DNA of 64,000 nt from Pontibacter sp. Tf4 (GTDB lineage: Bacteria; Bacteroidota; Bacteroidia; Cytophagales; Hymenobacteraceae), in NCBI RefSeq assembly GCF_014212495.1, contig NZ_JACKZC010000004.1, positions 124,001 through 188,000 of the forward strand, given 5' to 3'. Under the pieces are notes generated by a model. That model did no database searches and had not been told where the DNA came from. It saw only the letters and a program-made list of their open reading frames with translations. Below are positions 1-64,000 of this stretch, in pieces. The position numbers and the translations under genes are program-made. Within the stretch, counting starts at the first letter, position 1. Every line of letters starts with the position of its first letter.

Positions 1-378
1 GGTGCCGCCCTGGGTATCTATCAGCAGGCTGCTCAGTTCCTGAAAGTGCATGGTTATATCCAGGTCGCCGCCGTTGCTGCCACGGGTGCCCGGCCTGTTC
101 TTCCGCGTATGCAGGCCATCTTCCCCTCTCGAGCTGATGGTGCATTTGCTGCCTATGTAAGCAACATTCGCTTTTAGAGTTCCGGGGCTGGACGGCGAGA
201 ATTTTATAGTTGCTTTGTCGTGCATGATCAGCGTATCCACCAGCAGCACATTACCGGGGCCAACTATAAAAACTTCCTTCGGCTTCAGTTCCAGTTTTGT
301 ATAGTGTTGGTTTTGGGCCTGGGCATGTACTGCGTACAGGATCATCAGCAGGGCGGGTACTAAGTTCTTGATTTTCAT
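1..378 (-). CDS. Secreted protein of unknown function (C-terminus outside window)
   Basis: Reading the minus strand from the ATG at 376-378 gives 126 codons with no stop before the window edge. The first ~21 residues (MKIKNLVPALLMILYAVHAQA) are a clear Sec signal peptide, so the product is exported. The mature part starts QNQHYTKLELKPKE and has a glycine/charged stretch (SSRGEDGLHTRKNRPGTRGSN) that resembles a collagen-like linker. I do not recognise the family. It is divergent from the S9 peptidase gene at 521, with a 142-bp AT-rich spacer that must hold both promoters. Confidence 0.6.
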   Translation of the reverse strand, partial: MKIKNLVPALLMILYAVHAQAQNQHYTKLELKPKEVFIVGPGNVLLVDTLIMHDKATIKFSPSSPGTLKANVAYIGSKCTISSRGEDGLHTRKNRPGTRGSNGGDLDITMHFQELSSLLIDTQGGT

Positions 379-520
379 GTGGGAGTAGGGTTAGTGTAGC
401 TTATGCTAAGCAAATATATTGCCATATTTTAATATTTAATTTAAAGCTTCAGATCCGGATTAAACTTTTATCTTCAGGGTGCATCTAAGCTACACAAACT
501 AATCTTAATCTTTATCTGAC

Positions 521-2977
521 ATGAAACTCTACAAAACCAAAACGGCGGGTATGGCGCTTCTGGGCCTGCTGCTGTGGGGTGGTTCGCCTGCACCGGTAGC
601 ACTGGCACAGGGCGGCCAGGACCTGAGCATCTCGTACCAGCGTCCGCCCCAGGCCATTGCCGATATCATTGAAGCACCTGCTACGCCATCGGTCAGCATT
701 AATGCCAAAGGCGATTTGATGTTGTTGCTGGAGCGCCCCGGCTACCCGGGTATTGAAGAACTGGCTCAGCCTGAGAGCCGCCTGGCTGGCCTGCGCATCA
801 ATCCTGCCACCAATGGCCAGAGCCGTGGTTCCTCCATCAGTAATATAAAGGTAAAGCAGGTAAACGGCGGCCAGGAAACCCAGATCGCAGGGCTGCCGCA
901 AAACGCACGGTTGTCGTACATCACCTGGTCTCCGGACGAAAAGTACATTGCTTTTACCAACACCTTGGAGAACGGCATCGAACTATGGATTGCCGACATC
1001 AGCACCAAACAGGCAAAGAAACTGACCAACGCTACCATAAACGATGCCTACAGCGGCAGCCCGTTTGAGTGGACAAGCGATAGCAAATCATTGGTAGTTA
1101 AGTTTATAGATGAGAACCGCGGTCAGATGCCGCAACGTGCGCTGGCTCCGGCCGGGCCAACCATCCAGCAGAACATCGGAAAAGTAAAGCCATCGCGCAC
1201 CTACCAGGACCTGCTGAAAAACCGCTACGACGAGCAACTGTTCGATTACTACATGCAGACCCAACTGAAGCTGGTAACGATAGACGGGAAGCAGCAACCG
1301 ATCGGGAAGGCCGGTATTGTAAAGAGCATGGATGTGTCGCCGGACGGGCAGTACCTGCTGGTGCAGACTATACAGAAACCTTACTCGTACCTGGTGCCGC
1401 ATTACTACTTCCCGTACAGTGTAGAAGTATGGAGCCGTGATGGCAAAGTGGTAAAACAACTGGCGCAGCTGCCCTTAGCCGAAGACATTCCGATCGCGTT
1501 TGATGCCGTGGCAAAAGGCCCGCGCAACTATAGCTGGCGCCCTGATAAACCGGCTACCCTGTACTGGGCCGAAGCACTGGACGGCGGCGATGCAAACAAG
1601 GAAGTAGCAGAGCGCGATGCGGTGTATACCCTGGATGCGCCATTTGCTGCAAAGCCAACTAAGCTGGCGGCAACAAAATACAGATACCGTGGCGTGCAGT
1701 GGGGCGAAAACATGGCGCTGGTAAACGAGCGTTGGTGGAAGACCCGTACAGAGCGCACCACTATGGTTAACCCGGCCAAGCCTGGCAAAGCAACCGTACT
1801 GATCGAGCGATCTTACGAAGATGGTTACACTGATCCGGGCTCGCCGGTATTTACCAAAAACAAGTATGGCCGCAGCGTACTGTTGACTGATAAAAAAGGC
1901 CAGCACATTTACATGATTTCCGAAGGAGGCTCGCCGGAAGGTAACCGTCCGTTCCTGAGCGAGTTTAACCTGAAATCGAAGAAGGCCAACATCCTGTTCC
2001 GCTCCGAAGCCCCTTACTACGAGCGCCCTGTTGATATCATTGACCTGGACAAAAAGCTGATCATTACCAGAAGAGAGTCGGAGAAAGATGCGCCGAACTA
2101 CTTTGTGCGCGACCTTGGCAAAAAACAACTGACGCAGGTAACCACCTTCCCGCACCCTACGCCGCAACTGGAAGGCGTGCAGAAAGAGTTGCTGCAGTAC
2201 GAGCGTAACGATGGCGTGAAACTGACAGCTGTGCTGTATTTGCCGAAGGATTTTAAGAAAGGCGATGCGCCGCTGCCTATGCTTATGTGGGCTTACCCGC
2301 GCGAGTTTAAGAATGCAGCTGCTGCCGGCCAGGTAAAAAGTTCTCCGTATGAGTTTACGCGTATCAGCTCTGGTTCGCCGCTGTTCTGGGTTACGCAAGG
2401 CTACGCCGTACTCGACAGAACCGATATTCCGATTGTAGGAGAGGGCGATGCCCAACCAAACGACACCTATAACGAACAGCTGGTAGCCAGCGCCAAAGCC
2501 GCTATCGACAAAGTAGTAAGCATGGGTGTGGTGGATCCGAAGCGTGTAGCGGTGGGCGGTCACTCTTACGGCGCTTTTATGACGGCAAATTTACTGGCGC
2601 ATTCCGATCTGTTTGCAGCAGGTATTGCCCGCAGTGGTGCGTACAACCGTACCTTAACACCGTTTGGTTTCCAGCAGGAAGAGCGTACGTACTGGGAGGC
2701 GCCGGAAGTGTATCACCGTATGTCGCCGTTCTCGTTTGCGCATAAAGTAAAAACACCGATCCTGCTCATTCACGGCGAGGCCGATAACAACTCCGGCACC
2801 TTCCCGATCCAGAGCGAGCGCTTCTACAACGCCCTGAAAGGCCACGGAGCTACCACACGCCTGGTGTTCCTGCCACACGAAAGCCACGGTTATGCCGCCA
2901 AAGAATCTATCCTGCACATGCTGTGGGAAATGGATACCTGGCTGAATACCTATGTGAAGAACCGACAGGTGCAGTAA
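521..2977 (+). CDS. S9 family prolyl-oligopeptidase-type serine peptidase, S9D (glutamyl endopeptidase) type
   Basis: 818 aa with an N-terminal signal peptide ending near ALAQ, so it acts in the periplasm or outside the cell. The middle (~residues 60-550) is the beta-propeller half, with TolB-like segments such as WSPDEKYIAF. The C-terminal ~250 residues are the alpha/beta hydrolase domain. The catalytic triad is readable as Ser682 in GGHSYGAF, Asp755 in HGEADNNSG and His789 in PHESHGY. The segment around ARSGAYNRTLTPFGFQ is the signature of the S9D glutamyl endopeptidases, whose best-known member is the chloroplast CGEP enzyme that cleaves after Glu. Length and motifs fit an intact enzyme. 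It is monocistronic and ends at a strong bidirectional terminator. Confidence 0.93.
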   Translation: MKLYKTKTAGMALLGLLLWGGSPAPVALAQGGQDLSISYQRPPQAIADIIEAPATPSVSINAKGDLMLLLERPGYPGIEELAQPESRLAGLRINPATNGQSRGSSISNIKVKQVNGGQETQIAGLPQNARLSYITWSPDEKYIAFTNTLENGIELWIADISTKQAKKLTNATINDAYSGSPFEWTSDSKSLVVKFIDENRGQMPQRALAPAGPTIQQNIGKVKPSRTYQDLLKNRYDEQLFDYYMQTQLKLVTIDGKQQPIGKAGIVKSMDVSPDGQYLLVQTIQKPYSYLVPHYYFPYSVEVWSRDGKVVKQLAQLPLAEDIPIAFDAVAKGPRNYSWRPDKPATLYWAEALDGGDANKEVAERDAVYTLDAPFAAKPTKLAATKYRYRGVQWGENMALVNERWWKTRTERTTMVNPAKPGKATVLIERSYEDGYTDPGSPVFTKNKYGRSVLLTDKKGQHIYMISEGGSPEGNRPFLSEFNLKSKKANILFRSEAPYYERPVDIIDLDKKLIITRRESEKDAPNYFVRDLGKKQLTQVTTFPHPTPQLEGVQKELLQYERNDGVKLTAVLYLPKDFKKGDAPLPMLMWAYPREFKNAAAAGQVKSSPYEFTRISSGSPLFWVTQGYAVLDRTDIPIVGEGDAQPNDTYNEQLVASAKAAIDKVVSMGVVDPKRVAVGGHSYGAFMTANLLAHSDLFAAGIARSGAYNRTLTPFGFQQEERTYWEAPEVYHRMSPFSFAHKVKTPILLIHGEADNNSGTFPIQSERFYNALKGHGATTRLVFLPHESHGYAAKESILHMLWEMDTWLNTYVKNRQVQ

Positions 2978-2995
2978 CTATAGGTTATAGTTTGC

Positions 2996-3030
2996 AAAAG
3001 TCCCCGGCTATAGTTTAGCCGGGGACTTTT
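2996..3030. terminator. Bidirectional intrinsic terminator
   Basis: The stem AAAAGTCCCCGGCTA pairs with TAGCCGGGGACTTTT around the loop TAGTT. It has A/T tracts on both sides and sits between two convergent genes. The loop and inner stem read CTATAGTT, the iterated motif of this genome. Confidence 0.9.
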
Positions 3031-3033
3031 GTT

Positions 3034-3915
3034 TTACAGGGTTGCTATAGTTTGCGTGTGGTGCGGAGGTGCAGCGGCATGTTGTGCGCCGGTTGCCGGG
3101 TCCTGGTTTAAGAGGTTGGCTAACGAACTATAGATCCCGGGGTGTTCCTGTTTTAAAAGCAGTGGCAGCTCAAAGAACAGCTCTACGGCTACCGCAAAAA
3201 ACTCGTGTGTATCCGGGGCCGAGGAAAGACGCCGGAAAATGCTTTTATCGGTCTGTAGTCGCTCGCGTTCCGTTTCTGAAACAGTTGCCCAGTGGTAAAG
3301 GTATTCCCGGTTCAGAAAGTCGTATTCTCCGTTCGGGATGCCATTCTCCAGGTGCAGGGCATGCGCCATTTCATGCAGTCCTAAGTTCAGTCCGTCAGCA
3401 GGGTTATAGTTGCCGGTCTCAAAATCGCGCCACGAAAGCACGATGATGCCGCGCATGTTTACCTCGCCGCAATGGTACTGCTTGTAAATAGTGGAGTAAT
3501 ACCGTTCGGGGTAGAGCAGAAAGGTCTTAAAATGCGAAAAGTGGATCTCCGGCAAGCCAAATGTGAGCTGCACCGCGCAGGCGGCAATCTTCATCTGCAT
3601 TTCGGTCGTTACATCCATTCCGGGGCCACGTGGTATAAATGTTTTCTGAGCAATAAACCGGATCACCCGCGCCTCAAATTCCTGTTTTTGCGCCTCTTGT
3701 AAGCGGTTATAGTACAGCGTAGGGTGCAGCCGGAGGGTTGCCCTGATCTCATCTGCTGCCACTGTCACTGCTTTTTTATGCTGCTGCCTTCTGATATTAA
3801 ACTCAAACCCGAAATAGGCTATGGCCGCTATCAGGAGCTCTGCCAACGTGATGTCCGGTGCGAGGGCAAAGTAAACCAGCAGCGCAAAAAGTATAAGTCT
3901 GAAGAAAAGGAGCAT
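3034..3915 (-). CDS. MtfA-like zinc-dependent peptidase (M90 type)
   Basis: 293 aa from the ATG at 3913-3915. The reading frame stays open upstream to 3963, but the inner start puts a membrane segment (~residues 2-35) at the N-terminus. Residues ~36 onward are soluble, with the zinc motif HEMAH at 181-185 (GLHEMAHALHLENG). That motif and the overall length fit the MtfA/DgsA-interacting peptidase family, whose E. coli member modulates the Mlc repressor of glucose PTS. The Bacteroidota versions carry an added membrane anchor, and their substrate is unknown. It is convergent with the S9D peptidase gene. A role in glucose regulation should not be assumed. Confidence 0.8.
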   Translation of the reverse strand: MLLFFRLILFALLVYFALAPDITLAELLIAAIAYFGFEFNIRRQQHKKAVTVAADEIRATLRLHPTLYYNRLQEAQKQEFEARVIRFIAQKTFIPRGPGMDVTTEMQMKIAACAVQLTFGLPEIHFSHFKTFLLYPERYYSTIYKQYHCGEVNMRGIIVLSWRDFETGNYNPADGLNLGLHEMAHALHLENGIPNGEYDFLNREYLYHWATVSETERERLQTDKSIFRRLSSAPDTHEFFAVAVELFFELPLLLKQEHPGIYSSLANLLNQDPATGAQHAAAPPHHTQTIATL

Positions 3916-4088
3916 AGGCGTCGTTTGCCTGAATATAAGTACTTGCAACGACATCTGAAACAAAATACAGAATTGTCAGATTCGTTTCAAAAAAGCCCGG
4001 CTTGTCGCTGCATCCTGAGGCAACTATAATGCTTAACTTTAGTATTTAACGTGGAGTTTTTCTGATTCGGAAACCAAACAACAGCTAT

Positions 4089-6176
4089 ATGAAAAATAGA
4101 CATCTGTTCCTCTCATCTGCTGTGCTCGCCGGCAGTTTATTGTCAGGCTGCAGCTCTTCTACCACCAACCCCGACGACACCGCCACGGCCACCGCAACCA
4201 CCGCTACTGAAATGAACATGGGGCGCGGCCTGGATGTGGCAAACCTGGATACCACCGTAAACCCCTGCGAGGACTTTTACCAGTATGCCAACGGCGGCTG
4301 GGTAAAGAACAACCAGATACCGGCATCGGAAAGCAGCTGGGGATCCTTTAACGAGCTGGCCGAAAAAAATAACGCCGTACTGCGCGAGCTCCTGGCCGAA
4401 GCTGCCTCCAACACCACGGCGGCCCAAGGTACTGCTGCCCAGCTGGCAGGTGATTTTTATGCTTCCGGCATGGATTCCGTAGCGGTAAATGCGGCAGGAA
4501 TTACTCCCATTAAACCAGAACTGGAGCGTATAGCTGCTGCCAAAACCACCGACGAGCTGCTTAAAACGGTTGCCGATCTGAAAACGAAAGGCATCAGCGG
4601 TTACTTCAGCATGTATGTTACCCAGGATGATAAGATAAGCACGCAGTACGCACTATGGGCCACACAAGGCGGCCTGGGCCTGCCCGACCGGGATTATTAC
4701 CTGAAAGACGATGCGCGCTCTAAAACGATACAGGCCGAGTACCTGAAACACCTGCAGAACATGTTCCGGTTGCTGGGCGATGATGCCACCGCTGCACAGA
4801 AGAAAGCCAGAACGGTAATGGATCTGGAGACACGGCTGGCCAAAGCATCCAGAACCCGCGTAGACTTGCGCGACCCTTACGCCAACTATAACAAAACCAC
4901 TGTTCAGGAATTTGCAAAACAGAACCCGAACCTGAAAGTAACACAACTGCTGACAGGGCTGGGCGCACAATCGGCGAAAGAAATTATAGTAGGGCAACCG
5001 GCCTTTTTTAAGGAACTGAACAGCCTGCTGAAAAGCATACCCGTAGCTGACTGGAAAACCTATACGCAGTGGCATCTGGCCCGAACTATGGCGCCGTACC
5101 TGAGCCAGAATTTTGTGCAGGAGAACTTTAACTTTTATGGCAAAGTGCTGAGCGGCGCCAGGGAAATGCAGCCACGCTGGAAGCGCGTACTGCGTGCCAC
5201 CGATGCCGCTTTAGGCGAAGCGCTTGGTCAGCTGTATGTGCAGAAAACCTTCTCGCCGGAGGCCAAACAGAAAGCCCTCGAAATGGTGAACAACCTGCAG
5301 GAGGCGTTTAGGGAGCACGTGCGCGACCTGGACTGGATGAGCGACGCTACCAAGCAGCAGGCCCTGCAAAAACTCGAAGCCTTTGCCGTAAAGATCGGTT
5401 ACCCGGATAAGTGGAAAGACTATAGCGGCCTGGACCTGGACCGCGCCTCGTATGCCAAAAATGTGATGCGTGCCAGCCAGTTCGCCTTCCGCGAGAATGT
5501 AGGTAAGATCGGAAAGCCGGTAGACAGAACGGAATGGTTTATGTCGCCGCCAACGGTTAATGCCTACTATAACCCGAGCATGAACGAGATCGTGTTCCCG
5601 GCCGGCATCCTGCAGCCACCTTTCTTCGACCCTGAAGCTGATGACGCAGTGAACTATGGCGGCATGGGCGCAGTGATCGGCCACGAACTAACGCACGGCT
5701 TTGATGACCAGGGTGCCAAATACGACTTTGAAGGAAACCTGAAAGACTGGTGGACCAAAGAAGACCTGCAGAAATTTAACGCCCGCGCCGCGATGGTGGA
5801 TGAGCAGTACAGCGGCTACACCGTGCTCGATAACCTGCACGTAAACGGTAAACTAACGATGGGTGAAAACATTGCCGATATTGGTGGCCTGAACATTGCC
5901 TACACTGCCCTGCAGAAAGCCCTGAAAGACAAGAACCCGGGCAAGATAGCAGGCTTTACACCAGAGCAGCGCTTTTTCCTGGCCTGGGCACAGATCTGGC
6001 GTGTAAATATGCGCGATGAAGCACAGAACCAGCAGATCCTGACGGACCCGCACTCACCGGGCCGCTTCCGTACGAATGGGCCGGTATCCAACATGCCGCA
6101 GTTTTACGAAGCCTTTGGTTGTGAGCAGGGCGATAATATGTTCCGGGCAGAGAATAACCGCGTTAAGATCTGGTAA
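4089..6176 (+). CDS. M13 family metallopeptidase (neprilysin/PepO-like) lipoprotein
   Basis: 695 aa. The start is MKNRHLFLSS with a lipobox ending at Cys21 (LSGCSSS), so it is an outer- or inner-membrane-anchored lipoprotein, followed by a Thr/Ala-rich linker to ~residue 45. The M13 N-terminal domain begins at NPCEDFYQYANGGW. The catalytic site is HELTH at 532-536 with the third zinc ligand Glu593 in ENIADIGG, and the substrate-binding NAYY motif is also present. The C-terminus FRAENNRVKIW ends in the VKIW/CxxW-like tail usual for bacterial M13 enzymes. The family degrades small peptides. The gene is followed at once by CTATAGTT copies and a terminator. Confidence 0.95.
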   Translation: MKNRHLFLSSAVLAGSLLSGCSSSTTNPDDTATATATTATEMNMGRGLDVANLDTTVNPCEDFYQYANGGWVKNNQIPASESSWGSFNELAEKNNAVLRELLAEAASNTTAAQGTAAQLAGDFYASGMDSVAVNAAGITPIKPELERIAAAKTTDELLKTVADLKTKGISGYFSMYVTQDDKISTQYALWATQGGLGLPDRDYYLKDDARSKTIQAEYLKHLQNMFRLLGDDATAAQKKARTVMDLETRLAKASRTRVDLRDPYANYNKTTVQEFAKQNPNLKVTQLLTGLGAQSAKEIIVGQPAFFKELNSLLKSIPVADWKTYTQWHLARTMAPYLSQNFVQENFNFYGKVLSGAREMQPRWKRVLRATDAALGEALGQLYVQKTFSPEAKQKALEMVNNLQEAFREHVRDLDWMSDATKQQALQKLEAFAVKIGYPDKWKDYSGLDLDRASYAKNVMRASQFAFRENVGKIGKPVDRTEWFMSPPTVNAYYNPSMNEIVFPAGILQPPFFDPEADDAVNYGGMGAVIGHELTHGFDDQGAKYDFEGNLKDWWTKEDLQKFNARAAMVDEQYSGYTVLDNLHVNGKLTMGENIADIGGLNIAYTALQKALKDKNPGKIAGFTPEQRFFLAWAQIWRVNMRDEAQNQQILTDPHSPGRFRTNGPVSNMPQFYEAFGCEQGDNMFRAENNRVKIW

Positions 6177-6196
6177 AACTATAGTTTAACTATAAA

Positions 6197-6231
6197 AAAA
6201 AGCTGCAGTCGGGGTACGGCTGCAGCTTTTT
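6197..6231. terminator. Bidirectional intrinsic terminator
   Basis: AAAAAGCTGCAG pairs with CTGCAGCTTTTT around an 11-nt loop, between the convergent M13 peptidase and cyclophilin genes. Confidence 0.9.
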
Positions 6232-6235
6232 GTTT

Positions 6236-6991
6236 TTACATCACTTTAATTTTGTGCGGTATAATTTCCTTTGGCCATTTGCTGCCGTCCACGGGCTCGT
6301 TTGCAATCTTATCCACCACATCCAGTCCTTCCAGCACTTCCCCGAAAACGGTATATTCTGTATCTAAAGAGGGTTCGCCGCCTATAGTTGTGTAGATCTT
6401 TATCTCTTCCGGGGTGTAGGTAATGCCGTGGGTCTTTTCCCAGGAGCGGAGCTCGCTCAGTGGCACCGGGCTGCCATGCACAATGTAAAAGTTATGCGAC
6501 GATGATTCCTTTTCGGGATTGCGCTCGTCGCCATAGCGGGCCATAGCCAGGGCTCCTTTTTTATGGATGTGCTCGCGCTTAAACTCCTGCGGTATTTTGT
6601 AGGCACTTTGTTTCATGGTGCGGTTATCAGAGTCGCCGCCCTGTATGGCAAAGTCTTTCACGACGCGGTAAAACTCGCCCTGGTCATAAAACCCGGCTTT
6701 AGCCAGCCGCACAAAATTGGCGCGGTGCAGGGGCGTATCTTTATACAGGCGCAGTTTAATGTCGCCGTAGCGGGTGCTTATCACGGCAATGGTATCAGGG
6801 TGCTCCTGTCCGTACTTTGTCAGTTTCTCTACTACATTTTCGGAGGTCAGTTGTTCCAGGGCCGGTTCTTCTGTGCTCTTGGTTGTCAGTTCTGTTTCCG
6901 AAGCCTGGTTCTCCTGTTGGTTACAGGCAGCTACCAGCAAAATGCTGAAAAACAGGGCTATACTTTTTAAAGAAAGTTTCAGATGCTTCAC
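6236..6991 (-). CDS. Lipoprotein cyclophilin-type peptidyl-prolyl cis-trans isomerase
   Basis: 251 aa with the lipobox VAAC (Cys23), a low-complexity Glu/Thr linker to ~residue 65, then a cyclophilin domain from TIAVISTRYGDIKLRLY. The domain contains the family landmarks HRANFVRLAKAGFYDQ, EFYRVVKDFAIQGGD (substrate-binding Arg and Gln region) and VFGEVLEGLDVVDKI. It probably assists folding of exported proteins. An insertion between the strands (residues ~165-205, SSHNFYIVHGSPVPLSELRSW) replaces the usual short loop and is seen in other Bacteroidota periplasmic cyclophilins. Its neighbours are mostly secreted peptidases. Confidence 0.93.
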   Translation of the reverse strand: MKHLKLSLKSIALFFSILLVAACNQQENQASETELTTKSTEEPALEQLTSENVVEKLTKYGQEHPDTIAVISTRYGDIKLRLYKDTPLHRANFVRLAKAGFYDQGEFYRVVKDFAIQGGDSDNRTMKQSAYKIPQEFKREHIHKKGALAMARYGDERNPEKESSSHNFYIVHGSPVPLSELRSWEKTHGITYTPEEIKIYTTIGGEPSLDTEYTVFGEVLEGLDVVDKIANEPVDGSKWPKEIIPHKIKVM

Positions 6992-7401
6992 GGGTGTAGG
7001 GTTTTAGATGTTTTGATGGTTGAATATACAAAATTATAGTTATTTCCGGCTGTGTATAGTGTGTTAGCGTTTTGGCTTAATTGTACTATAGTTATAATCT
7101 GAAATTAGTATGTAACAACTTTACTATCAAACGGGGTATAACACGCTATGTTTCCGGAGATTGCCGGCCAATGGTGAGGCTGGCTTTCAGGCAGGTGTAA
7201 CAACATCGCCCGGAAAACAGAGAATCTGATATATCCTGTGTTAACTATAGTTTTGGATTGAAGCGCCTGAAGGCACTTTTTTAAAAGTTTTATAAGGCAA
7301 TACTATATTTTAATTTGCATATGTATCGGTAATTCAATATATTACATTATAATCCGGATTAATTTAGTTTTTTTACTTACACTTTAACACCTTAAAACAT
7401 C
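6992..7401. other. 410-bp intergenic region with a structured segment
   Basis: No gene is visible. It contains AACTATAGTT at 7243-7252 and an AT-rich promoter-like stretch from about 7280 to the S8 gene. A nested hairpin lies at 7151-7216: outer TTTCCGG/CCGGAAA, inner GCCGGCC/GGCTGGC with one G-T pair. The structure could be a leader or an independent element. Confidence 0.4.
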
Positions 7402-8622
7402 ATGAAAAACACTTTACAAATGCGAGCTGCATTGCGCTCCGTTTTGTTTGGTGCGGCCGTAACTGCCGTATCCTGCACATTTACCGCTTGCGACAGCGAC
7501 CCTGTAGATGCCGTAGCCACACAGGATTCTATTTCTCAGAACAGCCAGAACGGTGCCCTGATTGACGGACAATACATAGTTGTATTTAACAAAGGTGCCC
7601 AGCGAATGAGCGGCACCGAAACATATGCCCAGCGCGTTGAAATGGCCCGCCAGACTGGTGTGGAGGTTTTCGGTGATAACAATGTAGCTGATTTTGAGAT
7701 TGAGCACTCGTATGGCCAGGCTATATTTGGTGTGGCAGCAAAATTAACACCAGCCGATGTGGCAAAACTGCGTGGCGATGAGCGCGTGGCCTACATTGAA
7801 CAGGACAGAATTGTAGCACTTGCCAAGCCAGGAACTGGCGGTGGCGGCTCTACCGGTGAGGAAATTCCTTACGGTATTACCCGTGTTGGCTATGCCAGCG
7901 GTGCCGGTAAAACTGCCTGGGTTATCGACTCTGGTATAGACCTGGACCACCCAGACCTGAACGTAGATGTAGCCAGAAGCATCACTGTATTCACCAAAGG
8001 CAAGGATGCTGATTCTGCTGACGATGGAAACGGCCATGGTACGCACGTAGCAGGTACTATTGGTGCTATCCAGGGCAATAACATTGGTGTTGTGGGCGTA
8101 GCGCATGGTGCCACTGTAGTTGCCGTTAAAGTGCTCGATAGCCGTGGCAGTGGTTCTTACTCAGGCGTTATAGCTGGTGTAGACTACGTTGCTGCTAATG
8201 GTAAATCAGGCGATGTGGCTAACATGAGCTTAGGCGGTCCTACTTCTGACGCGCTGGATGCTGCTATCGTGAGTGCAGCTGGTAAAGGTATCAAGTTTGC
8301 CCTTGCTGCCGGTAACGAAAGCACGCATGCCAACAACTCCTCTCCGGCACGTGTTAACCACCAGAACGTATACACCATCTCAGCTATGGATTCCGGCGAC
8401 CGTTTTGCGTCGTTCTCTAACTATGGCAACCCACCGGTTGATTACTGCGCACCTGGCGTGAGCATCAAATCTACCTGGAAAGGTGGCGGCTATAACACGA
8501 TCAGCGGTACTTCTATGGCGTCTCCGCACGTAGCTGGTCTGCTGCTGTTAGGCAATATTGCTACCGATGGCTACGTGTCTGGCGACAGAGATGGTAACCC
8601 TGACCCTATTGCACATAGATAA
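7402..8622 (+). CDS. S8 family serine peptidase (subtilase) with I9 inhibitor propeptide
   Basis: 406 aa. The N-terminus is a signal peptide with a possible lipobox (FTAC, Cys30). Residues ~50-135 (DGQYIVVFNKG ... VAYIEQDRIV) form an inhibitor I9 propeptide that folds and caps the enzyme until it is cleaved. The peptidase domain has the complete triad: Asp176 in VIDSGIDLDHPDL, His212 in GNGHGTHVAGT and Ser371 in GTSMASPHVAG. It most resembles the proteinase K/aqualysin branch. There is no C-terminal sorting domain; the chain ends shortly after the Ser motif. It is monocistronic, with a hairpin terminator 37 bp after the stop. Confidence 0.95.
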   Translation: MKNTLQMRAALRSVLFGAAVTAVSCTFTACDSDPVDAVATQDSISQNSQNGALIDGQYIVVFNKGAQRMSGTETYAQRVEMARQTGVEVFGDNNVADFEIEHSYGQAIFGVAAKLTPADVAKLRGDERVAYIEQDRIVALAKPGTGGGGSTGEEIPYGITRVGYASGAGKTAWVIDSGIDLDHPDLNVDVARSITVFTKGKDADSADDGNGHGTHVAGTIGAIQGNNIGVVGVAHGATVVAVKVLDSRGSGSYSGVIAGVDYVAANGKSGDVANMSLGGPTSDALDAAIVSAAGKGIKFALAAGNESTHANNSSPARVNHQNVYTISAMDSGDRFASFSNYGNPPVDYCAPGVSIKSTWKGGGYNTISGTSMASPHVAGLLLLGNIATDGYVSGDRDGNPDPIAHR

Positions 8623-8658
8623 CAATAGAAATTTGTTTGCTTAAGTTTAAAGTTTGCG

Positions 8659-8683
8659 AAAGGCAGCCGGAAGGCTGCCTTTT
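8659..8683. terminator. Bidirectional intrinsic terminator
   Basis: AAAGGCAGCC-GGAA-GGCTGCCTTT, a 10-bp stem with a tetraloop and T-tract, between the convergent S8 peptidase and GNAT genes. Confidence 0.9.
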
Positions 8684-8684
8684 G

Positions 8685-9185
8685 TTATTTTAAATGTTTG
8701 CGCATCACAAAGTCGTTCATCCAGTAGGGGCCTATCGGGATATCTTCTTCGTGGTGCACGTGGTACCTGCAGCGTTCGTAAAACTTTTTTGCCTGGTTAT
8801 ACTTGTTCACATTCAGGTCCAGTGTGCTGCCGCCCAGCTCCCTCACTATAGTTTCCACGTGGGTTAGCAGTAGTCTGCCCAGTCCTTTTCCCTGGCACTC
8901 CGGCAACAAGTAGATTTTGTTCAGTTTGTACCCCTTGTTTTCAGCATCTTTTAAACTATAGCTGGCAAATCCGAGTGGCTGCGCGCCTTGGTACAGCAGA
9001 ATAAAAGTCTGGCCTTCCTGCATCTGTGCCTGCAGTGCTTCGGGTGTATAGATCACGCCAAACATATAGTCTATCTGCTCTTTGCTGAGAATGGGGCTAT
9101 AGGTTGGCTCCCAGGTGGCCGACGCCAGTTTTTCTATAGTTGGGATGTCGGCTGTGGTGGCTGTCCGGAAAAGGTAGTTGCTCAT
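8685..9185 (-). CDS. GNAT family N-acetyltransferase
   Basis: 166 aa. The acetyl-CoA pyrophosphate-binding loop is visible as LLPECQGKGLGRLLL (Q/R-x-x-G-x-G/A motif) at ~residues 95-108. The N-terminal TTADIPTIEKLA and C-terminal NKYNQAKKFYERCRY segments are typical of this fold. The substrate cannot be told from sequence. It is divergent from the zinc-type dehydrogenase at 9303, with 117 bp between the two starts. Confidence 0.9.
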   Translation of the reverse strand: MSNYLFRTATTADIPTIEKLASATWEPTYSPILSKEQIDYMFGVIYTPEALQAQMQEGQTFILLYQGAQPLGFASYSLKDAENKGYKLNKIYLLPECQGKGLGRLLLTHVETIVRELGGSTLDLNVNKYNQAKKFYERCRYHVHHEEDIPIGPYWMNDFVMRKHLK

Positions 9186-9246
9186 TTTGCTGTTGCTATA
9201 GTTGCAAGTTACGGGCTGCCGGTAAAAATGCCAACCCTGTTGTTAC

Positions 9247-9276
9247 TTTGTGGTTATACTGTAAATGATACCTTTG
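9247..9276 (+). promoter_or_regulatory. Bacteroidota-type promoter for the dehydrogenase gene
   Basis: TTTG at 9247-9250, an 18-bp spacer, then TACCTTTG at 9269-9276. This matches the phylum's TTTG/TAnnTTTG housekeeping promoter. The expected start would be ~20 nt before the ATG, and a full AACTATAGTT palindrome (9288-9297) would lie in the 5' UTR. Confidence 0.6.
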
Positions 9277-9302
9277 TACCAATATCAAACTATAGTTTAC
9301 TT

Positions 9303-10301
9303 ATGAAAGCAATATACCTGGAAGCGATAAATTCCCCGTTTGTACTGATTGAAAAAGAAAAACCTGTGGCCGGCCCCGGCGAAACTATAGTTCAGGTAAA
9401 AGCTGCCGCGCTTAACCACCGCGATGTGTACATCCAGTATGGCCGCTATTTTACAAAAGAGTACCCCACTATACTGGGCTCTGATGGTGCCGGCATTGTA
9501 ACCGAAGTAGGCGAGGGCGTGGATAAAAGCTGGATAGGAAAAGAAGTGATCATAGATCCGTCGTCGGACTGGGGCGATAACCCGGATGCACATGGCAGGG
9601 ATTTTAAAGTACTGGGCATGCCCCAGGATGGCACCTTTGCCGAGTATGTAAACGTACGCGCCACCAACCTGCACGAAAAACCGGAACACATGACCTGGGA
9701 AGAAGCCGCTGCCCTGCCGTTGGCCGGCGTTACCGCTTACCGTGCCATGTTTACCAAATGCGGCCTTAAAGCAGGGGAGAAGGTGCTGATAACAGGTGCC
9801 GGTGGTGGCGTAGCGCTGTTTGCGGTACAGTTTGCCGTAGCAGCCGGCGCCGAGGTTTGGGTAACATCCGGCTCGGATGAGAAAATAGAGGCAGCTAAAA
9901 AACTGGGCGCTACCGGCGGCATCAACTATAAAAAAGAGAACTGGGGCAAAGAGCTGAAAGCTATAGTTGGTGGCTTTGATGTGAGCATAGATGGCGCTGC
10001 CGGTGAAGGCTTCGTGCAACTGGTAAAACTGGCTAAACCAGGCGGAAGGATTGGTATGTACGGCGGCACCACCGGCATGATCGGACAAATAAACCCTGCT
10101 GAGATATTCTGGAAGCAACTGGCCATCCACGGCAGCACTATGGGCACCAACGAAGACTTTGCCAACATGGTAGCTTTTGTACGCGATAAAAAAGTAAAAC
10201 CAGTAGTGGATAGTGTGTTTACACTGGAGCAAACTGAAGAAGCCATGCGCTACATGGAAGCCGGCAAACAGTTCGGGAAAATTATAGTACGCGTGAACTA
10301 A
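9303..10301 (+). CDS. Zinc-type/quinone-oxidoreductase-like alcohol dehydrogenase (MDR superfamily)
   Basis: 332 aa from the ATG at 9303. The open frame runs further upstream to 8988, but that part lies antisense to the GNAT gene, and a promoter sits just before 9303. The GroES-like domain (AALNHRDVYIQYG, GSDGAGIVTEVGEG) is followed by a Rossmann domain with GAGGGVALFAVQFAVAAGA at ~160-180. The Cys/His zinc ligands of classical alcohol dehydrogenases are not evident, so it is probably a zinc-free NAD(P)H quinone- or enone-reductase-like member. The ETIVQ codons at 9383-9392 contain a full AACTATAGTT. Confidence 0.9.
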   Translation: MKAIYLEAINSPFVLIEKEKPVAGPGETIVQVKAAALNHRDVYIQYGRYFTKEYPTILGSDGAGIVTEVGEGVDKSWIGKEVIIDPSSDWGDNPDAHGRDFKVLGMPQDGTFAEYVNVRATNLHEKPEHMTWEEAAALPLAGVTAYRAMFTKCGLKAGEKVLITGAGGGVALFAVQFAVAAGAEVWVTSGSDEKIEAAKKLGATGGINYKKENWGKELKAIVGGFDVSIDGAAGEGFVQLVKLAKPGGRIGMYGGTTGMIGQINPAEIFWKQLAIHGSTMGTNEDFANMVAFVRDKKVKPVVDSVFTLEQTEEAMRYMEAGKQFGKIIVRVN

Positions 10302-10338
10302 GATTTTTAAGATTTGATAGATTTTAGGATTACTATTT

Positions 10339-10368
10339 TGTCATCTCGACAAAAGGAGAGATCTATCT
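10339..10368. repeat. Dispersed Bacteroidota intergenic repeat, left inverted copy
   Basis: This 30-bp block (TGTCATCTCGAC ... GAGATCTATCT) is an imperfect reverse complement of the block at 11021-11048. It belongs to the same family as the terminal parts of the composite repeats at 43038, 47898 and 56621. Confidence 0.7.
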
Positions 10369-10378
10369 GGGATTATTT

Positions 10379-11008
10379 ATGAGCTACATTTGGAAACTAT
10401 TACTTTTAACAGTTGCACTCCTTCTTAGTATTGCTGCTCATGCCTGTGATTGTGCTCCTTTAGATGGTGAAAACTGGAAACCAATTACTGTTCAGAAGCA
10501 TTTGGGCAAAGCTGATTTGATTTTCATTGGTGAAGTTATTTCATCTGAAGGAGACCAGTTCGCAATGAAGGCACTTGATATATTTAAAGGAGAAATCAAG
10601 GGCGATACAGTTTATGGAGAAATGACAAATACATGTACATATGCTCCAGAAGATGGCCTTTGGATTGTGTATGCTGCAGTCGGAGGAAATGGTAAAATTG
10701 AATTGGATATGTGTTCACTGACCAGAAGTCTAACAGGCCTAGGAGCAAATCCACCGCCACCTCCTCCTATGCCCGGAGAAAACATAAGTGAAGAAGAACA
10801 GGAAGAAAGAGCAAAAGCTCATTATCCGAAAACCTTACCTCTTCATTTAAAGAACTGGATAAATGAGTATGCACTCTTAGTTGGATACAGAAATTCTATA
10901 GCTGAGCCTGAACCTGAAGTAGATCAAAAAAACTATATTAATTATGCTGCTCTCTTAATTTCTCTGTTAGCTTTGATTATAACATTGTTAAAGAAAAAGC
11001 ATAATTGA
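10379..11008 (+). CDS. Membrane-anchored TIMP/NTR-like domain protein
   Basis: 209 aa. A signal peptide ends at HA before Cys23, so the mature protein would begin Cys-Asp-Cys, the Cys-x-Cys start that defines TIMP-type netrin modules. The following HLGKADLIFIGEVIS matches the NTR motif in which the strand after the CxC carries F-x-G-x-V. Further Cys occur in TNTCTYAP and DMCS. A proline run (~residues 124-132), an acidic stretch and a C-terminal TM helix (~188-205) with a KKKHN tail follow, suggesting an inner-membrane-anchored periplasmic domain. Codon use is clearly AT-richer than in the neighbours, and inverted repeats flank the gene, which suggests acquisition. Its function in bacteria is not established; protease inhibition is only an analogy. 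Confidence 0.65.
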   Translation: MSYIWKLLLLTVALLLSIAAHACDCAPLDGENWKPITVQKHLGKADLIFIGEVISSEGDQFAMKALDIFKGEIKGDTVYGEMTNTCTYAPEDGLWIVYAAVGGNGKIELDMCSLTRSLTGLGANPPPPPPMPGENISEEEQEERAKAHYPKTLPLHLKNWINEYALLVGYRNSIAEPEPEVDQKNYINYAALLISLLALIITLLKKKHN

Positions 11009-11020
11009 GGATATCCTAAA

Positions 11021-11048
11021 TAGATTTCTCGCTACACTCGAAATGACA
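11021..11048. repeat. Dispersed Bacteroidota intergenic repeat, right copy
   Basis: The block TAGATTTCTCGC ... CGAAATGACA is inverted relative to 10339-10368. Together the two copies bracket the AT-rich TIMP-like gene. Confidence 0.75.
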
Positions 11049-11049
11049 T

Positions 11050-11096
11050 AAAAAAAACAGCCGGTGCTATAGTTTAGCACCGGCTGTTTTTTTTTA
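11050..11096. terminator. Bidirectional intrinsic terminator
   Basis: AACAGCCGGTGCTA pairs with TAGCACCGGCTGTT around TAGTT, flanked by A8 and T9. As at 2996-3030, the loop region spells CTATAGTT. Confidence 0.92.
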
Positions 11097-11152
11097 TGTC
11101 AATGTCAGGAGGAAATCTTAAAAATCAGAATAATCCCCTTAATCACTGGTCT

Positions 11153-13348
11153 TTATTGATTCTGATTTACCAGGTTGAGTAAGAACGCATATTGCAGGGC
11201 GGTTTCCTTGTAACGCTCAAAGCGGCCGGAAGCGCCGCCGTGTCCGGCTTCCATGTTCGTATGTAGCAGCAACATGTTGTTATCGGTCTTCATATCGCGA
11301 AGCTTGGCAACCCATTTGGCTGGCTCCCAGTACTGCACCTGCGAGTCGTGGAGGCCGGTGGTTACGAGCATATTCGGGTAGGCTTTGGCTTCTACGTTAT
11401 CATACGGCGAGTAAGACAGCATATAATCATAGTACTGCTTTTCGGCTGGGTTGCCCCATTCGTCAAACTCACCAGTGGTTAGCGGTATGCTGGTGTCGAG
11501 CATGGTGGTTACCACATCCACAAACGGTACGGCTGCAATTACGCCTTTGTATAGCTCAGGTCGCATGTTTACAACTGCACCCATCAGCAGGCCGCCGGCG
11601 CTGCCGCCCTGTGCAAACAGTTTGTCGAGGTTGGTGTATTTCTGCTCTATCAGGTATTCCGAGGCGTCGATAAAGTCGGTGAAGGTGTTCTTCTTTTTCA
11701 GCATTTTACCATCCTCGTACCACTGGCGGCCCATTTCCTGACCACCGCGTATGTGGGCAATGGCATACACAAAACCACGATCCAACAAGCTCAGGCGCAC
11801 CGAGCTGAAACCCGGATTCATGCTGTTGCCATACGAACCATAAGCGTAAAGCAGGGTCGGGTTGTTACCGTTGCGCTCCAGGCCTTTGCGGTACACCAGC
11901 GAGATCGGAATTTTGGTACCGTCATCGGCAGTAGCATAAATGCGGCGCGACTCGTAGCGGGCCGGGTCAAAATCACCTACCACTTCCTGGCGCTTCAGCA
12001 GCTCTTTCTCCCGTGTCTGCATGTTATAATCGTAGGTAGAGTTTGGCGTGGTAAGGGAGCTATACTCGTAGCGCAGTTCCTTGCTGTCGAAGTCCGGATT
12101 TACGCTGATGTAGGCGGTGTAAGCTTCCTCGCCGAAGTCAATGTAGTAATCGGTTTTCGGGTCGTTCCACTTCATCACCCGGATCTGGGTAAGGCCGTTT
12201 TTGCGCTCCTGCAGGGCCAGGTAATCCTTAAATATCTCGATACCTTCCAGCAGCACATCGGCGCGGTGTGGAATCACGTCTTTCCAGTTGGCTTTGCCGG
12301 ATTTGCTTACCGGTGTCTGCATCAGTTTAAAGTTGGTAGCGCCGTCCTTGTTGGTAACGATGTAAAACTTATCACCAAAATGATCGATGCTGTATTCCAG
12401 GCCGCGTTCGCGTGGCTGAATTACCTTAAAGGTGCCATTCGGGTTATCGGCATCCAGGTAACGGTATTCGTTAGACAAGGTGCTGCCACTGCCGATAATG
12501 ATGTACTTATCAGACTTGGTCTTATACACATAAGTGCTGAAGGTTTCGTCGGCTTCGTGGTACACTTCCTTGTCCTGCGACGATGGTGTGCCCAGTGTAT
12601 GCTTAAAGATCTTGTAAGAGCGCAGGGCCGGATCCTTCATGGTATAGTATACCGTTTTGTTGTCGTTGGCCCATACTGCGGCGCCGGTCGTGTTCGGGAT
12701 CTGGTCAGGTAAAAACTTGCCGGTTTTCAGGTCTTTAAAGCGGATGGTGTATTTGCGGCGGCTTACGGTATCTTCGCCAAAAGCCAGCAGCTGGTTGTTC
12801 GGACTTACGTTCATGCCGGCGGCAGCGTAATAGCTCAGGCCTTCGGCACGCTCGTTGGCGTTCACCATTATTTCCTCAGGAGCATCCAGGGTGCCTTTTT
12901 TACGGGCGTATATCGGGTATTCCTTGCCGGCTTCGTAGCGGGTGTAGTACCAGTAACCATCATCCTTAAACGGCACCGATTCGTCGTTTTGCTTGATGCG
13001 GCCTACGATCTCATTGTAAAGTTTCTTCTGCAGGTCTTCGGTGTGGGCCAGCATCTGTTTGGTATAGGCGTTCTCGGCGTTCAGGTAGGCAATTACCTCC
13101 GGGTCTTCGCGCTGGTTTAACCAGTAATAATTATCGATGCGGGTGTGGCCGTGCTGGGTAAGCTCTTTCGGTACTTTTTTGGCAACCGGCGGCTGTGGCT
13201 CGGCTATAGTTGTAGTAGTTTGCTCGGTAGTAGGCGTGTTGGTAGCAGTTGTAGCGGTGGTGTTGCTGGACGAACAACCGGTGGCTACCACAAGCGAAGC
13301 CGTAAGCAGCGTACCCACACAGGCGGCTGCCGGTTTCAGATTCTTCAT
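11153..13348 (-). CDS. S9 family peptidase, oligopeptidase B-like lipoprotein
   Basis: 731 aa from the ATG at 13346-13348. An in-frame ATG three codons upstream (13357) is also possible, but the chosen start gives a standard lipoprotein signal ending VATGC (Cys25) and then a Thr-rich linker. From PPVAKKVPKELTQHGHTRIDNYYWL onward the sequence follows oligopeptidase B: a seven-bladed propeller (~60-470), then the hydrolase with Ser583 in QGGSAGGLLMG, Asp668 in GLHDSQVQYW and His703 in EAGHGGASG. The family cleaves short peptides after basic residues. Unlike the cytosolic PtrB of E. coli, this one is exported. It is the second exported S9 enzyme in the window. Confidence 0.94.
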   Translation of the reverse strand: MKNLKPAAACVGTLLTASLVVATGCSSSNTTATTATNTPTTEQTTTTIAEPQPPVAKKVPKELTQHGHTRIDNYYWLNQREDPEVIAYLNAENAYTKQMLAHTEDLQKKLYNEIVGRIKQNDESVPFKDDGYWYYTRYEAGKEYPIYARKKGTLDAPEEIMVNANERAEGLSYYAAAGMNVSPNNQLLAFGEDTVSRRKYTIRFKDLKTGKFLPDQIPNTTGAAVWANDNKTVYYTMKDPALRSYKIFKHTLGTPSSQDKEVYHEADETFSTYVYKTKSDKYIIIGSGSTLSNEYRYLDADNPNGTFKVIQPRERGLEYSIDHFGDKFYIVTNKDGATNFKLMQTPVSKSGKANWKDVIPHRADVLLEGIEIFKDYLALQERKNGLTQIRVMKWNDPKTDYYIDFGEEAYTAYISVNPDFDSKELRYEYSSLTTPNSTYDYNMQTREKELLKRQEVVGDFDPARYESRRIYATADDGTKIPISLVYRKGLERNGNNPTLLYAYGSYGNSMNPGFSSVRLSLLDRGFVYAIAHIRGGQEMGRQWYEDGKMLKKKNTFTDFIDASEYLIEQKYTNLDKLFAQGGSAGGLLMGAVVNMRPELYKGVIAAVPFVDVVTTMLDTSIPLTTGEFDEWGNPAEKQYYDYMLSYSPYDNVEAKAYPNMLVTTGLHDSQVQYWEPAKWVAKLRDMKTDNNMLLLHTNMEAGHGGASGRFERYKETALQYAFLLNLVNQNQ

Positions 13349-13502
13349 AGTTAACATTTGCTATAGTTTAATTTGGATCGCAGCCTGCATGGCGGCAACT
13401 AAATGTACGCAGTTTGTAGGAAAAAATAAAACCATTATATGTTATGCTTGCATACTACTTTTTTAGTAATTTGGAACACCTTACAAACTATACAAATTAA
13501 CT

Positions 13503-13760
13503 ATGGCTACACAACAGGAATTTGAAGCAGCAGCAGAACGCTCTAAAACATTGACAGAACGTCCCTCTAACGACGTGCTTCTGAAACTATACGCGCTATA
13601 TAAGCAAGGCTCTGAAGGAGATGTGAACACAGAGCGCCCCGGTGGGTTTGATTTTAAGAACATTGCCAAGTGGGATGCCTGGAAAAAGCTGGAAGGCAAA
13701 AGCCAGGAAGAGGCCAGAGCCGAGTACGTCGCATTCGTGAACGAACTGACCTCTAAGTAA
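13503..13760 (+). CDS. Acyl-CoA-binding protein (ACBP)
   Basis: 85 aa, the classical ACBP length, with no signal peptide. It has the four-helix signature LLKLYALYKQGSEGDVNTERP and KWDAWKKLEGKSQEEARAEYV, including the Tyr, Lys and Trp residues that bind the acyl-CoA head group. It buffers long-chain acyl-CoA in the cytosol. It is divergent from the oligopeptidase gene and followed by a terminator. ACBPs are patchy in bacteria but frequent in Bacteroidota. Confidence 0.95.
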   Translation: MATQQEFEAAAERSKTLTERPSNDVLLKLYALYKQGSEGDVNTERPGGFDFKNIAKWDAWKKLEGKSQEEARAEYVAFVNELTSK

Positions 13761-13787
13761 GCCATTTTACTTTCCGTTTTTTTTAAG

Positions 13788-13815
13788 AGCCGTAGCCCTG
13801 GGTTACGGCTTTTTT
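13788..13815 (+). terminator. Intrinsic terminator after the ACBP gene
   Basis: AGCCGTA-GCCCTGGGT-TACGGCT followed by seven T. Confidence 0.85.
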
Positions 13816-14056
13816 ATGCTCTTTTCTTCCTCAGTTCTTTCATTGGTCAAAGTCTTCAGGGTACACAAATACAGGCTGATTAAGGCCTGTGATATAGCTA
13901 TAGTTATATAAATATATTACTTAAAGTGTATTATTATTGGTATAATTATACTTTAAATAATGATTATCGTATAAATACTATGCTGGCATCAGGCGTGCCC
14001 TGCATCTCCCTCTCTGCCTGTTTCGCCTACTAATTCTCACTTTTAATTTTTTTGCT

Positions 14057-17023
14057 ATGAAAAAACATTACCCATTAAAGCTTCTGGCTTTATTGTTCTG
14101 GTTGGTGTCTGTAACAGCGTATGGGCAAGCAACTGTAAGCGGTAAAGTAACTGATGCCGGCTCTGGCATGGCCCTGCCTGGTGTAGCTGTAGTGGTGGTG
14201 GGTACTACCACCGGAACCAGTACTGATGTTAATGGTAACTATTCCATTACGCTTCCAACAGAGCAAGGCAGACTGACCTTTTCCTATATCGGTTATGAAT
14301 CCCGCACCATCACTGTTACACCCTCCATCACTACACTTGATGTGCAGTTAACAGAAAAAACCACCAGCCTTAGCGAGGTGGTAGTAACAGGTCTGGCTAC
14401 TTCTGTAAAGCGTACCAATGCGGCCAATGCGGTATCTACGCTGAATACGCGCGAGCTAACCGGAATTACATCTCCGCAAACTATGGATGCTGCTATAAGT
14501 GGAAAGCTGGTTGGTGCTAACGTAGTGGCCAACTCGGGTGCGCCGGGTGGGGGTATTGCCATGAGGCTACGCGGGGTAACATCGGTTTTTGGTAATGCGC
14601 AACCCCTGTATGTTATTGATGGAATTATAGTTGACAACTCCACAATTTCCGGAGGGTTGAATGTGGTAACAGCTGCAGCCAACCAGGGAAATGCCTCAAA
14701 CCAGGATAACGCCTCTAACCGCATCGCCGATATAAACCCGGATGACATTGAAACTATAGAAGTGCTGAAAGGAGCGTCGGCGGCAGCTATTTATGGCTCA
14801 CTGGCCGCAGCAGGTGTGGTAATTATTACGACCAAACGCGGCACTTCTGGCAAAACCCTGGTGGATATTTCGCAGGATGTTGGCTTTACGGAAGCGGCAC
14901 ATTTATTAGGGGTGCGCACATTTACCGAAGAGCGTGTAATATCGACTTATAAAGACCGGCCAGATCTTGTTGAGCAGTTTATTGCTGCCCGCGATGCCGG
15001 CAGGCTGATAGATTACGAGGAGGAACTGTATGGCAATAAGGGCATGCTGTATAATACCCGGCTGAATATAAGCGGAGGTAGCGAGAAGACACAGTTTTAT
15101 GTAGGCGGTCTGATACAGGACGAAGAAGGGATAGTTAAACGTACCGGCTATGAGAAGAAATCCCTGCGCTTCAACCTTGACCATGAGATTTCTGAGCGAT
15201 TTGATTTTAGCCTGAGCACAAACTATGTTAACTCCATAGCAAAGCGGGGACTTACCAACAACGACAACGCCGGTGTTTCCTTCGGGGTGGCGCTATCGAG
15301 CACGCCAAGTTTTGCGGATCTGTTCCGGGACGAAAGCGGCCTTTACCCGGATAACCCCTTTGCGGCATCCAACTTCCTGCAGACCCGCGACCTGATGACG
15401 AATGAGGAGAATGTAGATCGCTTCCTGGGTGGGTTAACTCTAAATACCAACCTGTACAACACAACTGTAAGCAGTACCAGACTTGTAATAAGAGCAGGGC
15501 TTGATTTTTATAACCTCAAGACCGTAGCCATCTTCCCGAGAATACTGCAGTTTGAACAGAACGGCAACCAGGGTACCTCTATACAGGGCAATAACTATAA
15601 CCTGAACACAAACTTTGCTGCATTTCTGGTAAATGACCTGAGCTTAGGCGATGATAATCTGAATTTCACAACAACTATAGGCGCCACCCGCGAAAACTTT
15701 AACCAGGATCAGGTGCTAACTATAGCTACCCAACTCATCGGCTCCCAGACCAATCTCGACCAGTCGAGTGCAGTAACCGTGGACCAGACCCAACTGCCTG
15801 TGCGTAACAAGGGTTTGTTCTTCCAGGAAGAGGTTAACTTCAGAGACCGCATCATTGCTACTGCCGGCCTGCGCCTGGATAAATCCTCTAATAACGCCGA
15901 TGTAAACGAGTTTGTAGCCTTCCCTAAATTCTCGCTGGCTATAAACCTTGCCAACTTCGATTTCTGGACCAGAGAAAGTGTGAACATGCTGAAACTGCGC
16001 GCAGCCTACGGCGAAGCAGGTGGATTTCCGCCATTCGGAGCCAAGTATACCTCGTTTTCGCCGTTTAATATAGGTGGCAGTCCGGGTATTATAGTTCCGA
16101 TACAGCGCGGCAACGCCGATATAAAACAGGAGCGTCAGAAAGAATTTGAAACAGGCGTAGACATTGGGGTGCTGCAGGACAGGGTTATACTGGAGGCAAC
16201 TTACTATATAAAAACAGTATCAGATCTTATTCTTGTGCAGAACGTTCCGGGTTCTTCGGGCTTCTCGACAAGAGTGGTAAACGGTGGCGAGCTCCGCAAC
16301 CGTGGAGTAGAACTTGCCTTAAGCGCCACCCCATTCGACCTGCCTGGTTTTAAATGGAACTCCAGAACAAGTTACTGGGTCAATAACTCCGAGATCACAG
16401 AACTGGATGTACCGCCTTTCCCGCTGGGTGGTTTTGGTAACACGCTCGGTACCTTTTTTATAGAAGAAGGAAAGTCAGCCACCCAGATAAAAGGTATAAA
16501 AGGCGAAGAAGGGGTAGTAGTTTTAGGAGATGCTGCGCCTGATTTCCAGATGAACTTCCATAACTTCTTTACCATTAAAGAAAACCTGACCTTTTCGTTC
16601 CTGCTGCACTGGAAGCAGGGCGGCGATAACATAAACCTGACGCAATTGCTGACAGACCTTGGTGGCACTTCGTTTGACTATGATGATGATGACGATGGAG
16701 ACGGCGTACCGAATGCAGCGGAGCGTACTGCGGCGCTGGGTGTTAGCGCTGAGCCGTTTGTGCAAGATGCATCATACCTGCGTCTGCGCGAGTTGGGGCT
16801 TTATTATACATTGCCAACAGCTTTTCTGGAGGGCGCAACCAAAGGAATTGTACGCCAGGTCAGGATCGGGGCATCGGCTACCAACCTGTTTACTATAACA
16901 GATTATGATGGTTACGACCCTGAGGTATCGAACTTCGGTGGTAACGGTCTCTCCACTGGTGTAGATGTAACGCCATTCCCATCCTCTAAACGATACTTCC
17001 TGCACTTTACAATTGGCTTCTAA
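14057..17023 (+). CDS. SusC/RagA family TonB-linked outer membrane transporter
   Basis: 988 aa. Signal peptide to ~residue 24 (TAYGQ), then a carboxypeptidase-regulatory-like beta-sandwich (~26-105, VSGKVTDAGSGMALPGVAVVV). The plug domain has the SusC signatures ISGKLVGANV and DDIETIEVLKGASAAAIYG, followed by a 22-strand beta-barrel to the C-terminal Phe of TIGF. An Asp-rich tract, YDDDDDGDGVPN at ~874-885, looks like a calcium-binding thrombospondin type 3 unit in an extracellular loop. It pairs with the SusD lipoprotein 17 bp downstream. No glycoside hydrolase, sigma or anti-sigma gene is adjacent. With peptidases on both sides, peptide rather than glycan import is possible (inference). Confidence 0.95.
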   Translation: MKKHYPLKLLALLFWLVSVTAYGQATVSGKVTDAGSGMALPGVAVVVVGTTTGTSTDVNGNYSITLPTEQGRLTFSYIGYESRTITVTPSITTLDVQLTEKTTSLSEVVVTGLATSVKRTNAANAVSTLNTRELTGITSPQTMDAAISGKLVGANVVANSGAPGGGIAMRLRGVTSVFGNAQPLYVIDGIIVDNSTISGGLNVVTAAANQGNASNQDNASNRIADINPDDIETIEVLKGASAAAIYGSLAAAGVVIITTKRGTSGKTLVDISQDVGFTEAAHLLGVRTFTEERVISTYKDRPDLVEQFIAARDAGRLIDYEEELYGNKGMLYNTRLNISGGSEKTQFYVGGLIQDEEGIVKRTGYEKKSLRFNLDHEISERFDFSLSTNYVNSIAKRGLTNNDNAGVSFGVALSSTPSFADLFRDESGLYPDNPFAASNFLQTRDLMTNEENVDRFLGGLTLNTNLYNTTVSSTRLVIRAGLDFYNLKTVAIFPRILQFEQNGNQGTSIQGNNYNLNTNFAAFLVNDLSLGDDNLNFTTTIGATRENFNQDQVLTIATQLIGSQTNLDQSSAVTVDQTQLPVRNKGLFFQEEVNFRDRIIATAGLRLDKSSNNADVNEFVAFPKFSLAINLANFDFWTRESVNMLKLRAAYGEAGGFPPFGAKYTSFSPFNIGGSPGIIVPIQRGNADIKQERQKEFETGVDIGVLQDRVILEATYYIKTVSDLILVQNVPGSSGFSTRVVNGGELRNRGVELALSATPFDLPGFKWNSRTSYWVNNSEITELDVPPFPLGGFGNTLGTFFIEEGKSATQIKGIKGEEGVVVLGDAAPDFQMNFHNFFTIKENLTFSFLLHWKQGGDNINLTQLLTDLGGTSFDYDDDDDGDGVPNAAERTAALGVSAEPFVQDASYLRLRELGLYYTLPTAFLEGATKGIVRQVRIGASATNLFTITDYDGYDPEVSNFGGNGLSTGVDVTPFPSSKRYFLHFTIGF

Positions 17024-17040
17024 TTCTTAATCTGAGTTTT

Positions 17041-18372
17041 ATGAAAAGTTACATATTTAAAATAAAGTATCAGGCGATGCTGGTATGGCTGGCAACCGGA
17101 CTTGTACTACAGGGCTGCGAAGTAGATAATATTCCGGACCCCAATAACCCAACTGTAGAATCGGTACTTAATAATGCTACTGTAGATGATCTGAACAACC
17201 TGGTAGTGGGTACGGAGGCCGGAATGCGCAATTTTCTGGGAACATATTATGATAACATGGGGGTAATCGGGCGGGAGCATTACCGCTTCTCCAGTGCTGA
17301 CCCACGTTTTACTGCCGATCTGTTAGGGAAAGGCAGCTCGGTGCTGGATAACAACACATTTTACACAACCAACCCCTGGGCTGGCCGCTACCGTGTTGTT
17401 AAAAACACCAACATCCTGATTGCTTCGGTATTTAATACTACACTTATTACAGAGGAACAACGGCAGGGGTACCTGGGGTTTGCCAAAACTATAAAAGCCC
17501 ACCAGTTGCTGATGAACCTGACCATGATGTGGGAGCCAGGCATACGAATAGATGTGGACGACCCTGATAACCTGGGTCCTTTTGTGGAACGTAGTGCCGC
17601 CCTGGACTCTATAGCATTGCTTTTGGAAGAAGGCGCAGGGCACCTTGCTGCCGCCGGTGAGGAATTTCCTTTTTCGTTATCCGAAGGGTTTGCCGGGTTC
17701 AACGATCCGGCAGGCTTTCTCCAGTTCAATCGTGCGCTTGCTGCACGTGTGGCTGTTTACAACGAAGAATTTGAAGATGCGCTGGGTTTTCTGGAAGACT
17801 CTTTTCTTGAATTGAATACCGACTTCAATAAAGGTGTCTATTACGTCTTCAGTGCCTCATCCGGAGATGTATTGAATCCGGTATTTGTAGCGCCTAACTC
17901 ATCAGGTGAGATAAGGATAGCCCACCCCAGTTTTATTGCTGATATTGCCCCGAATGATGACAGGAGATCGAAAGTGCTGGAGCGGGAAGAGGCGGCATCG
18001 CTGGACGGTTTAACCGGAAAGTACGATGTGGCCTTGTATAAAACCAACACCGATCCGATCCCGATCATCCGGAACGAGGAGTTGATTCTGATTTATGCAG
18101 AAGCAAACATACAGACAGGTAATACTCTGGAAGCTGTAAGAGCGCTGAATATTATCCGCCAGGGCCATGGCCTTGGGCCCTACGCTGGGTCGGTAACCCA
18201 GGCCGCTTTGATCGATGAAATGCTGGAGCAGCGCCGTTACTCGTTGTATTTTGAAGGGCACCGCTGGGTAGATATGCGCCGGTATGGCCGCCTGAATGAA
18301 TTGCCCTTAGACCGACCGGGAGACGATGTATGGACCACTTTTCCGAAACCGTTTATAGAAGAAGCTTTTTAA
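17041..18372 (+). CDS. SusD/RagB family nutrient-binding lipoprotein
   Basis: 443 aa with the lipobox LQGC (Cys26). The N-terminal SusD-like region (DPNNPTVESVLNNATVDDLNNLVVG) and the C-terminal RagB block (RNEELILIYAEANIQTG, ALNIIRQGHGLG, EQRRYSLYFEGHRWVDMRRYGRL) are both intact. It acts as the surface lid and binding subunit of the SusC transporter encoded just upstream. It is somewhat shorter than many SusD proteins. A terminator follows directly. Confidence 0.95.
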   Translation: MKSYIFKIKYQAMLVWLATGLVLQGCEVDNIPDPNNPTVESVLNNATVDDLNNLVVGTEAGMRNFLGTYYDNMGVIGREHYRFSSADPRFTADLLGKGSSVLDNNTFYTTNPWAGRYRVVKNTNILIASVFNTTLITEEQRQGYLGFAKTIKAHQLLMNLTMMWEPGIRIDVDDPDNLGPFVERSAALDSIALLLEEGAGHLAAAGEEFPFSLSEGFAGFNDPAGFLQFNRALAARVAVYNEEFEDALGFLEDSFLELNTDFNKGVYYVFSASSGDVLNPVFVAPNSSGEIRIAHPSFIADIAPNDDRRSKVLEREEAASLDGLTGKYDVALYKTNTDPIPIIRNEELILIYAEANIQTGNTLEAVRALNIIRQGHGLGPYAGSVTQAALIDEMLEQRRYSLYFEGHRWVDMRRYGRLNELPLDRPGDDVWTTFPKPFIEEAF

Positions 18373-18394
18373 AGCAGCTAAACTATAGTTCAAT

Positions 18395-18425
18395 AAAAAA
18401 GGAGCCCGGTCAGGCTCCTTTTTTA
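18395..18425. terminator. Bidirectional intrinsic terminator
   Basis: AAAAAAGGAGCC-CGGTCA-GGCTCCTTTTTT, between susD and the convergent DUF2007 gene. A full AACTATAGTT lies just upstream at 18381-18390. Confidence 0.9.
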
Positions 18426-18866
18426 TTTCAGTTTCCAGGTATGGCCGCAGTTATAGCATCTGTACTTATGGCTGATAAACGGAAGCGGAAAGCCAAACAA
18501 CAGGTAACTCAGCGAAAATACGGTCTTGTTATACTTCTCTTCGGCAATGTGGTCGGAGCCGCATTGCGGGCAGGTGGTAACTACCACGTGTTCCTGCATG
18601 GGCGGGGCCAGTTCTATGTTGTCGTCCAGCAGGTATTCGTTGTCGCCGCCCTGTATCCGGTTAAGGACATGGCGGGCTTCTTCTGCATCCTGCTCGGTAA
18701 CTTTTAGTTTTACGCCACCTACTGCCACCGAATAAAAAGGCTGTGCCCCCACAATATGCTCATCGCTGAGGAAGCACAGGATGCCTTCGGCTTCCAGGCG
18801 GCCTTTCATAATGTGGGCTTCGGTGGGCTCGTTAAAGCTGGCTATAGTTACCAAACGCTCTGCCAT
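18423..18866 (-). CDS. DUF2007 domain protein with C-terminal zinc ribbon
   Basis: 147 aa. Residues ~5-70 (VTIASFNEPTEAHIMKGRLEAEGI ... GGVKLKVTEQDAEEA) are the DUF2007 fold, a small ferredoxin-like domain thought to act in signalling or regulation. The C-terminal part has two Cys pairs, CPQCGSDH and CYNCGHTW, forming a zinc ribbon, with a hydrophobic segment FSLSYLLFGFPLPFI between them. It is cytosolic or loosely membrane-associated. Molecular function is unknown. It ends inside the shared terminator. Confidence 0.85.
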   Translation of the reverse strand: MAERLVTIASFNEPTEAHIMKGRLEAEGILCFLSDEHIVGAQPFYSVAVGGVKLKVTEQDAEEARHVLNRIQGGDNEYLLDDNIELAPPMQEHVVVTTCPQCGSDHIAEEKYNKTVFSLSYLLFGFPLPFISHKYRCYNCGHTWKLK

Positions 18867-18886
18867 AGTGTTCTACTGAAATATAA

Positions 18887-19114
18887 TTACTGCTTGCGTT
18901 CCGGCAGGTCAAATGCCTTTGCATCGTGCTCAAAGTGGCCTTTGTGAGAGCCGTCGCAGAAAGGTTTATTCTGGGATAGGCCGCAGCGGCAGATCGAAAC
19001 CAGTGTGCGTCCGCCTAAGCCATACACATTTCCTTCTTTATCTACGATCTCAAAATCATCGCCTTCCACACGCAGCGAGCCGTTGCTGTTTACTGTGATC
19101 TTTGTTTTTGCCAT
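18887..19114 (-). CDS. CDGSH-type iron-sulfur protein
   Basis: 75 aa. The 2Fe-2S binding set is complete: Cys42 and Cys44 in CRCGLSQ, Cys53 and His57 in PFCDGSHKGHF. This 3Cys:1His cluster is the mitoNEET/CISD fold. The bacterial single-domain version is a soluble cytosolic protein proposed to act in redox or Fe-S handling. It lies 20 bp upstream of the DUF2007 gene on the same strand, so the two may be cotranscribed. Confidence 0.93.
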   Translation of the reverse strand: MAKTKITVNSNGSLRVEGDDFEIVDKEGNVYGLGGRTLVSICRCGLSQNKPFCDGSHKGHFEHDAKAFDLPERKQ

Positions 19115-19183
19115 TACTATAGGTTAGGTGTAAAGCAAATATAGGCATTTATAGTTGGTTTACAGCGCAGCAGGGCGGTATAA

Positions 19184-19226
19184 AAACAAGAGCGGCTGCA
19201 GGTATTTCCCGCAGCCGCTCTTGTTT
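19184..19226 (-). terminator. Intrinsic terminator after the lipoprotein gene
   Basis: AAACAAGAGCGGCTGC pairs with GCAGCCGCTCTTGTTT around an 11-nt loop. It lies downstream of the minus-strand gene that ends at 19249. Confidence 0.88.
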
Positions 19227-19248
19227 AAACTAATGTAGTACGCGCAGC

Positions 19249-20052
19249 TTAGTTGCTGTACAGGTACGTGTATGTTTCAGACTTACCGGTTGGCGATGTA
19301 ACGGTCTGGCTGGTTGGGTAGCCGCGCTCATCATACTTGTAAGTATAGCTGTAACGATACGTTTTTTTGCTGCCATGCACCAGTGTAGAGGCAACCGTCA
19401 TGTTGTTCGGGCTGGCTTCGGCGCCTGGCTCTGCATGGTTAAAGAATGGGTTCTGGTTCGTGTCGTAAGAATACGTAGTGGTAGAGAACAGTTTACCAGT
19501 GCCTTTGCCATCCACTACAAATTGTTTTTCCTGGCCTATGTTGCCGTTTGGAAGCGATTCGTATGTTGTGTATGACTTCAGCTTAGCTGATTTCTCATCA
19601 GCACCTTCCAGCACCGATTTTTTCTCTAACTCTTTTTTGCTGTTATATTCGAACGTGGTAATAGCGTTGTACTCCAGGTTGCTGCCGTTGTAGTAAGCAG
19701 TTGTGGTTTGGGTAAGCTGGTTTTTCTCGTTGTAACGGAAAGCCTGCTCTGAAAGCACAGCGTGGTTATCGCCGGCGTGGGTTGTAGCTTTAATTACATT
19801 CCCTTTGTTATCGCGGATAAACTTCTCGAAAGACTCCAGGTCGCCGGTTTCTTTGTCGTAGTGGTTTATCTGGGTAAGTTCTTTCCCGGCATAGTTGTAA
19901 GAGGTGATCTCTGATGAGTCGGCCATTACATGGGAAATAGCGCCCTGCTCCATTGTTGGCTGAAGCGCTGTTTTGTCTCTGTCATCGCAAGATGAGAACG
20001 CCACCACGCCGAAAAATAGCATGGCAGGCATAATTCTGTTTTTCAATTTCAT
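19249..20052 (-). CDS. Lipoprotein with YD/RHS-like repeats, unknown function
   Basis: 267 aa from the ATG at 20050-20052; an in-frame ATG at 20088 would add a poor N-terminus. The lipobox is FSSC (Cys22). The body is made of short tyrosine-rich beta units of the type Y-x-Y-(D/N)-x-x-(G/N)-x-L-x-x (HYDKETGDLES, RYNEKNQLTQT, EYNSKKELEKK, KYDERGYPTSQT), similar to RHS/YD repeats. It probably forms an extended beta structure on the cell surface or in the periplasm. The binding partner is unknown. A ~270-bp AT-rich spacer separates it from the upstream GAF gene. Confidence 0.75.
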   Translation of the reverse strand: MKLKNRIMPAMLFFGVVAFSSCDDRDKTALQPTMEQGAISHVMADSSEITSYNYAGKELTQINHYDKETGDLESFEKFIRDNKGNVIKATTHAGDNHAVLSEQAFRYNEKNQLTQTTTAYYNGSNLEYNAITTFEYNSKKELEKKSVLEGADEKSAKLKSYTTYESLPNGNIGQEKQFVVDGKGTGKLFSTTTYSYDTNQNPFFNHAEPGAEASPNNMTVASTLVHGSKKTYRYSYTYKYDERGYPTSQTVTSPTGKSETYTYLYSN

Positions 20053-20323
20053 TTGGCTAAAAGTTGAAAACGTGAAAACTAATTTCACCAGTTACCTAAG
20101 CTGGTGTTGGATTGAAAACGGCAAAACTGAAAGAATAATTGCACTTGTGTATAAAAAATAATAAAAAACACGATTGTAGTGTTGTGTTTGTTTTGGTTTA
20201 ATAGTTTATAATGTTCTGATAAACAGCTGTTTGATTGTTAATATTAAATTTTTAAAAAGGTTACAAAAAAATTTAAAATACAATTAATATATAATTTTAC
20301 CTATTTAAGGGTGTTGGATTTAA

Positions 20324-22759
20324 TTAATTAAGACTTGCACTCTGGGCTATACTCAGGAGCTCATCGCCGGCATCTATGTCGTGGCGCAACTGCTCTTTAA
20401 AGCTTACCGATACGCGTATGGCGCGCAGTCCCTGCACTCCCTGCATCTCATCCACATCCAGAAACTCCACATCCTGCTCCACATATCCTTCCGACTGCAA
20501 AAACTCGATGTAGCGCATGTACTCTGTTGCTTCTTTCTGCTGGGTATAAACTATAGCAATTTTTCCAGGCTGGGTAAGGCGCTCTTCCGAGTCGCGCACG
20601 GTGGCCTTATCCAGTCGTTTTTTTATGATCTCGTACCGGATATTGCTGCCTCCGTCCACGTCAAATTTCTTCTCATCCAGCCGGAAGCGGATCGAGATCG
20701 GGTCGCTGTGCACGAGTATGAGCTGCGCGATCTCCAGCGGAAGTTTTAAGGTAGCACGCAGGTTCTGGATGCGGCGGGCGATTTCGCAGGTAAGCATCAG
20801 CTGCCACAGCCGCATGTTCTTCAGGTAGATGCTTTCAAAATTGCCACTGTTCAGCAGCGACGACCCGATGTAGATATTATACTCCAGCCCGTCTGTCTTA
20901 TACTTCTCGAAATAGTGCGGAAATATCTGCTGCGCTTTTTCTTCTTCGCGGTCCAGGAACGAGGAGATCGTTTCGTTTATCAGGAACAGGCTCTCTTCGT
21001 ACGCGCGCCGCTTGTTGTAAACCACATGGTACGGGTTGGTAATGGCGTTCTTGTATTTTCTGATCGCGTTCTCAGTGTTAGGGTTCAGTTGCAGGAAATG
21101 ATTGAACAGTGGTTCCACTTCCAGGCGCAGCAGCTCCAGCACCTGTGCCTCATCATCCGGGCCAAGCTCCGACACGATGTTCTGCGAGAATTTATCGATC
21201 TTGAAAATAAGCTCATCCAGGATAGGCAGTGGCAGGTTGTCCTTCGCAGCCAGTATCACTTCCTTGGCCAGTACCAGTTGGTCCAGCAGGTCGCCCTGTA
21301 TGGCTTTGTTGCGCTCAATGGCCGAGTTGCGCACATCCGATACGCCGTACAGCGGGTAAATATCCCGGAACACGATCGGCTCTATCTCGGCGGTGGCGTT
21401 GCGTTCCATCTTCTCCAGGAAATTAATGGCTGCCTGTGTAAAGCGCCACTCTACTACCGGGTGTATGGCTGTGTACTTTTCTTTTACAATGTTCTGGATG
21501 CTGCTGCGTAACTCTTCCAGGCCGCGGTGCAGGGCCAGGGCAAACAGGGGCAGCACATCTTTCAGCCGGATAATGGACAGGGCATTCAGCTCACCGGGAA
21601 TAGGCGAGGCTACTTCCAGCAAACCAATGATCTGGCCTTCGTACTGCAGCGGCGCTATGATCAGGTTACGCACACCTTTATCCAACAACAATTGCTCGAC
21701 AAGGGTAGGGCTTGTGAACAGCTTCAGGTCCTCTACTATAATAGTGTGGCCGTGTTTGATAACAGGTTCGTAAATAGAGCCGCGCAGGTCCGAGAGGCGC
21801 AGGTCGCATTCTTGTGTCAGTACCAGGCCATTCCATATCTTGCGGGCATACGAGGTGTCGAACTCCTGCATGGCCGGGCACGAAGCCATCCCGAACTTAA
21901 TGCCGGGCAATCCAAACAGCACGCGCAGTTTTTGCTGCAGTCCCTGGTAACTTTCTTCGGAGGTAACGGTGTTTTGCTCCAGCAGATCGTAGCGCAGCGA
22001 GGAAATGGTCTGCTCCATGGTTACGTCCGTGAAGTCGTAAATAGCAAAGCCGCTGAACTCAAAGTTCTCGGGCGGCAGCTTCTGCATCCAGAGGTCCAGA
22101 TTGTTGTAGCGGTTTATCAGGTAGTTTATTTCCTGCGGCTTAAGGGGTTTTAGTTCACCTTTCAGCTTCACGTCCATAAACTTCAGGTCTATAGTTAGTT
22201 TATAGTGGCGCTCGAGTTGGGTAAACTTATCTTTAATGGTAAAAATAAAGGGCTTGTCTACCTCAAAATTGGCGTTGTAAAACTTGTCCAGAATAATGGT
22301 ATAGGCCGTCAGTGTCTGCCGGAAAAGCAGGGTCTTGTTATCGATATCCAGTTTCTCGCTATAGTTGCCGCCCAGCAGCTTCAGCTCTTCCAGGCGCGGC
22401 GTGGCATAAAAACTCTCGAAGTGGAACGGCACCACGGTGGCGCGCAGGTCATTTTCCCATAAGGCACTCGGGAAGATCTCTTCCATTAGGATGTCCACGG
22501 TGCTGATGTGCTGCTCTATGAGCGAAATATCTTCAACGGGTTGCAGCAGGGCGGGTGTTTTGCGCAACAGGCCGGCCAGTTCCTGCACGCGGGCAATGTT
22601 GCAGCTGGGGTCGGTATTCACTTTCTTTTCCCAGTAGGCCACCAGCGGCGACAGACTGAGCGTAGTTCTGAATGGAAATTTATCTGCACTCAGAATAATC
22701 TCATCTTTGTTGGTAATAGAGACAACAGTTTCATGGAAACGGCTTCTTGGATTGCTCAT
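20324..22759 (-). CDS. Large GAF-domain protein of unknown function
   Basis: 811 aa, soluble, with no signal peptide or TM segment. A GAF-like sensory domain is recognisable at roughly residues 305-420 (VLTQECDLRLSDLRGSIYEPVIKHGHTIIVEDL ... LIIAPLQYEGQIIGLLEVASP). The N-terminal ~290 and C-terminal ~390 residues match no family I can name; the C-terminal part is helical and charged. Proteins of this layout occur in Cytophagales as conserved hypotheticals. With no kinase, cyclase or HTH module, it may be a signalling scaffold (inference). It is divergent from the small secreted-protein gene at 22995. Confidence 0.75.
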   Translation of the reverse strand: MSNPRSRFHETVVSITNKDEIILSADKFPFRTTLSLSPLVAYWEKKVNTDPSCNIARVQELAGLLRKTPALLQPVEDISLIEQHISTVDILMEEIFPSALWENDLRATVVPFHFESFYATPRLEELKLLGGNYSEKLDIDNKTLLFRQTLTAYTIILDKFYNANFEVDKPFIFTIKDKFTQLERHYKLTIDLKFMDVKLKGELKPLKPQEINYLINRYNNLDLWMQKLPPENFEFSGFAIYDFTDVTMEQTISSLRYDLLEQNTVTSEESYQGLQQKLRVLFGLPGIKFGMASCPAMQEFDTSYARKIWNGLVLTQECDLRLSDLRGSIYEPVIKHGHTIIVEDLKLFTSPTLVEQLLLDKGVRNLIIAPLQYEGQIIGLLEVASPIPGELNALSIIRLKDVLPLFALALHRGLEELRSSIQNIVKEKYTAIHPVVEWRFTQAAINFLEKMERNATAEIEPIVFRDIYPLYGVSDVRNSAIERNKAIQGDLLDQLVLAKEVILAAKDNLPLPILDELIFKIDKFSQNIVSELGPDDEAQVLELLRLEVEPLFNHFLQLNPNTENAIRKYKNAITNPYHVVYNKRRAYEESLFLINETISSFLDREEEKAQQIFPHYFEKYKTDGLEYNIYIGSSLLNSGNFESIYLKNMRLWQLMLTCEIARRIQNLRATLKLPLEIAQLILVHSDPISIRFRLDEKKFDVDGGSNIRYEIIKKRLDKATVRDSEERLTQPGKIAIVYTQQKEATEYMRYIEFLQSEGYVEQDVEFLDVDEMQGVQGLRAIRVSVSFKEQLRHDIDAGDELLSIAQSASLN

Positions 22760-22994
22760 AGGGCGAATATGGTTTTAATAGCCTGAAAGCTATAATTAAT
22801 GCTTTTTTGTGGGTACAGGTAGTTGGTGTTCTCTTCATTAAACGTAATCGGGTAGTAAAGGATAGTACAATTTCTGTTAACTTGCTGTTAAATCAGCCTG
22901 GTGCCGGTTATGCTGTTTTTGCTGGCAGTTATATAGTTTTGGCATAATATTTACACGCAATCCGGTGTTATCATTGGAGATTATACTTTGTGTT

Positions 22995-23624
22995 ATGAAA
23001 ACCTTGAAGAAATACCTGATGGCTGCGTTACTGGCCGGAACTATAGGAAGTGTGCAGGCGCAGACAACATCACAACTGGAGCAGGACCTGCAGGATTTAC
23101 GTACCTGGATGCGGAAAAAATCGGCACAGGCTGACAGTGTGACCCGGGCCGAGTGGCCAACTATAAAACAGGAGTTCAGAAGCCTGACATCGGGGCTGGA
23201 TAGAAATAAAGAGAAGCTGTCGGCGGAAGACAAAGAGGAGTACAATGCCCTGAAGAGCCGCTACAATGCCTGGGAGGAGCGCAACGAAGCAGAATCTGTG
23301 AACCTGAACGGCCGCGAACTGGAGCGTTGGGAACAGCTTATGACCGGCACCACCCGCATTGGAGCTATAAAACCAGCCGGCATGCGCAACGCCTACATCC
23401 GCCTTACAGACTATACCCGTGCCCACCGCCGTAACTGGAGCCTCCGCGACTGGGAATATGCCGAGTTTGTGTTTGGGGAACTGAACAGCCGCAAAGCCGA
23501 AGTGCTGGATAACCTGAGCAACAGTGATAAGATAAAGATTGCCGCCCTACAGGTAGAGTTTGCCACGCTTAAAAAGAGCCGCGACGCCCAGGAAAAATAT
23601 AACGACATGCGCGAGAAGCGCTAA
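22995..23624 (+). CDS. Secreted helical protein of unknown function (DUF6565-like)
   Basis: 209 aa from the ATG at 22995 (MKTLKKYLMAALLAG), where a standard signal peptide ends at VQAQ. The mature chain is charged and strongly helical (LEQDLQDLRTWMRKKSAQADS, KEKLSAEDKEEYNALKSRYNAWEERN), consistent with coiled coils or a helical bundle in the periplasm. Length and pattern recall the DUF6565 family of Hymenobacteraceae; that assignment is tentative. A terminator shared with the convergent small gene follows. Confidence 0.75.
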   Translation: MKTLKKYLMAALLAGTIGSVQAQTTSQLEQDLQDLRTWMRKKSAQADSVTRAEWPTIKQEFRSLTSGLDRNKEKLSAEDKEEYNALKSRYNAWEERNEAESVNLNGRELERWEQLMTGTTRIGAIKPAGMRNAYIRLTDYTRAHRRNWSLRDWEYAEFVFGELNSRKAEVLDNLSNSDKIKIAALQVEFATLKKSRDAQEKYNDMREKR

Positions 23625-23679
23625 ACTATAGGTACTATAGTTGTAAAGGCGGGCACTGCCCCTGCCAGTAAAATCAAAC

Positions 23680-23717
23680 AAAATGCCCCGGCAACTATAG
23701 CGTTACCGGGGCATTTT
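23680..23717. terminator. Bidirectional intrinsic terminator
   Basis: AAAATGCCCCGG pairs with CCGGGGCATTTT. The loop contains AACTATAG. It serves the gene ending at 23624 and the convergent small ORF ending at 23721. Confidence 0.9.
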
Positions 23718-23720
23718 ATT

Positions 23721-23897
23721 TTAAATGGCGTTCTGTCCTTTGGTGCCGCCCGACTGGTCTTTGGCTTTATTGCGGCCCTGGTCCGGGCTTTTATCTTGCT
23801 GCTGCTCTTTCAACTGCCTGTTTTCATCTTTCCTCACCGAGTTGGCCGGCATTGTGCCATGCTGTTTGTGGTGGCTTTGGTTGTGTCCCTTCGTCAT
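23721..23897 (-). CDS. Small, highly hydrophilic protein (58 aa), unknown
   Basis: An ATG at 23895-23897 opens 58 codons, starting MTKGHNQSHHKQHGTMPANS and ending TKGQNAI before TAA. The composition is almost wholly polar (Gln, Lys, Asn, His, Asp), the type seen in intrinsically disordered stress proteins such as KGG-type or general-stress peptides. The stop sits directly at a terminator stem, as a genuine gene would. The opposite-strand frame is longer but Cys/Trp/Phe-rich and implausible. No family is recognised. Confidence 0.6.
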   Translation of the reverse strand: MTKGHNQSHHKQHGTMPANSVRKDENRQLKEQQQDKSPDQGRNKAKDQSGGTKGQNAI

Positions 23898-24078
23898 AGC
23901 TTTCAGAATTTGGTTCTCCTGAAGTGTACGCCGGCCTGCCTGTTCGGTTGGATTTGCCCTGAAAAGAGTGTTTTTAAGATTGTGTATTTTGTACTATAAA
24001 CTACCTATATTGTGCAACTGCTATCTAAGCAAAATCTGCTACATTTGTTTTCAGCTTTTACCAAATTTTAGTTTTAAT

Positions 24079-24693
24079 ATGCACATTGCGATCGTCGGCA
24101 ATATTGGCGCCGGCAAAACAACCCTGGCTACTAAACTGTCTCAGCATTTTAAGTGGGACCTGTACCTGGAGGCAGTAGAGAACAATCCTTACCTGAAGGA
24201 TTTTTATGAAGATATGGAGCGTTGGGCCTTCCATTTGCAGGTGTTTTTCCTGAACAGCCGTTTCGGGCAGGTGCAGCAGATACAAGCCACCGATCGCAGC
24301 GTGATACAGGACCGCACCATTTACGAGGATGCCCACATCTTTGCTAAAAACCTGCACCAGTCCGGGCTGATGAGCACCCGCGATTACGAGAACTATTTTG
24401 CCCTTTTCCAGTCGATGATCAGCATGGTAAAAGCACCGGACCTGATGATCTACCTGAAAGCCGACCTGCCAAAACTGATCGGGCAGATCGAAAAGCGTAA
24501 CCGTGATTACGAAAGCAGCATCAGCATAAACTACCTGCGCAACCTGAACGAGCATTACAACGAGTGGATGGCCAACTATAAACAAGGCAAACTGCTGGTG
24601 ATAGACGTGAACAACCTGGACTTTGTGGCAAACCCCGAAGACCTGGGCGAAATCATTGAAAAAATACAGGTGGAGCTTTTCGGTCTGTTTTAA
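24079..24693 (+). CDS. Deoxynucleoside kinase
   Basis: 204 aa from the ATG at 24079. The frame is open further upstream, but only this start places the P-loop (GNIGAGKT, residues 7-14) at the N-terminus. Other dNK signatures are YLEAVENNPYLKDFY (substrate-binding Glu), QDRTIYEDAHIFA (DRS-like motif) and the LID region EKRNRDYESSI. It phosphorylates deoxyadenosine, deoxyguanosine or deoxycytidine in nucleoside salvage; exact specificity cannot be read. It is monocistronic, with a strong hairpin after the stop. Confidence 0.93.
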   Translation: MHIAIVGNIGAGKTTLATKLSQHFKWDLYLEAVENNPYLKDFYEDMERWAFHLQVFFLNSRFGQVQQIQATDRSVIQDRTIYEDAHIFAKNLHQSGLMSTRDYENYFALFQSMISMVKAPDLMIYLKADLPKLIGQIEKRNRDYESSISINYLRNLNEHYNEWMANYKQGKLLVIDVNNLDFVANPEDLGEIIEKIQVELFGLF

Positions 24694-24711
24694 ACTATAG
24701 CTTACAAAACC

Positions 24712-24762
24712 AACTATAAAGCCGCTGCTTTTCCCATAGGGGAGGGCAGCGGCTTTATAGTT
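24712..24762 (+). terminator. Terminator with 17-bp perfect stem based on the CTATA motif
   Basis: Arms at 24712-24728 (AACTATAAAGCCGCTGC) and 24746-24762 are perfect reverse complements. The base of the stem is made of the two half-sites of the genome-wide palindrome AACTATA/TATAGTT. Confidence 0.8.
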
Positions 24763-24880
24763 TCCGGGGCGGGTATAACTGATAATTATGCTGTATAAAT
24801 ATTTGAATATTTATTTGTAACTATTTGATGCTTTTTTAGTACTATTGCATATCCGATAACACATGTTATTTATAAGAGAA

Positions 24881-25816
24881 ATGCTGAAAGCACTCACAAA
24901 AGTAAGCATTGGCCTAGGCGCCGTATTGCTTATGTTCTCATGTTCCAAGGACATGGAAAATGTTACCCCTTCCTCCGACTTTAGCAGTTCCTCGCTGGAT
25001 GCCGCTAAAGCTGCAAGCCTTACCAGCCCGGTTACTGTATCAGCGCTGAGCACTACCGATGGTAAAACCTGGCAGTTTACAGTACAGAAAACAGCTGAGG
25101 GCAATGTGGCCAATATCGGTTCGCTTTTGCTGACACTTACCGGCTGCGACGATCAGCAGATTGCTTTAACAAGTGCCAATGTTGTTTCTGCATCTGTTAC
25201 CGGCTCTCTTGTGCAGTCGCTGGCTCCATCTTTTAAAGAAGGAAATGGCAGTGCCTGCGATATGTCGGCAGTGACAGGCTATTTGAGGTTATCCGATTTC
25301 CAGGAGAAACTGACCGATGGCCGGGTTTACACCATCCGGTTTACACTAAGCCAGGCCATTCAGGTGAAGTCAGCTACCGTCTGGACAAGGATCAGCAATG
25401 CGTGCCATACAACTACTGTAAGCGGGCCGGGTTGCGACGTGATGGACCTGTGCGGCGAAGGCCAGGGCGCTTTCCATAAAGCAGGAAGCTGGAACGGACA
25501 AACCGTTACGTTGGGTGGTTATACCTATACAGAAGCGGAAGGCCTTGCTATTATGACACCAAACGGAAACAGCGCCGGAGGCCTTAAGGATGCAAGAGCA
25601 GCTTTCTCGCAGGGTGCCACTGTATTGCTGAACAGACAAATGGGCTACATTTCTGCCAATGCTTATGCTGCCGAGCTGGCAACTATAGATGCTTACCTGA
25701 GCACGCTGAATAAGCTGACTTCTTATAGTATCGTTGATATGCCAACCGGCAATGCCGCAGCCAAAGCCGCTGCCGGATACATCGGGGACAACATTAAGTG
25801 TGAGGAGGGAGAGTAA
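24881..25816 (+). CDS. Putative lipoprotein, unknown function
   Basis: 311 aa from the ATG at 24881 (an in-frame ATG lies 18 bp upstream). The lipobox is MFSC (Cys21). The mature chain is low in charge and rich in Ser, Thr, Ala and Gly, with four or more Cys (TGCDDQQ, SACDMS, NACHTT, GPGCDVMDLCGEG) that may form disulfides. The middle (VTVSALSTTDGKTWQFTVQK) looks like a beta-sandwich, and the C-terminal 90 residues are alpha-helical (ANAYAAELATIDAYLSTLNK). I do not recognise a family. Confidence 0.7.
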   Translation: MLKALTKVSIGLGAVLLMFSCSKDMENVTPSSDFSSSSLDAAKAASLTSPVTVSALSTTDGKTWQFTVQKTAEGNVANIGSLLLTLTGCDDQQIALTSANVVSASVTGSLVQSLAPSFKEGNGSACDMSAVTGYLRLSDFQEKLTDGRVYTIRFTLSQAIQVKSATVWTRISNACHTTTVSGPGCDVMDLCGEGQGAFHKAGSWNGQTVTLGGYTYTEAEGLAIMTPNGNSAGGLKDARAAFSQGATVLLNRQMGYISANAYAAELATIDAYLSTLNKLTSYSIVDMPTGNAAAKAAAGYIGDNIKCEEGE

Positions 25817-25839
25817 AATCTGTCCGGAATTATAGTTAG

Positions 25840-25871
25840 AAGAGATGAGGTGACAGGCTTCATCTCTTTTT
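25840..25871 (+). terminator. Intrinsic terminator
   Basis: AGAGATGA pairs with TCATCTCT and is followed by a T-tract, 24 bp after the lipoprotein stop. Confidence 0.8.
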
Positions 25872-26003
25872 TATTTAGTTACCTGCAGCTATGGCTATAG
25901 TTTATAGTTGCAGGCTAAGCTATAGTTTACCAAACAAGCCCCCGCTGATTTTAACGACAACTATAAATTTACTATCTTCCATTCTCTAACAAATAAAACT
26001 ATA

Positions 26004-27671
26004 ATGAAACCACGCCATTTATTATTTGCCTCTGCCCTGGCTGTTGCTACAGTTGGGTGTACCAGTAACACTACAGAAGACGGCAGCACTACCACCGAAA
26101 CAGCTACTACCCAACTCGGCGACAGCCTGCAACAGAAACTGGATATGTATACCACCGTGCGCCTGACCGCCGACATGAGCAAGCTCACCGAAAAAGAGCG
26201 CCAGATGATTCCGCTGCTGATTGAGGCCGGTAAGATTATGGACAAGCTGTTCTGGTACGAGGCTTACGGCAGAGGCGACTCGCTGCTGGCTGCGCTGGAC
26301 AACGACAATGCAAAGGCTTTTGTAAAAATAAACTATGGCCCTTGGGACCGCCTGAACAATAACGAGCCTTTTATAGAAGGAGTAGGACCAAAGCCGGCAG
26401 GATCTAACTTTTACCCGGCCGACATGACCAAGGAAGAATTTGAAAAAGCTACTCTGAAAGACAAGGCCAGCCTGTACACCTTTGTGCGCCGCGATGCCAA
26501 TGGCCAGTTGATCACGGTGCCGTACCATGTACAGTTTAAGGAGGAGGTTAAAAAAGCATCGGACCTGTTGAAGCAGGCGGCTGCGCTGGCCGAAGACGCC
26601 GGTCTTAAAAAATACCTGACCCTGCGCGCCGATGCCCTGCTGAACGACAACTACCAGCCAAGCGACCTGGCATGGATGGATATGAAGAACAACACCATAG
26701 ATGTGGTGATCGGCCCGATTGAAACGTATGAGGATGCCTTGTTCGGTTACAAAGCTGCCCACGAAGCTTATGTGCTGATTAAAGACCAGGACTGGAGCAA
26801 ACGACTGGCCAAGTATGCAGCCTTTTTGCCGGAACTACAGCGTGGCCTGCCGGTAGCAGCCAACTATAAAAAAGAAACCCCGGGCACCGACTCTGACCTG
26901 AATGCTTACGATGTGGTATTTTATGGCGGCGACAGCAACGCGGGCAGCAAAACGATAGCCATTAACCTGCCAAACGACGAAGAAGTACAGCTAAAACGTG
27001 GTACTCGCCGCCTGCAGCTCAAGAACGCCATGCGTGCCAAGTTCGATAAAATTATGATGCCGATAGCGGATGAGCTTATAGTAGAGGACCAGCAGAAGCA
27101 CGTCACCTTCGACGCCTTTTTTGGCAACACCATGTTCCACGAAGTAGCGCACGGACTCGGCATTAAAAACACGATAAATGGCAAAGGTACCGTTCGCGAA
27201 GCCCTGAAAGAGCATGCCTCTGCCCTGGAAGAAGGTAAAGCTGATATTTTAGGTCTGTACATGATCACGCAGCTGCACGAAAAAGGCGAAGTGGAAGGCA
27301 GCCTCGAAGATTATTACACCACCTTCCTGGCTGGTATTTTCCGTTCGGTACGTTTTGGTGCCTCCAGCGCGCACGGCAAAGCCAACATGGTACGCTTCAA
27401 CTTCTTTAAAGAGAACGGCGCCTTTGAGCGCGACGAAGCAACCGGCCGCTACCGCGTAAACTATACCAAAATGCGCGAAGCCATGAACAAGCTGTCAGAG
27501 AAGATACTGACGCTGCAGGGCAACGGCGATTATGCAGGCGTAGGCAAACTACTGAACGAGCAGGGGCTGGTGGATGCCAAGCTGCAGGCCGATCTCGATC
27601 GCCTGAGCAAAGCCAATATACCGGTAGATGTGGTGTTTGAACAGGGCACCGAAGTGCTCGGTTTAAAATAA
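26004..27671 (+). CDS. M49-like (dipeptidyl-peptidase III-related) zinc metallopeptidase, lipoprotein
   Basis: 555 aa with the lipobox ATVGC (Cys19) and a Thr/Glu linker. The zinc site is HEVAH at 379-383, followed by EEGKAD at 409-414, which would supply the third ligand. In true DPP III the first motif is six residues long (HEXXGH); here it is the shorter HEXXH, as in the Bacteroidota DPP III-related branch. The flanking sequence (TMFHEVAHGLGIKNTINGKGTVREAL, ADILGLYMITQL) is M49-type. It probably trims peptides in the periplasm or at the outer membrane. The next gene starts 10 bp after its stop, so the two are likely cotranscribed. Confidence 0.87.
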   Translation: MKPRHLLFASALAVATVGCTSNTTEDGSTTTETATTQLGDSLQQKLDMYTTVRLTADMSKLTEKERQMIPLLIEAGKIMDKLFWYEAYGRGDSLLAALDNDNAKAFVKINYGPWDRLNNNEPFIEGVGPKPAGSNFYPADMTKEEFEKATLKDKASLYTFVRRDANGQLITVPYHVQFKEEVKKASDLLKQAAALAEDAGLKKYLTLRADALLNDNYQPSDLAWMDMKNNTIDVVIGPIETYEDALFGYKAAHEAYVLIKDQDWSKRLAKYAAFLPELQRGLPVAANYKKETPGTDSDLNAYDVVFYGGDSNAGSKTIAINLPNDEEVQLKRGTRRLQLKNAMRAKFDKIMMPIADELIVEDQQKHVTFDAFFGNTMFHEVAHGLGIKNTINGKGTVREALKEHASALEEGKADILGLYMITQLHEKGEVEGSLEDYYTTFLAGIFRSVRFGASSAHGKANMVRFNFFKENGAFERDEATGRYRVNYTKMREAMNKLSEKILTLQGNGDYAGVGKLLNEQGLVDAKLQADLDRLSKANIPVDVVFEQGTEVLGLK

Positions 27672-27681
27672 GCCTGGTCTT

Positions 27682-28197
27682 ATGCATGTGCTGCACTGGA
27701 AACAACTGGATTGGTCGGGACGTGAGTTCGGGCTAAGGTCGCCGGAGCATACGGTAGGGAAACTTGCCTTTGAAAGCTGGACCGGTTTTGATGCGACCTA
27801 TACTTCTGAAAAGGTTACCATCCAATTCAGGAACCGGGGATGGTTTGAGCAGGATGTAACTATAGTTTACAACGGCGAGGAAATAGGCCAGGCAAGGGCA
27901 TCCTTGTTCGGGAAAACAACGGTGCAACTGCGTACCGGCGAAACCTATACCCTGAAAAGTGAGGCTTTCTCTTATAACCGCACCGTGCAGGACGCGACTG
28001 GCCATACCATTATCAGTTTTAAGCAGCCCACGTTCAGTTTTGGCAAAGGCGAAATTGGTGTAGCAGATTCGGTGTCGGAGCTGAGCCGGGAGGTGCTGGT
28101 AAGTACAAGCCTGTACCTGAAAGCCGTGTCGGAACACCAGGCCGCCATCCTGATCATTGTGTTTATTCCAATTTTTCTGCGCAACATTTTAGACTAA
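27682..28197 (+). CDS. Hypothetical protein, beta-rich with C-terminal hydrophobic segment
   Basis: 171 aa, no signal peptide. The first ~140 residues are predicted beta strands with aromatic positions (LHWKQLDWSGREFGL, SWTGFDATYTSEKVTIQFRNRG, TIVYNGEEIG), recalling a small single-domain beta-barrel such as the Tubby/LURP-one fold; this is a weak resemblance only. The C-terminus (HQAAILIIVFIPIFLRNILD) is a likely membrane anchor. It follows the M49-like gene by 10 bp, and a terminator comes 20 bp after its stop. Confidence 0.65.
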   Translation: MHVLHWKQLDWSGREFGLRSPEHTVGKLAFESWTGFDATYTSEKVTIQFRNRGWFEQDVTIVYNGEEIGQARASLFGKTTVQLRTGETYTLKSEAFSYNRTVQDATGHTIISFKQPTFSFGKGEIGVADSVSELSREVLVSTSLYLKAVSEHQAAILIIVFIPIFLRNILD

Positions 28198-28217
28198 AGA
28201 TAGCATTACACTAAAAG

Positions 28218-28249
28218 AAAACGCCCGGCCATCAGGTCGGGCGTTTTTT
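28218..28249 (+). terminator. Intrinsic terminator
   Basis: AAAACGCCCG pairs with CGGGCGTTTT, followed by T6. Confidence 0.9.
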
Positions 28250-28268
28250 GTTTTGGCCTGTCGCTTTA

Positions 28269-28297
28269 AACTATAGTTTAAATTGATAACTATAGTT
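28269..28297. repeat. Two full AACTATAGTT palindromes in tandem
   Basis: Perfect 10-bp palindromes at 28269-28278 and 28288-28297, followed by a half-site TATAGTT near 28310. This is a clear intergenic cluster of the genome's iterated motif. Confidence 0.9.
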
Positions 28298-28363
28298 TGT
28301 ATGTGAATTTATAGTTTGATTATCAGTTAGATATAAAAAACAAAATTGACGATATGTAAAATC

Positions 28364-28379
28364 TGGCACAGCTCTTGAA
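28364..28379 (+). promoter_or_regulatory. Possible sigma-54 (-24/-12) promoter
   Basis: TGGCAC, a 5-nt spacer, then TTGAA. This matches the TGGCAC-N5-TTGCW consensus except for A in place of C at the -12 element. A start near 28390 would leave a ~60-nt leader before the 41-aa peptide gene. No sigma-54 activator gene is in the window. Confidence 0.45.
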
Positions 28380-28452
28380 ACAAAGGAGATGCCGGCTGAA
28401 AGTAAAGTGTTGAATAGAGGAGAAGAGCAGCCGAATTTTAAAAAAGTGAGTT

Positions 28453-28578
28453 ATGAAAAATGCAAAAACGTTGATCGCTTATCTGTTAGTAGCCGTTTTC
28501 CTGCTGGGGTCTATTGCCGCGGGCGCGCAGCCTGCTCCTGTAAAGGGCCATAGCCAAACCATTTCAGCGGTGCGATAG
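28453..28578 (+). CDS. 41-aa exported peptide
   Basis: ATG at 28453, TAG at 28576-28578. The first 25 residues (MKNAKTLIAYLLVAVFLLGS, then IAAGA) form a good Sec signal peptide with an AGA-Q cleavage site. The mature product would be only ~16 residues, beginning QPAPVKGHSQT. It is preceded by a sigma-54-like promoter and a cluster of AACTATAGTT sites. No family is recognised; a signalling or envelope-stress peptide is possible. Confidence 0.5.
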   Translation: MKNAKTLIAYLLVAVFLLGSIAAGAQPAPVKGHSQTISAVR

Positions 28579-28715
28579 GCGCTTTATAGAACTTTAATAA
28601 GGTTGAGTTGCAATTGCTATCTATTTGTCTGCTATATATAAAACAAATCCCTTTTCATTGGAGTATTAACTGGTTCAACAAACTAAAAATCAACTTATTA
28701 AACCTTTAACATCTG

Positions 28716-28925
28716 ATGAAAAGCTTTTATGATTTCAATGCCGAAAGTCCGCAGGAGAGGCAGGAGCGGAACAGATTGTATCCCGAACTGGCCAGTTTTC
28801 ATATTGCCCTGCGCGAGGAACTGAGCGAAGAAGAGTACCAGCAATTTTACAAAGCGGAGAAAGAAATTTCTCAGAAAAGAATGCCACTTAACCAAACCAC
28901 CAGACATCAATGGATAACAGCTTAA
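28716..28925 (+). CDS. Small acidic/helical protein, unknown
   Basis: 69 aa starting MKSFYDFNAESPQERQERNR. It is charged and helical (LREELSEEEYQQFYKAEKEI), with no signal peptide or TM segment. A hairpin terminator 22 bp after the stop supports a genuine gene. Its promoter must lie in the AT-rich 137 bp behind the exported peptide gene. No family is recognised. Confidence 0.6.
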   Translation: MKSFYDFNAESPQERQERNRLYPELASFHIALREELSEEEYQQFYKAEKEISQKRMPLNQTTRHQWITA

Positions 28926-28946
28926 CAGGTTCGATCAGCACCTATT

Positions 28947-28982
28947 AAAAAGGGAAGTTACGTAAAGCAACTTCCCTTTTTT
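28947..28982. terminator. Bidirectional intrinsic terminator
   Basis: AAAAAGGGAAGTT pairs with AACTTCCCTTTTT around a 9-nt loop, between the small gene and the convergent HTH gene. Confidence 0.9.
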
Positions 28983-28993
28983 ATGGTTATAGG

Positions 28994-29212
28994 TTAACGG
29001 TCATCTTCATCTGGGCGGTACTCCAGAATATCACCAGGCTGACAATTTAATGCTTCGCAAATGGCTTCGAGTGTAGAGAACCGGATGGCTTTGGCCTTAC
29101 CGGTTTTAAGGATAGAAAGATTTGCCAGCGTCAGCCCTACCCGCTCCGACAGTTCGTTCAACGACATCTTACGGCGGGCCATCATCACATCCAGATTTAC
29201 AACTATAGGCAT
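28994..29212 (-). CDS. Small XRE-family HTH transcriptional regulator (YozG-like)
   Basis: 72 aa, essentially one helix-turn-helix domain: LDVMMARRKMSLNELSERVGLTLANLSILKTGKAKAIRFSTLEAICEALNC. The C-terminus (GDILEYRPDEDDR) matches the short XRE proteins paired with DUF2975. Its ATG overlaps the stop of the upstream DUF2975 gene by one base (TAATG), so the two are translationally coupled. It probably regulates its own operon. Confidence 0.92.
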   Translation of the reverse strand: MPIVVNLDVMMARRKMSLNELSERVGLTLANLSILKTGKAKAIRFSTLEAICEALNCQPGDILEYRPDEDDR

Positions 29213-29808
29213 TATATGGTAAGCTGCTCGGCTTCGTATAGTTTATTTCCTTCTTTAAAGATTTCGGCCAGTATAAATGCGCCAAGTGCAAAACTTAATG
29301 GTATAGGCTTGAGTGAAACGCTCATAAAGTAATTGCTTTCGATCTCGTACCATTTAAAAAAGGTAAGCAAAGCTATAGCCAAGCAGTAAAACCCTATTTT
29401 TCTGAACGCACTACAGTTATCACGCCTGAAGGTTTCCAGAATCTTAACTGATCCTATAATATTGGTTATTTGGTTAATGATTAATATCAGTAGTATAAAG
29501 TATCCGGCAGTTTGCACATAGTGTGTGTATAGGGATTGCTGATTTATTTGTGTGAGCTGGATCCACTCTTTATTATTAGAGTTGATCTTCGGATTGGTTG
29601 CATCAGGTGCAACCAGATAAGCATTATTTGCCCAGATATAGCTTGTATCGCCGGTTTTATCTATAACTATAGCTATATTTTTATACGTAGAGGGAGAGAA
29701 GTGCCAGTGTATTAACACGAAGGTCATGGCAGCAATTAAAAGTATAAAAATATACTTCAGTACATTGCTGATAAACAAGGCCGAGTTCAATAGTCTGTTC
29801 TTTTTCAT
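29212..29808 (-). CDS. DUF2975 integral membrane protein
   Basis: 198 aa from the ATG at 29806-29808; the frame extends upstream, but MKKNRLLNSALF is the natural start before the first helix. Four hydrophobic segments are visible (~14-38, ~105-130, ~150-165, ~175-192), with a ~65-residue soluble loop between the first two. This is the DUF2975 layout, and such genes are nearly always coupled to a small XRE regulator as here. The gene is AT-richer than its surroundings, hinting at transfer. Function is unknown. Confidence 0.85.
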   Translation of the reverse strand: MKKNRLLNSALFISNVLKYIFILLIAAMTFVLIHWHFSPSTYKNIAIVIDKTGDTSYIWANNAYLVAPDATNPKINSNNKEWIQLTQINQQSLYTHYVQTAGYFILLILIINQITNIIGSVKILETFRRDNCSAFRKIGFYCLAIALLTFFKWYEIESNYFMSVSLKPIPLSFALGAFILAEIFKEGNKLYEAEQLTI

Positions 29809-29894
29809 AGCTGTATAGTTTAACCAAATATAGGGATCATAACTATAAAAGCAATAAAAAATTATTGAATTACGATAAATAAACAATAAGGTAA

Positions 29895-31034
29895 CTATAG
29901 TTGCTGCATTACCAGTTCAGCGCCTTCCTCACCAACCAACGAGCCGATGGCAATGCCCATGCCGCTTAACCTTACCGAGCAGCTGATCCTTTCTGAAATT
30001 GGCTGAACTATAGTTGTTTTGGCTGGCCCCATGCCCATAATGCCGCTCCAGCGTTGTTCTACTTCGTAAGGCGTTTCGGGTAATATAACTTGTTGCAGCA
30101 GCTCATCCAATCGGTTTTGGATCAGGTCGGTCAGGGCAAATTCGGTGGTTTCTTCAGTAATAAAATCGAGATTGCGGGCGCCGCCGAACAGCACGCGGTT
30201 GCCAATGTTCCGGAAATAGTAATAGCCTCTATCGAAATGGAAAGTGCCTTTTAACCTGAGGCCAACTATAGGTTTGGTAATGAGTACTTGTGCGCGTGCC
30301 GGAACTACAGGCAGGTCTGGCAAAAGCTGTCTGGCAAAACCATTGGTGGCAACCAAAGCAGCGCGGGCTTTCAGGTTAACGCCTCTGTGGGTAGTGGCAA
30401 CTATAGTTTTGCCATCGTCGTGCAGTTGCAGTACTTCCAGGTTGTTGAGGATAATCACGCCCAGCGACTGTACTTTTTGTGTCAGCGCCAGAATCATTTT
30501 ACCGGTGTCTATCTGGCCTTCGGCGGTGCTTTCTATCAGGTGGCTGATGCCCTTAAAACCAAACACATCGATCTTTTCGTCGGCAGTCCGGTAAATGGCA
30601 GGTTCGCCAACTATAGTTTGCAGGTGCTTGTTCAGGTAGGGGAGTTGGGCGATGCTTTGCTCGTATAGTTCCTGCTGGGCGGGCTCAAACAATTCGTAGC
30701 CGCCCCAGCGGTTATAGTCTATCGTTGCATCGCCAAGGTTGCGGCGCAAACGTTGCAGGCCTTTCCAGCGGCGCTCCACCAGGCCGAAAACTTCGTCTTC
30801 GGTGTGGCGGGCCAGGTCTTCCAACAATTCAGTTGGGCTACCAAAGCAGGCGAATCCGGCATTTTTTGAGCTGGCGCCAGTGGGCAACAAACCGCGTTCC
30901 ACCACCATTACTTTTAGCCTTGGCTGGGTGGTTTTTAAATGCAGTGCAGCATTCAGGCCAACTATGCCGCTGCCTACTACCAGCACATCTATGTTACTGA
31001 AATAGGTATCCTGCTCCCAGAAACTGAACTGCAT
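29895..31034 (-). CDS. FAD-dependent oxidoreductase (DAO family)
   Basis: 379 aa starting MQFSFWEQDTYF at 31032-31034; an upstream in-frame ATG at 31091 overlaps the preceding gene and is less likely. The dinucleotide-binding motif is VLVVGSGIVGLNAALHL, followed by ERGLLPTGASSKNAG, both typical of D-amino-acid-oxidase-fold enzymes (glycine oxidase/amine oxidase branch). RGYYYFRNIGNRVLFGG and the C-terminal GMGIAIGSLVGEEGA complete the FAD site. It is the last gene of a three-gene minus-strand operon, 4 bp after the 82-aa gene. The substrate is unknown. Confidence 0.88.
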   Translation of the reverse strand: MQFSFWEQDTYFSNIDVLVVGSGIVGLNAALHLKTTQPRLKVMVVERGLLPTGASSKNAGFACFGSPTELLEDLARHTEDEVFGLVERRWKGLQRLRRNLGDATIDYNRWGGYELFEPAQQELYEQSIAQLPYLNKHLQTIVGEPAIYRTADEKIDVFGFKGISHLIESTAEGQIDTGKMILALTQKVQSLGVIILNNLEVLQLHDDGKTIVATTHRGVNLKARAALVATNGFARQLLPDLPVVPARAQVLITKPIVGLRLKGTFHFDRGYYYFRNIGNRVLFGGARNLDFITEETTEFALTDLIQNRLDELLQQVILPETPYEVEQRWSGIMGMGPAKTTIVQPISERISCSVRLSGMGIAIGSLVGEEGAELVMQQL

Positions 31035-31038
31035 GGGC

Positions 31039-31287
31039 TTAGTCTTCTCTGTAGTAAGGGTGGCTATAGTTACGGGCTTCGCTCTCTTCAATCAGTTCAT
31101 AAGAGGTAAGCATGATTTCGCGCTCGCCGTTGTTCATGCCTTTCACAAATCTGCCATCCGGCGTTTCGTAAATGGCGTAGTTGTGGCGCCCGAACGGGTA
31201 AAGGTTGTTGCTCCTGATAATGGTTGCCTGTGTCAGCTCTACTTCCTGGCCGTCTGCGGTTCTGGCGATGTATTTACTTTTGTCCAT
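31039..31287 (-). CDS. Conserved hypothetical protein (82 aa)
   Basis: Small soluble protein MDKSKYIARTADGQEVELTQ ... with no recognised domain. The sequence suggests one small beta-rich domain (HNYAIYETPDGRFVKGMNNGEREIM). The start overlaps the end of the alpha/beta hydrolase gene by 49 bp and the stop lies 4 bp before the FAD oxidoreductase start, so it is embedded in that operon. Confidence 0.65.
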   Translation of the reverse strand: MDKSKYIARTADGQEVELTQATIIRSNNLYPFGRHNYAIYETPDGRFVKGMNNGEREIMLTSYELIEESEARNYSHPYYRED

Positions 31288-31937
31288 TGCTGTTCTAAAA
31301 TTTTGCTCAAGATAGCACTAATTTCATCTGCTCGGTGCATCACCATCAAATGTTCTCCTTTCGGAATTATGATCATATCGGGGCGTGGGCAACAAGGCAG
31401 TACGATGTCTGAAGTACCGTGGATCTGTATCAGACCAGGAATGGCTTGCTCCTGTTTCCAGTCCAGCAGGCGGCTCAACGACCAACGCAGAAATTTCTCA
31501 TCGATCTCTAAGATTACCTCTTTCAGTAGTTTACGCTCCGGTTTGGTATGCGCCCCAAAAAAGAGCGGTGCCAGTGGGTGCACGGATTTCATTAAGCCAA
31601 AGGGCAGCCACTTTTGCAGCCTTGTTTTACCTAGTAATCTATAGTACCAGGGCAGGTCATAGTGCGTGGAAAGGCTGGAGATAATAATCGTGGCCTGCGG
31701 TTTCAGAATCTTGCTTAGCTCTATGGCAACCACCCCACCAAACGACAGGCCGACCAGTATCGGTTCCGGCTCGGTGATCTGGTCTATCAGGCGGTGCACA
31801 TAAGACTGGAGCGACTCATCTATAGATAGGGGTTCTATCCAGTTAATCTGCTGCTGTGGCAGGTACTCCGGCAATTTCAGGAACTGAAACATGCGCCAAT
31901 CGGCTCCTAACCCGCTGATAAAATATATTTTGCTCAT
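31239..31937 (-). CDS. Alpha/beta hydrolase
   Basis: 232 aa, cytosolic. The nucleophile elbow is GLSFGG with Ser65; the acid is probably the Asp in HGTSDIVLP and the base the His in GEHLMVMHRAD. The N-terminus (IYFISGLGADWRMFQFLKLP) is the oxyanion-loop strand without the usual HG motif. This lineage is common in Bacteroidota and uncharacterised. First gene of the operon with the 82-aa protein and the FAD enzyme. Confidence 0.85.
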   Translation of the reverse strand: MSKIYFISGLGADWRMFQFLKLPEYLPQQQINWIEPLSIDESLQSYVHRLIDQITEPEPILVGLSFGGVVAIELSKILKPQATIIISSLSTHYDLPWYYRLLGKTRLQKWLPFGLMKSVHPLAPLFFGAHTKPERKLLKEVILEIDEKFLRWSLSRLLDWKQEQAIPGLIQIHGTSDIVLPCCPRPDMIIIPKGEHLMVMHRADEISAILSKILEQQWTKVNTSPEPQTARK

Positions 31938-31950
31938 CTATAAACTATAA

Positions 31951-31992
31951 CCCTGCCAGCTATAACTTGTTCCAAAACTATAGTTGGCAGGG
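31951..31992. terminator. Hairpin with CTATA-containing stem between two hydrolase genes
   Basis: CCCTGCCAGCTATA pairs with TATAGTTGGCAGGG (one G-T pair). The right arm overlaps a full AACTATAGTT. It lies upstream of the hydrolase gene ending at 31239 and downstream of the neighbour (32002) on the same strand, followed on the minus side by little T-tract, so termination is plausible but not certain. Confidence 0.6.
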
Positions 31993-32001
31993 CTTTAAAT
32001 T

Positions 32002-32949
32002 TTAGTTGGTAAGCGCAAGATCGGAGTTCAGGAACTGTAAGGCATCCTGCACAGTCTCTTCTGGCAGCTCTTCCATCGGTATGTGTCCGGCACCCGGGTA
32101 TAGTTTAAGTTGCGCACCTTTTATGGTTTTCTGGAAATGTGCGGCATCGGTAGCCGGCACCCAGGCATCGGCTTCGCCCCAGAGTATAAAAGTTGGCGCT
32201 TGTACATGTGCCAGTTTATGTAGGTTGTCAACATCTACAGTATTCATGCGGGCAATAAACGCTTCGCGGTTACCTTCTCTTAACAACATAGCATGGCTCA
32301 AATCTATAGTCTGGTCAGTGAGCTTGCTATCGTCGCCGTATACTTCTTTCAGGCTTTTTTCAACTATAAACCGGGGTGTAATGTATTTGAGCGAGTGTTT
32401 CAGAACCGGTGTCTGCGCCATCAGGAATGGCATGGAAATGCTTTTGTCGTTGGCGTTGGTGACACCGGTTGGCGATATCAGGATCAGTTTCTGTACCCGC
32501 TCCGGATGATCTGCCGCAAAATCAAAAGCGATCTGTCCGCCTAAAGAGCTGCCGGCTATATGCGCCTTGTCAATGTTCAGGCTATCCATAAAGTGCAGGA
32601 GCAAATCAGCGTAATAAGCTATACTATAGGTATCGGTCTGGTTGCGGCCTGTTAGCCCGAAGCCGGGCAGGTCGAGACGCAGCACGCGGTAATTTTTACT
32701 AAGCTCTGTTGACCAGCCATCCCAGGTGTTAAGGGAGGCAGCCGTGCCATGGAGCAGGATAATCGGTGTGCCCCGGCCTTCGTCGCGATAGTGCAGGTTG
32801 GCGCCATCTATCGTTAAGTAGCGGGATGAGGGTGAACTATAGTTTGCCTGTAGCGCTTCTGCGGGAATGTCGGAGCGAATGAGGAAAGCTGTAGCAACCG
32901 CCAGTATGCCAACTGTAGCGGCCACCACATATATGGTCCTTAATTTCAT
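32002..32949 (-). CDS. Exported/membrane-anchored alpha/beta hydrolase
   Basis: 315 aa. An uncleaved N-terminal hydrophobic segment (residues 5-24) suggests a signal anchor. The fold is complete: HGTAAS oxyanion motif at ~68-73, Ser135 in AGSSLGGQ, Asp in WGEADAWVP and His in GAGHIPMEELP. It resembles the 2-hydroxy-muconate-semialdehyde hydrolase/haloperoxidase group; true substrate unknown. It precedes the other hydrolase gene on the same strand, separated by a hairpin. Confidence 0.9.
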   Translation of the reverse strand: MKLRTIYVVAATVGILAVATAFLIRSDIPAEALQANYSSPSSRYLTIDGANLHYRDEGRGTPIILLHGTAASLNTWDGWSTELSKNYRVLRLDLPGFGLTGRNQTDTYSIAYYADLLLHFMDSLNIDKAHIAGSSLGGQIAFDFAADHPERVQKLILISPTGVTNANDKSISMPFLMAQTPVLKHSLKYITPRFIVEKSLKEVYGDDSKLTDQTIDLSHAMLLREGNREAFIARMNTVDVDNLHKLAHVQAPTFILWGEADAWVPATDAAHFQKTIKGAQLKLYPGAGHIPMEELPEETVQDALQFLNSDLALTN

Positions 32950-33029
32950 AGTTTAGGTTAGAATAAGTGATTGGTGAATTTTGAATGAGTGAGTGATGTA
33001 CTTCAATTCATTCAGTATCAAACTTAAAA

Positions 33030-33097
33030 ATTTCTCACAATCTAACCTTCTAACTTCCCAACTTTCTAACTCACAAACTCTTAAACTCTTAAACTAA
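33030..33097. repeat. Low-complexity run of TTCTAACTTT-type units
   Basis: Degenerate repeats of the type CTAACTTTC / CTTAAACT directly downstream of the SPW gene. Similar runs occur at 45199-45236, 45509-45544, 53668-53703 and (reverse strand) 60602-60656. Confidence 0.6.
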
Positions 33098-33484
33098 CTA
33101 TACTCTTGGTGTCCGGCGGGCTTCGATGGTGTGCAGCGCGTCTTTTTTCCAGATGGCCGACCAGCCACCGCCATATGTGCCTTCTATGTTGCCTTTTACA
33201 AAGCTCAGCCAAACTATAGCTGCTCCAATTACCATGTCGTTTATAATGACAGACATTTGATCATAACCTAATACCCACGGGGCAAGCAATAACCAGAAAC
33301 CCAGCGGTATATTGTAAAGGCGTACCACACGCGTAGCTTCCCACCAGGCTATAATAGCAAACGACGCGACAACAGGTCCAACAATATGCGCGTTGTTCGA
33401 GATGGTTTTATCTTCTATGCCCAGTATAGCCGGCGAGGCCGTCAGCCAGATTCCCAGTAGTGCATTTATTACCTGTGCCCACAT
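33098..33484 (-). CDS. SPW-repeat membrane protein
   Basis: 128 aa with four hydrophobic segments. Two SPW-type units are visible: NALLGIWLTASPAILG near the N-terminus and NIPLGFWLLLAPWVLGY in the middle, each followed by an Asn/Ile helix (NAHIVGPVVAS, INDMVIGAAIV). This is the SPW (PF03779-type) architecture of unknown function. It starts 1 bp after the VKOR-like gene stops, so the pair is coupled; the products may form one membrane complex (inference). Confidence 0.88.
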   Translation of the reverse strand: MWAQVINALLGIWLTASPAILGIEDKTISNNAHIVGPVVASFAIIAWWEATRVVRLYNIPLGFWLLLAPWVLGYDQMSVIINDMVIGAAIVWLSFVKGNIEGTYGGGWSAIWKKDALHTIEARRTPRV

Positions 33485-33485
33485 A

Positions 33486-34049
33486 TTAAATTACTTTACC
33501 TTGTACTTCTTTATAACCCCAGAAAACTTTCCACAACGATATATTGGCGTCTTTTGCCCGTTTCATATATTGCAAACTGGCCAGCATTTCGTCCATGGCA
33601 GGGCCGATCATGATCACCGAGATTGCCGCCGTTACCAGACATAAAGTGCACCAGGCATCATACAGCACGGGCTGCAGTACCACCAGCAACACACTGATCA
33701 TCCCTAACGGACCAACAAACACACCGAATAGCACCACGATCCAGGGCATGGTGCGCCAGCGACGTTTACCCCCAACAATGCCGGCAACGGCATCCATAAA
33801 ATAACCAAAGGCACCCAATATGGCATCAGGCACAGGCAGAAGCTGTGAAGTAGGGGAGGTCAGGATCTTCTGGCTTCCGTTGCCAAAAAAAGGCTCCCAA
33901 ACGGTAGGTACTACTTTTAACTGAAACAGGCCCAGGTACATGGCAATGGCAAAACCAACTATAGCCATGCCTACAATGGGGAGGCGCTGTGACCAACTAG
34001 CAGGGTTATAGCTCCAGCCAGGTGGTATCGCATCGGTGGTGTCGGTCAT
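33486..34049 (-). CDS. Vitamin K epoxide reductase (VKOR)-family membrane protein
   Basis: 187 aa from the ATG at 34047-34049. Five hydrophobic segments; the VKOR active-site motif DAWCTLCLVTAAIS carries Cys134 and Cys137 on the fourth helix. The second, loop Cys pair that shuttles electrons in classical VKORs is absent: the corresponding loop (FFGNGSQKILTSP) has Ser where Cys would be expected. It is directly coupled to the SPW gene. It may therefore rely on a partner thiol or act on another quinone-linked reaction. Confidence 0.8.
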   Translation of the reverse strand: MTDTTDAIPPGWSYNPASWSQRLPIVGMAIVGFAIAMYLGLFQLKVVPTVWEPFFGNGSQKILTSPTSQLLPVPDAILGAFGYFMDAVAGIVGGKRRWRTMPWIVVLFGVFVGPLGMISVLLVVLQPVLYDAWCTLCLVTAAISVIMIGPAMDEMLASLQYMKRAKDANISLWKVFWGYKEVQGKVI

Positions 34050-34126
34050 CGTTCTGTTTATTGTAATGTAGTAACTACGTGAGCCACAGCCCTGTGTTCG
34101 GAATTGCAGCTGCAGGTTTAAATGCA

Positions 34127-34158
34127 AAAGAGCCCGCTCTTTGCAAAGCGGGCTCTTT
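34127..34158. terminator. Intrinsic terminator
   Basis: AAAGAGCCCGCT pairs with AGCGGGCTCTTT around CTTTGCAA. It lies just after the permease gene (minus strand). Confidence 0.88.
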
Positions 34159-34183
34159 CGCCGGTATCAGGAAACCGGGGATA

Positions 34184-35662
34184 CTATCGTGCAAACTTTT
34201 TACCGAAGAAATAATACACCGGTATGCCTAACCCAACTATAATAAGGCCCGGCCAGGTGTAAAGCGGTTTGTAAATAAGCAGGATGATACAGATAGCCGA
34301 TGCCAGGATGACGTACATAGCCGGCAGCACCGGGTAGCCAAATGCCTTGTAAGGGCGTGGCAGGTCCGGCCGTTTGCTGCGCAGTATAAACACCCCGATA
34401 ATGGTCAGGATGTAAAACAGCATGATGGCAAAAATTACGTAGTCGAGCAACTGATTGTAGGAACCGGACAGGCAAAGCATACAGGCCCAGATACACTGCA
34501 GCCATAAGGCCACGGCAGGTACACCATTCTTATTCAGCTGTCCCATCTTTTTAAAAAACAACCCGTCTTTGGCGATGGCATAATATACCCTGGCTCCGGA
34601 AAGGATAGCGCCATTGTTACAGCCAAACGTAGAGATCATGATCAGTAAGGCAATGGCAAAGGTAGCTTTTGGGCCGCCCACTATTTCGGCGACAGCGGTT
34701 GCCACGCGGTCGTTGCTGGCAAAGGTAATGCCCTGGCCGATGACATCGGTCGCTTCCGCACTTCCGTGCATGGGCAGTACCAGCAGGTATACCAGGTTTA
34801 TAAGCAGGTAAATACCCGTAACCAGCGCCGATCCGATCACCATGCTTAAAACTATAGTTCGTTTCGGATTCACGATTTCATCCCCGGAAAAGCCGATGTT
34901 GTTCCAGGAGTCGGCAGAGAAAAGCGCGCCAACCATGGCAATACCGATGCCCGTGATAAGCGCTATACCGGTTGGGGGAAATACAGAAGAACCATCGGTG
35001 GCAGTCTGGGCTCCCCAGAAATCGGAGAAATTAGCCTGAATGGCTGTCTCGTTCACGCCGAAAAACAGACCAGCCAGTATCAGCCCGAACAGCGCGATCA
35101 GTTTGGTGCTGCCAAAGATGTTCTGGATGAGTTTGCCGCTTTTTACGCCCCTGGAGTTGATGTAGGTAAGGTAAATGATACTGACAATGGCCAGCAACTG
35201 CACCGTGCTAAAACGGAAGCTGCCTACTGTGAACAAAATATTATCATCTGAAAACCAGGGAAACACCACCCCTGTAAATTTGGCAAAAGCTACGCCTACG
35301 GCGGCAATTACACCGGTTTGTATTACCAGGAACAGTGCCCAGCCATACAGGAAAGCCACCAGTTTGTTATAGGCCTCTTTCAGGTACACGTACTGCCCGC
35401 CCACTTTCGGGAACATAGACGAGAGCTCGCCATAACTGATAGCACCAACTATAGTTAAGAACCCGGATACAGCCCAGACCAGCAGCATGTTGGCAGGCGT
35501 AACCACTGTGCGCGAAATATCGGCGGTAACTATAAAAATTCCTGACCCGATCATGCCGCCCGTCACGATCATGATCGCATCGAAGAGGGTGATCTCGCGC
35601 TTGAAGCCGCTGCTGGTGTCCTGTGCTTCGGTGGCAGATTGTTGTGTGGGGTGTTTCTTCAT
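34184..35662 (-). CDS. APC superfamily amino acid permease
   Basis: 492 aa starting MKKHPTQQ at 35660-35662, with about 12 TM segments. The first helix has the APC motif IMIVTGGMIGSGIFIVTADI, the unwound substrate-binding region GxGIF. Further features are PKVGGQYVYLKEAYNK and FSADSWNNIGFSGDEIVNPKRT, which places it near the LAT/SteT (serine/threonine exchanger) branch. It imports or exchanges amino acids. It is a single-gene unit with a terminator. Confidence 0.92.
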   Translation of the reverse strand: MKKHPTQQSATEAQDTSSGFKREITLFDAIMIVTGGMIGSGIFIVTADISRTVVTPANMLLVWAVSGFLTIVGAISYGELSSMFPKVGGQYVYLKEAYNKLVAFLYGWALFLVIQTGVIAAVGVAFAKFTGVVFPWFSDDNILFTVGSFRFSTVQLLAIVSIIYLTYINSRGVKSGKLIQNIFGSTKLIALFGLILAGLFFGVNETAIQANFSDFWGAQTATDGSSVFPPTGIALITGIGIAMVGALFSADSWNNIGFSGDEIVNPKRTIVLSMVIGSALVTGIYLLINLVYLLVLPMHGSAEATDVIGQGITFASNDRVATAVAEIVGGPKATFAIALLIMISTFGCNNGAILSGARVYYAIAKDGLFFKKMGQLNKNGVPAVALWLQCIWACMLCLSGSYNQLLDYVIFAIMLFYILTIIGVFILRSKRPDLPRPYKAFGYPVLPAMYVILASAICIILLIYKPLYTWPGLIIVGLGIPVYYFFGKKFAR

Positions 35663-35845
35663 AAAAAATAAAAATGGCTGTAAAGATAGGGGATAATAAA
35701 CTGAGCAGCTCACAGGATAAGAAATTGGGGACGAATCCGTCTAAAATTGCTATTTCAGCTTAAAATTTTCATCTGTTAGATCAGGCCGTTCACGGACAAA
35801 AACAAGTTGTTGGTATAAATTAGTAGTAAAGTATGCAACAGTAGC

Positions 35846-35876
35846 TTGCATTACATAGTACTGTATAATATCTTTG
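35846..35876 (+). promoter_or_regulatory. Bacteroidota-type promoter
   Basis: TTG at 35846-35848, a 20-bp spacer, TATCTTTG at 35869-35876. This is a very good match to the phylum consensus, 33 bp before the small lipoprotein ATG. Confidence 0.7.
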
Positions 35877-35908
35877 TATCATTCGTAACACACTTAACAA
35901 ATACAGCC

Positions 35909-36100
35909 ATGAAAATTATCGTTCTTTTATCCGCCTGTTTCGTTGGTTTTAATTTTGCCTGCCAGGATGCGGCATCTGTTGTAAAACCAGCTGCTCCAGC
36001 TACTGTAGTTATTTCTGACGTAGAAGAGCCTGTTGCAACTATAACTCTTGATACGGTAGTGATCGTAGGGGAGAGACCTGTATCCTTAGCCGGCTTATAG
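35909..36100 (+). CDS. Small lipoprotein (63 aa), unknown
   Basis: ATG at 35909, chosen because it follows a consensus promoter and gives a lipoprotein signal MKIIVLLSACFVGFNFAC (Cys18). The mature ~45 residues are Val/Pro/Ala-rich and end TLDTVVIVGERPVSLAGL. The stretch VVIVGERP resembles the beginning of a TonB-dependent receptor plug, but nothing follows. No family recognised. Confidence 0.6.
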   Translation: MKIIVLLSACFVGFNFACQDAASVVKPAAPATVVISDVEEPVATITLDTVVIVGERPVSLAGL

Positions 36101-36275
36101 TAGCACGTATCTTATAAACCCGCCATATCCGGCAAACTATAGTCCCGTAGCAATACGCAGGGCATTGCCGGAAAACAGGGTTGAGGTGCTGGCCTTTCCG
36201 ATTATATAAAGCTTTTGGGCGCAGCTGTACGTTGTGCCGGGCACAGGAAGGCCAGCCGCAGGTAATAAACTATAG

Positions 36276-36662
36276 TTACTTTGTTCTCTGCGGGTTTTGC
36301 AGGTCTACCCGTATGGCTTTGGCAGTTGTTTGCACCGGCATCGACTCCAATACTTCATTTCCGAACCACACTTCCACAAGCTGCCCCTGCTGCAGGTTAG
36401 CTGCTTTCAGGTGCTGGCCGTCCTTATCTTCTATCAGGGTATTTTTGTCTATGGTTATGCTGGCTTCCGGGTAACCGCTTGCCGTGGTGTCGGCTGCTCT
36501 AACGTGCAGTTGCGGCATATTTTCTCTCCCTTCTGAAATTTTTGTGATCGTTCCGTAAATGTCGGGCAGTGTATCGGGCATGCGCTTGGGTTCCTTGCCG
36601 CGGCAGCCTGCCAGCAGGAGCAAAGCAAGGCACAGGTTTATAGTTGCAAAACTGCGGGTCAT
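36276..36662 (-). CDS. Lipoprotein with DUF3221-like domain
   Basis: 128 aa, lipobox LLAGC (Cys20). The single domain PDIYGTITKISEGR ... ASITIDKNTLIEDKDG ... LQQGQLVEVWFGNEVLESMPVQTTAKAIRV is an OB-like beta-barrel of the DUF3221/YobA type, usually exported and of unknown role. Confidence 0.75.
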   Translation of the reverse strand: MTRSFATINLCLALLLLAGCRGKEPKRMPDTLPDIYGTITKISEGRENMPQLHVRAADTTASGYPEASITIDKNTLIEDKDGQHLKAANLQQGQLVEVWFGNEVLESMPVQTTAKAIRVDLQNPQRTK

Positions 36663-36727
36663 GGGTATCGGTATAGTTGTAAAGTAAAGAGCACGCTAAT
36701 TCAAGCGCTTTCGCATTTGTACTATAT

Positions 36728-36770
36728 AAAAAGCCCCGGGTTTCGTCTGAGGAGAAACCCGGGGCTTTTT
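36728..36770 (-). terminator. Intrinsic terminator
   Basis: AAAAAGCCCCGGGTTT pairs with AAACCCGGGGCTTTTT, 16-bp stem, directly after the gene that ends at 36787 on the minus strand. Confidence 0.93.
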
Positions 36771-36786
36771 GTGAGGATCTTCTTGG

Positions 36787-37482
36787 TTAGGCTACGCGCA
36801 GTACGTGGTCGCCCAGTACGGCTTTGCGAATATTTTCTTCTGATTCGTAATAGGTCAGGAAATCGCTGCGGCGGCAGTTGGTGCGGTCCGGTTTGTGCAT
36901 CAATACCACCTTGGCGCGCTGCCCTACTGTAATAAGGCCTATCCCTTTTTCGGCGCAGAGGCTCAGCAGGATATTTGCCAGTTGATTTTTGCGGAACACA
37001 AGGCTGCTTACTGATAAGCCGATCCAGTGTTCGTCGGCCGGGATGCTTCTTACGTTATCCAGTATTTTCTCAACCTGACGGATGTAGAATTTCTTTTGCA
37101 GGTACGAGTGCAGCATAAACGCAAGCGGGGCAACTATAACCGGGGCTACCAGCATTACCAGCAGGTTGTTTATGCTTTTGCCCAGCAGAAAACAGCCGGC
37201 AGCTACCAGCAGAGGCGTAACAAAACGCAGCAGGCCCAATCCCTGTTTTTTAAAGTTTACCAGCAGCGTTGTAAGGGCAGATGCCTGCTCCATGCTGACG
37301 CTGGCTACAAAAACCTCATTCAGATCTTTCTTAAAAACCAGGATACCATCAGCTTTGGCACCACGCCTTGTTTTTTCGGAATGGCTGACCAGGATGTTGG
37401 ATAAAGAGCACTGTTGGGTGTAATGTTTTTTAAGATAGTCTGATGCAAAGTCTTCTATCTTAGCGTCATGCTGGTTTGCCAT
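36787..37482 (-). CDS. Membrane protein of unknown function
   Basis: 231 aa. Two adjacent TM helices lie at ~82-100 and ~104-125 (LLRFVTPLLVAAGCFLLGK, NNLLVMLVAPVIVAPLAFML). They are flanked by an N-terminal cytosolic region with KADGILVFKKDLNEVFVASV, which recalls the core of a nuclease-like or NERD-type fold. The C-terminal cytosolic region contains FRKNQLANILLSLCAEKGIGLITVGQ, again with the pattern of an active-site strand. The resemblance is weak and no catalytic set can be stated. Single-gene unit. Confidence 0.65.
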   Translation of the reverse strand: MANQHDAKIEDFASDYLKKHYTQQCSLSNILVSHSEKTRRGAKADGILVFKKDLNEVFVASVSMEQASALTTLLVNFKKQGLGLLRFVTPLLVAAGCFLLGKSINNLLVMLVAPVIVAPLAFMLHSYLQKKFYIRQVEKILDNVRSIPADEHWIGLSVSSLVFRKNQLANILLSLCAEKGIGLITVGQRAKVVLMHKPDRTNCRRSDFLTYYESEENIRKAVLGDHVLRVA

Positions 37483-37945
37483 ATAAAGTAAACTAACCGG
37501 AAGCAGGTTGTATATAGTTGTTGCTCTAAAGCAGGTATCAGGGCCTATACGTTCACCAGTTATCCTGTGTTCTCGAAATAGTAATCACAAAGTAATTAAA
37601 AAAATTCCAAAACTTCTTTGGGTACTACAAATATATATTCCGAAATATATTCATGCAATATTATGTACTATTTTATTTTTTGATTTAATGCTTCTAATAT
37701 AAACGCAGTGTTTGGTACAGGATATGTTGTTAGAAGTGAAAAATATGATAAAATATTAAGAAGAGAACAAAGCAGGTTCTTAGCCCAGGTTTAAATTGTA
37801 TTGTGCATAGTGTTATGTGGCTGTTGGTTTCTGCTTTCTGTCAGGTAAATAAAGGTTAAAATAAATAAAACCACTCAAAATGTTTAGCTTTACCTTACTA
37901 ACTATAGCTGCTCCGTTATACGCTATACCTATTGCGATTTGAACT
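37483..37945. other. 463-bp AT-rich intergenic region
   Basis: No credible gene, RNA or repeat is visible. The few short frames lack sensible start context or composition. It must contain the divergent promoters of the 36787-37482 gene and the PIG-L operon. One CTATAG copy lies at ~37901. Confidence 0.5.
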
Positions 37946-40486
37946 ATGATATCTTTCTGTAGAACTATACGCTGGTGTGCGCCAATTATTTTATTGCTTT
38001 TCGCCAGCTTACAAACTAAGGCCCAGGCGCCGGAAGCAAAATCATCGGCAGACATCCTGCATGAGCTTAAAAAGCTGAATGTGCTTGGCTCCGTATTATA
38101 CATTGCCGCTCACCCCGACGATGAAAATACCCGCCTGATAACTTACCTCAGTAACGAGAAACTATACAACACCGGCTACCTGTCTATTACGCGCGGCGAT
38201 GGCGGCCAGAACCTGATCGGCCCGGAAATAAGCAAAGACTTAGGCATTATCAGAACGCAGGAGCTGTTGCAGGCCCGCCGCACCGATGGGGGAGTGCAGT
38301 TCTTTACCCGCGCCAACGACTTTGGATACTCTAAAAATGCCAACGAGACTTTTAATATCTGGGACAAAGAGCAGGTACTGGCTGATATGGTGTGGGTGAT
38401 CCGCAAGTTCAGACCGGATGTGATGATCACGCGCTTCCCGCCGGACGAGCGTGCCGGGCACGGGCAACACACCGCCTCCGCCATTTTAGCTGAAGAAGCC
38501 TTTACTGCAGCCGCTGATCCAAAACGCTTTCCGGAGCAACTAAAGTACGTGCAGGTTTGGCAACCGAAGCGTTTACTCTGGAACACGGGTGTGTGGTCTT
38601 TTGGCAGCCAGGCCGAATTTGATAAATATGTAGATAAGCTGCTGAAAGTAGATGTGGGTGGTTATAATCCGTTGCTGGGCGAATCGCATGGTGAGATAGC
38701 CGCCGCCAGCCGCAGCATGCACAAAAGCCAGGGTTTTGGCGCATCGGCTTCTCGCGGTACATCATTAGAATACCTGCAGCACACCAAAGGCGATAAAGCT
38801 GAAAAAGAATTGCTGGAAGGCGTAAATACCACCTGGGCTCGCGTAAAAGGTGGCGACAAAGTAGAAAAACTCATCCAGAAGGCCATTGACACCTTTAAGC
38901 CAACCGAGCCTGCAACTATAGTCCCGACCCTGCTTGCTGCCCGAAAAGAACTACAGAAACTACCAGACAGCCACTGGAAAAATCTGAAAACGGAAGCTAT
39001 AAATAAGCTGATACAGGATGCGACGGGCTTGTACCTGGAAGTTGCCGCGTCTGATTTCTCTGCTGCACCCGGGCAGTCGCTGGCTTTTAACATTGAGGCT
39101 ATAAACCGTTCGGCTACACCGGTAACTATAAATGCCATCAACTATAGTTTCGCCAAAAAAGATACCACACTGCAGCATCAGCTCAAATCCAACGAACCGG
39201 TAAAGTATAGTGCAACTATAAAACTGCCGGCAACAATGACTTACGCACAACCTTACTGGCTGCGCAAGCCGGGCACATTGGGTATGTTTGCTGTGGATGG
39301 GTTTGAAAATATCGGCAAGCCTGAGAATGATCCTGCTGCTGAAGTAACGTTTAACTTAACTATAGCCGGCGAGCCGCTGCAGGTAGCAGTTCCTATTGTT
39401 TACAAACGCACCGACCCGGTGGATGGCGAAGTATACCGTCCGTTTATAGTTACGCCACCTGTTTTTGTAAATATAGCCGAAGGCGTTTACATGTTTGCCG
39501 ACCAGGAACCGAAGCAGGTAAATGTGCGCGTAAAGGCTGGCAAAGCAACTATAGCTGGCAAGGTAGCGCTGCAATTACCAAAAGGCTGGAAAGCGGAGCC
39601 TGCAACTATAGCCTTCGACCTGAAAACCAAAGGAGCAGAGCAGAACGCCGTTTTTACTGTAACGCCACCTAAAAACCAGAGCGAAGTTGAACTGAAAGCC
39701 GTAGCCACAATAGACGGCCAGAACTATAGCCAGAGCCTGAACGAAATCAACTATAGCCACATTCCGGCGCAAACTACTTTCCCGGATGCGATGGCCAAAA
39801 TAGTGAAGCTGGACCTGAAAAAGAACGGTGAAAAGATAGGCTATGTGATGGGTGCCGGCGACGACATCCCGACCAGTCTGCGCCAGATCGGTTACGATGT
39901 GACCATGCTCCGAGACAGCGACATGCGCCTGAACTACCTGCAGCAATTTGATGCCATTATATTAGGTGTGCGTGCTTACAATACCGTCGACAGGCTAAAG
40001 CATCATCAGTCAACTTTACTGGAATACGTGAAAAATGGCGGCAACCTGATTGTGCAGTACAACACCAACCACGCGCTGGTGCTGCCAAATGTAGGGCCTT
40101 ATCCGTTAAAATTATCCCGCGACAGAGTTACCGTAGAAGATGCTGAAGTACGTTTCCTGAAGCCAAACCACCCGGTGCTGAACACACCAAACAAGATCAC
40201 CAAAAAAGATTTTGAAGGCTGGGCGCAGGAGCGCGGCCTGTACTTCCCGAACGAGTGGAGCACGGAATACGAAGCTATCCTGTCATCGAACGACCCTGGT
40301 GAGCCTGCCCGCGATGGCGGTTTGCTGGTAGCCAAATACGGCAAAGGCAACTATATCTATACCGGATATTCCTGGTTTAGAGAGTTGCCGGCTGGTGTGC
40401 CGGGTGCGTACCGCCTGTTCGTAAACCTGATCTCGCTGGGCAAACACGACGGCTCCGGAAATGCTGCTAAATCGAGTGTAAAATAG
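37946..40486 (+). CDS. Secreted PIG-L (LmbE-like) family deacetylase
   Basis: 846 aa. Signal peptide to ~27 (LQTKAQA). The PIG-L domain occupies ~45-290, with the zinc motif AAHPDDEN (His56, Asp59) and the distal AGHGQH (His172/His175). These enzymes remove N-acetyl from GlcNAc-type sugars. A beta-sandwich region (~380-620) and a C-terminal glutamine-amidotransferase-like/ThuA-like domain (~625-840; KIGYVMGAGDDIPTSLRQIGYDV ... FDAIILGVRAYNT ... NPGEP) follow, a three-part layout common in Bacteroidota. It heads an operon with a 48-aa membrane peptide and an SSS symporter, suggesting extracellular deacetylation linked to uptake. Confidence 0.9.
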   Translation: MISFCRTIRWCAPIILLLFASLQTKAQAPEAKSSADILHELKKLNVLGSVLYIAAHPDDENTRLITYLSNEKLYNTGYLSITRGDGGQNLIGPEISKDLGIIRTQELLQARRTDGGVQFFTRANDFGYSKNANETFNIWDKEQVLADMVWVIRKFRPDVMITRFPPDERAGHGQHTASAILAEEAFTAAADPKRFPEQLKYVQVWQPKRLLWNTGVWSFGSQAEFDKYVDKLLKVDVGGYNPLLGESHGEIAAASRSMHKSQGFGASASRGTSLEYLQHTKGDKAEKELLEGVNTTWARVKGGDKVEKLIQKAIDTFKPTEPATIVPTLLAARKELQKLPDSHWKNLKTEAINKLIQDATGLYLEVAASDFSAAPGQSLAFNIEAINRSATPVTINAINYSFAKKDTTLQHQLKSNEPVKYSATIKLPATMTYAQPYWLRKPGTLGMFAVDGFENIGKPENDPAAEVTFNLTIAGEPLQVAVPIVYKRTDPVDGEVYRPFIVTPPVFVNIAEGVYMFADQEPKQVNVRVKAGKATIAGKVALQLPKGWKAEPATIAFDLKTKGAEQNAVFTVTPPKNQSEVELKAVATIDGQNYSQSLNEINYSHIPAQTTFPDAMAKIVKLDLKKNGEKIGYVMGAGDDIPTSLRQIGYDVTMLRDSDMRLNYLQQFDAIILGVRAYNTVDRLKHHQSTLLEYVKNGGNLIVQYNTNHALVLPNVGPYPLKLSRDRVTVEDAEVRFLKPNHPVLNTPNKITKKDFEGWAQERGLYFPNEWSTEYEAILSSNDPGEPARDGGLLVAKYGKGNYIYTGYSWFRELPAGVPGAYRLFVNLISLGKHDGSGNAAKSSVK

Positions 40487-40573
40487 ACAAAAGACTTTTA
40501 GACAATGGACAAAAGACTGTAGCTATAGTTGTGTCCTTTGTCTATTGTCACAAATCCTTTGTCAAAACAAAAT

Positions 40574-40720
40574 ATGAAAGACAATCACCCTGTAGACGAA
40601 GAACCGGCAATTGAAAAACCGCCTTTTTTTAAGAGCTGGAAAGGGATGTACTGGCTGGTGCTGGGCAACCTGGCTTTTATGATTCTTCTGTTCTATGCCA
40701 TCACGAAATACTACGAATGA
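40574..40720 (+). CDS. 48-aa single-pass membrane peptide
   Basis: ATG at 40574 (MKDNHPVDEEPAIEKPPFFK), a soluble acidic N-terminus, one TM helix (MYWLVLGNLAFMILLFYAIT) and KYYE at the end. Its TGA overlaps the ATG of the symporter gene (ATGA at 40717-40720), which indicates translational coupling. It is much shorter than the DUF485 partners of acetate permeases. It may be an accessory subunit of the symporter (inference). Confidence 0.7.
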   Translation: MKDNHPVDEEPAIEKPPFFKSWKGMYWLVLGNLAFMILLFYAITKYYE

Positions 40721-42423
40721 GACCTTTAGACTGGATCGTGCTGCTGGGCACTATAAGTTTTATTGTGATATACGGTATCTGGAAAACCCGTGGCAGTAAA
40801 GATATAGAAGGCTACCTGAAAGGCGACAACTCCATGAAGTGGTGGACCATCGGTCTTTCTATTATGGCGACGCAGGCCAGCGCGATCACCTTCCTTTCTA
40901 CGCCCGGTCAGGCCTACGAAGACGGGATGCGCTTTGTGCAGTTCTATTTCGGTCTGCCTATTGCCATGGTCATCATTTCCATCACGGTTATTCCCATCTT
41001 CTATAAGCTTAATGTTTACACAGCATACGAATTTCTGGAGAACCGTTTCGACCTGAAAACGCGCTCGCTGGCGGCAGTACTTTTCCTGATACAGCGTGGC
41101 CTGGCGGCAGGTATTACCATTTATGCGCCTTCCATTATTTTAAGTACTGTATTGGGGTGGAGCTTAACTATAACCAACCTGGTAATGGGCGTGGTTGTGA
41201 TCATTTATACCATGTCGGGAGGGACGAAGGCGGTAAGCGTTACGCAAAAGCAGCAGATGGCCGTGATGATGGGCGGGATGATCATTGCTGGAATCATGGT
41301 GGTCAGTTACCTGCCGGAGAATGTTGGTTTTACAGATGCTGTGAATGTGGCGGGTTCGCTGGGCAAAATGAATGTAGTGGATTTCTCATTCGACTGGGAC
41401 GATCGGTACAACTTCTGGTCGGGTATTACGGGTGGTCTGTTTCTGGCCTTGTCGTACTTCGGAACCGATCAAAGCCAGGTAGCACGTTACCTGGGTGGCA
41501 AGTCGATAGGGGAGAGCCGGCTGGGATTACTTTTCAACGGCCTGCTGAAGATCCCGATGCAGTTCCTGATCCTGTTTATCGGCGTAATGGTTTTCGTGTT
41601 TTACCAGTTCAATCAGCCGCCAGTGTTTTTTAACGAGGGCACTAAAACAAAGGTATACGCTACCCAACACGCTGACGAGTTACGAACCCTGGAGGCAAAC
41701 TATAGTTCTATTTTTGAGGAGAAACAACAGGCCATGCAGGGGCTTGTATCTGCCCTAAAAGCAGACGATGCCGCTGCCATCGCCACTGCCGAAGCCCAGG
41801 TAGAGAACCTGAATACTGCCGGTAAGGAAGTGCGCGAAGATGTAAAAGCGCTCATCACCAAAGCCGTGCCCAATGCCGAAACCAAAGACACCGACTACGT
41901 TTTCATTTCGTTCGTAATGAAGTATTTACCTGCAGGGTTGGTAGGTTTGCTGCTAGCAGTAATCTTTTCAGCGGCCATGTCATCGGTCGCATCTGAACTG
42001 AATGCGCTGGCATCTACTACGGTGGTAGACATTTATAAGCGGTCTGTAAACCAGAGTGGTTCTCCGGCACATTATGTAACGGCATCTAAACTTTTCACGG
42101 TTGGGTGGGGCATTATAGCTATCCTGTTTGCAACGTTTGCATCCATGCTCGATAACCTGATACAGGCCGTAAACATCATCGGCTCTATTTTCTACGGAAC
42201 TATACTGGGCATTTTCCTGGTGGCTTTCTACTTTAAGAAGATCAAAGGTAACGCGGTTTTCTTCGCAGCCATCCTCGCCGAGTTGGTCGTACTATATTGT
42301 TTCTACTTCACCGATATTGCCTTCCTTTGGTTTAACGTTATCGGCTGCGTAGCTGTGATCCTGTTTGGGTTCATACTTCAAAACATGATCGGGAAGAAGG
42401 AGAAAGAGCTGATACAGGTATAG
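40717..42423 (+). CDS. Sodium:solute symporter (SSS family) with a coiled-coil insertion
   Basis: 568 aa with ~13 TM segments. SSS landmarks: LSIMATQASAITFLSTPGQAYEDGM in the first helices, SGGTKAVSVTQKQQM and, in the sodium-site helix, IFSAAMSSVASELNALASTTVVDIYKR. Between two TM helices (~residues 305-395) lies a hydrophilic helical stretch (YATQHADELRTLEANYSSIFEEKQQAM ... AEAQVENLNTAGKEVREDV), predicted coiled coil, not present in typical SSS members. The substrate is likely a sugar or sugar acid, given the PIG-L deacetylase upstream (inference). Confidence 0.9.
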   Translation: MRPLDWIVLLGTISFIVIYGIWKTRGSKDIEGYLKGDNSMKWWTIGLSIMATQASAITFLSTPGQAYEDGMRFVQFYFGLPIAMVIISITVIPIFYKLNVYTAYEFLENRFDLKTRSLAAVLFLIQRGLAAGITIYAPSIILSTVLGWSLTITNLVMGVVVIIYTMSGGTKAVSVTQKQQMAVMMGGMIIAGIMVVSYLPENVGFTDAVNVAGSLGKMNVVDFSFDWDDRYNFWSGITGGLFLALSYFGTDQSQVARYLGGKSIGESRLGLLFNGLLKIPMQFLILFIGVMVFVFYQFNQPPVFFNEGTKTKVYATQHADELRTLEANYSSIFEEKQQAMQGLVSALKADDAAAIATAEAQVENLNTAGKEVREDVKALITKAVPNAETKDTDYVFISFVMKYLPAGLVGLLLAVIFSAAMSSVASELNALASTTVVDIYKRSVNQSGSPAHYVTASKLFTVGWGIIAILFATFASMLDNLIQAVNIIGSIFYGTILGIFLVAFYFKKIKGNAVFFAAILAELVVLYCFYFTDIAFLWFNVIGCVAVILFGFILQNMIGKKEKELIQV

Positions 42424-42511
42424 TTGGTTGTTTGGACGCAGATTAGTGGAGATTTGATGTGTTTTAGGATCGGCTATAGTTGGAACTATAGTTTCATAGT
42501 TAGCATGGTCC

Positions 42512-43123
42512 AACCACCCCTAACCCCTCCTTATCTAAGGCGGGGAACTCTACCTTCGCTATAGTTTAAGTTATAGTTCTATAATTAGCGTTTGTCATCC
42601 CCCTGCCCCCTTCAAAGGGGGACTTTCTGCTACTACTATAGATTCAACTATAGTTTCATAGGTACATATCATAAACAGGCTGGCGCAGCCTGCCCCAAGG
42701 AACTACAACCACGAGAAAAGACGATCTGCTCAAGCTAAGAGCAAGCACAGCAACTAAAGTCAAAGCAGCAGCTATCGAGTATGATCACAGTCTTTGGGTT
42801 GAGCGCCTTTGACTTGTTGCGGTGCCGCAGGCAATCCGAGGGACGAGGATAGCAAGAAGGCAGCAGCGCGATGCCCGAAGACGAGGCCTCCCGGCCCGGG
42901 AGGGAGCTAACCAAACTATAAAACTATAGGCTCATAAAGCTCTCAGGATTGAAAGTGGCTATGAAAGAGAAGACTTGTCTCAAATAGTAGGCAAAGCTAA
43001 CTATAGAACTATAGCCCTTGAGCACCAACTATAAGCTGAGATAGATTTCTCACGCTGTTCGAAATGACAATAATGGAAACTATAAGACACATAAGATCCC
43101 TCGGCTAACGCTCAGAATGACAA
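42512..43123 (+). repeat. Composite intergenic repeat, copy 1
   Basis: Fills most of the 875-bp gap before gcvT. Parts in order: a CCCCTCC-stem hairpin block (42512-42552), a related CCCCCTTC/AAGGGGG hairpin block (42595-42630), the structured core (42773-42907), AACTATAG clusters, then two dispersed terminal blocks (43038-43072 and 43089-43123). The same blocks occur at 47461-47985 and 56144-56655. Confidence 0.85.
42773..42907 (+). ncRNA. Structured repeat core, copy 1 (candidate RNA, strand uncertain)
   Basis: Three-way junction: stem P1 CTTGTTGC (42813-42820) with GCAAGAAG (42852-42859), one conserved G-G mismatch. Inside it are hairpin TGCC-GCA-GGCA and hairpin ATCC (42834-42837)/GGAT (42847-42850) with the 9-nt loop GAGGGACGA. 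A GC-rich hairpin CCTCCCGG/CCGGGAGG follows at the 3' end. Not known to be transcribed. Confidence 0.45.
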
Positions 43124-43259
43124 ATGAGGCAAGACTACTATAATTCGCGATTATCACAAATTAAGGATAGAACCAAAGCTCATTAACTATTAAAACAACC
43201 CTCTACAGCGGGCCATCAACAAATTCATATTTCAGCCGTCAGAGATAAAAAAGTTTAGT

Positions 43260-43267
43260 TACTTTTG
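43260..43267 (+). promoter_or_regulatory. TAnnTTTG promoter element for gcvT
   Basis: TACTTTTG, 32 bp before the gcvT ATG. The -33 element is not clear. Confidence 0.4.
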
Positions 43268-43298
43268 CTATATAACCCCTTGAGTTAAGAATAAGATC

Positions 43299-44387
43299 AT
43301 GGAATTAAAGAAAATAGCTTTAAACGATGTACACGAAGCACTTGGCGCTAAAATGGTGCCTTTTGCCGGTTATAACATGCCAGTTCGTTACTCTTCAGAT
43401 TTAGAAGAGCATAACACAGTGCGTAATGCTGTAGGTATTTTTGATGTGTCGCACATGGGCGAGTTCCTGGTGCAGGGACCGGGCGCGCTGGACCTGATTC
43501 AGCGTGTTACCTCTAACGATGCTTCTAAACTAACGCCAGGCAAAATCCAGTATTCCTGCTTCCCGAACGAGCAGGGCGGTATTGTAGATGACCTGCTGGT
43601 GTATTGCATGGGTGATGAAGATTATCTGCTGGTGGTTAACGCCTCTAACATCGACAAAGACTGGGAGTGGATCAATAAGTATAACACAGGCGGCGCGAAG
43701 CTGACGAACATTTCAGATGAGATGTCGCTGTTTGCGGTGCAGGGACCGAAGACGGTAGAAGCCCTACAGCCACTTACGAAGCTGGACTTGGGCAGCATGA
43801 CCTACTATACCTTTGATAAAGGCGAGTTTGCCGGCGTGCCCGATGTGATCGTTTCAGCTACTGGTTACACTGGTTCAGGTGGTTTCGAAATCTATGTAAA
43901 GAACGAAGATGCCAAGCGTGTATTCGATGCTATTATGGAAGCAGGTAAGGAACATGGCATTAAGCCGATCGGTTTAGGTGCCCGCGACACACTGCGCCTG
44001 GAAATGGGCTTCTGCCTGTACGGTAACGATATCAACGATACTACTTCTCCGCTGGAAGCTGGCCTTGGCTGGATCACGAAGTTCGATAAGGAATTTGTAA
44101 ACTCGGAGAACCTGAAAGCTCAGAAAGAAGCCGGTGTGCAGCGCAAACTGGTTGGTTTCGAGATGCTGGAAAAAGCGATTCCGAGAGCGCACTACGAGAT
44201 CGTGAACGCTGAAGGTGAGCAGATCGGTGAAGTAACATCTGGTACTATGTCGCCATCAATGGGCAAAGGCATTGGCCTGGGTTACGTGAAGACTGAGTTC
44301 AGCAAGCCGGGCACCGAGATCTTTATCCGTGTGCGTAACAAAGACATGAAAGGCCAGATCGTTAAACTGCCGATTCTTAAGAAGTAA
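43299..44387 (+). CDS. gcvT: Aminomethyltransferase, glycine cleavage system T protein
   Basis: 362 aa, full length. Signatures of Gcv[39 protein letters not shown] at the N-terminus, folate-binding region [18 protein letters not shown], catalytic-region [21 protein letters not shown], and the C-terminal [21 protein letters not shown]. It transfers the methylene group of glycine to tetrahydrofolate with proteins P, H and L. The other subunits are not in the window, so the system is split in this genome. ComB follows on the same strand after a strong inverted repeat. No glycine riboswitch is visible upstream. Confidence 0.96.
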
Positions 44388-44395
44388 TTTAATTA

Positions 44396-44466
44396 AGATA
44401 CTAGAAGTTAGATATTAGAATTTAGACTTTTAAAAGTTTTAATCTAATATCTAACTTCTAGTATCT
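44396..44466. repeat. Perfect 24-bp inverted repeat between gcvT and comB
   Basis: Arms 44396-44419 (AGATACTAGAAG...) and 44443-44466 are exact reverse complements around a 23-nt loop. AT-rich with no T-tract, so not a standard terminator. Related in composition to the TTCTAACTT-type runs elsewhere. Confidence 0.9.
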
Positions 44467-44481
44467 AATATCTAAAATAAA

Positions 44482-45216
44482 ATGCCAAGTATAGATGTGT
44501 GTTTCAGCCCGGAGCTGTTGCACTTGTATGAGTTGAAGGGAAAAGCCGTTGTGGCTGTGGATATACTTCGTGCTACTTCAACGATGGTGGCCGCTTTTGC
44601 ACATGGTGCTGCGGATATTATTCCGGTTATGAAGCTGGAAGAATGCCAGGCCTATGCGGGCAAGGGCTGCCTGATTGCCGCCGAGCGTGACGGTGTAAAA
44701 GCAGAAGGTTTTGACTTGGGCAACTCGCCGTTCGCGTACATGGATGGCAACATACAGGGCCGGACTATAGCCATTACCACAACCAACGGCACCCGCGCTA
44801 TCCATTTATCCATGGATGCCGATGAAATTATAGTTGGTTCTTTCCTGAACCTTCAGGCTGTCGCCGACCATCTGAAAGAACTGCAACTGGATGTGCTGGT
44901 AGTATGTGCCGGCTGGAAAGGCAAATTTAACCTGGAAGATACGCTTTATGCCGGTGCGCTGGCAGAAAGACTACAAGATAGCTTCACTTTTGAGAACGAT
45001 GCTACCCTGGCTTCGCTCCACTTGTACCATGCCGCTAAACATGACCTGGCTGGCTTTTTAAGACAATCATCGCATGTGCGCCGCCTGGAGAACCTGGAAA
45101 TCCATAAAGATGTGGAGTTCTGCCTGCTGCACGACCAGTACAACGTGCTACCGGTCTGGAAAGGTGACAGGCTAATTGACCTGGCAGTTGGGGAGCTTAG
45201 AAAGTTAGAAAGTTAG
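44482..45216 (+). CDS. comB: 2-phosphosulfolactate phosphatase family protein (ComB)
   Basis: 244 aa, usual length. Family motifs: VVAVDILRATSTMVAAFAHGA near the N-terminus, AERDGVKAEGFDLGNSP, and the TTTNGTRAI loop that contributes the acidic/basic active site. ComB removes phosphate from 2-phosphosulfolactate in coenzyme M biosynthesis in archaea. In Bacteroidota it probably serves sulfolactate or sulfonolipid (capnine) metabolism; the latter is inference from the abundance of such lipids in Cytophagales. The last codons run into GAAAGTTAGAAAGTTAG, a short repeat that seems to have extended the C-terminus. Confidence 0.93.
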   Translation: MPSIDVCFSPELLHLYELKGKAVVAVDILRATSTMVAAFAHGAADIIPVMKLEECQAYAGKGCLIAAERDGVKAEGFDLGNSPFAYMDGNIQGRTIAITTTNGTRAIHLSMDADEIIVGSFLNLQAVADHLKELQLDVLVVCAGWKGKFNLEDTLYAGALAERLQDSFTFENDATLASLHLYHAAKHDLAGFLRQSSHVRRLENLEIHKDVEFCLLHDQYNVLPVWKGDRLIDLAVGELRKLES

Positions 45217-45237
45217 AAAAGTATAAGTTAAAAAGTA

Positions 45238-45274
45238 ATAAGGGAAGTGTAACTGTAGTTATACTTCCCTTTTT
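45238..45274 (+). terminator. Intrinsic terminator after comB
   Basis: AAGGGAAGTGTAAC-TGTA-GTTATACTTCCCTT followed by T-tract. Confidence 0.85.
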
Positions 45275-45302
45275 GTTTCCGTCAACTGCCACATAACCGT
45301 TA

Positions 45303-45449
45303 CCCTCGCTCGCGTCCCGCGAGTGTGAGCTACCAGCGGACTCTGGCCGCGCTAAACTATAGTTCATAGTTGCAGCTATAGTTTAAAACCGGATAATAGC
45401 GTGGCGGGACGCCACAAGATAGCTTACACTCGCGGGACGCGAGCGAGGG
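45303..45449. repeat. BIME/REP-like large stem-loop
   Basis: Arms 45303-45332 and 45420-45449 are reverse complements over 30 bp with one G-T pair. Each arm contains its own hairpin CTCGCG-TCC-CGCGAG. The 87-nt interior holds GTGGC/GCCAC and AACTATAGTT. It is the typical form of two inverted REP units. No RAYT transposase gene is nearby. Confidence 0.85.
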
Positions 45450-45476
45450 CGGTGTAGAGTGTCGCGGTCATGAATA

Positions 45477-45500
45477 AGACGCAAGGTATTGCGTCTCTAC
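45477..45500. repeat. Palindromic AGACGCAA repeat, copy 1
   Basis: AGACGCAAGGTATTGCGTCT plus CTAC. The same 24 bp occurs at 53638-53661. Confidence 0.8.
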
Positions 45501-45536
45501 AGCTCATACCTTTCTAACTTACACTTTTCTAACTTA

Positions 45537-45863
45537 CTAACTTAACTTCGGGTTTTGTTTATGACGCTCACTGTCGCGCTGTGTTTTTTTAGCCAGGTTC
45601 TTTTCCATGGCTTCGGTCAGGTTTATGCCGGTCTGGTTGGCAAGGCAGATAAGTACGAACATAACATCGGCCAGTTCATCGCCTAAGTCTTTGCCGGTAT
45701 CGCTTTGCTTGAATGACTGCTCGCCGTACTGGCGGGAAATGATGCGGGCTACTTCGCCAACTTCTTCAGTCAGGATAGCCATGTTGGTCAGTTCGCTGAA
45801 ATAGCGTACGCCGTTCTCTTTTATCCAGTTATCTACCAGCTGTTGTGCGTCTTGTATGGTCAT
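45537..45863 (-). CDS. MazG-like nucleotide pyrophosphohydrolase
   Basis: 108 aa starting MTIQDAQQLVDNW at 45861-45863. The all-alpha NTP-PPase metal site is complete: EEVGE at 33-37 and DELAD at 62-66. The length fits the single-domain MazG/RS21-C6-like group that hydrolyses (d)NTPs to clean the nucleotide pool. Last gene of a minus-strand group after dtd and an outer-membrane protein gene, only 10 bp from the latter. Pairing of dtd with a small MazG protein recurs in Bacteroidota. Confidence 0.92.
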   Translation of the reverse strand: MTIQDAQQLVDNWIKENGVRYFSELTNMAILTEEVGEVARIISRQYGEQSFKQSDTGKDLGDELADVMFVLICLANQTGINLTEAMEKNLAKKTQRDSERHKQNPKLS

Positions 45864-45873
45864 GCTCAGGTTT

Positions 45874-46788
45874 TTATTTCCCGAATTTAACCACAAAATC
45901 AACATAGGGCACACCAATGGCTACACTTTCAGCAATATCAGCATTGTTCAGGAAAGCCAGGTCCACGGTAATGCGCTCGCCCATAAAGCGTAAACCATAC
46001 GAAAAGATACCCCCGCTGATGTCCTCGCTGGGCACAAACCAATTCTCCGTAACCAGCCCAAGTTTTCGGCTTACCCGCGTCATGCCGCTTAGGGTAACAA
46101 TGGGCTTGCTGGCCAGGTCGCCATCTACAAAGCCATAGCCCATGCCCAAGGTAGCGTTATTATCAGTGTTGCCATAGGTTACGATGCCATAGCCAATACC
46201 AACGCCTGTAAAACCGTCATCGGCAAGGGTAGAGGTAAGGTAAAGTACGCCACCTCCGGCGCGCCATTTATCAGTAAGTTTAAAAGTGTATTTCGGAGTG
46301 AAGAAAAAAGTAGGCTCCCCTGAAAAAGTAGAGATCAGCTCGAAACCGCCACCGATGGTAAAGTTATCTGTAACGCCATAGTTAAACGAGTTGAGCACCA
46401 GGTACGTGTTCTGGTAGTAGGCCTCGCCTTTGCGCAAACTATAAGCTGAGGGGCTGAACAGGTAGCGCGTGGAATTCGGGTTCTCGTACCAGTATTCCCC
46501 GTTTTTATAGTTGCGCTCCTCTAAAATGCGGTAGCTCTTAACCTTGTCGATGGGGATGATGACGTCGCCGGCACTTTCAGTTCGTAAATGTATTCCCAGC
46601 CCGTCCTGTTTCAGAAATATGCCCTGGTAAACCGAGCCATCCTTCGTTTCCACTACCCAGCGTTGCGGCGGCTGGGTTTGGGTGGCAGTAGTGTCGGTCT
46701 GGGCGCTGGCAGTAAGGAAAATGCCCGGAAGCAACACAAGCCAGCAGGCAAGTATAAACAGGCGGATGATACTGGCTGAGGCTTTCAT
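45874..46788 (-). CDS. Outer membrane beta-barrel protein, unknown function
   Basis: 304 aa. Signal peptide to ~30 (LTASAQ). Residues ~43-95 (WVVETKDGSVYQGIFLKQDGLGIHLRTESAGDVIIPIDKVKSYRI) form an Sm/PRC-like small beta domain. The remainder is a run of alternating amphipathic strands (GEAYYQNTYLVLNSFNYGVTDNFTIGGGFELI ...) ending in VVKFGK, consistent with an outer membrane barrel. Similar proteins in Cytophagales are uncharacterised. It lies between dtd and mazG on the same strand. Confidence 0.75.
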   Translation of the reverse strand: MKASASIIRLFILACWLVLLPGIFLTASAQTDTTATQTQPPQRWVVETKDGSVYQGIFLKQDGLGIHLRTESAGDVIIPIDKVKSYRILEERNYKNGEYWYENPNSTRYLFSPSAYSLRKGEAYYQNTYLVLNSFNYGVTDNFTIGGGFELISTFSGEPTFFFTPKYTFKLTDKWRAGGGVLYLTSTLADDGFTGVGIGYGIVTYGNTDNNATLGMGYGFVDGDLASKPIVTLSGMTRVSRKLGLVTENWFVPSEDISGGIFSYGLRFMGERITVDLAFLNNADIAESVAIGVPYVDFVVKFGK

Positions 46789-46865
46789 AAGAGATGCAGT
46801 TAACGTATAACTATAGTTGAATATACGTATTTCTGCAGATCTGATAGCGACTACCCAGACTAATT

Positions 46866-47318
46866 TTATTCCTTGTTCTGGGAGTCAATCGTTATCGTTA
46901 CAGGGCCGTCGTTCAGGAGCGCAACTTTCATGTCGGCACCAAACTCACCGGTCTGTACTTTTTTGCCTAAGGCGGCTTCCAGATGAACTATAAATTTCTC
47001 GTAAAGTGGTATAGCTATAGTTGGCGGGGCAGCGTTGATGTAAGACGGTCGGTTGCCTTTTTTAGTATTGGCAAATAAAGTAAACTGACTGATAACCAGT
47101 ATATCCCCGTTTACATCCTGTACGCTCAGGTTCATCTTGTCGTCGGCATCGCTGAAGATACGAAGCTGGGCAATTTTACCGGCTGTCCACTTCAGGTCTT
47201 CCTCGGTATCGGTAGGGCAGAAGCCGGCCAGTACCAGCAAACCCAGTCCTATTTCACCTTTTACCTGCTTGTCTATCGTTACCGAAGCCTGTGTTACCCG
47301 CTGTATGACTGCCCGCAT
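46866..47318 (-). CDS. dtd: D-aminoacyl-tRNA deacylase
   Basis: 150 aa. Both cross-subunit motifs are intact: SQFTL at 77-81 and NDGPVT at 136-141 (the Gly-cisPro pair that gates chirality). It is cytosolic and recycles tRNAs mischarged with D-amino acids or glycine. First gene of the dtd / outer-membrane protein / mazG group on the minus strand, with 77 bp to the next gene. A composite repeat lies upstream of its start. Confidence 0.97.
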
Positions 47319-47460
47319 TTAGATTGATGTTTGTTACGTGATGATTGTTGGCAAAGATAAGCTTGGATTGTTAAAAGGTAAAAGGTTTGTCAGGTTGTCT
47401 GGATCAGGATTTGGGTTGTCTGCTATAGTTTAAGTTATGGTTCTATAGTTTCAGTGGTTC

Positions 47461-47985
47461 AAACCACCCCTGCCCCTCCTTATCTAAGGAGGGGAACTCT
47501 GATACTGCCATTTCACAAAATATAGTTCTATAGTTTCAGACCACGAGCAGGACAGGTTTACCTGTCCACACGGAACTATGACCACGGGAAAAACCGATCT
47601 GCTTTAACAAAGAGCAAGTCCAGACAACTATAGCCAAAGAAAAAGCTATCGAATATGATATCAGTCTTTGGGTTGAGCGCCTTTGACTTGTTGCGGTGCC
47701 GCAGGCAACCCGAGGCACGAGGGTAGCAAGAAGGCAGCAGCGCGATGCCCGAAGACGGGGCCTCCCGGCCCGGGAGGGAGCCAAGCAAACTATAGAACTA
47801 TAGGCTCATAAAGCTCCCAGGATTAGAGGCAACTATAGAACTATGGCTTGTTTCAAGTTGCAACTATAGCTAACTATAGAACTACAAACTATAAGCTGAG
47901 ATAGATTTCTCGCTACACTCGAAATGACAATAATTGAAATGAACTATAGGACATATAAGATCCCTCGACTGCGCTCGACATGACA
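47461..47985 (+). repeat. Composite intergenic repeat, copy 2
   Basis: Occupies most of the 765-bp gap 47319-48083. Parts: CCCCTCC/GGAGGGG hairpin block (47461-47500), a linker with GACAGGTTTACCTGTC (palindrome, 47551-47566), the structured core (47647-47781), AACTATAG clusters, terminal blocks at 47898-47932 and 47951-47985. Same order as copy 1. Confidence 0.87.
47647..47781 (+). ncRNA. Structured repeat core, copy 2 (candidate RNA, strand uncertain)
   Basis: P1 CTTGTTGC (47687-47694)/GCAAGAAG (47726-47733); hairpin TGCC-GCA-GGCA (47697-47707); hairpin ACCC (47708-47711)/GGGT (47721-47724) with loop GAGGCACGA; outer GCGC/GCGC; 3' hairpin at 47761-47777. The stem ACCC/GGGT replaces ATCC/GGAT of copy 1, a compensatory change. 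Confidence 0.5.
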
Positions 47986-48083
47986 ATAGTAGACTATAGG
48001 AACGAAAAGAAGTCCCGGCTGACGATTGGAATGAAAAGATTGAACTATAATCGCAACAGGTAGCTGATCAGATAGCCTGAATC

Positions 48084-48716
48084 CTAATCCACATACCCCT
48101 CATAAACAATACGCGAAACCTTGCCGTTTTTGAGGAAGAAATACAGGGTAATCGGGGCGCCTTCGCGGGTAGAAGCTACAATTTTATCCGGTGTTTGCTG
48201 CAGCGCTACGTCCTGTGCTTTCAGGCGGGCAATTACTTCTTCCTGCGGCAGGCCTACGCGCAGGTTGTTCCGGAGCGTAATGCTGTTGTCACGGATATCG
48301 GCAACCTGCAGCAGCAGTTTCCCGGACTGGGTAGGCGCATAAAGCTCCAGCATCGACTCGCCGAAACGGATCGTGTAAATGGTATCGGTTACAGTAGGGC
48401 GGTGCAGGTTCTCGATCGGATCTGCTTCGAGCGAGAAGTCGCCCTGTATTCTGTTAAAATAAGCGCTGAGCGAATTACTTTGAGTGGCGCTGGCAATAAA
48501 AGGATTTCCTAAAAACGACGTAGCAGCCGGAGCACGCCGGGCAGAGCGGGCAGCTGTGGTATCGCCGGAAGCACGGGAAACAGGAGAGCCAAACTCTGTG
48601 CGGGGCTGGTCGGAGGTGCAGGCCCAGGTTACCGGATTTACAAATAACACCAATGCCAGCAGGCGCACGGTCAGGGCGTACCGGTGTAGTATACTGTGGC
48701 AGAGCAGCGTGCGCAT
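48084..48716 (-). CDS. Putative exported protein, unknown function
   Basis: 210 aa. The N-terminus (MRTLLCHSILHRYALTVRLLALVLFVNPVTWAC) is a signal peptide with an atypical start of basic and polar residues and Cys33 as a possible lipidation site. A Ser/Ala/Arg linker (~34-70) leads to a C-terminal domain of ~130 residues (DTIYTIRFGESMLELYAPTQSGKLLLQVADI, TLRNNLRVGLPQEEVIARL). The phrase RVGLPQEEVIARL recalls the SmpA/OmlA-like motif of BamE-type domains (G-M-x-x-x-E-V), a weak similarity. Confidence 0.65.
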   Translation of the reverse strand: MRTLLCHSILHRYALTVRLLALVLFVNPVTWACTSDQPRTEFGSPVSRASGDTTAARSARRAPAATSFLGNPFIASATQSNSLSAYFNRIQGDFSLEADPIENLHRPTVTDTIYTIRFGESMLELYAPTQSGKLLLQVADIRDNSITLRNNLRVGLPQEEVIARLKAQDVALQQTPDKIVASTREGAPITLYFFLKNGKVSRIVYEGYVD

Positions 48717-48850
48717 GGTGTCAGGGGAAAAGGGTAAAGTTTATACCTTACATACGAGAACCACGCACTTTAAAGTTTTGTTTAAAAGTGCCTTCGCCTA
48801 TAGTTTCTGCGCTGCCCAGAGTATAATTTCGCAGCAAAGATGATACAAAA

Positions 48851-49735
48851 ATGCAAATACAACAAATCGCACTTGTAACCTGCCAGAGCCTGGGCAACTA
48901 TACCGCCAACGCCGACTCCGAAGACGAGCGTTTATACCGTTTTTTACAAGGCAAAGGCCTGCCCGTGTCATGGCAGGTGTGGGATGATCCGCAGGTGGAC
49001 TGGAGCCGTTTTGATGCCATTATCATTAAATCGCCGTGGGATTATTTTGATAAGATAGATGCCTTTTATGCCTGGCTGGATCTGCTGGAAGAAAAGAACT
49101 GCAATGTACTGAACCCGGTAAAAACCTTGCGCTGGAATGCCGACAAACGCTACTTTAAAGACCTGGAAGCGCAGGGCATAACCATAGTACCCACCGTGTG
49201 GCTGGAGCAGGGCAGTACATTTGATGCTGCCGCAACTTTTGAAGCGCTGAAATCAGAAAAGATCATTGTAAAACCACGCGTAAGCGGTGGCGCCAAAAAT
49301 ACCTTCGCCCTTACCATAGATGAAGCCACTGCCAAAGCTCCGGAAATAAACACCTTGCTGCAGCAGGAGCCTTTTCTGGCGCAACCGTTCCTGGAAGAAA
49401 TTAAAACCCATGGCGAGTGGTCGTTTCTGTTTTTTAACGGCAACTATAGCCATACGGTACTTAAAACAGCCAAGCCCGGCGACTTCAGGGTACAGCACTT
49501 TTTTGGAGGCACGATACACACGCCAACGCCACCACCTGTACTGCAGGCCACAGCCCAGCACATTGTAGATAAATTTGCAAAAGATTGCCTGTATGCCCGT
49601 GTAGATGGTGTTGTGCTGAATAACCACCTGGTGCTGATGGAGCTGGAGCTGATAGAGCCGTTCCTGTTTCTGGGTACTTCGGAGGGCAGCCTGGAGCGCT
49701 ATTACCAGGCACTGCTGGCACAACTGCAGCGCTAA
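48851..49735 (+). CDS. ATP-grasp domain protein
   Basis: 294 aa, cytosolic. Layout of the ATP-grasp ligases: an N-terminal pre-ATP domain with DAIIIKSPWDYFDKIDAFYAWL, a nucleotide-binding lid with KIIVKPRVSGGAKNTF, FLAQPFLEEIKTHGEWSFLFFNG, and the metal-binding region YARVDGVVLNNHLVLMELELIEPFLF. This matches the glutathione-synthetase-like/cycloserine-synthetase (DcsG) branch. It probably forms an amide or peptide bond using a carboxyl-phosphate; substrates unknown. Divergent from the 48716 gene. Confidence 0.88.
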   Translation: MQIQQIALVTCQSLGNYTANADSEDERLYRFLQGKGLPVSWQVWDDPQVDWSRFDAIIIKSPWDYFDKIDAFYAWLDLLEEKNCNVLNPVKTLRWNADKRYFKDLEAQGITIVPTVWLEQGSTFDAAATFEALKSEKIIVKPRVSGGAKNTFALTIDEATAKAPEINTLLQQEPFLAQPFLEEIKTHGEWSFLFFNGNYSHTVLKTAKPGDFRVQHFFGGTIHTPTPPPVLQATAQHIVDKFAKDCLYARVDGVVLNNHLVLMELELIEPFLFLGTSEGSLERYYQALLAQLQR

Positions 49736-49742
49736 CTATAGT

Positions 49743-50606
49743 TTACTCGGCGGCATGTAGTATAAGCAACGGCACCTGCGACTCCAGTACCATACGTTTG
49801 GCAAGGCTGGGGTTCAGCAGGGAGCCCAGCAGGGTGCGCGATCGTGTGGTAAGTGCCAGCATATCAATGGCCTGTTCGGTTACAAAGCGTTGCAGCGCAT
49901 CGGCCACGTCGGCGCCGTCCAGTAAGGTATAGTTCAGGTTGCTGGTGGCAGTCTGCTGTAGTTTCTGGCGTAGGGCTTCCAGTTCCGCCTGTTCGCTGCT
50001 GTTTGGCTCATCGGCTACGTGCACGCATTCTATAACCGCCCCGAAAGGCTGTACCAGTTGCTGCAGGGTGTTAAGCGCCGCAGTATCTGATTTGTCGAAA
50101 TCGGTGGCGTAAAGCACGCGCTTAATGGTGGTGTTGTCGTAGGTAGCAGGCACGGTAAGTACAGGCACTGTTACTTCTTTGATAATATTGGTGGATACGG
50201 TGCCGAAAAATGTACGGGCTATGTTGGATTCGCCTTTGGTGGCCATTACCAGCAGGTCCGGTTTAAAGCGCTGCACTTCTTCTTTTATACATTCTTCCGG
50301 AAGGCCATACATAAGCACGCGCTCCAGTTGCAGATGCCGGTGGGTTTTGCGGATGGCCAGGTATAGTTTGTCCAGTTTTTCTTCGGCCTCCTGCTGGTTG
50401 CGGAGCAGCACACGGTCTGTTACCAGCTCAGAGGCACTGGCCGGGTCCGAAAAAGCATTTCCTGTAGTTGACTCATCCAGGTAGTCCTGGTAGCAATGTA
50501 ACAGCACCATTTGGGTGTGCGAGGCATGCCGGCTGAAGGCAAGGGCAAAATCGCAGACCTTTGTGGCGTTCTCGGTAAGGTCAACAGGTACCAGAATTCT
50601 GAACAT
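49743..50606 (-). CDS. Tandem universal stress protein (UspA) family
   Basis: 287 aa starting MFRILVPVDLTENATKV at 50604-50606; the frame is open upstream to 50915 but overlaps the divergent gene and has no Usp similarity there. Two Usp domains: 1-145 with the ATP-loop MATKGESNIARTFFGTVS, and 148-287 starting KRVLYATDFDKSDTAAL with TTRSRTLLGSLLNPSLAKRMV. The G-2x-G-9x-G(S/T) motif is degenerate in both. Probably stress adaptation. Convergent with the ATP-grasp gene, 7 bp apart. Confidence 0.92.
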   Translation of the reverse strand: MFRILVPVDLTENATKVCDFALAFSRHASHTQMVLLHCYQDYLDESTTGNAFSDPASASELVTDRVLLRNQQEAEEKLDKLYLAIRKTHRHLQLERVLMYGLPEECIKEEVQRFKPDLLVMATKGESNIARTFFGTVSTNIIKEVTVPVLTVPATYDNTTIKRVLYATDFDKSDTAALNTLQQLVQPFGAVIECVHVADEPNSSEQAELEALRQKLQQTATSNLNYTLLDGADVADALQRFVTEQAIDMLALTTRSRTLLGSLLNPSLAKRMVLESQVPLLILHAAE

Positions 50607-50714
50607 AAGCAGCGCAGTTAAGTTAGGGTAGAGTATACGTAGCGGCACACCGTTATAGTTTGGCTCAAACCACGTAACAAAGGCTGCGAAAAACGGTGGT
50701 TCCAAAAAATAATA

Positions 50715-50722
50715 TATTTTTG
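50715..50722 (+). promoter_or_regulatory. TAnnTTTG promoter element
   Basis: TATTTTTG, 20 bp before the ATG of the DUF3352-like gene. No clear -33 box. Confidence 0.4.
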
Positions 50723-50741
50723 TGGTCAGATATCGCATTTC

Positions 50742-53471
50742 ATGCTGAAACACCTGTTTTTCTACTTTATCGGTTTTGTGGTGCTGGCGTCGCTGGCCTA
50801 CTATGGCTTTAGCCGTTGGCAAGCCTCCCGCGAGAAGGTAGACCTTTGGGCAATTGTGCCTGAGAGTGCAGCTATAGTTGTGGAAACAAACAACCACGAG
50901 GCCCTGGCCGCACACCTAAACCAGACCGAACTATGGCAGAGCATGGAAGTGCTGCCCGTAGTGCAGGAGTTTCAGGAGAACATGGCCCTGCTCGACAGCA
51001 TCTCGCCGGGCCGCCAGCGCCTTTCCCGCTTTCTGGATAAGAAGAACATCCTTACCTCGGCACACATTACAGCTGATAAAGAGCTGAGTTTTGTTTTTTA
51101 TGTGCCGGTAACATCAGTGGGCGAGCACCGCTTTCTGCGCACCCTGACCGAAAACATGGCAAAGCACCCCAGCTTTGAGCAGAAATCCCGCAAATACAAC
51201 GATGCACTGCTGACGGAGGTAACCTACAAGCCCCTGAACCTGCATTTTACTTATTTTACTTACCATAACAACATTATCCTCAGCTCTTCGGCCGCCCTGA
51301 TACAGGAAGTGGTGCGCCGCGCTGCGCTGGATGAGCCAACCTCTATAGCCGCCGATTACAGGAACACCAACTACCTGACCCAGCCGGATGTGTATGCCAA
51401 CGTGTTTGTGAATAACCGCGAGGTACCAGACCTGCTGCACCTGTTTCTGAAAGATGATATCATGCCGCAGGTGCGTTATCTGAGCAGCCTGTGCCGCAAC
51501 GGTATGCTGCAGCTCAAGCTCGAAAACGATAAAATATCCCTGAACGGATTCTCAAATCCGGAACCGTTAAAGGCATCGTTGCACAACAACCTGCTGGCTG
51601 TAAAACCAAAACCACTGCTGGTAAAAGACTACCTGTCGGTGCGCACGGCGGTGCTTTTCCATTTTGGCGTGCAGCAGGTGGCCCGGGTAAAACAAACTAT
51701 AACCAAACTACCACCTACGCCCTACGACGCCACCATCGACAGCCTGGCCATCAGTTTCAGGCAGGAACTGGCGCTGGCTTACCTGGAGGCGGCCAGCATC
51801 CGTACCAGCCCCGAAAAAGTTGTGTATGCCCGCATGGGGAACAAAGCACGGGTAAACAAGCTGCTGAACCAACTAACCACACAGGCGAAGTCCGCTTACA
51901 AAGGCACCCTGCATGGCAGCCGTTACGGCGGCTTTGTGATACAGCAGATGCCCGTAGCAGAGCTGCCCGGGCGCATGTTCGGGGAACTGTTTTTAGGGTT
52001 TGAGCAGGTTTATGCCGTACAACTGGAAGATTACGTGCTGTTTACGGATGAGCTAAGCACGGCCCGTTCGCTGATAGATGATATACTGGCTGAAAAAGTA
52101 TGGAGTAAGTCGCAGGCACAACAGGCCTTTCAGGAGCAGGTACTGCAGGAAGCCAACTTCAGCCTTTTCCTGAACACAGTAAACGCCTGGAACATACTGG
52201 GCCGCTATACTACTGACCAGGAGCGGGAAGACCTGCTGCAGGCATCTTCGTTCATCCGGAAATTTAACCACGTTGGGCTGCAGTACGCGCGTGTCGAGAA
52301 TCAGTATTATACCAGCCTTGTGCTCTGGAAGCAGGAGCGCAGCAGCGCCAATTCGGAAAGCAGTTTTACCGAGATTTTCTCGTTGCCGTTCAGCAGCAGG
52401 TTAATATCAAGACCGTTTGCCGTGCAGAATGTAGTGGACCGCACTCCTGAGGTTATTGTGCAGGATTCAGCTTATGTGTTGCACAACATTACCGCCGATG
52501 GCCGCCACACCTGGACCGATACTTTGAGCAGCACCGTGCAAGGCAGCATAAAACAATTGCCGTTAGGGCCTGATGCGAGGCTGCGCTACCTTTTTGCTAC
52601 CGAAAACCGCCTGCATGCCCTCGACAGGCAGGGACAGCCGCTGGAGAACTTCCCTTTTAACCTGACCGACACCCTGGCCCTGCAACGCCTGACCATTATA
52701 GACTATAACCGTAGCGGCAACTATAACCTGCTGGCCGATGATGAACTGGGCAATCTGTACATGTACGACATACGGGGCAACGCCATACAGGGCTGGCAGC
52801 CACGCAGCCTGGACTATAAGCTGGCAGCCGCACCACAGCAGTTGCTGGTCGGTAACCGCGATGTGATCGTGGCGCTGCTGGAAAACGGGTTTGTGTATGC
52901 CCTTAACCGCAACGGCGATGCCTACCAGGGCTTTCCGTTCAGTTTAAAGTCGCCGGTAAGTTCGGGGGCAGTGGTAACCAAAACAGGGGCAGACATGCGG
53001 CGCACCGAGCTTACAACTATAACCCGCTACGGCGATGTGGTGACCTTTAACCTGCAGGGCCGCGAGCTACAACGAAAAAAACTACCCCGCCCAAGCAAAA
53101 GTGCCATGTTCGAGCTGGTGCAGGACGAAAACGGAAAGGCCAACAGCTATGTGTTTGCCCGGCAGGAATTCGGGAAAGTAGCCATTTTTGACCAGGAGCA
53201 GAAGCTATTGTTCGAGAAGCGATTTGTGACATCGGCTCCTAAGGTGGTGCAATACTTTAATTTTGGGGGCGGCCATGTGATTTTTGCTATCACAGAACTT
53301 GGTCCACAGGAAACTTACCTGTATGATGCTACCGGCAAACTGATCGGGGGCAGGTCTCTGGACAGCAGCCAGCCGGTAACCATTTACCACAACGAAGCCG
53401 AAAATACCTATTCGCTCTACAAGGTATATCGCAAAGAGCTTCAGAAAATAAATTTCCGGTTAAAGCGGTAA
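50742..53471 (+). CDS. Large membrane-anchored DUF3352-like protein with C-terminal propeller
   Basis: 909 aa. One N-terminal TM helix (residues 5-24), then a periplasmic portion. Residues ~35-560 (WAIVPESAAIVVETNNHEALAAHL ... LVLWKQERS) follow the DUF3352 pattern: Ala/Leu-rich alternation with repeated YAQ-type strands and helix pairs. Residues ~600-900 (LHALDRQGQPLENFPF, LYMYDIRGNAIQGW, VYALNRNGDAYQGFPF, LYDATGKLIGG) are repeating beta-propeller blades of the PQQ/WD type. Conserved in Cytophagales, function unknown; a scaffold or sensor is possible. Divergent from the Usp gene. Confidence 0.8.
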   Translation: MLKHLFFYFIGFVVLASLAYYGFSRWQASREKVDLWAIVPESAAIVVETNNHEALAAHLNQTELWQSMEVLPVVQEFQENMALLDSISPGRQRLSRFLDKKNILTSAHITADKELSFVFYVPVTSVGEHRFLRTLTENMAKHPSFEQKSRKYNDALLTEVTYKPLNLHFTYFTYHNNIILSSSAALIQEVVRRAALDEPTSIAADYRNTNYLTQPDVYANVFVNNREVPDLLHLFLKDDIMPQVRYLSSLCRNGMLQLKLENDKISLNGFSNPEPLKASLHNNLLAVKPKPLLVKDYLSVRTAVLFHFGVQQVARVKQTITKLPPTPYDATIDSLAISFRQELALAYLEAASIRTSPEKVVYARMGNKARVNKLLNQLTTQAKSAYKGTLHGSRYGGFVIQQMPVAELPGRMFGELFLGFEQVYAVQLEDYVLFTDELSTARSLIDDILAEKVWSKSQAQQAFQEQVLQEANFSLFLNTVNAWNILGRYTTDQEREDLLQASSFIRKFNHVGLQYARVENQYYTSLVLWKQERSSANSESSFTEIFSLPFSSRLISRPFAVQNVVDRTPEVIVQDSAYVLHNITADGRHTWTDTLSSTVQGSIKQLPLGPDARLRYLFATENRLHALDRQGQPLENFPFNLTDTLALQRLTIIDYNRSGNYNLLADDELGNLYMYDIRGNAIQGWQPRSLDYKLAAAPQQLLVGNRDVIVALLENGFVYALNRNGDAYQGFPFSLKSPVSSGAVVTKTGADMRRTELTTITRYGDVVTFNLQGRELQRKKLPRPSKSAMFELVQDENGKANSYVFARQEFGKVAIFDQEQKLLFEKRFVTSAPKVVQYFNFGGGHVIFAITELGPQETYLYDATGKLIGGRSLDSSQPVTIYHNEAENTYSLYKVYRKELQKINFRLKR

Positions 53472-53636
53472 AAGGAGGTAAGAATGGAAGGTTGATGAGT
53501 GTAGTTGCGCTAACTATAGTTAAGCTATAGTTAGCTGTAAACTAACCCATCTCAATCTCTCAAGAAGGGAAATCACTGCCTTTGCTATAGTTCTATAGTT
53601 CAGAAAATCCCCGTTGAGACCTATAGTTTCATAGCG

Positions 53637-53661
53637 GAGACGCAAGGTATTGCGTCTCTAC
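53637..53661. repeat. Palindromic AGACGCAA repeat, copy 2
   Basis: GAGACGCAAGGTATTGCGTC plus TCTAC. Identical over 24 bp to 45477-45500. Within a repeat-rich gap 53472-53697 that also carries AACTATAGTT and TTCTAACTT runs. Confidence 0.8.
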
Positions 53662-53697
53662 ATTGTCAACTTTCTAACTTCTCAAACTCTTTAACTC

Positions 53698-54300
53698 CTA
53701 AACTTCCTCCACTTTCACTTCGTCTATGGCTTCGAGTTTGGCGGTAACTTCCTGCTGAAGTTGTTTTCTTACTTCGATGGTCAGGGTGCAGGTAAGCTCG
53801 AACTGTTGCTGGCGTACGGACAGATTATAGTCTTTTACCAGGCTCATCACGTCGTTCATCTGGGGGTAGCCAAAGTGGATGTGCAGCAAGGCGGTCTCGT
53901 GTTTTTCGATGATAGTGGCTTTGGCAAGGGCGTCGGCGGTAGCGGTTTTATAGGCATTTATCAGGCCGCTTACGCCTAATTTGGTGCCACCAAAATAGCG
54001 CACCACTACCACCAGTACATTGCTCAGATCGGCAGAACGTATCTGGCCCAAGATAGGGTCACCGGCAGAGTGGTTGGGTTCGCCATCGTCGTTGGCACGG
54101 TAGCGGCTTTTATCGGCTCCTAAAATATAGGCGTAGCAATGGTGGCGGGCATCGAAGTACTTTTTGCGCAGCTCGGCCAGGTGCTCTTTTATATCGTCCT
54201 CGGAGTAAACGGGGTAAGCAAAAGCCAGGAATTTACTGCCTTTTTCCTTATAAATACTCTCGGTGGGTTCGGCTATAGTTCGGTAGGTGTCCTGCATCAT
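53698..54300 (-). CDS. YigZ/IMPACT family protein (UPF0029)
   Basis: 200 aa. N-terminal IMPACT domain (~1-115) with the signatures KGSKFLAFAYPV, DDGEPNHSAGDPIL and VVVVRYFGGTKLGVSGLINAY. C-terminal ~65 residues form the DUF1949 ferredoxin-like domain (HIHFGYPQMNDVMSLVKDYNL). The E. coli homologue YigZ is linked to translation quality control; binding partner not known here. Single gene. Confidence 0.94.
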   Translation of the reverse strand: MMQDTYRTIAEPTESIYKEKGSKFLAFAYPVYSEDDIKEHLAELRKKYFDARHHCYAYILGADKSRYRANDDGEPNHSAGDPILGQIRSADLSNVLVVVVRYFGGTKLGVSGLINAYKTATADALAKATIIEKHETALLHIHFGYPQMNDVMSLVKDYNLSVRQQQFELTCTLTIEVRKQLQQEVTAKLEAIDEVKVEEV

Positions 54301-54508
54301 CAGAACAAATTTGCAACATTTTCCTGAAACAAGGTCAGGATAAGTGTCGGTACTGCTGTGGCTATAGTTGGTCAGGGATTTTTTGAGTACTTCCCGCCTG
54401 ATAAACTATAGCCTGGTGCGTTGCCCGTTACAACGCCGGTATTTAGCAGATAAAACACAGGAAAGCTCTGGCCACGGTTATTAGCAATTTAGCGTAATTT
54501 AGATTTAT

Positions 54509-54943
54509 TTGCAGCTACACTTTAACCGCAAACTGTTGGCTGAAACTCCTTACCTTATTTCTTTTGAGCAGGCAGGCACTGCTGCCGAGGGGATTCTTAC
54601 GTCCACACAGTTTGCCCGGGAGCTGCCATTTGCCATACAACGGGTATTCTGGATACAGGGCACTCCACCGGAACGGGTACGCGGACATCATGCCAACAAA
54701 ACTACCCGCGAAGTGCTGATAGCCCTGAACGGAACTATAAAGGTAACAGCCGAGACCAGCAGCGGCATAAAAGAGTTTGTATTATCGTCGGCAGCCGAAG
54801 GGTTGTACATACCCGCCATGTGCTGGACTGAACTCACCTTTACAGAGGGAACTATAGCCCTTTGCCTGGCCAGCACCGATTACGACGAACAGGACTACCT
54901 GCGGGACTATGACATGTTTAAAAAGCTGATCGGGAAACTATAG
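54509..54943 (+). CDS. Sugar 3,4-ketoisomerase (FdtA/QdtA/WxcM-like cupin)
   Basis: 144 aa if initiated at the TTG at 54509-54511; no ATG or GTG lies in frame before a stop, and the conserved domain begins near residue 10, so a TTG start is required. The cupin core PFAIQRVFWIQGTPPERVRGHHANKTTREVLIALNGTIKV has the RGxHA-K-x-x-x-x-V/L motif of dTDP-4-keto-6-deoxyglucose 3,4-ketoisomerases, with the catalytic His pair (HH). The DegT aminotransferase gene follows 2 bp downstream, which together form the FdtA-FdtB step to dTDP-3-amino-3,6-dideoxy sugars. Confidence 0.85.
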   Translation: MQLHFNRKLLAETPYLISFEQAGTAAEGILTSTQFARELPFAIQRVFWIQGTPPERVRGHHANKTTREVLIALNGTIKVTAETSSGIKEFVLSSAAEGLYIPAMCWTELTFTEGTIALCLASTDYDEQDYLRDYDMFKKLIGKL

Positions 54944-54945
54944 CA

Positions 54946-56049
54946 ATGCAGGTACCATACGTAGCATTCCGGGATTGGCCGCAAGGCTTGGCACAGCAGG
55001 TAGAACAGGCCGTAGCGCGAGTTATGCGGGAGCAACAGTTTATACTGGGGCCGGATGTAGAAGCGTTTGAACATGCGTTTGCCAGGTTTCTGGGTGCTGA
55101 TTTCGCTATTGGGGTAGGCAACGGATTTGATGCGCTGGTACTGGCGCTGCGAGCAGTTGGGGTTGGGGCAGGAGATGAAGTGATCTTACCAGCCAATACT
55201 TTTATTGCTACTGCCAATGCCGTAGTCCACCTTGGGGCCAAACCTGTATTTGCCGAGCCCGACGCACAAACCTATAACCTTACCGCGGCCACAGCCGGGA
55301 AGCACATTACACCCAAGACCAAAGCTATAGTTGCGGTGCACCTGTACGGCCAGCCCTGCGAAATGGAAGCATTACAGCAACTATGCAAAGCCTATAGTTT
55401 AAAGCTGGTAGAAGATGCGGCGCAGGCCCACGGAGCAACCTATAAAAACCAGTTTGCAGGCACGTTTGGCGATGCAGCTGCTTTCAGTTTTTACCCCACC
55501 AAAAACCTGGGTGCCCTTGGTGACGGCGGCGCAGTTGTAACATCCGATCCGGGCCTGGCAAACTACATCAGAAAATACCGTAACTATGGCCAGCAGGAAA
55601 AATACCACAACGACCTTATCGGTGTAAACTCGAGGCTGGACACGCTGCAGGCGGCCGTGCTAAGCGTGAAATTAACTTATTTGCACCAGCAGAACCAGGA
55701 ACGGCAACTGCTGGCGCAGCGCTACCAGCAGGAACTGCAAACTATAGCAGCACTTACTCTGCCGGCAACGGCCAAAGACTCTAGCCACGTTTACCACATC
55801 TTCAACATCCGTACAACGCGCCGAGATGAACTGAGAAACTATCTGCAACAGCAAGGTATCCAGACAGCAGTCCATTACCCGGTTCCCATTCATCTGCAGC
55901 CAGCCTATCGTTTCCTGAACTATAAGCCGGGCGATTTCCCGGTTACAGAAGAACTGGCCTCCACCAGCCTGAGCCTCCCCCTCTTCCCCGGCATGACAGA
56001 AGCAGAACAGGAGCATGTTATCAGAAGTGTAAAAGCTTTTTTTGTCTGA
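54946..56049 (+). CDS. DegT/DnrJ/EryC1/StrS aminotransferase (FdtB-like)
   Basis: 367 aa. PLP-dependent fold type I with the Schiff-base Lys186 in FSFYPTKNLGALGDGGAV. Other landmarks: GNGFDALVLALRAVGVGAGDEVILPANTFIAT, EDAAQAHGATYKN (Asp that holds the pyridine) and GVNSRLDTLQAAVL. It most likely aminates the 3-keto sugar made by the ketoisomerase upstream. No acetyltransferase or RmlA/RmlB gene is present in the window, so the pathway is completed elsewhere. Confidence 0.94.
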   Translation: MQVPYVAFRDWPQGLAQQVEQAVARVMREQQFILGPDVEAFEHAFARFLGADFAIGVGNGFDALVLALRAVGVGAGDEVILPANTFIATANAVVHLGAKPVFAEPDAQTYNLTAATAGKHITPKTKAIVAVHLYGQPCEMEALQQLCKAYSLKLVEDAAQAHGATYKNQFAGTFGDAAAFSFYPTKNLGALGDGGAVVTSDPGLANYIRKYRNYGQQEKYHNDLIGVNSRLDTLQAAVLSVKLTYLHQQNQERQLLAQRYQQELQTIAALTLPATAKDSSHVYHIFNIRTTRRDELRNYLQQQGIQTAVHYPVPIHLQPAYRFLNYKPGDFPVTEELASTSLSLPLFPGMTEAEQEHVIRSVKAFFV

Positions 56050-56143
56050 ATTTTTTTTCTGAATCAGGATTTTCAGGATTAAAGGATTTACAGGATTAGG
56101 GCTGTGGCTATAGTTTAAGTTACAGTTTTATAATTGCGGTAAT

Positions 56144-56655
56144 CAAACCACCCCTGCCCCTCCTTATCCAAGGAGGGGAACTCTGATATTGCTATAGTTT
56201 CAGCTATAATTCTATAGTTACAGACCACGAACAGGACAGGTTTACCTGTCCCTTTGGAACTATAACCAGGAGAAAACCGATCTGCCCAAGCTAAGAGCTA
56301 AAACATCAACTATAGCTAAGGCATTGACTATCGAATTGCTATCAGTCTTTGGGTTGAGCGCCTTGTAGATTTCTGGTGCCGCAAGGCATTGCGAGGTACG
56401 AGCAAAGGAAATGTACACCGCGCGATGCCCGAAGACGGGGCCTCCCGGCCCGGGAAGGAGCCAACGAAACTATAAAACTGTAGGTTCTTAGAGCTCCCAG
56501 GAATAAAGGAATTTTGGAAGGATAGTTTAGTTCCAGCAGTAAGCAGAGCCAACTATAGAACTAAAGGACACATAAGATCCCTCGGCTAACGCTCGGGATG
56601 GCAATGAAGTAACTATAGGCTGAGATAGATTTCTCGCTACACTCGAAATGACAAT
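56144..56655 (+). repeat. Composite intergenic repeat, copy 3
   Basis: Fills the 667-bp gap between the aminotransferase and glycosyltransferase genes. Parts: CCCCTCC/GGAGGGG hairpin block (56144-56183), GACAGGTTTACCTGTC palindrome (~56233-56248), structured core (56327-56463), then terminal blocks in swapped order (56569-56604, 56621-56655). Confidence 0.86.
56327..56463 (+). ncRNA. Structured repeat core, copy 3 (candidate RNA, strand uncertain)
   Basis: P1 GTAGATTTC (56365-56373)/GAAATGTAC (56408-56416) with the G-G mismatch at the same position; hairpin TGCC-GCAA-GGCA (56377-56388); hairpin TTGC (56389-56392)/GCAA (56402-56405) with loop GAGGTACGA. Both stems have completely different sequence from copies 1-2 but stay paired. 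Confidence 0.5.
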
Positions 56656-56716
56656 ACTGGCTTTACAACTAAAAACAGCAACTATAGAATAACTATAAAT
56701 CCTTATTTTAGCAGCC

Positions 56717-57661
56717 ATGTCCCAACCACTTGTCTCCATCATCTGCCTTTGCTACAACCACGAGCGCTTCCTGGAAGAGGCCTTGGACTCGGTATTAGTG
56801 CAGACGTATGACAACCTGGAATTGATTATAGTGGATGACTGCAGTACTGATAACAGTCCGGCTATCATTGAGGAATATTGCCGCCGGAATCCGCAGCTAA
56901 GGTATATCAGCACTGGTAAAAATGTGGGCAATACCAAAGCATTTAACACAGGCTGGCGCGAATCGAAAGGTGAATTTGTGATCGATTTTGCGACTGACGA
57001 CGTGCTGCTGCCGGATAGGGTTGGGAAGCAGGTAAACCAATTCCGGAAGCTGGGCCAAAACTTTGGCGTGGTTTATTCCGACGCCGCGTACATCAACGAT
57101 CGATCCAACCATCTTTACCTGCATAGCCATAAATACAGACCAGCTGCGGAAGGCAATGTGTTTCAGGAAGTATTGGAACGCTATTTTATTTGTCCGCCTA
57201 CCATGATGATGCGGCGCACCGTGCTGGAAGAACTGAATGGCTACGACGAAACGTTGGCCTATGAGGACTTTGATTTCTGGGTGCGGTCCTCCCGCAACTG
57301 GAACTACAGTTACCTGCCGGAAGTAACCACCAAGCGCAGACTGCATGCTGCATCACTTTCGCAACGATACTATAGTTCGGATGGTAAAATGCTGCGCTCC
57401 ACACTAAAGGTCTGCCAAAAAGCTGCGGATCTGATCAGAACAGACGAAGAAAAAGCTGCACTTGTAAAACTGCTGAAGTACGAGATCCGCCACGCCTACC
57501 TTACCGATCATTTTCCGGAAGCTGCGCAGTTTCTGGAGCTGCTTCAGCAACTGCATCCAAACTATAGCGTAGTTTATGGTTTTGTCAAGATGCTGAATGA
57601 CAGGAAGTTATCGTTGAGTTTTATCAGGCGACTGTACTATAAGGTCCGGTACGGGAAATAA
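56717..57661 (+). CDS. Family 2 glycosyltransferase (GT-A fold)
   Basis: 314 aa. N-terminal VSIICLCYNHERFLEEALDSVLVQTYDNLELIIVDDCSTDNS is the GT2 nucleotide-binding start (DDCSTD, Asp40-41). The metal-binding DDV (Asp94-95, DFATDDVLLP) replaces the common DxD. YEDFDFWVR is the catalytic-base region. No TM helices, so probably peripheral at the inner membrane, adding a sugar to a lipid-linked or cell-surface glycan. It stands behind the ketoisomerase/aminotransferase pair on the same strand but is separated by the composite repeat. Confidence 0.93.
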   Translation: MSQPLVSIICLCYNHERFLEEALDSVLVQTYDNLELIIVDDCSTDNSPAIIEEYCRRNPQLRYISTGKNVGNTKAFNTGWRESKGEFVIDFATDDVLLPDRVGKQVNQFRKLGQNFGVVYSDAAYINDRSNHLYLHSHKYRPAAEGNVFQEVLERYFICPPTMMMRRTVLEELNGYDETLAYEDFDFWVRSSRNWNYSYLPEVTTKRRLHAASLSQRYYSSDGKMLRSTLKVCQKAADLIRTDEEKAALVKLLKYEIRHAYLTDHFPEAAQFLELLQQLHPNYSVVYGFVKMLNDRKLSLSFIRRLYYKVRYGK

Positions 57662-57824
57662 CCGAAACGATTGCGCTGGTCAGTTTTTTTGTGCTATTCT
57701 TTCTGAGATTAATATGATAAACATTTCGGGATTTTCGCGTACATATTAGTTTAAAGCATGCGGCTGGCCAACAACCTGATTAACTAATTGTTAAAGCGGC
57801 TGCCATAGTTCCGGCATTAATCTG

Positions 57825-57832
57825 TATATTTG
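57825..57832 (+). promoter_or_regulatory. TAnnTTTG promoter element
   Basis: TATATTTG, 24 bp before the desaturase ATG. Confidence 0.4.
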
Positions 57833-57855
57833 AGTTTTAAAATAAGCACCTACGT

Positions 57856-58836
57856 ATGATCACAGCACTTTCCTCGCGTGTAGAAGTAATAAAATGGATG
57901 GAAGATTTTGTCGGCGAAAAAATCACTGAACTCCTGAAAACAGTGGAAGATAGCTGGCAGCCTGCCGACCTTTTACCAGACTCAACAGTTGATAACTTTT
58001 TAACAGAAGTAAAAGAACTGCGCGAACGTGCCAAGGAATTGTCGTATGACCTGCTTGCTGTTTTAGTAGGCGACACAATTACAGAAGAAGCGCTCCCAAC
58101 TTACGAGAGCTGGCTGATGACGATCGATGGTTTACCAAGCGACCCACAGGGACCCTGGATGCGCTGGAACCGCGCCTGGACAGCAGAAGAAAACCGCCAC
58201 GGCGATATTCTGAACCGTTACCTGTTTTTGAGCGGCCGCATCAACATGCGCGAAATGGAAGCATCAACGCAGTACCTGATTGCGGACGGTTTTGACCTGA
58301 TGACCGATAATGACCCGTACCGTTCGTTTGTGTATACATCCTTCCAGGAGACTGCTACTAACATTTCGCACCGCCGTGTGGCCCAGATCGCGAAGCGCGA
58401 AGGCGATAACGTACTGGCTAAACTTTGCGGTCACGTAGCTGCCGACGAAGCCCGCCATGCCAAAGCTTACAAGTCGTTTGTAGGTAAAATTTTTGAAGCC
58501 GATACAAACGAAATGATGCTGGCTTTTGAAGACATGATGCGCAAGAAGATTGTAATGCCGGCTCACTACATGCGCGAACTTGGTGTTGACCTTGGTAAGA
58601 CATTTGGTCACTTTACAGATGCGGCCCAGCGTATAGGCGTGTATACATCTGCCGATTATACCGACATCCTGGAAGGCCTGATCAAAGAATGGAAAATTGA
58701 AACCCTGACTGGCCTGAATGAAGCTGGCGAGCGTGCCCGTGACTATGTGATGGCGCTACCTGCCCGTTTAAAGCGCGTAGCAGAGCGTATGAAAGTACCA
58801 CAGCTGGAATACAAGTTCCGCTGGATAGCTGACTAA
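57856..58836 (+). CDS. Acyl-ACP desaturase (ferritin-like di-iron)
   Basis: 326 aa. The two di-iron motifs of the stearoyl-ACP desaturase family are visible: EENRH at 111-115 (W-T-A-E-E-N-R-H-G) and DEARH at 197-201 (AADEARHAKAY). Helical bundle throughout, no signal or TM segment, so it is soluble like the plant enzyme. It would introduce a double bond in fatty-acyl-ACP to adjust membrane fluidity. Monocistronic, with terminator, and directly followed by the DUF559 cassette. Confidence 0.94.
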   Translation: MITALSSRVEVIKWMEDFVGEKITELLKTVEDSWQPADLLPDSTVDNFLTEVKELRERAKELSYDLLAVLVGDTITEEALPTYESWLMTIDGLPSDPQGPWMRWNRAWTAEENRHGDILNRYLFLSGRINMREMEASTQYLIADGFDLMTDNDPYRSFVYTSFQETATNISHRRVAQIAKREGDNVLAKLCGHVAADEARHAKAYKSFVGKIFEADTNEMMLAFEDMMRKKIVMPAHYMRELGVDLGKTFGHFTDAAQRIGVYTSADYTDILEGLIKEWKIETLTGLNEAGERARDYVMALPARLKRVAERMKVPQLEYKFRWIAD

Positions 58837-58858
58837 GAAGGAGTTGAACTAAACTATA

Positions 58859-58894
58859 GAAAAGGGCAGGTTACGAAAGTAGCCTGCCCTTTTT
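58859..58894 (+). terminator. Intrinsic terminator
   Basis: AAAAGGGCAGGTTAC-GAAA-GTAGCCTGCCCTTTT with one G-T pair. The IR of the DUF559 cassette begins at the next base. Confidence 0.9.
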
Positions 58895-58932
58895 ACCTTC
58901 CCCCAGCCCCTTCCTAAGAACAGGAAGGGGAG
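58895..58932. repeat. Left terminal inverted repeat of DUF559 cassette
   Basis: 38 bp; the reverse complement of 59413-59450 matches at 36 of 38 positions. Contains the hairpin CCCCTTCCT-AAGAAC-AGGAAGGGG. Confidence 0.88.
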
Positions 58933-58971
58933 CATAAAAGTGGGGAATACAAATTAAAAAATTCACTGTAC

Positions 58972-59346
58972 TTAGGAAGATGTAACTTTTAGAAAGGATG
59001 TTATTTTATCCTTCACTGCTTCTAAATTCTCCAGCACCTCATCATTCCGGAATCGGAGTACTGCATAGCCCCAATTGCGAAGCTTTTCATCTCTTAGCTT
59101 ATCATTTGCAATTGCTTCCGGGGTATCGTGTACGGTACCATCTATTTCAATCACCAAACGCTCTGCAGCGCAATAAAAATCAACTATAAAGTTCTCGATA
59201 CTGTGCTGGCGTCTGAACTTTCTGCCTGACATTCTCCAGCTACGAAGTTCCTGCCAGAGCACTTGCTCCGCAAATGTCATCGAGTTCCGAAGTACAGTTC
59301 GCTGCTCCTTTAGATGGGGTAAACTGTGTAGCTGATCTTTTCTCAT
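58972..59346 (-). CDS. DUF559 domain protein (Vsr/restriction-endonuclease-like)
   Basis: 124 aa. The domain runs the whole length: RNSMTFAEQVLWQELRSWRMSGRKFRRQHSIENFIVDFYCAAERLVIEIDGTVHDT ... YAVLRFRNDEVLENLEAV. The catalytic set of the PD-(D/E)XK-like DUF559 fold is readable as FIVDFYC and VIEIDG (Asp, Glu-x-Asp). These proteins resemble very short patch repair nucleases and often occur as solitary mobile genes in Bacteroidota. It sits alone inside a 556-bp segment bounded by 38-bp inverted repeats, between two unrelated genes. Confidence 0.9.
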   Translation of the reverse strand: MRKDQLHSLPHLKEQRTVLRNSMTFAEQVLWQELRSWRMSGRKFRRQHSIENFIVDFYCAAERLVIEIDGTVHDTPEAIANDKLRDEKLRNWGYAVLRFRNDEVLENLEAVKDKITSFLKVTSS

Positions 59347-59412
59347 ACGAATATTTGAGCCACGAACAACAACTATGGAGAAAGCAGTTCCAATTGCAGG
59401 TCAAATGCTAAT

Positions 59413-59450
59413 CTCCCCTTCCTGTCCTTAGGAAGGGGCCGGGGGAAGGT
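59413..59450. repeat. Right terminal inverted repeat of DUF559 cassette
   Basis: Inverted partner of 58895-58932. Same CCCCTTCCT/AGGAAGGGG hairpin, loop differing by one base. Confidence 0.88.
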
Positions 59451-59502
59451 AAACTAACAAAACGCCTGCAGCGTTGTTATACTATACAACTTATTACAAA
59501 CT

Positions 59503-60603
59503 ATGGCTTTAGGGTACAGATTTGCAGAATACATTCCGCCGGAAGACAGCAAGCCCGACTTTGAGACACTACTGAAGCTGTTTCTGCAGTTGGTAACGAT
59601 CAGTTCCGGCGATGTGGGCGAGGCACTCAGCTGGCTCAGCTCCCTGGATAAACAATACAACCTGACCAGCGACGAATACGGCATCGGAGATTTTATAGAA
59701 GACCTGAAACGCAAGGGCTACCTCGATGAGAACCCGCAGGAACGCGGTAGTTTCACAATAACTGCCAAGAGTGAACAGAGCATACGTCGCAGTGCGTTGG
59801 AAGAGATCTTCGGGAAGCTGAAAAAAGGCGGGCAGGGTACACATGCTACCCCACACACCGGCATCGGCGACGAAGCCAGCACCGACCGCCGCGAGTACCA
59901 GTTTGGTGATGCGCTAGAACAGATTTCCATGACCGATTCTATCCGCAACGCGCAGGTAAACCACGGCTTAGGCGAGTTCAGGTTAACGGAGCAGGACCTG
60001 GAAGTAACCGAAACCGAGCACAAAACACAGGCTTCTACAGTACTGATGATCGATATTTCGCACTCTATGATCCTGTATGGCGAAGACCGCATTACACCAG
60101 CCAAAAAAGTAGCAATGGCGCTGGCCGAGCTCGTGAAACAGAAATATCCGAAAGATACGCTGGATATCATCGTTTTCGGGAATGATGCCTGGCAAATAGA
60201 AGTGAAGGATTTGCCTTATCTGGAAGTGGGGCCTTACCACACCAACACGGTTGCGGGTTTAGAGCTGGCCATGGACATTCTGCGCAAACGGAAAACACCG
60301 AACAAACAGATCTTCATGATCACTGACGGGAAGCCAACCTGCTTGAAGATCGGTCTGAACTACTATAAAAACAGCTTCGGCCTGGACCGGAAAGTAGTGA
60401 ACAAAACGCTGAACCTGGCTGCCCAGTGTCGCCGTCTGAAGATCCCGATCACCACCTTTATGATCGCATCGGACCCCTACCTGCAGCAATTCGTAGATGA
60501 GTTTACCAAAGTGAATAACGGGCAGGCATACTATAGTTCGCTCAAAGGCCTCGGCCACTTGGTTTTCCGGGACTACGGCCGAAACAGAAAGAAAAGCTTT
60601 TAG
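59503..60603 (+). CDS. VWA-domain protein
   Basis: 366 aa, cytosolic. N-terminal ~130 residues are helical and charged. The C-terminal VWA domain (~175-355) has the MIDAS motif DISHS at 184-188 (LMIDISHSMILYGEDR), the Thr region TNTVAGLELAM and the terminal Asp in MITDGKP. Metal-dependent protein-protein interaction module. It forms a pair with the MoxR-type ATPase 180 bp downstream on the same strand; together they may be a chelatase- or chaperone-like complex. Confidence 0.9.
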   Translation: MALGYRFAEYIPPEDSKPDFETLLKLFLQLVTISSGDVGEALSWLSSLDKQYNLTSDEYGIGDFIEDLKRKGYLDENPQERGSFTITAKSEQSIRRSALEEIFGKLKKGGQGTHATPHTGIGDEASTDRREYQFGDALEQISMTDSIRNAQVNHGLGEFRLTEQDLEVTETEHKTQASTVLMIDISHSMILYGEDRITPAKKVAMALAELVKQKYPKDTLDIIVFGNDAWQIEVKDLPYLEVGPYHTNTVAGLELAMDILRKRKTPNKQIFMITDGKPTCLKIGLNYYKNSFGLDRKVVNKTLNLAAQCRRLKIPITTFMIASDPYLQQFVDEFTKVNNGQAYYSSLKGLGHLVFRDYGRNRKKSF

Positions 60604-60667
60604 AGTTTAAGAGTTTGGGAGTTAGAGAAGTAAGAGTTTGAGAAGGAATAAATTTAGGAAGTATAAA

Positions 60668-60696
60668 TTCCCCTCCTTGGAGGGGTTAGGGGTGGG
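60668..60696. repeat. CCCCTCC/GGAGGGG hairpin, reverse-orientation copy
   Basis: Same block as in the composite repeats at 42512, 47461 and 56144, here on the opposite strand, inside the gap 60604-60783 between the VWA and MoxR genes. Confidence 0.75.
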
Positions 60697-60783
60697 TTTA
60701 CACAAGAAGATCAACAATTTAACCATCAACCATTTAACCATTAAAACTGCTTACTGATAAGTGGTTAACTGATAACTGAAACA

Positions 60784-62301
60784 ATGGAGTATAAAGACAT
60801 ACCAGCCGATAAGCTATTACATATAAAAACACTGGGGCAACTGAAAGCAACCGGCTACGAACCGCAGTCAGTGAAGCAGGAGCTGCGCCAGAACCTGATC
60901 AAAAAGCTGCAGAACAAGGAAGATGTTTTTCCGGGCATCTGGGGTTATGAAGAAACTGTTATTCCGGACATGCAGCGGGCAATCCTTTCGATGCACCACA
61001 TTAACCTGCTGGGCTTACGCGGACAGGCCAAAACCCGTATTGCCCGCCAGATGATAGACCTGTTGGATGAGTACATACCCGTTGTGCAGGGCTCTGAACT
61101 AAACGATGATCCATTGCAACCGCTCTCACGCCACGCCAAAGACCTGATACAGGAACACGGCGACGACACACCCATTAGCTGGCTCCACCGCGAGGACCGT
61201 TACACCGAAAAGCTGGCAACGCCTGATGTATCAGTAGCCGACCTGATCGGGGATGCAGACCCTATAAAAGCGGCTACTATGAAGCTGCCTTATTCTGATG
61301 AACGCGTCATCCATTTCGGGTTAATACCGCGCTCACACCGCGGGATTTTTGTGATTAACGAACTACCCGATCTTCAGGCAAGAATCCAGGTAGCGCTGTT
61401 CAATATTCTGCAGGAAGGCGATATCCAGATCCGTGGTTTTAAAGTGCGCATGCCATTGGATATTCAGTTTGTGTTCACGGCTAACCCAGAAGACTACACC
61501 AACCGTGGATCTATAGTTACACCACTGAAAGACCGCATCGATTCGCAGATCATCACGCATTACCCTAAGACTATAGAAGTAGGTAAGAAAATTACCCAGC
61601 AGGAAGCACACATTAAAGACGAGCAGGAAAAACTCGTACAAACCAACGACATTATCGGCGATCTGATAGAGCAGGTAGCGTTTGAAGCACGCGAAAGTGA
61701 GTATGTGGACCCGAAAAGCGGTGTATCAGCGCGTTTAACCATTTCGGCTTATGAGAACCTGCTGAGTGCTGCCGAACGCCGTGCTTTACTGAATGGCGAA
61801 AACAAAACCTATGTGCGTGTTGCTGATTTCCTGAATACAATTCCATCTGTAACAGGTAAAGTAGAGCTGGTGTATGAAGGAGAGCAGGAAGGAGCAGGGC
61901 ATGTGGCGCAGGTGCTGATGGGCAAAGCCATCCGTACGCAGTTCCTGAAATATTTCCCGGATCCGGACAAGGTGAAGAAAAGCAAGCAGGCCAATCCTTA
62001 CAAAACGATAACAGACTGGTTTGGCGACGGCAATACTGTGGACATCCTGAATGATGCATCGGCGGCAGACTATAAGAAAGCGCTGAAAAGAGTGCCCGGC
62101 CTGGAGGAGTTGGTTGATGCGCACCAGAAAAACACGAAAGGCGATGAAAAGCTGTTTATGATGGAATTTGCCCTGCACGGTTTAGCAGAGCACAGCCAGT
62201 TAAGCAAAAGCCGCCTGAGCACCGGGCTGCAATTCAAAGACCTGCTCAGCGGTATGTTCACGATGCCAAAATTTGGCGAAGAGGAAGAAGATGATTTTTA
62301 A
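60784..62301 (+). CDS. MoxR/magnesium-chelatase-like AAA+ ATPase
   Basis: 505 aa. Walker A is GLRGQAKT (77-84), the GxxGxAKT form of MoxR proteins. Walker B is GIFVINELPDL (187-197), in which the usual Asp-Glu is Asn-Glu (Asn192-Glu193). Sensor region FVFTANPEDYTNRGSIVTPLKDR follows (~225-247). The acidic C-terminus is EEEEDDF. It partners with the VWA protein encoded upstream, as in many MoxR-VWA pairs that assemble or insert cofactors. Exact client unknown. Confidence 0.9.
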   Translation: MEYKDIPADKLLHIKTLGQLKATGYEPQSVKQELRQNLIKKLQNKEDVFPGIWGYEETVIPDMQRAILSMHHINLLGLRGQAKTRIARQMIDLLDEYIPVVQGSELNDDPLQPLSRHAKDLIQEHGDDTPISWLHREDRYTEKLATPDVSVADLIGDADPIKAATMKLPYSDERVIHFGLIPRSHRGIFVINELPDLQARIQVALFNILQEGDIQIRGFKVRMPLDIQFVFTANPEDYTNRGSIVTPLKDRIDSQIITHYPKTIEVGKKITQQEAHIKDEQEKLVQTNDIIGDLIEQVAFEARESEYVDPKSGVSARLTISAYENLLSAAERRALLNGENKTYVRVADFLNTIPSVTGKVELVYEGEQEGAGHVAQVLMGKAIRTQFLKYFPDPDKVKKSKQANPYKTITDWFGDGNTVDILNDASAADYKKALKRVPGLEELVDAHQKNTKGDEKLFMMEFALHGLAEHSQLSKSRLSTGLQFKDLLSGMFTMPKFGEEEEDDF

Positions 62302-62384
62302 GGTTATGAGGCTACTAAAACATGAAAGCTTATAGTTGGTCTCATCCTTTGTAAAAAGACAACCTCACATTTAAACATGAAGCA

Positions 62385-62431
62385 AGCAAAGCCCTCACCG
62401 TGAAAATTACTTTTACGATGAGGGCTTTGCT
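62385..62431. terminator. Bidirectional intrinsic terminator
   Basis: AGCAAAGCCCTCA pairs with TGAGGGCTTTGCT around a 21-nt loop, between convergent MoxR-like and symporter genes. Confidence 0.85.
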
Positions 62432-62436
62432 GTACG

Positions 62437-63741
62437 CTACTCTACTCTTATCTCTGTAACCGGGTGCATCTGGCCTTCGGTGCGGGCAACCATGGCAGCT
62501 ACCGTCGCATCGCCGGTAATGTTTACGGTGGTGCGGCACATATCAAGCAGTCGGTCCGGGGCGAGTATGAGCGCAATACCTTCTATTGGTATTCCAGCTT
62601 GTTGCAGTACAATAACCAGCATCACCACACCGGCGCCCGGCACCGCAGCCGCCCCTATCGAGGCAAGTGTTGCTGTCATCACAATTCCTAACTGCGTCAT
62701 CAGATCAAGGTGCATCCCATACGCCTGTGCAATAAATACGGCCGCTACCGATTGGTAAAGGCTGGTGCCATCCATGTTTATAGTTGCTCCCAGGGGCAGC
62801 ACAAAGCTGCTGATCTCGCGGTTTATGCCAAGATTTCTTTCGGCGCACTCCATGGTAACAGGTAGCGTTGCGGCACTCGACGAAGTGGAGAAAGCCAGCA
62901 TCTGTGCCGGGAATATCGCCTTGTAAAATTGTTTGTACTTTATTTTACCTACCGTTGTAAACAGTAAAGGGTAAACTATAAAAATAAGAATAGCCAGCCC
63001 CAACACTACCACAATGCAGTAATAGCCAAGCACCAGTAACAGTTCTGCCGCCGAGCCGGGGTCGTTGCCCGCAAACTCTACAACCAGACCTGCCAGCAGC
63101 GCAAATACGCCATAAGGCGCTGTTTTCATTATAAAATCCACCATGCGCAAAATCACCATGTTCGTGCCCTCAAAAAAGTCGTTTACCGGCTGGGCTTTGT
63201 CGGGAGGGATGGTGATGAGGGCAATGCCGAAGAGCAGCGCAAAAAAGATAACCTGCAGCATTTTGCCGTTGTCGGTCATGGCACCGAAAATGTTGCCGGG
63301 CACAATATCTACCAATGGCTGCAGCGGGCCCTGTTCTTTCACGGTTTCAGCGTCGGATGATTTTTCGGAAGTAGTGTTGGCAAACTGCTCCCGGAACTCT
63401 TCCCGTTTCTCGGGCGAGAATGCTTTTCCCGGCTCAAATATATTAACCAGCACCAAGCCCAGCGAGACAGCCAGTACCGTTGTAAAAAGATAGATACCTA
63501 TAGTTTTGGAACCGATGCGGGAAAGCCGGCTGATATCGCTGAGGCTGGACACGCCTGTAATAAGCGATACCAGCACCAGGGGCACTGCAATCACCTTCAG
63601 CAGGTTTATAAAGATGGTGCCGAAAGGCTGTATCCAGTCGAGGGTGAAGGTAACCAGGCCGAAGCCGCTGGCAAACATCCCCCAGAGTACGCCCAGGGTC
63701 ATACCGATTAGTATCTGCCAGTGAAGTGCAAGTTTTCTCAT
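62437..63741 (-). CDS. Dicarboxylate/amino acid:cation symporter (DAACS/GltP-like)
   Basis: 434 aa with eight TM helices and two re-entrant loops. Substrate-binding signatures are intact: STSSSAATLPVT (HP1), GATINMDGTSLY (TM7), SIGAAAVPGAGVVML (HP2) and DRLLDMCRTTVNITGDATVA (TM8; the Arg/Asp pair that selects dicarboxylate and acidic amino acids). A charged loop at ~115-145 (SPEKREEFREQFANTTSEKSSDAETVKEQG) is longer than in GltP. Imports glutamate, aspartate or C4-dicarboxylates with Na+ or H+. Single gene. Confidence 0.95.
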   Translation of the reverse strand: MRKLALHWQILIGMTLGVLWGMFASGFGLVTFTLDWIQPFGTIFINLLKVIAVPLVLVSLITGVSSLSDISRLSRIGSKTIGIYLFTTVLAVSLGLVLVNIFEPGKAFSPEKREEFREQFANTTSEKSSDAETVKEQGPLQPLVDIVPGNIFGAMTDNGKMLQVIFFALLFGIALITIPPDKAQPVNDFFEGTNMVILRMVDFIMKTAPYGVFALLAGLVVEFAGNDPGSAAELLLVLGYYCIVVVLGLAILIFIVYPLLFTTVGKIKYKQFYKAIFPAQMLAFSTSSSAATLPVTMECAERNLGINREISSFVLPLGATINMDGTSLYQSVAAVFIAQAYGMHLDLMTQLGIVMTATLASIGAAAVPGAGVVMLVIVLQQAGIPIEGIALILAPDRLLDMCRTTVNITGDATVAAMVARTEGQMHPVTEIRVE

Positions 63742-64000
63742 GTTGTATCTGTTGTGAAAGCCGCTTTTGTGCAGCAGTAACTTTCCAGTTTTTCAGACAA
63801 GGCAGGAGTGGTACCAACTATAGCCGGCGTGGCAAAGCAGATGTGCCCTTTGGGTGCCGTATTTCCTGCGATCTTAATTTAAAAGTAAATACTGGGTGTG
63901 GCTATACTTTGTTGGAATTATGAAAACATTGCTTCTGTGAGTGTAATAAACGGGCTATAGTTTGGTACAAAAAAGCCGCTCCTGTGCGGGGAGCGGCTTC
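63742..64000. other. Right-end intergenic region
   Basis: No gene is visible in 63742-63968. Copies of CTATAG occur near 63818 and 63954. A hairpin AAAAAAGCCGCTCC ... GGAGCGGCTT at 63967-63999 is a likely terminator for a gene beyond the window. Confidence 0.6.

Follow-up and report, generated by a model that had tools for sequence, protein, structure and literature searches.

The 64,000-nucleotide stretch of Pontibacter sp. Tf4 DNA analyzed here (the window) carries three copies of a repeat whose core is probably an undescribed structured RNA domain of MITE-like elements, presumably bound by a putative protein. The elements occur mainly in Hymenobacteraceae, and relatives are scattered over four other families of the order. 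In the usual view a non-autonomous transposon depends on nothing but its ends, and a junction-plus-pseudoknot RNA kept by paired changes implies that some step in the life of such a small mobile element takes place at the level of RNA.

Fold of the repeat core

Covariance model R2, built from 70 diverse members of the family, found the three cores where the first-pass annotation had placed a three-copy repeat (E 1.9e-22 to 6e-21; Table 1), and at E ≤ 1 these were the only matches to the model within the window. Reading the copies reproduced the letters reported for hairpin 2 (ATCC/GGAT, ACCC/GGGT and TTGC/GCAA in copies 1, 2 and 3, respectively), as well as hairpin 1, the GCGC/GCGC clamp and both versions of stem P1. 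Other parts of that description stood for single copies but not for the family. The 9-nt loop proposed for hairpin 2 has the letters given for it, GAGGNACGA, but is not an open loop in the family, where the cap closes further as a G·A hairpin. The proposed G-G mismatch in P1 occupies the fourth pair from the outside in copies 1 and 3, but the family as a whole does not share it: the same position is paired, as judged by eye, in other members such as L057 (G, L and g numbers denote genomes, loci and genera). The three-way junction is the exact minimum-energy fold in copy 1, but copies 2 and 3 fold with other tips; likewise, the proposed 3′ hairpin is the minimum-energy alternative in copy 2, but the family covaries as an H-type pseudoknot. 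A 10-bp outer stem around the clamp, missed in the first pass, belongs to the fold. Outer stem and clamp formed in every window copy folded alone. The z-scores of the single-copy folds were modest (-2.40, -2.97 and -4.43), and since these folds are modest or inexact, the proof of the fold is comparative.

Table 1. Positions of the three cores in the window, with the parts and surroundings of copy 2
Feature	Position	Strand	Basis or remark
Copy 1 structured core, SSF symporter gene on one side, gcvT on the other	42788-42912	+	R2 E 3.1e-22
Composite around copy 1	42524-43122	.	Absent at the same site in G032 and G026
Copy 2 structured core (outer stem, three-way junction, 3′ pseudoknot)	47662-47786	+	R2 E 1.9e-22; own-genome BLAST family
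Copy 3 structured core, flanked by DegT-type aminotransferase and glycosyltransferase genes	56343-56466	+	R2 E 6e-21
Composite around copy 3	56149-56653	.	
Small palindromic modules upstream of copy 2	47465-47567	.	CCACCCC type 47465-47497; GGACAGG hairpin 47550-47567
Repeat unit, 5′ part before core (CTATCGAA near core)	47574-47661	+	Conserved across copies
Outer stem, 5′ strand GTCTTTGGGT, pairs with 47747-47756	47664-47673	+	Folds; paired rewriting in distant members
TGA side of 3x3 internal loop, opposite GAT 47744-47746; read as tandem G·A	47674-47676	+	Sequence
Inner clamp GCGC, pairs with 47740-47743	47677-47680	+	Folds, covariation
P1, 5′ strand, pairs with 47726-47736	47684-47694	+	Folds, covariation; weakest helix
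Hairpin 1, TGCC/GGCA	47697-47707	+	Covariation
Hairpin 2, ACCC..GGGT, GAGGCACGA cap (GA / G-C / GA)	47708-47724	+	Covariation; cap by eye
Outer stem, 3′ strand GCCCGAAGAC	47747-47756	+	Folds, covariation
H-type pseudoknot	47759-47779	+	Family covariation; simple hairpin is minimum-energy alternative here
Pseudoknot S1, GGCC / GGCC	47759-47762 / 47767-47770	+	
Pseudoknot S2, TCCC / GGGA	47763-47766 / 47776-47779	+	
Repeat unit, 3′ part after core (AAAGCTC..CAGGAT..GGCTTGTTTC)	47786-47880	+	Conserved across copies
TTTCTCGCTAC..GAAATGACA module downstream of copy 2	47898-47929	.	

Read 5′ to 3′, the structured domain of about 120 nt consists of CAG, the outer stem, a TGA/GAT-type internal loop, the inner clamp, CTT, P1, hairpins 1 and 2, the return of P1, CA, the returns of clamp and outer stem, CG and the pseudoknot, in which S1 is GGCC-like and S2 runs from the S1 loop to a downstream G-N-G. 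By eye, the internal loop is retained in many members and fully paired in a few G029 copies, and the hairpin 2 cap reads GA[G..C]GA, GA[C..G]GA, GA[GC..GC]GA or a GAAA loop. A long-range GCTATC/GATAGC closing stem was dropped, as it is not retained in the own genome.

Comparison across distant members supports the earlier proposal that the fold itself is selected. The outer stem, nearly constant among close relatives, is rewritten in pairs in distant ones (GTTTCTCTG/CAGAGAAAC, GTTTTTCCG/CGGGAAAAC and GTCCCTGGC/GCCAGGGAC). In alignment A4, comprising 73 distant sequences (66 distinct) and fitted to the model, so that its pair counts lean towards the structure, two-sided changes were present at 34 of 37 base pairs (21.3 in shuffles) and in 351 cells (128.5 in shuffles), 85.5% of cells were paired (71.5% in shuffles), and the covariation score was 0.359, compared to 0.148 for column shuffles and at most 0.112 for slid partners. 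Least distinct was the number of further pair types, 73 against 66.7 in shuffles, and 6 of 500 shuffles reached it. Covariation was also present in alignment A2, 40 rows made with MAFFT without structure fitting: hairpin 2 columns 54/73 held TA in 22 rows and AT in 13, hairpin 2 columns 56/71 GC in 19, CG in 13 and TA in 3, the cap columns 61/67 G-C in 22 and C-G in 8 of the 40 rows, and pseudoknot columns 114/125 CG in 22, GC in 9 and TA in 7. Two chance matches (L155 and L051) were left out of the alignments, and members with inserts or damage (L041, L117, L126, one of L045 and one of L059) were left out of A2.

Compensation also held for hairpin 2 in further copies, where 93.9% of cells were paired with two-sided changes in all four pairs, and for the outer stem, with 94.2% of cells paired. 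P1 is the weakest helix at 60.5%; part of the shortfall comes from the two main subfamilies, whose P1 lengths differ by one pair. For the 3′ end, a parser that required S1 pairing but not S2 read 123 of 145 distinct sequences and left 22 unparsed; all three S2 pairs were present in 92 of the 123, mainly as CGC/GCG (43), CCC/GGG (35) and CTC/GAG (11), two pairs (AGC/GCG) in 25, and fewer or unread pairs in 6. As judged from these alignments, the element's 3′ hairpin is an H-type pseudoknot in the family, and we consider the anatomy of fold and element described here very likely to be correct.

Three cores (L048, L081 and L047) appear by eye to join P1 halves of different subfamilies, which suggests recombination or gene conversion between copies. 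Separately, an insert of about 20-30 nt (GGGGGTAGGGGCCCTC.. or its complement) lies inside core hairpins at varied positions in several species (L041, L117, L126, L045, L188, L191, L217, L266, L270, L271, L273-L275, L277, L305-L312, L315 and L316, by eye) and behaves as if targeting hairpins.

Distribution and carrier elements

The family proved far wider than the three copies from which a covariance-model search of Hymenobacteraceae had been suggested. In the own genome, a 17-base signature of the 3′ core, allowing up to two mismatches, matched 64 + 52 = 116 times on the two strands, compared to 0 + 1 for the reversed control, and BLAST with copy 2 gave at least 40 places, from the best 40 of 123 candidates that were scored. 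The core was found in several named Pontibacter species among the matches listed from a pattern scan of public genomes and BLAST. Model R1, built from 40 sequences, matched 33 of 59 genomes, including 32 of 37 in the own genus, with at least several hundred matches across the 33, counted up to a ceiling of 60 in any one genome. Under strict filters and with the best 9 candidates per genome, R2 matched 39 of 390 genomes of the order in 11 of 129 genera: 18 genomes of the own genus, 10 of three other Hymenobacteraceae genera and 11 of four other families. Genus g23 of the same family had an R2 match in 0 of 19 genomes among those listed. A closer look with R2 gave 26 matches in G277, 74 in G402 and 51 in G216, and the 11 genomes of other families held 1 to 8 matches each, five of them only one. 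A plasmid home was rejected after blastn against plasmids gave no match, as was a viral home: a 16-mer occurred in 19 viral stretches, and the only BLAST match of the core, at L155, covered 26 bases and was judged to be chance.

The bounds of the element were read directly in two distant Pontibacter genomes, G036 and G027, where the RNA lies inside non-coding elements of 264-349 bp with 18-bp terminal inverted repeats (TIRs). The TIR word AACGTGAACTYGGGAATA occurs 25 + 26 times in G036 and 5 + 6 times in G027 (controls 1 + 2 and 2 + 0), and all 16 facing pairs of this word within 10 kb are 264-349 bp apart. Using a looser TIR word and accepting spans of 200-450 bp only, a facing pair was found at 25 of 36 loci in these genomes and none at the other 11. 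Ten of the 25 pairs are bordered at the TIR by direct repeats that match exactly over 5 bp or more (AAAGT, GAGTTT, GGATT, AAACT, a T-run, TTTAT, AAAAT, ATTTT, ATACA and AATTC) and 15 are not, compared to about 0.02-0.04 exact duplications of this length expected by chance (an estimate from base composition). R2 matched 24 of the 25 TIR-pair elements, among them 8 of the 9 that had been fetched by the TIR alone, without an R1 match; in the remaining one, L319, the core is visible by eye but broken by an insert. No autonomous element with the same TIR was found in G036 and G027 among facing pairs within 10 kb.

The TIR letters differ between species. The consensus of 15 aligned copies in G029 opens with TTTGCTGGCGTAGCTTC and closes with the reverse complement of that word, and a search for TTTGCTGGCGTAGCTTC in that genome gave 11 + 7 matches compared to 0 + 4 for the reversed control. 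By eye, the G029 TIR may extend to about 70 nt. The core sits roughly 45-75 nt inside the element end, and some G025 and G029 elements carry two cores head to head. Among the matches listed for G216 were 11 head-to-head pairs, 9 of which have inverted repeats of 73 to 216 bp, and 0 tail-to-tail pairs within 1 kb, while G030 has a composite of about 700 bp in 20 copies. A second palindromic domain (CTTACTTTTCTCCTTGATGAGAAAAGTAAGCAAAAGAATCAA...) was seen by eye at the left end of some elements (in the stretches upstream at L263, L304 and L245, and at left ends in G029) and may be a structured family of its own.

Filled and empty sites were observed at the position of copy 1. A gcvT gene was present in each of 41 genomes, 30 loci were examined, and the order SSF-gcvT was kept in 5. 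The core is present there in the own genome, G059 and G030, and the site is empty in G032 and G026, where the SSF-gcvT gap is about 95 and about 190 bp, respectively. Hairpin 2 at this site reads ATCC/GGAT in the own genome, ACAC/GTGT in G059 and ACCC/GGGT in G030, differences that may have arisen by gene conversion between copies. The elements are thus short and non-coding, with TIRs, target duplications and filled and empty sites, the features by which MITEs are recognized; the first-pass annotation had missed this mobile setting of the fold. In the species of the window, other small palindromic repeats intermingle with this one, whose ends are hard to make out, so that the MITE reading there rests on homology with the distant elements. 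The queried palindromic modules cluster at the three window cores, with one exception in the window at 11020-11048.

Neighboring genes and the acting strand

The main alternative to a trans-acting partner is a cis-acting role in mRNA, where the fold, as a 3′-UTR stabilizer or insulator or a 5′-UTR regulator, would make insertions tolerable or useful to neighboring genes. Orientation was counted for 93 copies, of which 23 with a neighbor missing were dropped and 70 used; L001 and L017, duplicates of window copies, were left out of these counts. Cores were found in 23 convergent and 8 divergent gaps (p 0.011), and in tandem gaps they lay along the gene direction in 27 cases and against it in 12 (p 0.024), as a cis role would predict; however, genes were called by an ORF rule, and promoter avoidance alone accounts for the convergent excess. 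Such placement is what insertion away from promoters, mildly favoring the sense strand, would produce.

Single copies beside particular genes also speak for a role in cis. In genus g11, each of the four positive genomes has one R2 match, and in all three genomes examined the core lies directly upstream of a gene with the same start, whose product has GFO_IDH_MocA and GH109 C-terminal domains (Pfam, two genomes). Three pairwise comparisons among three of the four genomes gave core identities of 95, 95 and 94 of 100, while identities in the flanks were 71/78 (5′) and 21/65 (3′) for G046-G215, 49/122 and 18/71 for G046-G369, and 47/122 and 51/71 for G215-G369, the 71/78 and 51/71 stretches being fairly well kept too. 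In G340, one copy is flanked by MoxR and DUF58 genes. Judging from these cases, the fold may persist as part of an mRNA, and the g11 position before one gene fits a cis-regulatory role equally well. Against such a role as the general explanation, the three window copies have unrelated genes as neighbors, the own genome holds more than a hundred signature matches, and no terminator-type U-tract was seen by eye after the pseudoknot in the copies viewed. We regard a cis-acting mRNA element as a rather unlikely, though serious, account of the family.

The first-pass annotation had left it open whether the fold acts as RNA or as a folded DNA end, and the composition of the paired cells narrows this towards RNA. 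The paired cells of alignment A5 contained 145 G·U and 10 A·C; of the 145, 87 fall at two positions where U·G is nearly constant, and without these positions the counts are 58 and 10. Counted per pair, G·U occurred at 19 of 37 and A·C at 4 of 37. A cruciform folds both strands and no bias of G·U over A·C would be expected from it, so the excess argues against a two-strand cruciform and favors RNA. One strand of the fold is shown by these counts to be preferred, and RNA rather than DNA is, in our judgment, quite likely the acting form.

A less likely acting form is one strand of the DNA, folded while single-stranded. Integron attC sites and IS200/IS605 ends are single-strand DNA recognized by shape, and the fold could in the same way be a structured subterminal transposon end. 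The core does lie near the TIR, some elements have inverted cores at both ends, and the fully paired internal loops of a few G029 copies would suit DNA as well. Yet many copies have a full core at one end only, the TIRs and 5-bp duplications would better fit ordinary double-strand DDE transposition, and G·U lies far above A·C, which together make this explanation unlikely. In a comparison with attC sites, whose motif is RYYYAAC, the 5′ arm was found to carry GTTGAGC, but the partner sequence does not conform to RYYYAAC.

Partners and related systems

The possibility of a known RNA family was checked in Rfam, and nothing above cut-off lay over the core, as the first-pass annotation had expected. 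There were 0 matches over the core at the gathering threshold in the window and none above cut-off at E ≤ 10 in 47400-48050. At 14 relative loci searched at E ≤ 1, the sole match above cut-off was an SRP RNA outside the core at L187. A MIR7533 match at the L338 copy was rejected, as its 35.6 bits are far under the cut-off of 230. A search of the open-access literature, judged by titles and the opening lines of abstracts, gave no paper that describes the element.

Among 2363 open frames at 186 loci, some of them overlapping, no recurrent neighbor protein specific to the loci was found. The commonest neighbor family (14 loci) is ABC ATPase-like and another (6 loci) short-chain-dehydrogenase-like by eye; other recurrent open frames mostly fall inside the repeat itself. 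Candidate systems were searched for in the own genome. A group II intron, retron or DGR RNA was rejected, with 0 matches to PF00078 (controls were positive in 3 of 14), and so was an IscB omega-RNA, the only RRXRR match being broken and scoring 17.5 bits against a cut-off of 25. This IscB-type remnant has three stops (L160:1501-1803). A REP/RAYT mobilizer was likewise rejected: the four own-genome Y1_Tnp loci lack the core and the queried modules, and BLAST of core and modules at these loci returned only 12-16-base fragments of the core's flanks. The Y1_Tnp genes themselves (L161-L164) we take to be RAYT-like, and one adjoins GCGCGAGCTTGTAGCTCGTGCC-type palindromes. With no locus-specific protein, no reverse transcriptase and a broken IscB, the elements seen are non-autonomous.

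For such elements, we propose that a transposase supplied in trans would move the element via its inverted repeats, that transcription starting in the element or passing through it would yield the RNA strand, and that the fold would be selected because the RNA binds a putative protein helping the element to persist or spread. That a trans-acting protein partner serves the element is a tentative proposal, to which we give somewhat less than an even chance. Signature matches range from 1 to 116 per genome, and with this spread, co-occurrence can be used straight away to search for a partner. In a narrower form of the proposal, mobility or retention would need the folded transcript to be loaded into a trans-encoded nuclease or transposase acting on element or host DNA. 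This is quite unlikely, but if true it would add to the known TnpB, IscB, IS110 and group II types a further kind of RNA-assisted system, one that expanded in one family of bacteria and, in another, was domesticated as the leader of a single gene.

A related precedent is RAGATH-18, an orphan RNA later shown to be the reRNA scaffold of IS607 TnpB, adjoining tnpB in 64% of cases, and at least one such orphan RNA has proved to be the scaffold of an RNA-guided enzyme (PMC11061315). On the same pattern, the present fold could be an omega-RNA- or reRNA-type scaffold for a trans-encoded, RNA-guided nuclease or transposase. Its pseudoknot and G·A motifs would suit such a scaffold, and the direction of the RNA strand leads out of the element, across its end, into host DNA. 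However, the core lies some way inside that end and not at the edge where guides start, the own genome has 0 IscB matches over cut-off, and the loci lack a specific recurrent neighbor, which makes a guide scaffold improbable. A very improbable reading is that the fold has no function and template switching at quasi-palindromes or gene conversion keeps its arms complementary, as the recombined look of some copies (mixed P1 halves, e.g. L048) and the perfect-palindrome outer stems of some G029 copies might suggest, but correction of the arms would be expected to remove the near-constant U·G pairs and G·A loops that persist across species, would not readily produce covariation of interleaved pseudoknot strands, and sits poorly with g11 single copies that keep the core while most flanking stretches diverge.

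A structured RNA domain of a non-autonomous element, our preferred reading, can be set beside several described systems. HEARO, the omega-RNA of IscB, is a multicopy mobile structured RNA in bacteria, and the present family is likewise multicopy, mobile and structured but differs from HEARO in having no Rfam match over the core and an own genome without intact IscB. We know of no described MITE with an interior RNA fold of this kind. Prokaryotic MITEs such as QMITE2 of Coxiella have short direct repeats and TIRs, and their transcripts are predicted to fold (PMC10969869). The present elements are, like them, short, non-coding, multicopy and intergenic with TIRs and short direct repeats; unlike them, they have an interior of a multi-helix junction and a pseudoknot kept by compensatory change across genera. 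With RAGATH-18 (PMC11061315) they share an orphan structured RNA with pseudoknots in a small transposon, but differ in having no specific neighbor protein, in TIRs with a target duplication and in the lack of an Rfam match over the core. REP/BIME repeats with RAYT are similar as intergenic palindromic repeats in more than 100 copies (PMC2817692), and REP-like modules surround the window cores, but the present core is a 120-nt junction with a pseudoknot and the Y1_Tnp loci lack it. The MITE features are known ones, and what appears new is the interior RNA fold; the family resembles RAGATH-18 without evidence of membership.

A separate feature of the window is a frequent palindromic word. The sequence CTATAGTT, half of the palindrome AACTATAGTT, occurs 143 times in the window compared to 1.9 expected, with 25 full palindromes, and AACTATAGTT/CTATAGTT apparently lies inside genes too, as a HIP1-like highly iterated palindrome in a Bacteroidota genome. 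At G029 loci, the words AAGTATAA/TTATACTT are frequent instead (by eye), and the iterated palindrome word may differ between clades.
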